Virus record (IMG/VR): IMGVR_UViG_3300034407_000717
Coordinates: 1 to 29,779 of that record
DNA length: 29,779 nucleotides
Source: a virus
Reading direction: 5' to 3' (one strand)
In this document: piece by piece, positions 1 through 29,779 of the stretch
Position numbering within the stretch: position 1 is the stretch's first letter
How the letters are laid out: every line of letters begins with the position of its first letter
Notes under the pieces: generated by a model
Databases searched by the model: none
What the model saw: the letters and a program-made list of their open reading frames with translations, nothing else
Told to the model about the DNA's origin: nothing
Made by a program: the position numbers and the translations under genes

Positions 1-1924
1 TTGATTTAACTATAATAAAATCAGGAGCAGTACTTAATCCATGTCCTACAGTTCTACTTGCTGATTGACCTGTATATGTTACAATAGAAAAACAACCACT
101 AGGATCAACTTGTACTGTAGATGTTATAGAGCCATTACTATTACTAGAGGTTGTACCACCATTTGCTCTCCAATGCCAACTTACATAAGTATTTGAACTA
201 GCATTTACATAATCTAAACCACCACCAAAAGATATAGATGTACTAGATACTCCAGATACTCCAGTAGAATTTCCTGTTCCTTCACTTACAGTTTGATCTG
301 GATGAAGATAAGGACTTGTACTATTTATTCCTCTATTTGAATCTACTACATAATGTCTTTTTGTTGTTCCTCTATTTTTCATCCAAATAAAATCAGGTTG
401 TAGTACAGTTGTAATAGAACCAGAAGAACCTGTTCCTGTATAAGTTAAAGCTTGAAACAATTTCTGTGGATAATTATCATCAGTTTGTGCAGGATCAACT
501 GCATCTGCTGTTGGTAAATTGGCAGAATTTAAAGCTAAATGACCTGAAGGTGGACTATAATAAAAATTACCATAACCATTACCATCAGCATTTCCTTGTG
601 CTGTTTTATTTCCAGCAAAAGTTCCATCTTGTCCAAAATTCCATACTTGAATAGTTGTTGCGTTTGTGCCACCACCCATTCCACCAGCAGGAAAGTATTC
701 TTGTGTAGCTGATATAGTAGCTGTAAATTGTAAAGCATTATCTTTATAGAACTTTGCTTCATTATCATCTCTATTTATAGCAATGCCTAATATAGTATGT
801 TTTGTTGTGCCAAAAGAACCTGATTCTGCTGATTCAGTTCCACCAATATATTTTCTAATATAGTAATTTGAACCACTATATTGACTCCAACTTGCACCAT
901 AAGTATTAGAATTAGAACTTCCTCCTCTACCATCTCCAGAAGAATTAGCTGTTATTCCTGTAATTCCATTCCACATTTCTTGAGCAGAATCAGCATAACA
1001 GTAGGCTTCCCAATACCATTTACCAGTTAAAGGAACTGCAAAAGTTGCCTTACCTCCTCTTTGATTACCTTCAGTTATTTGTAAATTTCCATTAGAGATA
1101 GCTGATGTATCAACTGTTGGATCTAGCACATTAATAGTAGGATAATTAGCACTACCTTCACTACCAAAAGTTGGAGAGTCTAGTATTTGATCGTGTGCTG
1201 ATAAATTAACTGGTGTCCAATCATTATTATTACCTGAAACATCATTACCTAATGCTGAAGAATCTGCATAATCTAAATGAAAACCATTTGTACCAAAAGT
1301 TAATCCACTAACATCTTTAGGAATCCACACACCATTTTTAGTTTCACCAAAAGAATCAGGATCTAAAGCTGTACCATCAATCATAATAGTTTCAGCTAAA
1401 TATGCTTTAAGTGGTGTTTCCCCTAAAGTACCAGAAGAACCTCCTATTACATGTTCAACACTATTATTAATAGCAGTATTACCAGACACACTAGCTGTAG
1501 CTCCAGACGCAGCTACTCCATTAACATATACTGTAGAAGTTCCACTACCATGTTTCCATACTACATTATACCATGATGAAATATCTCTATATAAACTATT
1601 TGAAAAGAAAAAGTTAGCTGCACCAGAAGAAGAAAACAATTTAGTTTGACTATAATTTAAACGATAAAAAGTATCTTGATTTCCAGAACCTGTTCCTGCA
1701 TTTAAAATACCTCCCGGTTGGTCAGAATTAGTAGAAGTTCCTAACACAGTTACTTTAATCCATGTAGAAAATGTCCATGTAGCTCTATTACCTGCACCAC
1801 TAGGAGTACGTTTTAAATATCCAGAATCTCCCAACCTGACTGAATTAGCTATTTGATGCGTATAGAAACCACCTGCACCAGCTGCAGATTTAAACATATA
1901 AGGATTAGAGAGAGGTCCACTCAT
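1..1924 (-). CDS. Lectin-like tail spike/fibre protein, 3' end cut by window
   Basis: The minus strand is open without a stop from an ATG at 1924 to the window edge, giving 641 codons of an incomplete protein. Three regions can be seen. Residues ~20-200 look like a LamG/concanavalin-type jelly roll (WTFSTWIKV, SSWYNVVWKH, YVNGVAASG, HLDYADSSALGNDVSGNNND). Residues ~260-420 resemble a SPRY-like lectin fold (GKWYWEAYCYAD, LGIAINRDD, FYKDNALQF). Residues ~470-640 resemble the repeat-type domain of marine phage tail proteins (QPDFIWMKNRG, YVSWHWRANGG, APDFIIVK). From family knowledge such proteins bind surface glycans. The gene follows the tail fibre gene after an 18-nt gap, with GGAG 11 nt before the start, so a virion adhesin role is inferred. 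The 3' part is outside the window. Confidence 0.8.
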   Translation of the reverse strand, partial: MSGPLSNPYMFKSAAGAGGFYTHQIANSVRLGDSGYLKRTPSGAGNRATWTFSTWIKVTVLGTSTNSDQPGGILNAGTGSGNQDTFYRLNYSQTKLFSSSGAANFFFSNSLYRDISSWYNVVWKHGSGTSTVYVNGVAASGATASVSGNTAINNSVEHVIGGSSGTLGETPLKAYLAETIMIDGTALDPDSFGETKNGVWIPKDVSGLTFGTNGFHLDYADSSALGNDVSGNNNDWTPVNLSAHDQILDSPTFGSEGSANYPTINVLDPTVDTSAISNGNLQITEGNQRGGKATFAVPLTGKWYWEAYCYADSAQEMWNGITGITANSSGDGRGGSSNSNTYGASWSQYSGSNYYIRKYIGGTESAESGSFGTTKHTILGIAINRDDNEAKFYKDNALQFTATISATQEYFPAGGMGGGTNATTIQVWNFGQDGTFAGNKTAQGNADGNGYGNFYYSPPSGHLALNSANLPTADAVDPAQTDDNYPQKLFQALTYTGTGSSGSITTVLQPDFIWMKNRGTTKRHYVVDSNRGINSTSPYLHPDQTVSEGTGNSTGVSGVSSTSISFGGGLDYVNASSNTYVSWHWRANGGTTSSNSNGSITSTVQVDPSGCFSIVTYTGQSASRTVGHGLSTAPDFIIVKS

Positions 1925-1942
1925 AAATTACTTACTCCGTTA

Positions 1943-4885
1943 CTATGAAGGTGTTGCAAATGCTAATTGAGGTGCTCCTAATAATACACTATTTGAAGCA
2001 TCTACGAAATATGGTATAACGTCTACAGAATTAGCAGCTGTAGATATTGTTCCGGCTGTTCCTGCAGGCCATTCGTAATCAGTACCTGTTGATAAAGTCC
2101 TACTACCTGTACCATCTTGTATTAACACAATTACACCACTTTGTCCAACACTTTCTGTACTTGGATTAGCTAAAGTTACATTTCCTGTTGCTGTTAGTAC
2201 AAAGTTTTGGTAGGTGTCATAATCTAGTGTTGTACTACCTGTTGCATTGGCTGTTTGTGTAGCCCCTACAGCTCCAGCACCAAAGATTGATTTACCAGCA
2301 GCAGACATGTCCATTGTTAAGGCTGTTACAGCACTACCACCGTCATCACCTTTGAATATAATATCTTTGTCTTGTACACTAGCAGTTATTACAGCATCAG
2401 AAGAACTATTGCTAAAGTCAAGTATTGATGTACCACCATCTTTAAATGTTACGTTAGCTCCATCTGCATCAAGAACAATGTCTCCACCAGAATCTAATGT
2501 TACAGTAGTACCAGCAAGTTCAGCAGTACCGTCAGCTGTTATCTGTATGTTACCTGCAGCAGCTGCTGTGTCAGTTGTTTCTATTGTTAATGTACCGTTT
2601 GTGCCTACAGTAAATACAGCTGTATCATCTGTAGATCCTGTCATGGTTATTACTTTACCATTTACAGCTACATCATCCACAGTCAATGCTGTTAATGTGC
2701 CTAAACTTGTTATGTTAGCTTGTGCAGCAGTAGACAGTGTACCGGCTATGCTACCACCAGATACGTTGATACCTGCACTAAATACAGGTATTTGATTCAT
2801 GGTTACTACACCATCTGAAGCTATAGTTATTGCATCAGCATCAGAGGCAGAACCTATTGTGCCACCGTCTTTGATAAGTATGTCGTCTTTAAATGTTACG
2901 ATACCACCTGAAGATATTATCATTGCATCTGCAGCAGAAGCAGAACCTATTTGACCATCGTCAGCTATTTTAATATCATGGTTAAATACAGCTGTACCTG
3001 CATCGGACATATCTAAAGTCAGTGCTGTTATATCTGAACTACTATCAGTTCCTTTAAATATAATGTCAGCATCACCAGCTTGTGCATCTATGGTTATGTT
3101 ACCAGAAGAAGTTGCAATAGTTACAGCAGCATCACCGGTTGATATATCGTCAGCAGCTGTTGCAGAACCTATGTATGTTTTAATTCTAGAAGCAGCAACT
3201 TTTCTGTTTGTACCACCAGCACCATCGTCAATAATAAATAAATCAGCATCGGCTATGCCAGCACCAATGTCTGTAGCACCGTCTATATCTATAGCAGCTA
3301 CAGGTAATGTTCCTGAGTCTCCAGAACCTATCAAGTTACCTGTTGCTGTAGGCAATGTCAACACTGCTGAACTACCTGCAGAGTGTGCTGGACTTTTTAA
3401 CTGTACACCATGAGAGTTATTTTCACAGTTAAATTGAATTGTACCCGGATTGGTGTTTCCTTTGATTGTTACATGACCTGTGCCTTTTGCTGCTAATTCA
3501 AGGTCAATGTTTGAATCGTCACCTGTTGCTGCTAGTGAAGGAGCACTGCCTGTTGCAGCATTTGTAATATCAAATTGATTTACAGCAGATGATGTTGTTT
3601 GGAAAATTATTTGTTCGTTACCGTTTTCATCACCGAGGAAGTGTGCATCGTCTATTAATATGTTTTGAGAATTAGTGTCTAAGTTACCACCTAATTGTGG
3701 GGATGTATCTTCTACTACATTTGATATTGCACCAGAAGCAGCAAGACCAGATACAACTGCACTTCTTGTTATCTTTTTAAGACCACCACCAGATGTGTCT
3801 ACAGCTAAGAAGACATCATCGTTAGCTACGGTAGATATTTCAGATAAATCACCTACTGCTACAGGATTAAAGTTAGTTCCATCTGCAACAAGTATGTGCC
3901 CTGCAGTGTTTGTGCCCATTACTAAATCGTCACCAGTTATTGTAAGATCACCACCTACAACTACGTCACCGTTAAATGTTGCTTTCCCTGCAAGAGCCAT
4001 GTCAATGTCTAAAGCTGTGATTGCAGAAGCACCATCAGTTCCTTTAATCTTAAAGTTTTTATCTGCAGTGCTTACTGTAAGTTCTACATCTGTTGAATTG
4101 TTTGCAATATCTAATATAGATGTACCAGCATCTTTTATTGTTACATTTGCACCGTCAGCATCAAGAACAATATCACCACTGGAATCAATAGTCACATCTG
4201 TTCCGTCATTTGTAATAGTATCTAATGCGATACTTCCTACGTTGGTTATATCTGCATCATTAAATGAAGTAGCACCAAGAGTATTTGCAGCTGCTGTAGA
4301 TGTAATACCACCAGATGCTGTAATTAATTGTGAAGCATTTACAGTGAATGCAGTTGAACCACCAGTTGCTACTGTAATAACATCAGAGCCACTAAATGTA
4401 ATTGATGTGTCTGTATCCCCATCACCGGCAATAGAGTCTAGCTGTACAGCACCTACATTTGATAGTGCTGCATCTCCAAAGTCTACAGCACCTGCTACGG
4501 TTAGTGTACCAGATACATCTACGTTACCGTTTATGTCCACAGTGGTAGCAGCCATTTGTATTTCTGTATCGGCTACTAAGTCAAGCTGTCCGTCAGCAGA
4601 AGAATATATGTACAGAGCAGTATCTCTAAACTGTAACTTTTCTGTAGTTGTTAAAAGTATATCGTCAGAAAATTGAAAGTAATCTTCATCTTCCATCCAT
4701 GTAATCACACCATCATTTGTTTCTCCGTCAAATGTCATTACAATGTCTGTGCCAGCTGTTCCTACTCCAAATGTTGGTGCAAGAAATGCTGCAGCCACTT
4801 GGTCAAACTCATTGTTTAAATCAACGGCCTCAATGACACCTCCGTCTACTATTCCTGATGAACTCTGCCTAGTATAAACAGCCAT
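1943..4885 (-). CDS. Repetitive tail fibre protein
   Basis: This 980-residue protein starts with a conserved-looking attachment region (MAVYTRQSSSGIVDGG, residues 1-40, then FDQVAAAFLAPTFG). Such N-termini are common on tail fibres of marine phages and probably dock to the tail. The rest is low in charge and rich in Ala, Gly, Thr, Ser, Asp and Val. It is built from degenerate repeats with the signatures GDIVLDADGANVT, KDxGTSILD, DIIFKG(T/D)D and ITALxxDMSxAGxxxF. The best preserved long copies are at about residues 237-304 and 800-870. This pattern predicts a long beta-structured trimeric shaft. The C-terminus (about 890-980) is different and may be the tip or a trimerisation unit. It ends 1 nt before the nozzle gene's stop side and lies in the tail module. 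No enzymatic motif was seen. Confidence 0.85.
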   Translation of the reverse strand: MAVYTRQSSSGIVDGGVIEAVDLNNEFDQVAAAFLAPTFGVGTAGTDIVMTFDGETNDGVITWMEDEDYFQFSDDILLTTTEKLQFRDTALYIYSSADGQLDLVADTEIQMAATTVDINGNVDVSGTLTVAGAVDFGDAALSNVGAVQLDSIAGDGDTDTSITFSGSDVITVATGGSTAFTVNASQLITASGGITSTAAANTLGATSFNDADITNVGSIALDTITNDGTDVTIDSSGDIVLDADGANVTIKDAGTSILDIANNSTDVELTVSTADKNFKIKGTDGASAITALDIDMALAGKATFNGDVVVGGDLTITGDDLVMGTNTAGHILVADGTNFNPVAVGDLSEISTVANDDVFLAVDTSGGGLKKITRSAVVSGLAASGAISNVVEDTSPQLGGNLDTNSQNILIDDAHFLGDENGNEQIIFQTTSSAVNQFDITNAATGSAPSLAATGDDSNIDLELAAKGTGHVTIKGNTNPGTIQFNCENNSHGVQLKSPAHSAGSSAVLTLPTATGNLIGSGDSGTLPVAAIDIDGATDIGAGIADADLFIIDDGAGGTNRKVAASRIKTYIGSATAADDISTGDAAVTIATSSGNITIDAQAGDADIIFKGTDSSSDITALTLDMSDAGTAVFNHDIKIADDGQIGSASAADAMIISSGGIVTFKDDILIKDGGTIGSASDADAITIASDGVVTMNQIPVFSAGINVSGGSIAGTLSTAAQANITSLGTLTALTVDDVAVNGKVITMTGSTDDTAVFTVGTNGTLTIETTDTAAAAGNIQITADGTAELAGTTVTLDSGGDIVLDADGANVTFKDGGTSILDFSNSSSDAVITASVQDKDIIFKGDDGGSAVTALTMDMSAAGKSIFGAGAVGATQTANATGSTTLDYDTYQNFVLTATGNVTLANPSTESVGQSGVIVLIQDGTGSRTLSTGTDYEWPAGTAGTISTAANSVDVIPYFVDASNSVLLGAPQLAFATPS

Positions 4886-6424
4886 CTATCTTCTCCCTCC
4901 CGGTGTAAATTCTAGTTCAAAACCTTTTATAGAAAAAGGAATGTTACTACTTGTATCTGTTATTTTTAATGCTACAGCAAAACCTGAGCCTTCTACAGCC
5001 TGTCTTGTTATTGGTAAGTCACCTTGTCCAAATGCAGAAGTACCAAATACAGCTTCTCCATAGTTAGCCCCACTACCTTGAGTAGTTAATGAAAACACGT
5101 TTGGCTGTGGTGTATCTATATCATCATAGTTATATCGTAAAAACATGCTTGCAGATACTGCACCTTCAGGTTTCCAGTTAAGATTTACTCTTTGCATATT
5201 TTTTCTAACACCCGGATCGCCCATTGTTATATCTGGAGAACGGTATGTTGCATCAATGTTGCTAGAGTATCCACCCCTTGTCCAGACGTTACCTGAATCT
5301 TGTTTGTAGATATACCCATCGTAACCACCATGTATCACTGTTTCTACGTTAGATATATAGTCAGAGTCACAAGATGATACCTTCAGTCCTTTTATATCTG
5401 CATACTCAAAACCCATTTGCTGTGCATTAGGATTCATTTTAATTGTGGCAATCAACCCTTTTTGTGATCCTTCAAAACCATCGGTAAGAGGATAAAACAA
5501 ACGGTACTGTGATTTGTCTCTTATTACTAAAGAGGTAACATTATCATAAGTGATGTCGTTAATTCTGTCTTGGATTTGCTTAGATACAGTTCCAAGTTCC
5601 ACGTCACCAATTCTTGTAGTACCAGCGATTGTTCTAATCCCATCTGCAGATAAGAATATAATGTCACCACCTAACTCCTGTATTGAATGGTGGGCTATAG
5701 TACCCACATTTTTTGCTACCTCGGCAAGTGCAAAATCACTTGAACTTGTCCCTGTTACTTTGTAAATTTTTCTTTGGCAAAATATAAATAACTCATTACG
5801 AAAAACTTTTAATCCAGTAACTACGTCACCAACTTTTATTTCACCAGCTCCTGTATCAAAATCATCTTCTGTAAATGGCCCAGAAAATATTACAGAATGT
5901 GTAGAATTAGACATGCCACCGTAGAACATATGGTTAGCAAAAGATTTTACAAATTTAGGGTTAGTAGGGGCTGTACCACCGCCTGTAGCATTGATTATGT
6001 CTTCAGAATAACTTGTATTTAACGTAAAAGCTGCAGCTGCTCCTGTAGCAATTATTATTTTATCATTACCATCATAGTTATACTTGTCAAAATCATATGT
6101 GTAACTTGTACCTTTACTTGTAGCCCTACTTGTCCAACTGCCACTTGTTGTTCCAGTATATACAGTGCCACCTCTTGCTGCAATTACAAGACCGTTAAAT
6201 ATTACAGATAATAGTATCCTCTCATCTGCAGTTGCTACTTGTGGCACAATTGTAGTGTTGTATTTTGTAGTTCCGTTTAACCTTCTGTACCCACCAGTTA
6301 TATCTGGCTCAAAATTAGATAGTTGTAATGCTTCACCCGGTTGCATGGTAAACACATCTTTGTTAAGGATGAGACCTCCGGCACAACTTGCGGTAAAAGG
6401 TTTTTGATAAGAACTATCAGGCAT
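4886..6424 (-). CDS. Tail nozzle protein (tail tubular protein B-like)
   Basis: A 512-residue protein beginning with the motif SCAGGLILNKDVFTMQPGEA and then LSNFEPDITGGYRRLNGT, typical of the second tail-tube protein of podovirus-like marine phages. The body has repeated beta-rich blades (for example LRVIRDKSQYRLFYPL-like and GGYDGYIYKQDSG segments), consistent with the beta-propeller expected for a T7 gp12-type nozzle. In the family it closes the tail and carries fibres. Its start overlaps the stop of the tail adaptor gene by 8 nt, and the fibre gene follows immediately, which matches an adaptor-nozzle-fibre order. The call rests on motif memory and gene order. I could not run a profile search. 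Confidence 0.75.
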   Translation of the reverse strand: MPDSSYQKPFTASCAGGLILNKDVFTMQPGEALQLSNFEPDITGGYRRLNGTTKYNTTIVPQVATADERILLSVIFNGLVIAARGGTVYTGTTSGSWTSRATSKGTSYTYDFDKYNYDGNDKIIIATGAAAAFTLNTSYSEDIINATGGGTAPTNPKFVKSFANHMFYGGMSNSTHSVIFSGPFTEDDFDTGAGEIKVGDVVTGLKVFRNELFIFCQRKIYKVTGTSSSDFALAEVAKNVGTIAHHSIQELGGDIIFLSADGIRTIAGTTRIGDVELGTVSKQIQDRINDITYDNVTSLVIRDKSQYRLFYPLTDGFEGSQKGLIATIKMNPNAQQMGFEYADIKGLKVSSCDSDYISNVETVIHGGYDGYIYKQDSGNVWTRGGYSSNIDATYRSPDITMGDPGVRKNMQRVNLNWKPEGAVSASMFLRYNYDDIDTPQPNVFSLTTQGSGANYGEAVFGTSAFGQGDLPITRQAVEGSGFAVALKITDTSSNIPFSIKGFELEFTPGGRR

Positions 6425-7526
6425 TTACATGTATCCTTGTATCTGTCATATATGCTTTAGTATTTATATATTCTGTTCGTATTATTTGCATTTGATTGTT
6501 AAACTCTCCTAAAGCCATCTGTGCTGCTTGTGGATCAGATCGTAATACATATGCATAGTATTTTGCTCTGGTAGTTATTACAGATTTAAACCTATCATCT
6601 AGATCCATAGTGTCCCCGTGTGCGGATAAGTCTGTATGCACTTTCCAATATTCATACTGTATTGCGTAGTTGCTTTGGTTTGGTACAGGAGATAATCCAA
6701 ATTTTTTATCTTGTGTGTGGTATACATAGTCAGGTACACCTAAAGAATCTTTAGAGTTAGTTAAATCTCTTTCTAAAAAACTTTTGTTCCAGTTATCATA
6801 AGTCATATACCTTAATTTTTTTACAGGTATATCTTCAGAGATTCTTATATAGTCTACATCCATGTTTGTTGCTGTAGATGTATTGTTCACTGTAACAAAT
6901 GTAGTCTGTGCTGTTGCTGTAAATGTTGTATCTAACACATTGCCAGCACCAAAGTCAGATACAGTTAGTGTTGTATTTAGATTAGTAGTATCTTCAGCTG
7001 ATGTACCTACTTGCACTTTTAATGCTTGGCCCGTGCTATTTGAATCAAAAACTCTTACTTGTATTCTGTATGTTGTATTTTTTACTGTAGAAAATGATTG
7101 GTAAGCAGCGTAATCGTTAAGTCTTAATCTACCGTTTCCACCCGAGTTATACGCAGCACTTCCAGCACCTGCTATTGTTGTCCAGCTGGATATATTAGAG
7201 GTAAACTCACCATTTGTTAATAGTTCATTTGGCACAAGTCTAAATGTATCCCAATCTATTTTTCTGTATGCAAGATCGCCACTTTGTGGTGAAGCTGAAG
7301 ATGGTAAAGCATATGTTCTTTGTCCAGCGTTTGTAACTTGGTAAGTAGATTTGTACAGATCTGGTATTTCGGATAGGGAATTATATACTTCATGCATAGC
7401 TTTTAGCACAAATTTTTTCACAGATGTTTGTATTCCTCTGCTACTAGAAAAGTTAGAGGATGTTAATTCTGCTTCGTTTAATTCGTTTAGTACGTTGTTT
7501 ACTAATACTAGATATGTTGTTGCCAC
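6417..7526 (-). CDS. Tail adaptor (tail tubular protein A-like) with inserted CBM-like domain
   Basis: A 369-residue protein with a GTG start preceded by GGGGAT. Residues 1-100 (TYLVLVNNVLNELNE, helices, SEIPDLYKS, RTYALPSS) and 231-369 (PVKKLRYMTYDNWNKSF, GVPDYVYHTQDKKFGLSPVP, then a helical end) look like the two halves of the podovirus tail adaptor that sits under the portal. Between them, about residues 101-230 form a separate unit: ELLTNGEFTSNISSWT, then alternating beta strands, ending TNMDVDYIRIS. That pattern is typical of CBM4/9-like carbohydrate-binding jelly rolls. Family knowledge says the adaptor normally lacks this, so I infer a domain insertion displayed on the outside of the tail collar. 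It overlaps the nozzle gene by 8 nt. Confidence 0.75.
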   Translation of the reverse strand: MATTYLVLVNNVLNELNEAELTSSNFSSSRGIQTSVKKFVLKAMHEVYNSLSEIPDLYKSTYQVTNAGQRTYALPSSASPQSGDLAYRKIDWDTFRLVPNELLTNGEFTSNISSWTTIAGAGSAAYNSGGNGRLRLNDYAAYQSFSTVKNTTYRIQVRVFDSNSTGQALKVQVGTSAEDTTNLNTTLTVSDFGAGNVLDTTFTATAQTTFVTVNNTSTATNMDVDYIRISEDIPVKKLRYMTYDNWNKSFLERDLTNSKDSLGVPDYVYHTQDKKFGLSPVPNQSNYAIQYEYWKVHTDLSAHGDTMDLDDRFKSVITTRAKYYAYVLRSDPQAAQMALGEFNNQMQIIRTEYINTKAYMTDTRIHVNA

Positions 7527-7530
7527 TATT

Positions 7531-7707
7531 TTATCCCCACTGTTCTCTTGCTTTTACTTTTGCTTTTTTAGAAAGTTCATTATAGTGAAATAATTTTACA
7601 CTGGTTTTAGTGTGTGTCTTACCAGAATGCAATGTTCCGTCAGACATTTTATGCATACCACCCTTATGGACAGTGCCGTCTTTTTTATAATGATTTACAC
7701 CTTTCAT
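7531..7707 (-). CDS. Small basic protein of 58 residues, marine phage type
   Basis: Reading the gap between the adaptor gene and the next gene gives an uninterrupted ATG-to-TAA frame of 58 residues. It starts MKGVNHYKKDGTVHKGG, continues with HKMSDGTLHSGK, and ends in a Lys-rich helix (LSKKAKVKARE). It begins directly after the TAG of the preceding gene with no spacing, so translation is probably coupled. I recognise the pattern 'hYKKDGTv.kG..HkM.dGtLHtGKtH' from small proteins near capsid genes of marine phages, but no function is known to me. High charge and location suggest a virion or DNA-binding role. Confidence 0.7.
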   Translation of the reverse strand: MKGVNHYKKDGTVHKGGMHKMSDGTLHSGKTHTKTSVKLFHYNELSKKAKVKAREQWG

Positions 7708-7989
7708 CTAACAATTCCACTTTCGTAATGATTTATTAATTCTTGAATTAGGATCTCTTTTTTTCTTAGCTCCTGTTAATTTTTTTTTCATGCCACTCAT
7801 TCTTGCACAAAAACTTTTTCTTCTGTTAGCTGCTTTTGATCCTTTTTTTAATTTAGATGGCTTAGTTGTTACAGCTGTTTTTAGTTTTGATCCGGGGTTA
7901 GCTTTTCTATAAGAAGCTACTCCTTTTTTATTTAACCCACCGGATTTAGACTTACCCTCTTTTCTTTGCCAAGCTGGAGTTTTAGCCAC
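7708..7989 (-). CDS. Lysine-rich small protein, DUF6321-like
   Basis: A 93-residue, very basic protein with a GTG start and AGGGGA upstream. The N-terminus AKTPAWQRKEGKSKSGGLN followed by KGVASYRKANPGS, and the later RRKSFCARMSGMKKK, match my memory of the DUF6321 family found in many phages and cyanophages. No catalytic motif is visible, and function in the family is unknown. It sits in a run of four tiny basic genes between the decoration-like protein and the tail adaptor. A nucleic-acid-contacting virion component is an inference from charge and context. Confidence 0.75.
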   Translation of the reverse strand: MAKTPAWQRKEGKSKSGGLNKKGVASYRKANPGSKLKTAVTTKPSKLKKGSKAANRRKSFCARMSGMKKKLTGAKKKRDPNSRINKSLRKWNC

Positions 7990-7992
7990 TAA

Positions 7993-8157
7993 CTATCCCC
8001 TAGCTCTTTTAGCTTTGTTTTTTGCAGAGTTTGGAAATCCTGCTTTCATATTTGCATAAGCTTTAGCTGAAATTGTAGATTTTTTCTTTGTATTACTTGT
8101 GCCAGCTCTTCTTTTTTTATTAATGTTTGCATATAAACTATTTTTTGGTTTAGCCAT
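7993..8157 (-). CDS. Small basic protein of 54 residues
   Basis: A 54-residue frame read directly from the sequence: ATG at 8157, TAG at 7993-7995. It begins MAKPKNSLYANINKKRRAGT and contains KSTISAKAYANMKAGFP, then a Lys/Arg-rich end. The pattern 'SLYANI..rr.AGTS...KSTiS.kAYaNMk.GfP' is common in marine phages beside capsid or terminase genes. The start ATG overlaps the stop of the upstream gene as TAATG. The function is unknown. The near absence of acidic residues fits binding to DNA or RNA, but that is inference. Confidence 0.75.
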   Translation of the reverse strand: MAKPKNSLYANINKKRRAGTSNTKKKSTISAKAYANMKAGFPNSAKNKAKRARG

Positions 8158-8297
8158 TAGTTATCCAATTTTTTTAATATTAAATTTAATGTTTGTGTAA
8201 TAGATTTTAAACGAATTTCCATTTCTTCTATTCTGTCGTCTGCAGTTGTTTTAGGTTTATATATTTTTTGTGTAGATCTTACATCTATTGTTGCCAT
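8157..8297 (-). CDS. Small hypothetical protein of 46 residues
   Basis: I chose the start MATIDVRSTQKIYKPK at 8297 because AAGG lies 7 nt upstream. A longer reading from 8345 lacks a ribosome site. The 46 residues end in an amphipathic helix (DDRIEEMEIRLKSITQTLNLILKKL) with heptad spacing of Ile and Leu, suggesting a short coiled coil. The gene joins the next one by a TAATG overlap. I do not recognise the family. Position between decoration and tail adaptor genes suggests a small structural or assembly role. Confidence 0.6.
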   Translation of the reverse strand: MATIDVRSTQKIYKPKTTADDRIEEMEIRLKSITQTLNLILKKLDN

Positions 8298-8357
8298 AAA
8301 TTTGCCTTTATTTAAATTGAGGGAGAGGAATAGCCCCTCCCCCAAAGTTATTTAATA

Positions 8358-8822
8358 CTAACTTACAGTATCGTGTTGAGAGTCAGTGTTTGTGTCAGTT
8401 TCATTAACTCCTGAAACATCACACATTACAGCCCACACTCTGATTTTACCAGCAGATGAATCTGCACCACCGATAAGTATGTCTAAAGTATCTGCAGATG
8501 CTGCTATATGTCTAGCAGTTGCAGTCAATGTACCATAACCTGTTGCGTTAGTGTCACCGTCAACATAAATGTCAACGTCTCCACCTGTAATACCTAAATC
8601 CATAGTAGCAGAACTAGAAAGTGCAGTTATTACTTCTATTCCAGCTTCCATGATTAAAGTCTCTGCAGGTATGTCTAGTACTTGTAAAACATCTGCATTG
8701 TCTGGCCCAGTGCCACCTCTAAGTTGAGATAAATCAATTGTGTTCTCAACTAGATAAGGTACCCTTCCATTAGAAGGATGACCTGTTGTGCCACCGGCAC
8801 CGGTTACATTTAATGTACCCAT
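8358..8822 (-). CDS. Probable capsid decoration / head-associated protein
   Basis: A 154-residue protein rich in Gly, Ala, Thr and Asp. It has a beta-rich centre (ENTIDLSQLRGG, VLQVLDIPAETLIMEAGIEVITALSSSATMDLGITGGD, DIYVDGD, LIGGADSSAGKIRVWAVMCD). This order is typical of proteins encoded just after the major capsid gene in marine podovirus-like phages, where they are thought to coat the head. AGAAGGGAT precedes the ATG. There is no signal peptide or membrane segment. The decoration role is inferred from position and composition, not from a diagnostic motif. Confidence 0.6.
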   Translation of the reverse strand: MGTLNVTGAGGTTGHPSNGRVPYLVENTIDLSQLRGGTGPDNADVLQVLDIPAETLIMEAGIEVITALSSSATMDLGITGGDVDIYVDGDTNATGYGTLTATARHIAASADTLDILIGGADSSAGKIRVWAVMCDVSGVNETDTNTDSQHDTVS

Positions 8823-8842
8823 TTTATATAATCCCTTCTAAA

Positions 8843-9799
8843 TTATGAGTTTAAGTCTACGACACCAGTGAATACGCCTTTGTATCCATCACCGGAGCCA
8901 CGAAGTACCTTACGACCAAATACGTGAAGACCACGAACTATGTCAGAGAAACTATCTGGATCACGTATTACTTCTGTTTTAGCAATATGTGAAGCAGTAG
9001 CTACTGCAGACATATGTCCAAACAACACATCAGCTTCACCTGATGTTGTTGATGGTCCAAATGTGTTTGCTGCTGCAGTCCCTGTTGATCCAACAACCAT
9101 AACATTAGTTTGATACAGAGTAAAACCATGTATCTTTCTATCTGTTACTTGGCCGTTGAACAAGTTAGATGGACCACCTGTTACAGATGCATCCATTACT
9201 TTTGAGTCAGCCTGTCTTAGTAGTTCAAAGAACTGAGGGCTGGCACAAAGCCAACGGTTTTCACCCGGAACGTCATTGTCATCTAATACACGAGCTGCTG
9301 TACTAATATAGTTTGCTATTTTGTTACCTGAATTACCAGATATAGCAGAACCTGCAGCCCCTAAAGGAGTTGCATCTGTTGCAGCTCCGTCATTGATTGC
9401 ACTTAGTACGTTGTAGTCGTAAGATTTCTTCAGAGCATAAGCACCTGAAGATGTTGCAAGAGCCTCAAAGTTTACATGTGATTGTCTTTCTTCTATGTCG
9501 TCAACTTTAAATGCAAAATAATTGCCTTGATCAACTGTTAATTGAATCTGATCATCAGCAAGTGTTTGTGTATTTATTGTTTGTCCACGACCATAAGAAG
9601 CTACAGTAACTGTTGGTTCTTTTAGAATGTTTACAGTATCGCCATAATTCTCAATTTCTCCGGTGTAATCGGTATTTGTAATAGCTTCAGCAACCGATGC
9701 TCTACGGAAATATTTAAGAACTTTTTGACTGTAAATAGCTGGTGCCCAATTACCTGAAGGTAAATTCTGATAACCGGCTGCCGATCCCATTGTAGCCAT
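8843..9799 (-). CDS. Major capsid protein (HK97-fold type)
   Basis: A 318-residue protein with AAGGAAC before the ATG. The N-terminal part (NWAPAIYSQKVLKYFRRASVAEAITNTDYTGE) resembles the N-arm and E-loop region of capsid proteins. IENYGDTVNILKEPTVTV and DQIQLTVDQGNYFAFKVDDIEE are patterns I associate with major capsid proteins of marine podovirus-like phages. The middle and C-terminal regions (VPGENRWLCASPQFFELLRQ, FGHMSAVATASHI, VRGLHVFGRKVLR) fit the A and P domains. It follows the scaffold-like gene after 18 nt and precedes the decoration-like gene. The length is normal for HK97-fold capsids with a separate scaffold. Confidence 0.88.
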   Translation of the reverse strand: MATMGSAAGYQNLPSGNWAPAIYSQKVLKYFRRASVAEAITNTDYTGEIENYGDTVNILKEPTVTVASYGRGQTINTQTLADDQIQLTVDQGNYFAFKVDDIEERQSHVNFEALATSSGAYALKKSYDYNVLSAINDGAATDATPLGAAGSAISGNSGNKIANYISTAARVLDDNDVPGENRWLCASPQFFELLRQADSKVMDASVTGGPSNLFNGQVTDRKIHGFTLYQTNVMVVGSTGTAAANTFGPSTTSGEADVLFGHMSAVATASHIAKTEVIRDPDSFSDIVRGLHVFGRKVLRGSGDGYKGVFTGVVDLNS

Positions 9800-9817
9800 A
9801 TTTATTGTTCCTTAAAG

Positions 9818-10738
9818 TTACGCTGATTGATCAACTCTGCCTTCTCTCATGGCAGCGTCAATATCAGCTTCATATTTCTCAAAGTCCCAAGGTTTCATAG
9901 ATTGTATTTCAGACATCTTCCAAACTTTTTTATTTCCAGAGTTTACACTCGTAGGATTTGTTTTAGTTTTTAGTACTGCCTGAGCTGCATCTAATTTACG
10001 ATTTGAGACGGCTCTATTGTTATTTGACGAAACACCCACATCAGCTTTGTATAAATCAACAGTGCGAATTGCCCATTTTGGATCAGTATTGTTTTTACGA
10101 ATACCATCCGCTATGCTGGCAGGTTGTTCCTCAAGCCATGCTAAAAATTCAGGAGTAGCCTTGATTTCATTAAAATCAGGGTGGGCTGAAATTAGCTGCT
10201 TGTATGCTGACTGCACAATCAACTTCTGTTCTTTTTCTGTAAGCTCGTTAATTTTAGCTTTAAGATCAGCAGTTTTTTGGTCAGCCATTTCGTGAGAGAT
10301 AGTTTCAACAACTTGATATACGTCTGGATACTTTTCTCTAAATTGTTCTAACTCTTCCTTAGTTTTAGGAGGAGCATAGGACTGTTCTTGTTGTACTTTT
10401 TCAGCTACTTTAGCTTGGGCAGCAAGAGTTTCTTTTTCTTGCTTCCATTCATTTAGTTGCTGATCATAGTACTTCTTTAGATCGTCATACCTTTTCTTGT
10501 AATCATGTTCTCGTTTTTCAGTAGGTATCTCTTCGCTGTTAGGAACAGCACTTGCATTATTTGCATCCATAAAACCTTCAGGTTCTTGTTGGGTAGCCTC
10601 TACGGTGCCAACTTCTTCTTGTTTTTCTGGATCGTCTTTGTATACATCGTCTTTATAAGCACCTCTAAACATAGATTCTCTACCATCGTTTTCAATGGGA
10701 GAGTCGGGCTTATTTGTAGTCTTCAGTTTTTTCGCCAT
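9818..10738 (-). CDS. Capsid assembly scaffold-like protein
   Basis: I place the start at MAKKLKTTN (10738), because AAGGAA sits 6 nt upstream. A reading from 10753 would put that ribosome site inside the gene. The protein has about 306 residues. It is acidic at the start (DNDGRESMFRGA, then many Asp and Glu), with a long charged coiled coil (KKRYDDLKKYYDQQLNEWKQEKETL), a helical middle (HPDFNEIKATPEFLAWLEEQP) and a short conserved-looking end (MKPWDFEKYEADIDAAMREG). Elongated, charged helical proteins directly upstream of the capsid gene are typically scaffolds of T7/P22-like heads. The C-terminal helix would contact the capsid in that family. Confidence 0.75.
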   Translation of the reverse strand: MAKKLKTTNKPDSPIENDGRESMFRGAYKDDVYKDDPEKQEEVGTVEATQQEPEGFMDANNASAVPNSEEIPTEKREHDYKKRYDDLKKYYDQQLNEWKQEKETLAAQAKVAEKVQQEQSYAPPKTKEELEQFREKYPDVYQVVETISHEMADQKTADLKAKINELTEKEQKLIVQSAYKQLISAHPDFNEIKATPEFLAWLEEQPASIADGIRKNNTDPKWAIRTVDLYKADVGVSSNNNRAVSNRKLDAAQAVLKTKTNPTSVNSGNKKVWKMSEIQSMKPWDFEKYEADIDAAMREGRVDQSA

Positions 10739-10850
10739 TTTTGTTTCCTTCATGTGGGGCCTTCTCTAGGGTAGCCACTTCGGTTGTTTTATGTAGGGGC
10801 CGTTGAAGAAACGGGTAGCCTACGCTATATTTAACCCGGAGGTTAAAACT
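10739..10850 (-). promoter_or_regulatory. Structured 5' leader of the head-gene cassette with tandem repeat
   Basis: This gap has no gene. On the minus strand it holds two tandem units, each GGCTACCC followed after 7-11 nt by GGCCCC and then ACAT (plus-strand positions 10813-10820 with 10796-10801, and 10769-10776 with 10756-10761). The first unit includes a small hairpin CCGTT/AACGG (10800-10804 and 10810-10814). Just after the upstream gene's stop is a 7-bp hairpin TTTAACC-cgga-GGTTAAA (10830-10847) without a T-run. These could be RNA processing or stability elements setting capsid-gene expression. I see no clear sigma70 promoter here. Confidence 0.55.
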
Positions 10851-11696
10851 CTATGTAAGACCAGCCATTTGGTCTTGTAATACCGGTGGTGTATTAGGTG
10901 GGGGTCCTTCTGGAGGAGCTCCCTCTTCCTGTGCTGCTAATTTCTCTTCTGTTTCCTTCTTACCACGGTTATTAATTTTTTCTAATTTGTCATACCCAAT
11001 TATGTTTGCTAATGCATCTGGTATAACAACCTCTCCATTTGATACAAGAATATCTTCTGCATCCGTTGGAACTTTGCCAAAGTTTAGTTTTATTCCTTTT
11101 TGTTCTGCGTATTCTTTTGCACCTTGTATCATTTCGTTTATATCTTTTAATCCAGCGTGTTTTACTGCTGCTGCGTTTATTACAAATCCATCACTCTTTG
11201 CTGGTACATCATCAGCTACACCGGATTCGTCTGCTCCGGGTGCGTCTACCATTCCTACAGGACCAGCTGCTACATCTCCGGGACTACCTGCAGGTTCTAC
11301 ATTTTCTTGAATAACAGGCGGAACACCCCCTATAGCCATTTTAGGCATTTCTTGAGGCATTTCAGAAGCATTTTGAGGCACTTCCCTCTGTACAGGCCTA
11401 GAAGGTGCCTCCCTTTGCATTTGACCCTCTTGGGCTACCTCTGTACCCAAATCCTCTCTACTAGGCACTCCTAGGGCCTCTAAAGCACCCAAATTATCTA
11501 GCTCCTCTACAGAATTTCCAGTTTCTACCTTTACCATCAACATATTGTACTCTTCTAACGCTGGCATCAGTTCTTTCAATCTTTCTTGTTCTTCTGGTGT
11601 TAAGTTCTGTTGAATTAACCCTGCTATTCTTTCTGCTTCTGCATCAGGATTGCCTTCAGTCATAAACTCATGGTCTAATTCTTCAAAATTAAGCAT
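10851..11696 (-). CDS. Virion-associated hypothetical protein with Pro/Glu-rich middle
   Basis: A 281-residue acidic protein. The N-terminal third is helical (EERLKELMPALEEYNMLM). The middle is Pro/Glu/Met/Gly-rich (QREVPQNASEMPQ, EPAGSPGDVAAGP). The C-terminal part has a recognisable domain: DGFVINAAAVKHAGLKDINE, EDILVSNGEVVIPDALA, IIGYDKLEKINNRGKKET. I know this 'GEvvIP..la.iiGyd.LekiN.RGkkeT' pattern from many marine phages, always among head and tail genes, but its function is not known to me. It ends in a Pro-rich tail. The start overlaps the endolysin stop by 8 nt. Confidence 0.65.
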   Translation of the reverse strand: MLNFEELDHEFMTEGNPDAEAERIAGLIQQNLTPEEQERLKELMPALEEYNMLMVKVETGNSVEELDNLGALEALGVPSREDLGTEVAQEGQMQREAPSRPVQREVPQNASEMPQEMPKMAIGGVPPVIQENVEPAGSPGDVAAGPVGMVDAPGADESGVADDVPAKSDGFVINAAAVKHAGLKDINEMIQGAKEYAEQKGIKLNFGKVPTDAEDILVSNGEVVIPDALANIIGYDKLEKINNRGKKETEEKLAAQEEGAPPEGPPPNTPPVLQDQMAGLT

Positions 11697-12123
11697 CTTC
11701 TATTAATCCTGTTACATATTTAGCTCGTCTAGCTGTTTGTTTTGCCCACCGAGAATCTCTTGCTTCTACAGCAGCTTCCTTAAAACGATCTTCTTGTATC
11801 AAAGCTAAAGTTTTTTTAAATTTAAGAACACCAGTCATACCTAACTGAAATCTCATGTGCATCAATGCCAACTGTACTTTTGCTGGTTTAGTTCTCCACC
11901 AAGATAAGCTGTTATCTAAACTTGCGGAACATTCGTCAATATCATTATGTAGTAAATAGATGGCTTCGTCTTTTGTAATCTTGCCACCTTTTTCTGGATC
12001 AATCAATCTACCTACACCGATTGTAGCGTAACCTTCGCTGTCTGTGTATTGGTGAAGTACCAGTCCTTCGTGATCAATCAACGAATCTACTAGTTCAGAT
12101 TTACGAAATCCATCCACTATCAT
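11689..12123 (-). CDS. Endolysin, T4-type lysozyme (GH24)
   Basis: A 144-residue muramidase that would cleave peptidoglycan between N-acetylmuramic acid and N-acetylglucosamine at lysis. The GH24 catalytic triad is visible as Glu19, Asp28 and Thr34 (HEGLVLHQYTDSEGYATIGVG), with the same 9- and 6-residue spacing as T4 lysozyme Glu11-Asp20-Thr26. The C-terminal helical lobe (LALMHMRFQLGMTGVLKFKK and DSRWAKQTARRAKYVTGL) also fits the family. No signal peptide is evident, so it should need a holin. The gene overlaps the upstream 3-TM holin as ATGA, forming a lysis pair inside the virion operon. Confidence 0.92.
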   Translation of the reverse strand: MIVDGFRKSELVDSLIDHEGLVLHQYTDSEGYATIGVGRLIDPEKGGKITKDEAIYLLHNDIDECSASLDNSLSWWRTKPAKVQLALMHMRFQLGMTGVLKFKKTLALIQEDRFKEAAVEARDSRWAKQTARRAKYVTGLIEDA

Positions 12124-12515
12124 TTTTTACCTAACATTTTAGTTGCCCAACGAATACCGAGTGATGCGGATATTGCACCGATAAATGTATAGCTGTACCA
12201 TTCTGGTGCATTGGATACGTATTCCCAACCTAACATAACGTACTCTTGTGTCCACGGTAGAAATGACCCGATAAACGGCATGGTTATCACAAGCAATGCA
12301 AATTCATCTTTGTAACTATACTGTTGTTGTTTCAGTGCTTCTATGTCATAATTTATTTCTGAATCAGCAGTTTTTTCAATGCGTTTTATTTCTGCATTTA
12401 CTTTTGCTTCTGCTATTTTTGCTTTTGATTGAACTTTAGCTGTGCGTTCTTCCATGTATGACTTTACAGGTGCACTGACTAAATTTACAATTGGTCCTAA
12501 AAATGATAATAACAT
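12120..12515 (-). CDS. Holin-like protein, 3-TM (gene-transfer-agent holin type)
   Basis: A 131-residue protein. A hydrophobic start (LLSFLGPIVNLVSAPV) is followed by a charged coiled coil (AKIAEAKVNAEIKRIEKTADSE). Two further hydrophobic stretches come after YKDEF (FALLVITMPFIGSFLPWTQ, and WYSYTFIGAISASLGIRWATKML). The layout and the 'YKDEFaLLv...PfI.sFlP' and 'aPeWY.....a..aSlGIRw' patterns resemble the 3-TM holin family described for gene-transfer-agent release. It would permeabilise the inner membrane for the endolysin encoded immediately downstream (ATGA overlap). Its own start overlaps the previous stop (TAATG). The call is by motif memory and pairing with the endolysin. Confidence 0.75.
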   Translation of the reverse strand: MLLSFLGPIVNLVSAPVKSYMEERTAKVQSKAKIAEAKVNAEIKRIEKTADSEINYDIEALKQQQYSYKDEFALLVITMPFIGSFLPWTQEYVMLGWEYVSNAPEWYSYTFIGAISASLGIRWATKMLGKK

Positions 12516-14341
12516 TAGTAGTATGTTCCTCCTTGGCCTCTATTAAAGTTGCCTACAAGATTTTTGTATAGCATATCAAAGGGTGTTGCATCTTCGTAGC
12601 GATAGCTGATAGCGTAGGCATTGCTTCCGGTGTTGTAGCCACCTGATTCAACAACAACATTAGGTGCTGCGGGTACCCATACACGACTAGCACTACGGCC
12701 TCCTCCTATTGTTTTCCAATATCCCGTTTGTGTTGTGCCTCCACCACCACGGCTACCCCCAGTTGTTAGTGTAGTGTATTGTTTACCTGTATCTCCGCCA
12801 CCAACTTGGTTAGACACTTTGAACGTAATTTTATTATGTTCGTTAGATAGTGAATTAGGATCTATTCCTACAGCCTGTGCATCTACAAGCCCACCACGTT
12901 CAAGAGCTGTTTTTTTGTAGTACTCGTTAAATTGTTCCATTTTTGCTTTATAATCTTCTTGGCTCGTAATTGGTTGACCATTATACGTTGGAGTTCCTGT
13001 TATCAGCCCTTCTGTTTCAAATATTTTACGGCTAAGTACAGAGGGGTCGTTATAGCCACTATCATTCATAGTATCATAGCGGTTTAATCTAGGGTCAGCC
13101 TCTATTGCTTTTGCCCATCTGCTCCCATTAAACTGTAAACCAAATGTTTTTACATAAGTGTTTACATAATCTGCTATAGAAGCTACAGTAGCTTTTCCTG
13201 CTGAGGGTTGGTAACCATTATAGCCATATCCTTCTGTAGCCATTAACCTATTTTTTTCTGCTTTAAATTCTGCACCACCAAATTTTGGTTTAGGTCGTTT
13301 ACTAGCAGACCAAGCACCAAATAACATTTTTGCTCCTTGTAGAATTGCCACTGGTACAGCTGTTGCAGGGTTAAGGAGTGTTATAAGGGAAGTTCCTGCA
13401 GAAAAATAATCTTTGTTTTTTATACCATCATATATGCCATAAATACTTGCAGCTTGACCAAATACTTTCATAGCACTAGATCCAGCTGCTGTTTTTGTTA
13501 CATCGGTTCCTAATCCTGTTGAAAATGGAACATTGCCCGAAGCTCCTATTGTTGAAAAAGTTCCTAGCCCTGTTTGTGTTCCGGCACGTACACCAAGATT
13601 TGCTAAACCCGCTGCTGTTCCTGTAGCAAAAGGCACCATAGAAACATTACCTTGACCTGCTAAAGATGCTGGTGGAGCAGAACTTAAACCTATAGAAGAT
13701 TGAGTGGGGTATGTCCCTAGGTATCCTGTTGAATAGGGTTGGCGATAGCCTCCTTGTGTAACATCATAAGCTCCGGTAGTTTGAATTTCTGGAGGTGGAT
13801 TTGTAAAAAAATCTCTTATAGATTCATAGCCTTTTATAGCATATCTTTTTGCCGGATCTGATAATTGACTAAAATCTAACTCACCTATTGGTGGTGGAGT
13901 ATCTGGATCTCCTTCGGCAGCTTCGGCAAGTTCTTCTTCTGCTGTTTTTCCTGATATGCCTACAGGTTTTAATACTGCATCTGGCCCTGTATTTCTTCCA
14001 CTAAGATCAAGTCTTGTTGGATCTGTAGTAAAAGGAGAAGAACTTTTAAAAACAGCATCTATTTTATCTGATGCAGATTCGGCATCCGGCTCTTCAAAAC
14101 TAGATAAATCTCCAGTAAACAAATCTTTCTTTCTTAAATTTACAGCAATATTACCTTGAAGTTGCACATCTACTTTATTTGCATCACTAGGTTTTATGTC
14201 GTCTGGGCTAAGAGAATCTGCAATTTCTTTTTGCATCTTATCAGCCATAGCAGTATCAAATTGACTTTCTGGTATTTTACCAAAATTTTCTTGGTCTAAA
14301 CTTACAGAAGCGGAGTCAAATGCGTTTTGTTCAATTGCCAT
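12515..14341 (-). CDS. Large virion protein, probable internal/ejection protein
   Basis: A 608-residue protein that I do not recognise as a named family. The N-terminal ~150 residues are polar and acidic. Residues ~180-260 are Gly/Ser/Thr-rich (GTAAGLANLGVRAGTQTGLG). Around residues 285-345 a hydrophobic run (DYFSAGTSLITLLNPATAVPVAILQGAKMLFGAW, quoted in part as SLITLLNPATAVPVAILQGA) could insert into or cross a membrane. The C-terminal part includes Tyr/Gly/Asn-rich segments (SRWAKAIEADPRLNRYDTMN, GYWKTIGGGRSASRVWVPA). Position between the portal and the lysis pair, plus a hydrophobic segment in a large polar protein, fits an internal protein ejected with the DNA. A tail protein is the main alternative. 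Confidence 0.5.
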   Translation of the reverse strand: MAIEQNAFDSASVSLDQENFGKIPESQFDTAMADKMQKEIADSLSPDDIKPSDANKVDVQLQGNIAVNLRKKDLFTGDLSSFEEPDAESASDKIDAVFKSSSPFTTDPTRLDLSGRNTGPDAVLKPVGISGKTAEEELAEAAEGDPDTPPPIGELDFSQLSDPAKRYAIKGYESIRDFFTNPPPEIQTTGAYDVTQGGYRQPYSTGYLGTYPTQSSIGLSSAPPASLAGQGNVSMVPFATGTAAGLANLGVRAGTQTGLGTFSTIGASGNVPFSTGLGTDVTKTAAGSSAMKVFGQAASIYGIYDGIKNKDYFSAGTSLITLLNPATAVPVAILQGAKMLFGAWSASKRPKPKFGGAEFKAEKNRLMATEGYGYNGYQPSAGKATVASIADYVNTYVKTFGLQFNGSRWAKAIEADPRLNRYDTMNDSGYNDPSVLSRKIFETEGLITGTPTYNGQPITSQEDYKAKMEQFNEYYKKTALERGGLVDAQAVGIDPNSLSNEHNKITFKVSNQVGGGDTGKQYTTLTTGGSRGGGGTTQTGYWKTIGGGRSASRVWVPAAPNVVVESGGYNTGSNAYAISYRYEDATPFDMLYKNLVGNFNRGQGGTYY

Positions 14342-14361
14342 TCTTTTTCATTTCTCTAAAG

Positions 14362-16470
14362 TTATCCTTCAACTTGAGGAGTATTTCCAGTAAACCCGCT
14401 TTCCCCTGCAGACGGTACACCTCCAGTTCCGATGGTGCCATCACCAGTGCCGTTAATGTTTGTTTGTGGAGGTTCTTGAGGTACTCCTCCAACACCTCCC
14501 ATTCCATCTTGTCCTGCCCCAGTAGCGGGGCTAGGCCCTTGAGTGGGTCCTTCGGGTCCTTCAGGTTGTTGGGCATCTTGCAATCCTTTGAGTATTTCAG
14601 CGTATATCTGTGCTTCGTTTACATCGTTTACTAAGCTGTCAGGATCAATATCCTGTGATATAGCTAGTTCTTTTAACAGATTTGGTATTTTAATAAATGG
14701 TGCAAGCATAGGGTTGCTTACAGTTTGTAGTAACATAGTTAATCGTTGTGAACGTACTTCTTTTTGCATTACAGAAGCAGCTCCTTTTGGTTTAATTTCA
14801 AGATCACCAATTATATCTGGATTACTGTCATTAAACTGCATGTTCCATTGAAAGAAAGCTTCTCCCATTGGTTTAAGTAGGTAATCATCTATATTTTTAA
14901 TAACTGTTTTTATAGATAATCCTGAAGAACCAAGCAACATAGATAATCCTGATGCTGTTCTTCCTGTGCCTGTTACTCCCGTTTGACCATGCATAATGCT
15001 TGGTATACCTGTCTCCTCATCGGCAAGTTGCCTTGCTTTGTCATACATTTGTATGTTTTCACCAGCAGTACTAGGAAATTTTATGCCGTTTACAGCGGTT
15101 CCAGTAACTCCTGACTGTCTTCTAAACACTTTTCCGGGGAAAATGTCATAATTTTGTCCGGGTACAAGTGATGTCTCATCTACGTCAAATACAAGATTGC
15201 CAGCTAATGCTAGGTTATCTATAGCCATACGTACATGACCATTCATTAACATTTGTGCATCTTCCATGTTTTCTGGTATGCCAACACCCCAAATTTGGTA
15301 TGGGCTTAGTTCGTATGGAAATGCGTAGTATGGCATTCTTTCTGGAGTAAATGGATTAGCACAAGCTCGTAAAACTTGACCTCCAGAAATCCAGATGTTT
15401 ACCTGTGCTTGATCTAAAGGGTCTAACTCATCTGCACCTTCAATGCCTATCATTTGAGCAATAGTTGCATCAATTATTCCCCAATATTCTAACACTTCAT
15501 AACGCTCGTGTTCACTGTATGGTTCATTCTCATCATCACGAATTGTATCTTCAAAATACTTTTCTTGATAATTACCACCCCCAGCAATAACTTCTCGTAC
15601 TGCTTCAGGATTAAACATAGGCATATTCATAAGGTTACGTAATTGAGAACGATTCATTTTATGACGTTGTATTACATATTCACAATCATCTATGTGTGTT
15701 GCAGATGGATCAGGATATACATCCCAAATGCTTACAGCCTCAATACGAGGAACAAGTTTATCATAGGGTGTATATATTCTACCTTCTTCTCCTTCTTCCC
15801 ACTTATGAATAGTTTTACCAAAATTGAATGGGCCTTTTATTATTCCTGTACCGAGAAGACTAGACTCAAATATAGCATGTCGTAAAACATTTACAGCATT
15901 ACTGTCAGTAAGTTGGTCATGTATTACTTTTTCCATTGCTAACGCAGAAGATTTTGCAGGAGAAATTTGAGGTTCTCCCATCCTAGCTGGTCCTTCTGCT
16001 ACAGGAGCTTCTGGACCAAACTTATTTATCATAGAACCTAAGTAGTCTAAATTGGCATCTGCAGCCTCTGTTGCTCCCGGTGGAAAATCTCTACCATCAC
16101 CTTCAAAACCATATGGATCAAGTATATCATCCGCAGGAGTTTTTAAATGTGCAAACTCAGCAATACCTTCTGGTACTGGAGTGTGTTCTACTGTAATAGG
16201 AAATTTTTTATTAGCAAATAAAATATCTACAATTTGACCGTATGCAGCAAGTACTTTAGTCTTAGTTATTTTTATAAATACTTTAGACTTTTCTGTGCTT
16301 GTATATTGTGTAGAAGAGTCATACACTCCCCTAAAGTTTTTATACGCTTTTAACCAACGCTCTTCATGAGTTTGTCTACCATCTTCAGCACTACGCATAC
16401 GTTCTTGAATTAGTCCTACAACTCCAGAACTTTCAGACATTTCTTCTGTTAAATCAATTGGATCAGACAT
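14362..16470 (-). CDS. Portal protein
   Basis: A 702-residue protein in the position and size range of podovirus portals (P22/T7-like head-tail connectors). Typical portal features are the N-terminal helix with ERMRSAEDGRQTHEERWLKA, VFIKITKTKVLAAYGQIVDI, the strand-turn region EAVSIWDVYPDPSATHIDD, and YVIQRHKMNRSQLRNLM. A helical stretch (SGLSMLLGSSGLSIKTVIKN) sits where the crown and stem helices lie. The last ~70 residues are a Pro/Gly/Gln-rich disordered tail (PEGPEGPTQG, GGVGGVPQEPPQT). A dodecameric ring that threads DNA and binds TerL is the known family role. It is separated from TerL by two genes, which is unusual but seen in marine phages. Confidence 0.88.
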   Translation of the reverse strand: MSDPIDLTEEMSESSGVVGLIQERMRSAEDGRQTHEERWLKAYKNFRGVYDSSTQYTSTEKSKVFIKITKTKVLAAYGQIVDILFANKKFPITVEHTPVPEGIAEFAHLKTPADDILDPYGFEGDGRDFPPGATEAADANLDYLGSMINKFGPEAPVAEGPARMGEPQISPAKSSALAMEKVIHDQLTDSNAVNVLRHAIFESSLLGTGIIKGPFNFGKTIHKWEEGEEGRIYTPYDKLVPRIEAVSIWDVYPDPSATHIDDCEYVIQRHKMNRSQLRNLMNMPMFNPEAVREVIAGGGNYQEKYFEDTIRDDENEPYSEHERYEVLEYWGIIDATIAQMIGIEGADELDPLDQAQVNIWISGGQVLRACANPFTPERMPYYAFPYELSPYQIWGVGIPENMEDAQMLMNGHVRMAIDNLALAGNLVFDVDETSLVPGQNYDIFPGKVFRRQSGVTGTAVNGIKFPSTAGENIQMYDKARQLADEETGIPSIMHGQTGVTGTGRTASGLSMLLGSSGLSIKTVIKNIDDYLLKPMGEAFFQWNMQFNDSNPDIIGDLEIKPKGAASVMQKEVRSQRLTMLLQTVSNPMLAPFIKIPNLLKELAISQDIDPDSLVNDVNEAQIYAEILKGLQDAQQPEGPEGPTQGPSPATGAGQDGMGGVGGVPQEPPQTNINGTGDGTIGTGGVPSAGESGFTGNTPQVEG

Positions 16471-16485
16471 ACTGTTCCCTCTATA

Positions 16486-16731
16486 TTATGGTGTGTACTT
16501 TGAAGCACCCATTACTGTACCTAATGCACCAGTTTGGTTTGATGATACAGATTTAGAATCCTGTGTTGATTGAAATGGTCCGTTAATAGTACCAGCGTTA
16601 GCACCAGCAATGCTTCCATCTAAACCTTCACGATGTAATGAGCTTTCGTTAGCTTCATTCATTGCACCTTGTTTACCCATCTGACCCATTATGTAACCAG
16701 ATTTGTATGCACCTTTTACTCCTTGTGGCAT
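16486..16731 (-). CDS. Small Gly/Ala/Ser-rich hypothetical protein
   Basis: An 81-residue protein with a strong ribosome site (AAAAGGAGGC before the ATG). It starts MPQGVKGAYKSGYIMGQMGK, is rich in Gly, Ala, Asn and Ser, and has no hydrophobic or Cys motifs. It is probably disordered. It sits 16 nt before the portal start and 26 nt after the recombinase-like gene, inside the packaging operon. I do not recognise the family. The strong ribosome site suggests it is made in quantity, so a minor virion component is possible. Confidence 0.6.
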   Translation of the reverse strand: MPQGVKGAYKSGYIMGQMGKQGAMNEANESSLHREGLDGSIAGANAGTINGPFQSTQDSKSVSSNQTGALGTVMGASKYTP

Positions 16732-16757
16732 AATTGCCTCCTTTTAGTTGGTTGTTG

Positions 16758-18398
16758 TTAAAATCCTAACTCGTTCATAGCTTCAGTTACACGAGCATCT
16801 TGTTCTTCACGTTCTCTTTCTTTTTGCTGTTGTTCTCCTCTTAGAACTCCTTTTTGTATTTCAGCACCACGGGGATTATACCCTTCCATCTCAAATAATT
16901 CAGAAGCGACAGGAGATGGTTCTAAACCTATAGGTGATAATGCATCTGGAAAATCAAACGGAGCTGCTTCTGTATCAAAAGCTGTTGCTCCCAATCCTGT
17001 TCCTACAATTGCAGCTACAGGTTTACCTATTCTTGTTCTTGCTATAAGATCTAATACTTTTTGTGAAAGATTTTTTGGTTTCTTTAACATGTCGTCTGTT
17101 TGTGCTCTTATCTCTGCAGCTTTTTGTTTTTTTTCTGCAGCAGATAGTTCTTTATCAGCAATATAAGCATCAGCATCAGCTTGACCCATTGCTCTTACAG
17201 ATTCCGATTGATTTAAATCTACGGTTGCAGGAGCAGACAATGCTGTTCCGGTTGCTGGTAAAGACTCTTTAAATCCTTTTGCAAGTTGTGTTGAGTAAAT
17301 TTCATCCGTTAGTAAATCTTGTGTAACTGCAATCCTAGCTGTTTTTTCTGATACGTTATCATATCCTAAATTACTTAGCAGTTGGCTTACAGAGTTTGTT
17401 CCGGTGTATGCAGCAACTTTAGCTGCTACCATATTACCAGATTGTGTTACTTTTATCTTATTTGTTCTACTTGTTACGTATCCCGCACCTTCATCTACAC
17501 CTGCTCTTCCAGTTGCTATTCTTCTTTCAGAATCTGGTGTGCTTAATTCTACATGCATAGATTCGTTTGCGTTTCTAAAATTATAAGATGTAATGTTTTC
17601 TTTTACATAAACTTCTTTGTTAGGTTTATATACTTGTACCCCATCTGGAAAAGCTATTTTTAAATTGTCATTAATAGTTTTTGTAGAACTTTTAATATCA
17701 TTAAATAGTGGCCCAGATGTACGATTACCTTTCTGTACTCGTAGTATATCTAATATGGGATCAGATAAAATTATAGTTTTTTTACCACTCTTAGTATCTG
17801 CAGCATTTATAACACCTGCACTAAAATCTATTTTTTCTATATTTAATCCATCCATATCAGAAGGTCTAAATCCGCCTAAAAACATAACTGATGCTAAATT
17901 TTTTGCTTCACCATCTAAGTTTGCAATAACAGAAGGGACTTTTTTGTAAAAATTATCTGGAAGTTCACTTATTATTTTTCTAGCACGTCTTTTGCTCCAG
18001 CCAGATGCATTTTCATAAGCTTCTTTACCAACTTCTTTTTCTAACAAAGTAGACAGGTAACCTCCACGTTGGGATAGTCCTGCACCTTCAAATACAGCAT
18101 TTAATCGTACAATAGATTTAAGAACAGAAGGTTTTCCTTTTTTTGCCAAACTCCCTGTTATAAAAATATTTTTAAGTAAGTCGCCCTGTCCTTGAACTTG
18201 ATTTGGAGTTAATTTAAGAAAAGTAGTCTTTTTTCCTTCGCCTAAATTTACAGTGTCTAAAGATAGCAATTTTTTTACAGCTGCAACTTCTGTTTTATTG
18301 TTAGGATTTTTTTTAACTTCAAGATCAAGTAGCTCATCAAATGTCATATTCATTCTATCAGCTACTGCACTTTTACCTGTAAAATCTATTTCAGCCAT
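16758..18398 (-). CDS. Tyrosine-recombinase-like protein with long C-terminal extension
   Basis: A 546-residue protein. Residues ~80-155 look like a core-binding helical domain. Residues ~160-315 fit a phage integrase catalytic domain: Arg178 in FLGGFRPSDMDGLNIEKIDF, a Lys hairpin at 203-206 (DTKSGKKT), Tyr272-x-x-Arg275 (SYNFR) where the family usually has His-x-x-Arg, Arg298 (TGRAG) where His or Trp is usual, and Tyr307 exactly nine residues later (GAGYV), as in the family's H-x8-Y spacing. Residues ~320-546 are an added tail with Ala-rich helices, a hydrophobic stretch (KPVAAIVGTGLGATAF) and a charged end. It overlaps the TerL stop (TAATG) and lies between TerL and portal. It may be a working or degenerate recombinase, or a virion protein using that fold. 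Confidence 0.6.
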   Translation of the reverse strand: MAEIDFTGKSAVADRMNMTFDELLDLEVKKNPNNKTEVAAVKKLLSLDTVNLGEGKKTTFLKLTPNQVQGQGDLLKNIFITGSLAKKGKPSVLKSIVRLNAVFEGAGLSQRGGYLSTLLEKEVGKEAYENASGWSKRRARKIISELPDNFYKKVPSVIANLDGEAKNLASVMFLGGFRPSDMDGLNIEKIDFSAGVINAADTKSGKKTIILSDPILDILRVQKGNRTSGPLFNDIKSSTKTINDNLKIAFPDGVQVYKPNKEVYVKENITSYNFRNANESMHVELSTPDSERRIATGRAGVDEGAGYVTSRTNKIKVTQSGNMVAAKVAAYTGTNSVSQLLSNLGYDNVSEKTARIAVTQDLLTDEIYSTQLAKGFKESLPATGTALSAPATVDLNQSESVRAMGQADADAYIADKELSAAEKKQKAAEIRAQTDDMLKKPKNLSQKVLDLIARTRIGKPVAAIVGTGLGATAFDTEAAPFDFPDALSPIGLEPSPVASELFEMEGYNPRGAEIQKGVLRGEQQQKEREREEQDARVTEAMNELGF

Positions 18399-20020
18399 TA
18401 GTATCCAAATACCTCATTTTCCGGCACATATCTTTGGTTTTGCCTGCTAGAATAATACGGTGTACTTGCATTGTGCAAAGATCTCACCATCATCATATAT
18501 CTCAACGCATCATATGCGTGATCGTCTGCTTTTGTATCTACATCCTCTGGATTATGCTTAGATAGAGGTAATGTAGGTAATGTTCTTACTAAATTCGTGC
18601 AATTTTCCATAATTCTTACTCTTGGTTGTCCTCTGCTGTCACAAGCTAGTCTTCTATGCACTTCTATCTTTCCTGCTAGTCTGTTTCTATCTGATGGAAT
18701 CCATCTACAGCCTTTTCTGTTCATTGTTTCCGCTATACTAGGCCCTAACCCTGTTCTATTCCAACAACTTGCATCTAATACGGATATTTGCATGTTTGGA
18801 TCGTTTCTTTCTAATTCTAGTATTAAATCACCGAGAGCTTCACCGGTTTTGTTCTTTATATACAGTTCTCTATATATCCAGATGTTGTTATCCCAGTCTA
18901 TAGCACCCCAAAGAATACAAGAAGGACTACTGTAGCCATAATCTCCGGCACGTACCCTAGCCCAACCATCAGGTGGGTCAAAGGTTTCCACCACATGTAG
19001 CGTTCTACTAAATTCTGTAAAAGCTGCCCCCTCTGCGACATCCCAGTCTCCTTCTAATAATCTTTTTCGTTCTACTTCTGGTAAGGAAAGCAACATAGCT
19101 TCGTATTGACCATCTATAGCAAGATATGGATTGTCTGTCAACCTTGCTGGTATAAATTTTTTTAGAAATAAAGGTTCACCTTCTTTAGAATGTCCCGCAG
19201 GATACCTTATTGTTTTCTGTGTGTCAAATTCCTTTGCCCAAAATGCTGATCCGGGTGGGGATGGGTCTATATACATCTTCTTTACCCACCAACCGCCTAC
19301 TCCACCGGGGTTAGCTGTGCACCTCATGTAAAGACCAAGCTGTGGATCGGTGCTTCTAAGTCTAGATCTTAGGTAATTCCACACATATGGAGTAGGATAC
19401 TGTGTTATTTCGTCTATTCCTATCCAATTAAACGCTTGTCCTTGGTATCTTGTTACGTCTCTGTCGTCATCTACGTAAGAAAACCATATTTTAGCCCCGG
19501 AAGGGAACTCCCACGTTGATTTTGCCTGTTTAAACACTGCTCCCGGCACCGCTTTCATGTACAATTGCCTACTTTTGTCTATAAGTTCGGTCAATTCTGG
19601 TAAAGTACGTCTTAAAAGTAGTCCTCTGTGGTTAGGATTGCCTACATCTCTTAAAACATCAGCAAGAAGTGCGTATGATTTACCTCCACCTGCTGCTCCA
19701 CCGTACAATACGTCTCTTTCTGGACTTTCTAAGAACTCAGCCTGTGGTCCATCGTTAGATTTAAACACAACTTCGTTCTCAGCAACGTGATTTCTTACTT
19801 TTTCTGGTAACGCTAGTAGTTCTTCTTCGGATATTGGCTCTTTTCCGTCACCTGAAAGGGCTGCATCTATTTTACTAAGGCTTTCTTGTAGTTTATTTGC
19901 CCTGTATCGTGCATTTATAGCACGTTTTGAATCTTTTTTTGCTTTTGCTTTAGCGTTGGATAACTTTGTTGATACGGCTTTACGTATCTTTTTCCTATCC
20001 AGTTTGGCTTCCGCTGCCAT
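18398..20020 (-). CDS. terL: Terminase large subunit
   Basis: A 540-residue packaging motor. The ATPase domain has Walker A GGAAGGGKS at residues 107-115 and Walker B WIGIDE at about 199-204, with the arginine-rich LLLRRTLPELTEL before it and LRCTANPGG-like MRCTANPGGVGGWW as the coupling region. The C-terminal RNase H-fold nuclease shows its acidic residues in RAGDYGYSSPS, SVLDASCW and KADDHAYDALRYMM. It would cut concatemers and pump DNA through the portal. The first ~60 residues are an unusual Lys/Ala-rich helix (KAVSTKLSNAKAKAKKDSK) that may bind DNA. The start lies 26 nt inside the preceding gene, and its stop overlaps the next start. Confidence 0.95.
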   Translation of the reverse strand: MAAEAKLDRKKIRKAVSTKLSNAKAKAKKDSKRAINARYRANKLQESLSKIDAALSGDGKEPISEEELLALPEKVRNHVAENEVVFKSNDGPQAEFLESPERDVLYGGAAGGGKSYALLADVLRDVGNPNHRGLLLRRTLPELTELIDKSRQLYMKAVPGAVFKQAKSTWEFPSGAKIWFSYVDDDRDVTRYQGQAFNWIGIDEITQYPTPYVWNYLRSRLRSTDPQLGLYMRCTANPGGVGGWWVKKMYIDPSPPGSAFWAKEFDTQKTIRYPAGHSKEGEPLFLKKFIPARLTDNPYLAIDGQYEAMLLSLPEVERKRLLEGDWDVAEGAAFTEFSRTLHVVETFDPPDGWARVRAGDYGYSSPSCILWGAIDWDNNIWIYRELYIKNKTGEALGDLILELERNDPNMQISVLDASCWNRTGLGPSIAETMNRKGCRWIPSDRNRLAGKIEVHRRLACDSRGQPRVRIMENCTNLVRTLPTLPLSKHNPEDVDTKADDHAYDALRYMMMVRSLHNASTPYYSSRQNQRYVPENEVFGY

Positions 20021-20264
20021 CTAAGTATATTCCTAACTTACTACGTTTTTTTAAACCTTCATCAGATATGTATCTATCTGTTTTTGCCAATAGCCACTGG
20101 CTTGCTTTTCTCCACCCGCAAGACTTAGCGTATGTTAATGCCTGATCTAATGCTTGTAGCTCTTCCGGTATAGGAGATAGATGTTTTTCATCCTGTGTAT
20201 CTAACACATACCCAAACGGTATAGTACTGGTTTTTCTTCTTATTTTACCATCGGCTAGTTTCAC
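19995..20264 (-). CDS. Small pre-terminase protein, possible HTH
   Basis: I choose a GTG start at 20264 because AAGGAG lies 9 nt upstream. A reading from 20306 would place this site inside the gene. The 89-residue product contains FGYVLDTQDEKHLSPIPEEL, ALTYAKSCGWRKASQWLLAK and TDRYISDEGLKKRSKL. The pattern 'A..y..s.swR..a.WL...t.R.IS..GL.kR.k' is common just upstream of TerL in marine phages and looks like a helix-turn-helix with a basic end. It could act as or with the small terminase, which is inference. It overlaps the upstream gene by 20 nt and TerL by 26 nt. Confidence 0.65.
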   Translation of the reverse strand: MKLADGKIRRKTSTIPFGYVLDTQDEKHLSPIPEELQALDQALTYAKSCGWRKASQWLLAKTDRYISDEGLKKRSKLGIYLDGSGSQTG

Positions 20265-20490
20265 GAAATAAATCTCCTTGTTTTGGTGGTTCATCGTTAT
20301 TTTCATTTAATTCATCAATCGCATCTATCTTATCTTGGTTAGAAGCAATCTCACCTATCCATTTATCCATCTCTGCTGTAAGATCAGAATGTTCTCCAAT
20401 ACCAACAGCAGAGTGTAATAGCACATCAAGATTAGCTTTAGCTATATCTATGTTAGCTTCATACTTTTTTCTTAATGCAAATAGTCTCAT
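20245..20490 (-). CDS. Small helical hypothetical protein
   Basis: An 81-residue protein, almost entirely helical by eye: LRKKYEANIDIAKANLDVLL, then SAVGIGEHSDLTAEMDKWIG, then ASNQDKIDAIDEL. I know this 'kye.ni..A..nl.vll...vgIGEHs.l..e.d..i..ia...dki..i..l' pattern from small proteins of many marine phages near the terminase. The function is unknown. The end is polar (NENNDEPPKQGDLFRETSRW). The gene starts 3 nt after the small holin-like gene and overlaps the next gene. Confidence 0.7.
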   Translation of the reverse strand: MRLFALRKKYEANIDIAKANLDVLLHSAVGIGEHSDLTAEMDKWIGEIASNQDKIDAIDELNENNDEPPKQGDLFRETSRW

Positions 20491-20493
20491 AGG

Positions 20494-20664
20494 TTAATCT
20501 TTCTTTTCGCCTACAAAGAAACCAATAGCACCTGCTGCACCACAGCAAATCATAACTACGCTTTGCCATAGATCATTTGGTACCATTATGCCTAACATAG
20601 CAAATACACCACTAAGTGCTGCATAAGATGAAGGCTCTTTAAACCTATTCATTAATTCAACCAT
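20494..20664 (-). CDS. Small holin-like membrane protein, 56 residues
   Basis: Found by reading the gap: ATG at 20664 with AAGGAG 9 nt upstream, TAA at 20494-20496. The 56 residues begin MVELMNRFKEPSSYAAL, then have two hydrophobic stretches (SGVFAMLGIMVPN, and WQSVVMICCGAAGAIGFFVG) and a charged end EKKD. 'FKEPSsyA.ls' followed by two membrane segments resembles small class-II-type phage holins and related membrane proteins. It overlaps the stop of the metallothionein-like gene by 8 nt. It is the second holin candidate in the window, so it could be an antiholin or regulator of the 3-TM holin. Confidence 0.65.
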   Translation of the reverse strand: MVELMNRFKEPSSYAALSGVFAMLGIMVPNDLWQSVVMICCGAAGAIGFFVGEKKD

Positions 20665-20812
20665 TATTATCTTCTCCTTGGTTAATAGTCATACATGCAC
20701 AAGGGTTGTCCTCTGTACACGTACAATTTTCGCAGTCGCAATTTTCACATTGGCAGGAACTATTTTTTTTAGCGTATGCAGTATCATATTTTTCATAATT
20801 TTCTGTACCCAC
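20657..20812 (-). CDS. Metallothionein-like cysteine-rich mini-protein
   Basis: A 51-residue frame seen in the gap after the coiled-coil gene. I prefer a GTG start at 20812 because GGGGGTGA lies 8 nt upstream; an in-frame GTG at 20824 is the alternative. The first 19 residues are polar and Lys/Tyr-rich. Residues 20-40 then carry eight Cys in the pattern C-x-C-x2-C-x-C-x2-C-x-C-x5-C-x-C (Cys20, 22, 25, 27, 30, 32, 38, 40). There are no aromatics in that stretch, and acidic Glu/Asp/Asn lie between. Paired CxC and CxxC motifs at this density are the hallmark of metallothioneins that bind Zn, Cu or Cd through thiolate clusters. No His is present. It overlaps the small holin-like gene by 8 nt. Confidence 0.7.
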   Translation of the reverse strand: MGTENYEKYDTAYAKKNSSCQCENCDCENCTCTEDNPCACMTINQGEDNNG

Positions 20813-20827
20813 TGAAATAGTCACCCC

Positions 20828-21442
20828 CTATTGACCAGCTAAAGGATTATCAAGAGCTCTTTGTAACATAGTTCTCAATCTGTCCTCTAACTCTTTAAGT
20901 TTTGTATCTATTACTTCTGCTCTACGGTTTGCATCCGATTCAATAGCAGTTCTTTTGCCATCAAATCTGTCAGATGCATGGTCAATTAGATCTCTCATAT
21001 CTTTTTCTATATTTCTAAGTTCTAATCTTACTTCTTGCCCAAGTGCTCTAGATCTTTTTTCTATAGCAGCAATTTGATCGTGGGCTTCGTGTATATCTGT
21101 TCTTAGGTCTGTACGAATTGTTCTTGCATCATCTTGTGCTGCACCAACTAATTCTTTTACTGCAGACATTTCTGTTTCTATATTTGTTTTTACTGAGTCT
21201 AACTCGGATTCTACTACTGTTTCTATGCCAGTAAGTTTTTCTTCTAGTACATCAAGTTTTATAGTAAAGCCAGTAAGATCAGGAGCCACGTAGCCATTTA
21301 TCTTTTCCTCCATTGCTACCCAACGAGCATAGCCCTCAAAACCAGCCCACAGGCCACCTCCAATAGTCCCAAGTAAGGGTAGTATTAATAGGAGTTTACC
21401 ACCCCTAATTTTAATTCCTTTATATTCTACCTCGTTACTCAT
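20828..21442 (-). CDS. Membrane-anchored coiled-coil protein
   Basis: I place the start at MSNEVEYKGIKIRGGK (21442), which overlaps the upstream stop as ATGAGTAA; an in-frame TTG 12 nt earlier is less likely. About 204 residues. One membrane segment (LLLILPLLGTIGGGLWAGF, residues ~17-36) is followed by a long coiled coil with regular acidic and basic heptads (KLDVLEEKLTGIETVVESEL through LKELEDRLRTMLQRALD). The topology (short inside, long helical outside, or the reverse) recalls spanin- or T-holin-like lysis accessories but has no lipobox. Its neighbours are secreted proteins and a holin-like gene, so an envelope role during lysis or entry is a reasonable inference. The family name is not known to me. 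Confidence 0.65.
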   Translation of the reverse strand: MSNEVEYKGIKIRGGKLLLILPLLGTIGGGLWAGFEGYARWVAMEEKINGYVAPDLTGFTIKLDVLEEKLTGIETVVESELDSVKTNIETEMSAVKELVGAAQDDARTIRTDLRTDIHEAHDQIAAIEKRSRALGQEVRLELRNIEKDMRDLIDHASDRFDGKRTAIESDANRRAEVIDTKLKELEDRLRTMLQRALDNPLAGQ

Positions 21443-22988
21443 ACTGTTGTCCAATCATTTTTTCTATCTGTAGATTTGATCGTACACTAATATAACTTCC
21501 TAACGGATCAGGTAAAATTGCATCAGTATAAATATCTTCTGGCACATACCATGTCGGCTGTACCTGTACCACCTGAGATTGGTACGTTATTATATTTGGT
21601 CCTAATGCGTTTACAAGAGCTAAAGTTGTAACCTGTGATACAGGATCATAACTGTTAGGTAACCCTGCTATAATTTGTTTTGCTTTTTCTTGCTTTTGTT
21701 CTTGTTTTTTTGTTGGTTTGTTCTCTGCTACTTCTTTTGGTTCTTCTTTAGCTTTTTCTTCAACCACTGGCTTTTCTTCCTGTGCCTCTTCCTGTGCTAC
21801 TTCTTTTTCTTGCGGTTCCTCATCAACTTCTTTAGCTTCCACTGTACTGCTAGTAGTTGTTTTTTCTTCTGCCTCAACTTCATTTTTAGTTTCTTCTTTA
21901 ATCTCAGGAGTTTCCATCTCAGTATTAGCAACTTCTACAGTCTCCTCTACATTTTCTGGTGTAGCCTCCTCTACAATTGGTTGTCCCACTACTTCTACAG
22001 GTTCTTGTACATCATCTACAGTAACTTCCAGTTCTTGTATTTCTGCTACCATAGTTTCTACTTCTACCATTACCTCCTGCATGGACATTTCCCCCATATC
22101 CATATCCTGAAACATACCCTCAGAGACTCCAACATTTATTGTTTCAGGCATACCCTGTTCAAAATCATCTGGCATAGACATGTCTGGCATATCTAAATCA
22201 ATCATTACCACATCGTCTATGTTTATTTCCTCAAAACTATCTTCATTTGGTAATGTTGTACTTGTATACGAATCTACAAGAGTTAGCGTTGTTTCTTCTT
22301 GTGCTTGCAATGGTTGTAGTATTTCTACCCATGTTTCTACAGCTGTGGTTATTACGTTATAATTAACTGTGTAGGCTACGTTATCAAAAAAGTAATTATT
22401 TGCTCCACCTACTCTGATAAATACTTTATCTAAATCTCCAGCAAAGTCATGTAAACCTGAATACGTTGTTGGAGTTTGATTATTCTCTAAGGTTATTGCT
22501 CCTGTATCCCACTGGAGTATGTTATCATTATAACCTTTTGTTTGAAAATACCCTGTTGTGTTTGCTTGTGAATGGTACATTTGTAGTTCCCATTCTAGTG
22601 TACCTCCATCAGATATGTGAAAATCACTTATATCTACATACTGATCAAATGTTGTTAGAGAATTTGATGTGCCCTTACCACACGTTCCGGTTCCAAAGTA
22701 GCTGCTGCAGTCTGGCATACTTGCTGATCCGATTCCTCCCCAGTCATAGTCCATATCTCCGTGCTTGGTGTTGCCCACAATACCCGTGTCTGCATGGAGG
22801 ATGTCTTCTGTGGTTTTGTTTTCCACCGTTGTAGTCGTTTGCGTAACTTCTCTAACATCGCCTTGTTCTTCTATTTCCTGTACGACAGTGTCGCCTTCTT
22901 CTAATAACTGTGCCTGACTATATGAAGAGTAATATAAGAAGAACAGAGAAGATACCAAGAGCACCCTCATCGGTAATAATTTCTTCAT
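21435..22988 (-). CDS. Secreted acidic repeat-linker protein
   Basis: A 517-residue protein with a signal peptide (MRVLLVSSLFFLYYSSYSQA within residues 1-27). Residues ~55-225 form a beta-rich domain with two Cys pairs (MPDCSSYFGTGTCGKG) and lectin-like strands (GTLEWELQMYHSQANTTGYF, FIRVGGANNYFFDNV). Residues ~240-440 are a very acidic linker of Glu, Val, Thr and Pro, later alternating Glu and Lys (EEAQEEKPVVEEKAKEEPKE). The last ~80 residues are a conserved-looking end (PTWYVPEDIYTDAILPDPLG, VRSNLQIEKMIGQQYE). It would be exported to the periplasm. Its first 71 nt lie inside the upstream gene in another frame. GGAG lies 10 nt before the start. Function unknown. Confidence 0.75.
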   Translation of the reverse strand: MKKLLPMRVLLVSSLFFLYYSSYSQAQLLEEGDTVVQEIEEQGDVREVTQTTTTVENKTTEDILHADTGIVGNTKHGDMDYDWGGIGSASMPDCSSYFGTGTCGKGTSNSLTTFDQYVDISDFHISDGGTLEWELQMYHSQANTTGYFQTKGYNDNILQWDTGAITLENNQTPTTYSGLHDFAGDLDKVFIRVGGANNYFFDNVAYTVNYNVITTAVETWVEILQPLQAQEETTLTLVDSYTSTTLPNEDSFEEINIDDVVMIDLDMPDMSMPDDFEQGMPETINVGVSEGMFQDMDMGEMSMQEVMVEVETMVAEIQELEVTVDDVQEPVEVVGQPIVEEATPENVEETVEVANTEMETPEIKEETKNEVEAEEKTTTSSTVEAKEVDEEPQEKEVAQEEAQEEKPVVEEKAKEEPKEVAENKPTKKQEQKQEKAKQIIAGLPNSYDPVSQVTTLALVNALGPNIITYQSQVVQVQPTWYVPEDIYTDAILPDPLGSYISVRSNLQIEKMIGQQYE

Positions 22989-23466
22989 TCCTTACATTCT
23001 CCTTTACCCATCGTTCATAATCGGGTCTTTTCTCAGGATTCTCTGCCCAACCTTTTGCAGCGTCTAAACCAATCTTACCAAAATATGGACACGGTGTACC
23101 TGCCATTTCCATCGCTTGGAACACTCGTGAATCCTGACAGAGCATTGCTACAGCTCCAACTTTCATTCCCATTCTGTACAAAGACCTAGATAATTTAAGT
23201 CTTTCACAGTTTAAATCCCTAACGGCACCTCCGCCAGCTAAACCTAGTATCTGTGTCTGCACCGCTGCACTCGCTGCAAAGCTACAAACATCTTGATTAT
23301 TTACCACAACCGATGGGGCATTTGCTGTGCCAACCGTTCTGTCTACCGTAGTAGTGCCAGATACCGTGCTACTCGTTGATGTCACCGTATTTGTCTGGGC
23401 CAAAGATTCTCCTTGCCCAAAACTTATGCAGGCCACCAATAAAATAGCTAACCACCATTTGTGCAT
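22918..23466 (-). CDS. Secreted protein with C-terminal membrane anchor
   Basis: A 182-residue protein with a signal peptide (MHKWWLAILLVACISFGQG, cleaved near ESLAQ), then a Ser/Thr/Val-rich stretch. A Cys-containing core follows (QDVCSFAASAAVQTQILGLA, VRDLNCERLKLSRSLYRMGM, AMLCQDSRVFQAMEMAGTPC). I know this core from marine phages as an unnamed conserved protein. The end (EGALGIFSVLLILLFI) is a membrane segment. It should sit in the periplasm attached to the inner membrane. The last 71 nt also encode the signal peptide of the next gene in another frame. The pair recalls nested spanin genes, but no lipobox is visible. Confidence 0.7.
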   Translation of the reverse strand: MHKWWLAILLVACISFGQGESLAQTNTVTSTSSTVSGTTTVDRTVGTANAPSVVVNNQDVCSFAASAAVQTQILGLAGGGAVRDLNCERLKLSRSLYRMGMKVGAVAMLCQDSRVFQAMEMAGTPCPYFGKIGLDAAKGWAENPEKRPDYERWVKENVRNEEIITDEGALGIFSVLLILLFI

Positions 23467-23468
23467 TT

Positions 23469-23888
23469 CTAATCCTCACCGTTGTCTTCCACTATGGGCA
23501 TTGCCGACTTGCTTGGCATAAGTACAATTCCATGCAGTGCCTTTACATCATGTTCTTGTTTTTCTATTTTACCAAGGCCAACCCTGTCTAATAGCGTTTG
23601 TGCTGCTTTTAGTCTGAGTTCTTGTCTAGGGTTCAACCCATCATCATTCATAGATTCTACTACCCTAGATACAGCAGTAGCCGAATTAACGGCTAGTTCT
23701 CTTTTGGATATATCTACAATTTCGTCTGCAAGGGCTTTTACAAGCCAAGTTCTAGAAGAAGGAGAGTATCCCGCTTCCTCACAGGCTGCGGATATATTGC
23801 CTTTGTTTACGAAGAGAGCATCAAGAAACTTCTTTTGTTTCTCTGTAACTTCCTTTTTCTTTTCCTGTGCTAAAAGTGCTGTACTCAC
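23469..23888 (-). CDS. Terminase small subunit-like protein
   Basis: A 139-residue protein with a GTG start overlapping the upstream stop as GTGA. The pattern TEKQKKFLDALFVNKGNISA, EEAGYSPSSRTWLVKALADEI and LRLKAAQTLLDRVGLGKIEK matches the helix-turn-helix and helical hairpin of phage small terminases, which recognise phage DNA and stimulate TerL. It is separated from TerL by seven genes, which is unusual, and another small protein (19995-20264) lies next to TerL. One of the two is presumably the true TerS. I rate this one higher because of the recognisable 'LT.kQ..FvdaL....gn...Aa..AGYs' start. Confidence 0.7.
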   Translation of the reverse strand: MSTALLAQEKKKEVTEKQKKFLDALFVNKGNISAACEEAGYSPSSRTWLVKALADEIVDISKRELAVNSATAVSRVVESMNDDGLNPRQELRLKAAQTLLDRVGLGKIEKQEHDVKALHGIVLMPSKSAMPIVEDNGED

Positions 23889-24055
23889 CCGTAAGTCTGT
23901 GCCTTTCTTATTCCGCCACCTTTAGCGTACATCTTCTTGTGGACCTTGCCACCACCCATCATTTTCTTTTTCTTTTTAGGGATAACGCCTTTAGCTATAA
24001 GAATATCCGCTTGAGTAATTTTACCGTCATCAGAGTAGTCTGGAAAATCAGCCAT
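23885..24055 (-). CDS. EF-hand-like mini-protein with basic KGG tail
   Basis: I choose ATG at 24055 (AAAGG 9 nt upstream, 8-nt overlap with the previous stop) over a GTG at 24082. The 56-residue product starts MADFPDYSDDGKITQADILI. Residues 6-17 (D-Y-S-D-D-G-K-I-T-Q-A-D) fit the 12-residue EF-hand calcium loop, with acidic or polar ligands at 1, 3, 5, 9 and 12, Gly at 6 and Ile at 8. The second half is Lys/Gly-rich (IPKKKKKMMGGGKVHKK) and ends YAKGGGIRKAQTYG. Nearly the same end closes the upstream protein. Similar DxTxDGKxTxxD plus KGG-tail proteins occur in marine phages. Function is unknown. Confidence 0.7.
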   Translation of the reverse strand: MADFPDYSDDGKITQADILIAKGVIPKKKKKMMGGGKVHKKMYAKGGGIRKAQTYG

Positions 24056-24329
24056 ATGTCTTTGCCTTTCGTATTCCGCCACCTTTAGCGTATTTTTTCA
24101 TTGCTTTACCACCGTAAGCCATCTTTTTCTTTTTAGCTTTGCCACCGTAGGCTTTCATAGTAAAAGAATCATCACCCATTATGAGTATCCCTTTTTTCTT
24201 TAAAGACTCTCTTGCTTCATTTTCATGGGCTAAAGTTATTTCTTTTATAGTAATTCCGGGATTTAAATTTATAATTTCTTTTCTAATTAAAGTGCCCCCT
24301 TGGCCTTTTCCTACTATTCTTTCTGCCAC
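24048..24329 (-). CDS. Small basic protein with repeated YGGK tail
   Basis: A 93-residue protein with a GTG start; GGAG lies 9 nt upstream, inside the end of the PqqA-like gene, so the two are coupled. Residues 1-55 are a mixed helical domain (GTLIRKEIINLNPGITIKEI, ENEARESLKKKGILIMG). The tail carries two AYGGKA(K/M)KK units and ends KKYAKGGGIRKAKTYG. The tail is shared with the next gene, at DNA level too, which points to duplication or exchange of the 3' end. Family unknown to me. Such Lys/Gly tails could bind DNA or act as a tag for packaging into the head, which is inference. Confidence 0.65.
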   Translation of the reverse strand: MAERIVGKGQGGTLIRKEIINLNPGITIKEITLAHENEARESLKKKGILIMGDDSFTMKAYGGKAKKKKMAYGGKAMKKYAKGGGIRKAKTYG

Positions 24330-24332
24330 CCT

Positions 24333-24407
24333 CTAGATCTCCGCACACGCATAACAATTAATTTCTAGTCCTACTGCTACTTCTATTATTCTTGGTGATT
24401 TCCACAT
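24333..24407 (-). CDS. pqqA: PqqA-like pyrroloquinoline quinone precursor peptide
   Basis: A 24-residue ORF (ATG 24407, TAG 24333-24335) with AAAAGGA 8 nt upstream. It begins MWKSPRIIEV and contains VGLEINCYACAE. PqqA peptides of bacteria are 22-29 residues, usually start with a Trp/Lys/Pro cluster, and carry Glu-x-x-x-Tyr, the two residues joined by PqqE and turned into the cofactor PQQ. Here Glu15 and Tyr19 fall at the same positions as in the Klebsiella peptide, preceded by the usual Gly-Leu or Gly-Met. No pqqB-E genes are in the window, so the product would rely on host PqqD/PqqE. It is the first gene after a consensus promoter and a structured leader. A different RiPP precursor is the alternative. 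Confidence 0.78.
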   Translation of the reverse strand: MWKSPRIIEVAVGLEINCYACAEI

Positions 24408-24596
24408 GATATGTATCCTTTTATGTTATCTTGGTTGATTTGTCTTGGGGGATACGGAGCATAGACGCTCCCTCCGGAGATAGTATATTAATTGTGCTAC
24501 CCCCCAAGGACTTAAAATGATGCAGCACAACCCGTTAACCCCTCGTATGTATAATCTGTTCTTGTGAGGTTGTGAGTGTATTTGCACTACATATGT
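24408..24596 (-). promoter_or_regulatory. Structured 5' leader with potential H-type pseudoknot
   Basis: This ~190-nt untranslated stretch lies between the leftward promoter and the PqqA-like start. In minus-strand RNA, TTGTGCT (24498-24492) can pair with AGCACAA's reverse partner: the arms are plus-strand 24524-24530 and 24492-24498, 7 bp. CTTGGGGG/CCCCCAAG (24501-24508 with 24444-24451) forms 8 bp. The 5' arm of the second stem lies in the loop of the first, so together they make an H-type pseudoknot. Inside the last loop are GGAGC-6nt-GCTCC (24456-24471) and the palindrome CTCCGGAG. CAACC (24433-24437) could alternatively pair with GGTTG at 24528-24532. This looks like a riboswitch or protein-binding leader, but I recognise no known class. 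Confidence 0.6.
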
Positions 24597-24602
24597 CTAT
24601 AT

Positions 24603-24630
24603 ATTATACAGCGTATATGCAAGTTGTCAA
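24603..24630 (-). promoter_or_regulatory. Leftward consensus sigma70 promoter
   Basis: On the minus strand TTGACA (24630-24625) and TATAAT (24608-24603) are both perfect consensus with a 16-nt spacer. A start near 24596 would give the structured leader, the PqqA-like gene and the packaging/virion operon. It is one of two mirror-image promoters sharing an inverted repeat over their -35 boxes. Confidence 0.85.
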
Positions 24631-24675
24631 GTAAAAAGTTACTTAAATGTGCTTTTTTTATTTTTTACTTGACAA
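24624..24675. repeat. Perfect 14-bp inverted repeat across two -35 boxes
   Basis: TTGTCAAGTAAAAA (24624-24637) is mirrored exactly by TTTTTACTTGACAA (24662-24675), with a 24-nt AT-rich centre. Each arm contains the -35 hexamer of one of the divergent promoters. The symmetry would let one dimeric regulator cover both -35 boxes, or may simply come from a promoter duplication. Confidence 0.85.
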
Positions 24676-24696
24676 GTCTGAAATACGGTGTATAAT
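24669..24696 (+). promoter_or_regulatory. Rightward consensus sigma70 promoter
   Basis: TTGACA (24669-24674), 16-nt spacer, TATAAT (24691-24696), all consensus on the plus strand. The predicted start near 24703 makes it the only strong plus-strand signal in the window. It faces the early genes, which end in a terminator at about 25126-25155. Confidence 0.82.
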
Positions 24697-25125
24697 AAGG
24701 GTAATCCCGTTGGGTAATATACCTTGTACCCTATAGGGCTACCTTAAGGTATGCCGAGGTGATCCATGTGGAATATCCTGTAGAGATAGCTTTCTGGTTG
24801 GAACTAACGGGATGCCCAAAAAAATCTGGTAGGGTGCCTAAAAAATACACAAAATTGGTAGAGATTGCATACGGTATACCGGGTACCCCCCAGTGTCCCT
24901 TACGTGCGGGTAACCCTTTGTTTTTATTTATTTTTCCTGTTAGTACCTCATTGATGAAACCACCTTCCAAGATATCCCACAAGATAATATTGCAAGTAGA
25001 TATAAGGTAAAATAAAAGTTCCGCATCATGCACACGCAAAAGATAGGGGCTGACATTTTCTCTGGTTGTGAAACTTTTAGGGCTACTGTGTAGACTATAA
25101 AAGCGTATCTTACAACACTACCCAT
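24697..25125 (+). ncRNA. Possible rightward structured RNA or short mRNA
   Basis: The only transcript predicted from the rightward promoter. Near its 5' end the RNA can form ATACCTT/AAGGTAT around CCC-TATA-GGG (about 24718-24753), and TCCCGTT (24705-24711) can pair with AACGGGA (24806-24812). A 9-nt perfect match to the anti-Shine-Dalgarno sequence, GAGGTGATC, lies at 24756-24764. It is GC-richer than its surroundings. I cannot decide between a regulatory RNA and a short mRNA. No tRNA or tmRNA features were seen. Confidence 0.35.
24768..25010 (+). CDS. Doubtful plus-strand ORF of ~80 residues
   Basis: A GTG at 24768 lies 8 nt after GAGG of a very strong ribosome site and opens 80 codons ending TAA at 25010. 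The product has a basic middle (GCPKKSGRVPKKYTKLVEIA) and a hydrophobic stretch (NPLFLFIFPVS). An ATG two nt earlier in another frame would use the same site and make only five residues (MWNIL), which argues against efficient translation of the longer frame. I recognise no family. The case for the ORF is the promoter plus ribosome site; the case against is the GTG start and the competing ATG. Confidence 0.3.
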   Translation: MEYPVEIAFWLELTGCPKKSGRVPKKYTKLVEIAYGIPGTPQCPLRAGNPLFLFIFPVSTSLMKPPSKISHKIILQVDIR

Positions 25126-25155
25126 AAAAAAAGCCCTAGCGGTTAAACTAAGGCT
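25126..25155 (-). terminator. Rho-independent terminator after 25179-25526 gene
   Basis: In minus-strand RNA AGCCUUAG pairs with CUAGGGCU (8 bp, one G-U) around an 8-nt loop, followed by seven U. It lies 24 nt after the stop of the upstream gene. The same stem could weakly end the opposing rightward transcript, which would have a C-A mismatch and a poorer U-run. Confidence 0.8.
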
Positions 25156-25178
25156 CTTTCCTTTGGGGATAGGGTTGT

Positions 25179-25526
25179 TTAATAAGAGGTAAGAAGGTTA
25201 CCAGATTTACCCGCAATATTGAACAAAGGTTGTAAACAGTTATCCTTTAATGGTGTACTGTTTAAATCTACAAGCTTATACTCTCCAGATTTTACCTTTT
25301 GTTTGATCTCTTTGTTAGGTACTCCAAGAAATCTTGCAAGGTATTTAGAAGTAGTGGCGGAGTAATTCCAGAATTTCTCATCTAGTTCAATAGTATCCGT
25401 TGCATTGGTTCGCCTTGCAATTATGCTTTCGTATGACTGAAAGTATGCATCGGAATTAGTTAAAGTTATTACAAATTGGTCTTTAACTTTATTACCTCGG
25501 TTGCTTATCATATTAGAAACGTACAT
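25179..25526 (-). CDS. Conserved early phage protein, DUF8033-like
   Basis: A 115-residue protein with AAAGGAG before the ATG. Key segments are VKDQFVITLTNSDAYFQSYE, SIIARR, LDEKFWNYSATTSKYLARFL and KQKVKSGEYKLVDLN. I know the pattern 'fQSYdsviAk......LD..fWdYSaTTsKYr..FL......ik.ki.sGeYkl.dLN' from many environmental phages, where I believe it is called DUF8033. The function is unknown. It stands alone between its own promoter and its own terminator, a sign of separate early control. Confidence 0.7.
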   Translation of the reverse strand: MYVSNMISNRGNKVKDQFVITLTNSDAYFQSYESIIARRTNATDTIELDEKFWNYSATTSKYLARFLGVPNKEIKQKVKSGEYKLVDLNSTPLKDNCLQPLFNIAGKSGNLLTSY

Positions 25527-25564
25527 ATTATCTCCTTTTGTTAGTTAAAATATTATCTACATGG

Positions 25565-25594
25565 ATTATATACAGAAAACTTACGGCATGGCAA
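25565..25594 (-). promoter_or_regulatory. Promoter of the 25179-25526 gene
   Basis: Minus-strand TTGCCA (25594-25589), 18-nt spacer, TATAAT (25570-25565). It sits just after the previous operon's terminator and about 39 nt before the gene's start. One mismatch in each spacer and -35 makes it good but not perfect. Confidence 0.65.
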
Positions 25595-25601
25595 GGGAAA
25601 T

Positions 25602-25642
25602 AAAAAAAAGCCTTGTACAAAGGAATAAAAATATACAAGGCT
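25602..25642 (-). terminator. Rho-independent terminator of the three-gene operon
   Basis: A 9-bp perfect stem AGCCTTGTA/TACAAGGCT with a 16-nt loop, followed on the minus strand by eight T. It lies 35 nt after the stop of the gene ending at 25677. Confidence 0.9.
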
Positions 25643-25676
25643 CTTCTTACGGTTTTTGATTCTTTAATTGTGTATT

Positions 25677-25925
25677 TTATTGCATATGCTCCCCTTTCTC
25701 CGTTGTTATAGAACTTTTAAACTTTCTTAACTCCTCACACTCTCCATAAGCATTGACTAAGTTCAACGTCTTTGAGAATGCCGACATAAACAAATTGTAG
25801 TTTCTTTCATCCAGACAACTAACTGCATAATGTAATTTATCCGTAGCGTCTGCAATGTCTCCAACTCTGGTGTCTGCTATTCCCATTTTAAGTAATGCTT
25901 GTTTAAAATAATGATTTCTATCCAT
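25677..25925 (-). CDS. Small hypothetical early protein
   Basis: I start at MDRNHYFKQALLKMG (25925) because AAAGG lies 7 nt upstream; a reading from 25940 would include that site. The 82 residues are mostly helical (ATDKLHYAVSCLDERNYNLF, MSAFSKTLNLVNAYGECEEL) with a polar end. I recognise no family. It is the last of three genes that end in a strong terminator, so it is likely to be expressed early with them. Confidence 0.6.
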   Translation of the reverse strand: MDRNHYFKQALLKMGIADTRVGDIADATDKLHYAVSCLDERNYNLFMSAFSKTLNLVNAYGECEELRKFKSSITTEKGEHMQ

Positions 25926-25929
25926 AGTT

Positions 25930-26121
25930 TTACCTTTCATCAGATGTTAAAGTTAATATTAAGAATGTTGCACTGCCAACGCCAAGCAACGCCAAGAGAC
26001 AAATAAAGTGTATCCAAGAATAATATCCCGTATTGCTCTCAATAATTGGTTGCATAAGTACAATGCCAAACAAGGAATATATTATTAAAAACCATGATAC
26101 AATGTATAAAAATATAATCAT
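25930..26121 (-). CDS. Small two-TM membrane protein
   Basis: A 63-residue protein with two hydrophobic segments: residues ~2-24 (IIFLYIVSWFLIIYSLFGIV) and ~37-58 (IHFICLLALLGVGSATFLIL), joined by a short polar loop. It begins at the stop of the upstream gene (ATGA overlap). No family is recognised. An inner-membrane role early in infection, such as superinfection exclusion, is possible but only inferred from size, topology and position. Confidence 0.6.
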   Translation of the reverse strand: MIIFLYIVSWFLIIYSLFGIVLMQPIIESNTGYYSWIHFICLLALLGVGSATFLILTLTSDER

Positions 26122-26372
26122 TGCTCTTGCCCTATTATTGCTTTTAATTGACGGATTATATTATTCTCTCCAGCTACTACACCCAGATTAAATAAAGCTT
26201 TATCACTGCCATTAAACGTTGCTCCTATATCCTTTGCAACAAAAGAATTAACCTTAGCTTTACTAACCGAAGCATATAAATTATATACTGCTTTCTTTCC
26301 TGCACTGTCTAAAGCCGTAAGAAATAATTCTTCTCTGCTGGTGGTTTCTTTCTTCTCTTTTTTATCTTGCAT
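26118..26372 (-). CDS. Hypothetical early protein of 84 residues
   Basis: The start is a clear ATG after CAGGAGAAAGTT. The product has a charged N-terminus (MQDKKEKKETTSREELFLTA), a helical middle and a short end (NIIRQLKAIIGQEQ). No motif is recognised. It is the first of three overlapping genes (26372 to 25677). Confidence 0.6.
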   Translation of the reverse strand: MQDKKEKKETTSREELFLTALDSAGKKAVYNLYASVSKAKVNSFVAKDIGATFNGSDKALFNLGVVAGENNIIRQLKAIIGQEQ

Positions 26373-26401
26373 AACTTTCTCCTGTATTGAGTTAAAAATA
26401 T

Positions 26402-26410
26402 ATCATAGCA
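26402..26410 (-). promoter_or_regulatory. Possible extended -10 promoter of the three-gene operon
   Basis: On the minus strand TGCTATGAT (TGn followed by TATGAT) lies 30 nt before the start of the 84-residue gene and right after the preceding terminator. No good -35 is seen, which is usual for extended -10 promoters. Confidence 0.45.
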
Positions 26411-26439
26411 TACATTTTATATAAATTCTCCAAAAAAGC

Positions 26440-26477
26440 AAAAAAAAAGTTAGATACAGAATATACCTAACTTTTTT
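26440..26477 (-). terminator. Rho-independent terminator after DUF932-like gene and microprotein
   Basis: An 11-bp stem (AAAAAAGTTAG/CTAACTTTTTT) with a 13-nt loop, ending in a run of T on either strand. It begins 3 nt after the microprotein stop. Confidence 0.85.
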
Positions 26478-26479
26478 CC

Positions 26480-26554
26480 CTATAATATAGCCATTAAAAT
26501 AACTATAATAATTATAATCCAAGCAATTTTAAATACTGCATTTATTAACTCCAT
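26480..26554 (-). CDS. 24-residue single-pass membrane microprotein
   Basis: Between the DUF932-like gene and its terminator is an ATG-to-TAG frame of 24 residues, starting MELINAVFKIAW followed by an almost pure Ile/Val/Leu run to the end. AAGG lies 9 nt upstream. It would span the membrane once, with the short N-terminus outside the lipid core. The fact that the terminator follows immediately after the stop suggests the frame is a real transcribed unit. Chance is possible, since AT-rich DNA favours Ile codons. No function is known to me. Confidence 0.5.
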   Translation of the reverse strand: MELINAVFKIAWIIIIIVILMAIL

Positions 26555-26593
26555 TGACTTCGCCTTGTGTATTAGATGTTAAAAGTATATTCA

Positions 26594-27634
26594 TTATGCA
26601 ACCGCCAATGACTCTAAAGTCTGCCATGCTTGACTATCCAAAGCACCACGCACAAGTATTTCTCTATCTTTCTGTACATTAGCTTTTTGACTTCCTTTTC
26701 TTCCCATGCTGACTTCTTTCATTTCTCCTTTACTATTAAGTTTTTCATAAGTCTCATCAGTGTGGGTAGACCAATGCGTTAATGCATTATATAACGCCCA
26801 GATAGTTTTACCAAGGCTAGGTTGCTCTTGTTCATATCTGTACATAAGATAATCCGATAACACCGTATTAACAAGTTTAGTATCAATAGTAGTACTATCT
26901 GCAATGTCTCCTAAAGTTTCCACTGTTTTAGATTTCTTTTTACAAATAGAGTGTGCCAAAAATAATGCCACTTGTTTATCGGTAATCTTGGCATTGCTCC
27001 ATTGTTGGAACTTTTCTGTTTGATTGGTAAAGACGTCAAGAGTAGATGATATTTTAGCTAAGGCAGAATTTACAGATAATCCAGAAGTATGTTTTCTCCT
27101 TTCATGATAGAACTTTTGACCACCGAATACAAGAGTATTTAAACACAGGCTACGGTATGCACCTGTAAATGTCTGGAATGACCATGCACCGTCTATAGAG
27201 TTAAAGATATCAGAACGTAGTGTTACCTCATCACCATCTTTTACTTTCATAGTATGGTCTAGAAAATGTACTGTTCTTCTAGTCTTTGCACCACCATCCC
27301 ATAGTTGATCTATGACTTGTACATTAGATTTACCAATATCTGCACCAAGTAATTTTTCAGTGTGTTTCCTGTACAGATCAATATGCGGAACTAACTTATA
27401 CTTCTTAGAGTGGTTTCCCATGAAAGCACCATTATCAGAACGCACTACTGCCATCTTGCCGTCTATTTTATGTTCGGTAGCATTATGATAGTAGTGCATG
27501 TTTACAGGCTCTACTCCAAAGTCAAATAAAGACATGTCATTTAAATCAGTGTGTTCATATATTTCTGGTAAGATATGGCCTGTTTCCATAGCAATATCTG
27601 GTTTAATTTTTGGTTGTATTAAATCGTACGGCAT
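26594..27634 (-). CDS. DUF932-family phage/plasmid protein
   Basis: A 346-residue protein with AGGAG before the ATG. Family-like segments are RSDNGAFMGNHSKKYKLVPH, GGAKTRRTVHFLDHTMKVKD, SFQTFTGAYRSLCLNTLVFG and GQKFYHERRKHTSGLSVNSA. These match DUF932 ('phage/plasmid-like protein'), found in many phages and plasmids and often tied to replication or host takeover, though its biochemistry is not settled. The middle region GDxVTLRSDIFNSIDG resembles the double-strand beta part of the family. It lies in the early region and ends with the microprotein and a terminator. Confidence 0.8.
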   Translation of the reverse strand: MPYDLIQPKIKPDIAMETGHILPEIYEHTDLNDMSLFDFGVEPVNMHYYHNATEHKIDGKMAVVRSDNGAFMGNHSKKYKLVPHIDLYRKHTEKLLGADIGKSNVQVIDQLWDGGAKTRRTVHFLDHTMKVKDGDEVTLRSDIFNSIDGAWSFQTFTGAYRSLCLNTLVFGGQKFYHERRKHTSGLSVNSALAKISSTLDVFTNQTEKFQQWSNAKITDKQVALFLAHSICKKKSKTVETLGDIADSTTIDTKLVNTVLSDYLMYRYEQEQPSLGKTIWALYNALTHWSTHTDETYEKLNSKGEMKEVSMGRKGSQKANVQKDREILVRGALDSQAWQTLESLAVA

Positions 27635-27676
27635 TTTCTTTCTCCTATTTTGTTATTATAAAAAAACTATTCTTAT

Positions 27677-27724
27677 ACAGAATAAAAAGGATTGCAAATT
27701 ATTTATTATTTATTTTTATTCTGT
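27677..27724. repeat. 12-bp inverted repeat ending in a CTGTACAG box
   Basis: ACAGAATAAAAA (27677-27688) and TTTTTATTCTGT (27713-27724) pair perfectly around a 24-nt AT-rich loop. The right arm runs into CTGTACAG (27721-27728) at the end of the upstream gene. It could be a weak terminator, since T7 and TATAAT follow on the minus strand, or an operator for the DUF932-like gene. Confidence 0.6.
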
Positions 27725-28464
27725 ACAGGTAGCTTATTTTGTTTTCCAACATCTCCAACGATATGGTGTCTTATATTAGTACCATAAGGAAGTCCCTGTA
27801 CAAACTTTATTAAAGTTTTTTTATCTGAATGGTTTCCGTTGACATTTTTTCTCGTATGTTCCCACTGCAACCGAACTCTTCCATTTGTACCATAACAGCC
27901 ACCTTGCTCCTCCTCACCGACTAATTTCTTTTGATTGCCATGACCATAGAAAACTATGACAAAATTCCTGTTTTTTCTAGAGCAAAGATCACAGGTATTG
28001 CAACCGACATTTTTATTATACTCTGACGGACAACGGACAAACAGCACACTATCTAAAACAAAGTTTTTATTGACATTTTTATCTGACAAAGTTACGACTG
28101 TCGGATAACCCTTCTTATGTACAGCAAGAGCATCAAGCAATGTATCGGTTGATCTGTTAATAGTAGTATGGTTTTTACTATCTTTTATTCTGTACAGAAA
28201 GTTAAAGTGAAAGTTTTTGTTTTTGTTTAAAGATATATCCTCAAATTTAAAATGGGAATAAGTCCACGATCTGCCACCTTGTACTTTAGCATCTAATACA
28301 GCATCAAGATAATCCCAATCTATTTTACTTGTAGACATAGTGCTATTTGGGTTTAATGCACAGTGTTTTGGACAAGTGCCAAAAACATCATCATCTCCAG
28401 AACGATAGGTTACAGCACAGTCGGTGGTTTTAAGAGCCTGACTCTTTTCAACTACCTTGAGCAT
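27706..28464 (-). CDS. Cysteine-rich early phage protein, probable metal-binding
   Basis: A 252-residue protein. It has a CPKHC motif near residue 31 and a second Cys cluster around residues 148-162 (CPSEY, then GCNTCDLCSRKN), followed by NFVIVFYGHGNQKK. Between them is a mixed alpha/beta part with YSHFKFEDISL and TDTLLDALAVHKKGYPTVVT. I know this layout (CPktC ... CP..y....C..C.lC) from marine phage proteins, possibly the family labelled DUF7227, but am not sure of the name. Six to eight Cys suggest a zinc or iron-sulphur site. Last residues are basic (KQNKLPVQNKNK). It overlaps the upstream gene by 17 nt. Confidence 0.6.
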   Translation of the reverse strand: MLKVVEKSQALKTTDCAVTYRSGDDDVFGTCPKHCALNPNSTMSTSKIDWDYLDAVLDAKVQGGRSWTYSHFKFEDISLNKNKNFHFNFLYRIKDSKNHTTINRSTDTLLDALAVHKKGYPTVVTLSDKNVNKNFVLDSVLFVRCPSEYNKNVGCNTCDLCSRKNRNFVIVFYGHGNQKKLVGEEEQGGCYGTNGRVRLQWEHTRKNVNGNHSDKKTLIKFVQGLPYGTNIRHHIVGDVGKQNKLPVQNKNK

Positions 28465-28624
28465 GTTTCTTTCCCTTCTGCTCAGTTATGATTGCTTTAC
28501 CCTGTACAACCTTAACATCTATTTTCTTTCCTGTACCTAAATGATAACCAATTCTAGCATTTAATTTTATTATATCATTTTTAGTCTGTACAGTAATGAC
28601 TTCATGTAATTTAGTTTTTTTCAT
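28448..28624 (-). CDS. Small hypothetical early protein, 58 residues
   Basis: A frame read directly from the gap: ATG at 28624, TGA at 28448-28450, GGGAG upstream. The product begins MKKTKLHEVITVQTKND and is basic (GTGKKIDVKVVQGKAIITEQ). Strands suggest a small beta-barrel like an RNA- or DNA-binding fold, but this is a guess. It overlaps the Cys-rich gene by 17 nt in another frame, and lies just downstream of the repeat region at 28648-28724. Confidence 0.6.
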   Translation of the reverse strand: MKKTKLHEVITVQTKNDIIKLNARIGYHLGTGKKIDVKVVQGKAIITEQKGKKHAQGS

Positions 28625-28647
28625 TTTACTTTCTCCCTGTTTGTACA

Positions 28648-28724
28648 GAGATACATTTATAATATCTTTAGAAGTGTTTTATTATAATAACAAATATCTT
28701 TATAAGTGTTCATAAATGTATCTC
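28648..28724. repeat. Nested inverted and direct repeats, probable control site
   Basis: A 77-bp AT-rich block without a gene. It is bounded by a perfect 13-bp inverted repeat: GAGATACATTTAT (28648-28660) and ATAAATGTATCTC (28712-28724). Inside are two direct copies of AATATCTTTA(G/T)AAGTGTT (28661-28678 and 28693-28710) with one mismatch and a 32-bp period, and at the centre the palindrome TTATTATAATAA (28679-28690), which gives TATAAT on both strands. Such symmetry fits an operator or replication-initiation site. A minus-strand TTGACA at 28756-28761 lies just upstream. Confidence 0.8.
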
Positions 28725-28757
28725 CTACAGAAACTAGATCACAACTAAAAATACTTG

Positions 28758-28931
28758 TCAACGAATTTTTTCTAAAAGTATTTGCAAATCTCTTTTTGCA
28801 TCAAATTCGTGTCTGTACAGGGTAAGTAATTTATCCTGTACAGTATTCTTAATTGCATATCCGTCTTCATGTACAATAACGACATATTTATCGGTTGACA
28901 TTTTTTTGTCTGACATTTTTTTATTATTCAT
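28758..28931 (-). CDS. Small hypothetical early protein, ~57 residues
   Basis: I place the start at MNNKKMSDKKMSTDKYVVIV (28931), overlapping the upstream stop as ATGAATAA; an upstream reading from 28991 would lie wholly inside the previous gene. The product has a strand-rich start (YVVIVHEDGYAIKN) and a helical end (RHEFDAKRDLQILLEKIR). No family is recognised. Its DNA carries two CTGTACAG boxes read in two different frames, and a 17-nt sequence repeated in the upstream gene. Confidence 0.55.
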   Translation of the reverse strand: MNNKKMSDKKMSTDKYVVIVHEDGYAIKNTVQDKLLTLYRHEFDAKRDLQILLEKIR

Positions 28932-29142
28932 GGTATCTATCACACATTTCGCTGACAAAATCGTACACACTGTTCTCATGGTACTCATCATTTAGTTTTA
29001 AATCTTTATATTTATCGGTTGACAAAAGTTCCATAGCTAACGCATAAATCTCAGTGAAATCTTTATCTTGTCTGACAAATTCTTCTACCTCACATTGAAA
29101 GTCAGTTTCTATATCTAATATATCTTGCTTGTACTGTGTCAT
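28924..29142 (-). CDS. Small acidic hypothetical protein
   Basis: The start is taken as MTQYKQDILDIETDFQCEVE (29142), which overlaps the upstream stop as ATGA. The 72-residue product is acidic and helical (EEFVRQDKDFTEIYALAMEL, ENSVYDFVSEMCDRYHE). It contains STDKY, also present in the next gene. No family is recognised. The acidity and early position would suit an anti-host or DNA-mimic protein, but nothing specific supports that. Confidence 0.55.
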   Translation of the reverse strand: MTQYKQDILDIETDFQCEVEEFVRQDKDFTEIYALAMELLSTDKYKDLKLNDEYHENSVYDFVSEMCDRYHE

Positions 29143-29642
29143 AGTTTGTAGCTTTCCTGTGTAAACCATTTAGGCATAAGCCTTGACTTTTCCCACTTGG
29201 CTATGTCTTTCTTATCGTTGACATAATATCTCCTGTATGCATGTACAGGATCATCAAATGCACACTTGTATTCTTCTGGCATACACTGTGGGTGGGGTGT
29301 ACCATAATCTCTAATTGGAAAAGCAAAAGAACATTGATACACTTCTAAATCCATAATAACTTGCTGACATTTATGTATCTTGTTATACCTTCTGGTATAT
29401 TCAAAGCATAACTCCATACCATGTTTCCATAACCAATCATAATTAAGTAAACTATCTCCTGTCCACAGTGTACAAGGATGTTTCTTGTGTACTTCTCTAT
29501 AGGGTACTTTATCTCCCTGTCCATGTCTGTGCCATACAGAACATAACATCTGTGCTGTTTCCAATGGCATCTTGACAATGTGTTTGTCGCATTGCATTTG
29601 TGCTGACTGTACAGGACACTCGTCTAGTATGAATATGTTCAT
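29139..29642 (-). CDS. Pyrimidine-dimer-glycosylase-like phage protein
   Basis: A 167-residue protein with GGAG 9 nt before the ATG. The pattern MNIFILDECPVQSAQMQCDK, HIVKMPLETAQML, KHPCTLWTGDSLLNYDWLW, CFEYTRRYNKIHKC and AYRRYYVNDKKDIAKW matches a phage family often annotated as pyrimidine dimer DNA glycosylase because of distant likeness to T4 endonuclease V. The N-terminal residues and His/Lys pairs of that family (CDKHIVKM) are present. The repair function is not proven for this family. It is the second gene of an overlapping early operon (ATGA). Confidence 0.75.
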   Translation of the reverse strand: MNIFILDECPVQSAQMQCDKHIVKMPLETAQMLCSVWHRHGQGDKVPYREVHKKHPCTLWTGDSLLNYDWLWKHGMELCFEYTRRYNKIHKCQQVIMDLEVYQCSFAFPIRDYGTPHPQCMPEEYKCAFDDPVHAYRRYYVNDKKDIAKWEKSRLMPKWFTQESYKL

Positions 29643-29779
29643 GTTAATCTCTCCACCTCATTTAAATATAACTTTCGGACATTATCTGGACAAGGCTTCT
29701 TCTCTAAACAATCATTACACATAACAGAGTCGTTTGGTAATCCCCACATTTCACCTTGAAAAAATGAACACTCATCTTC
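29639..29779 (-). CDS. CxxC protein, 5' end cut by window
   Basis: The minus strand is open from the window edge to a TGA at 29639-29641, giving the last 46 residues of a protein. It shows four or five Cys: ECSFF, then VMCNDCLEKKPCP, as in small zinc-binding modules. The following gene's ATG overlaps the stop (ATGA), so this is an in-operon gene. Without the start no family can be named. Confidence 0.6.
   Translation of the reverse strand, partial: EDECSFFQGEMWGLPNDSVMCNDCLEKKPCPDNVRKLYLNEVERLT

Follow-up and report, generated by a model that had tools for sequence, protein, structure and literature searches.

PqqA is the peptide that bacteria use up in making the redox cofactor PQQ, and one PqqA is destroyed for every PQQ made. 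In Klebsiella the PqqA protein is present in 20-fold excess over PqqC or PqqE (PMC2294125), and a methylotroph has been described with three pqqA copies separate from its pqq operons (PMC9851590). Phage PqqA as a kind is already known, since a PqqA adjoining a phage methanol dehydrogenase was reported in 2020 for the Lake Baikal phage VP_266 (PMC7678222), and viral pqqA, pqqD and pqqE were listed for reservoir sediment in 2026 (PMC13188868); these two reports refute the belief, voiced in a preliminary description of the DNA studied here, that such a gene was undescribed in phages. A catalogue of viral metabolic genes from the global ocean (PMC11360552) leaves PQQ unmentioned in its main text, and in the descriptions of the phages Melnitz, MEP301, MEP401/402 and Venkman PQQ is absent or named only as a medium component. 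The breadth of phage pqqA, its occurrence as precursor only, the match between peptide and host type, the retention of the Glu/Tyr pair and the OM43 phages as carriers appear to be unreported in the literature excluding preprints and most subscription journals.

The window, that is the whole stretch of 29,779 nucleotides analyzed here, is an IMG/VR record of an ocean virus in which terminase, portal and major capsid genes lie downstream of a small ORF. This ORF of 24 codons is on the minus strand, from 24407 to 24333, and encodes MWKSPRIIEVAVGLEINCYACAEI followed by a stop; the plus-strand reading of 24333-24407 is closed and contains no ORF. Trp2 and Pro5 are in place (the W-x-x-P start), and Glu15 and Tyr19, the predicted cross-linked pair, form the Glu-x-x-x-Tyr motif. 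A ribosome-binding site, AAAGGA (24416..24421, minus strand), is located 8 nt 5' of the ATG and is conserved in relatives, as is the ORF.

The Pfam PqqA model PF08042 scored the ORF at 24.6 bits (E 2.6e-5; gathering cut-off 21.1) and TIGR02107, the NCBIfam equivalog model for PqqA, at 28.7 bits (E 8.6e-7; cut-off 20). A home-made PqqA profile built from bacteria only gave 59.8 bits, against a maximum of 13.5 in 200 codon shuffles from the window. By the curated cut-offs and judged from its sequence, the ORF is a genuine PqqA. The ORF, its good ribosome site, the Trp/Pro start and the positions of Glu15 and Tyr19 had all been read correctly in the preliminary description, and the profile match that it had proposed looking for was obtained with both models.

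In the window, pqqA is the first ORF ahead of the terminase cluster. The genes for the terminase small subunit (23469..23888), the terminase large subunit (18398..20020), the portal protein or head-tail adaptor (14362..16470) and the major head protein (8843..9799) were assigned by PHROG matches and are all on the minus strand. A perfect sigma-70-type promoter sequence, TTGACA-16-TATAAT (24603..24630, minus strand), is located 223 bp 5' of the pqqA ATG and recurs 222-237 bp 5' of pqqA in close relatives. The leader (24408..24600, minus strand; fold z -2.27) keeps CTCCGGAG, an 8-bp palindrome followed by a small hairpin (24408-24520, minus strand), and in the alignment the arms of the hairpin covary in some relatives (GAGC..GCTC, GGGC..GCCC). 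Searching the leader against Rfam identified no family, the matches to MIR1888 and RAGATH-32 lying far under their gathering scores.

The claim that pqqA is the first gene behind a consensus promoter was thus borne out. Its description as the head of a late operon held in part: the gene stands before the terminase cluster in the window lineage, but other lineages have it elsewhere (see below), and since the genes 5' of the promoter have the same orientation as pqqA, its late status is deduced from position only.

Two further features were observed in this region. A second perfect TTGACA-16-TATAAT, at 24669-24696 on the plus strand, points away from the terminase cluster and opposes all annotated-size genes on its side; behind it is a possible plus-strand ORF (24759-25010, including RVPKKYTKL) that is partly conserved in relatives, and an antisense RNA or a small regulator is a possible product of this promoter. 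Two consecutive small genes at 23885-24329 (minus strand) have near-identical Lys/Gly-rich C-terminal tails, KKYAKGGGIRKAKTYG and KKMYAKGGGIRKAQTYG, a likeness that, at the level of sequence, suggests duplication.

Relatives were recruited with the terminase large subunit (terL) of the window, which yielded 80 IMG/VR loci. Among contigs with at least 88% terL identity that extend far enough upstream, pqqA was found at the corresponding place, ahead of the terminase cluster, in 11 of 11, and it was also found in most of the far-enough contigs at 72-73% identity. It was absent from three contigs at 71% terL identity and from the far-enough contigs at 64-66%; five pqqA-negative records were searched end to end with TIGR02107. 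Because presence and absence track the classes of terL identity, pqqA is a stable but clade-limited accessory gene. In the terminase-recruited copies codons 13-24 showed a pS of 0.71 and a pN of 0.03, whereas the N-terminal half was far freer (pS 0.21, pN 0.24); on these values the core of the peptide is under strong purifying selection. The look at related contigs suggested in the preliminary description therefore came out in favor of the gene.

Cultured podoviruses of the HMO-2011 type (HMO-2011, CRP-603 and HTVC033P) have a terL that is 47-56% identical to that of the window over most of its length, and they have the terminase-portal order in common with it. Unlike the window, they are without pqqA; searches of the whole records with TIGR02107 found no PqqA in HMO-2011, CRP-603, HTVC033P, HTVC027P, HTVC023P or 023Pt_psg01. 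The window record is 29.8 kb long, against about 53-56 kb for the HMO-2011-type isolates. In HMO-2011 a methanesulfonate monooxygenase alpha subunit is annotated just upstream of the packaging genes (285-1367 of the locus taken from GU557055.1), near the position that pqqA takes in the window type, and metabolic genes may tend to be accommodated in this region.

Three scans of IMG/VR with degenerate DNA patterns identified at least 338 stretches that encode PqqA; what was counted are stretches of contigs, near-duplicates included, and the patterns EIN..Y and FEVTMY select for intact peptides. The GLEINCYACA pattern accounted for at least 120 stretches, a pattern for Ser/Ala-18 variants for 98 more and the FEVTMY pattern for at least another 120, the 120 listed for FEVTMY all having PqqA form. 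Clustering by neighboring genes distinguished at least three phage lineages or contexts. One is the window type, with pqqA before the terminase cluster. Another has a different terminase (phrog_38; closest cultured match HTVC027P, at 41% identity) and pqqA between the portal gene and a GroES gene. In a third, made up of T4-like phages, pqqA adjoins a gp59-type helicase loader and gp32, and this gp32 is 63% identical to that of the OM43 phage Melnitz.

Melnitz itself proved to be a carrier. Searching its whole record with TIGR02107 gave a PqqA at 31.6 bits, MKWTKPVAQEMRFGFEVTMYIMTR, preceded by the ribosome site AAGGAGGG (MZ577097.1, 76134-76208); what the record annotates there is instead an opposite-strand hypothetical protein. 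A tblastn search of 50,697 phage records with the Melnitz peptide matched four Melnitz isolates, Venkman, P19250A, MEP301, MEP401 and MEP402. It also matched a single phage from spring water and a single contig with an Acinetobacter phage label. Two further PqqA queries returned the same set or a subset of it. The contig filed as Acinetobacter phage MD-2021a (CAKLQF020000010.1) carries ppk, pqqA, pqqB and pqqC, looks like bacterial chromosome and was set aside; hits among the 50,697 records were confined to methylotroph phages, the spring-water phage and this evidently bacterial contig. When the peptide of the window, or a variant close to it, was the query, tblastn found nothing in phage records; at a sensitivity at which the Methylophilales type of PqqA did match, no alphaproteobacterial type was found.

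Venkman, MEP301 and Melnitz are given as the OM43 isolates known before MEP401 and MEP402 in the paper that describes the latter two (PMC10580990). All five OM43 isolates named there have pqqA, because the tblastn search matched each of them; in these five and in the LD28 phage P19250A the gene is not annotated as PqqA (loci L483-L487 included). Like the window, the OM43/LD28 phages have a solitary pqqA with a ribosome site and an intact Glu-x-x-x-Tyr. They differ from it in having the FEVTMY type of peptide and in the neighbors of the gene, which are recombination, tRNA or baseplate genes.

No pqqC, pqqD, pqqE or PQQ alcohol dehydrogenase gene was detected in 20 pqqA-carrying phage records, many of them fragments and several longer than 50 kb; for pqqC this null result is weaker, because the pqqC control gave no signal anywhere. 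Nor does the window record, searched over its whole length, contain pqqC, pqqD or pqqE, in agreement with the earlier remark that no other pqq gene lies nearby, and the usual, though not obligatory, adjacency of PqqA to pqqBCDE is therefore missing. VP_266 likewise has a phage PqqA that was read as a metabolic gene, but it is set apart by its description: its genome has a methanol dehydrogenase gene as well, and methylotrophs were the hosts assigned to it, whereas the window has pqqA alone and of the alphaproteobacterial type.

The PqqA peptides of bacterial pqqABCDE operons, especially those of marine alphaproteobacteria (four loci), resemble the window peptide in length, W-x-x-P start, VGLEINCYACAE core and Glu-x-x-x-Tyr, to the point of being near-identical. 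The phage copy differs from these in that it stands alone in a cluster of packaging genes, is preceded by a phage promoter and is without pqqC, pqqD or pqqE. The closest bacterial peptides come from marine alphaproteobacteria. Of 19 genomes of bacteria with near-identical peptides, 18 have a pqqE and 13 a PQQ alcohol dehydrogenase that score over the cut-off; where pqqE and pqqA share a contig, they are about 2.2 kb apart. These bacteria are labelled Pelagibacterales, Rhodospirillaceae or MarineAlpha9, which suggests HIMB59/AEGEAN-169 as a candidate group.

The type of peptide varies with the phage, FEVTMY occurring in the OM43 phages and the alphaproteobacterial EINCYACA in phages of the window type, and the similarity of the peptides alone points to a marine alphaproteobacterium as the candidate host of the window phage. 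Several marine alphaproteobacteria (five loci) have a solitary pqqA, like the phage copy a lone precursor gene but located in the chromosome, where it is flanked by a LysR-like gene on one side and a transporter-like gene on the other. Two of the solitary bacterial peptides are letter-identical to phage peptides. The lone-precursor design therefore also exists in bacteria. Several alphaproteobacteria have the solitary pqqA on top of an operon copy, and a regulated booster of the precursor is a possible role for it.

We propose, with a probability of roughly 0.78, that the phage pqqA is an auxiliary metabolic gene supplying a consumable precursor to the PqqB-E enzymes of the host, the host, the expression, the conversion and the benefit being deduced. 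The phage would make the PqqA peptide during infection, and host PqqD and PqqE would cross-link its Glu and Tyr; a host protease together with PqqB and PqqC would then convert the cross-linked peptide into PQQ. This PQQ would load the periplasmic PQQ-dependent alcohol or methanol dehydrogenases of the host, and respiration would thereby be sustained for phage production. As PqqA is consumed one for one while the enzymes are reused, supplying only the precursor would be the cheapest way of keeping up PQQ synthesis as host expression falls, although the pathway literature does not show PQQ to be limited in every case by the supply of the precursor alone. Features expected of an auxiliary gene are present: a host-like gene lies within a genuine phage genome (terminase, portal, capsid), there are phage peptides identical to bacterial ones, and selection has retained the gene in several phages.

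Several other explanations were considered. An ORF of just 24 codons might look like PqqA by chance, but this one passed the curated cut-offs of both models, scored far above all its shuffles and is conserved among relatives; chance resemblance was rejected on these grounds, and its probability is practically negligible. A host gene acquired by chance might also be drifting in the phage as a passenger, and a gene so short is cheap to carry and is missing from some relatives. Drift is contradicted by the selection result for codons 13-24; moreover, the position of pqqA is fixed within each lineage, its ribosome site and promoter are conserved and the gene recurs in unrelated phages, all of which makes the passenger explanation very improbable.

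The preliminary description had offered two roles, a boost of host PQQ and a decoy, of which the boost best fits the wider evidence. As a decoy or sponge the phage peptide would occupy PqqD/PqqE or the protease and lower host PQQ, so as to redirect metabolism or exclude a competitor; it would indeed compete with host PqqA for PqqD/PqqE, and the phage has the peptide with no pathway enzyme among pqqC, pqqD and pqqE. A blocker could, however, lose its reactive residues, and an intact substrate would itself become PQQ. In viral contigs residue 18, between Glu15 and Tyr19, varies, yet scans for Glu15 replaced by codons starting with A, C or T, for Tyr19 replaced by Phe and for Tyr19 replaced by codons starting with A, C or G found none; these scans covered neither Asp, Ala, Gly or Val codons in place of Glu nor Ser, Cys, Trp or TTR-Leu codons in place of Tyr. 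A scan for Cys21 replaced by codons starting with A, C or G was also empty, so the absence of variants is not peculiar to Glu and Tyr. Judged by the substitutions scanned, a dead decoy is unlikely, and we consider a decoy of any kind decidedly improbable. The peptide might instead serve a non-respiratory purpose, through PQQ as an antioxidant or signal, or through a function unrelated to PQQ, as CYAC is Cys-x-x-Cys-like and could bind metal. The window type retains Cys18 and Cys21, and pN is low over the whole core; but both cysteines also occur in bacterial pqqABCDE operons and are missing in the OM43 phage type, and in the scan for changes of Cys18 (98 stretches) Ser replaced it in 94 contigs. 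The cysteines therefore follow host type and not phage function, and a non-respiratory purpose is unlikely.

The supply of precursor to the host pathway can be tested directly in culture, since OM43 strains are already available together with pqqA-carrying phages (Melnitz, Venkman, MEP301 and MEP401). We think it rather probable that a solitary, host-matched pqqA is widespread and largely unannotated in phages of PQQ-dependent bacteria, and for certain host clades perhaps almost universal, as a 'substrate-only' strategy in which the phage encodes nothing but the raw material of a cofactor, a ribosomal product, and leaves every enzyme to the host. Among the main routes of one-carbon metabolism in surface ocean waters is the PQQ-dependent oxidation of methanol and other alcohols. 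If several phage lineages sustain this oxidation through a gene of 24 residues that escapes gene callers, a common intervention is being undercounted in surveys of viral metabolic genes, and phage pqqA would clearly exemplify a virus that provides a cofactor pathway with its consumable substrate but with none of its enzymes.
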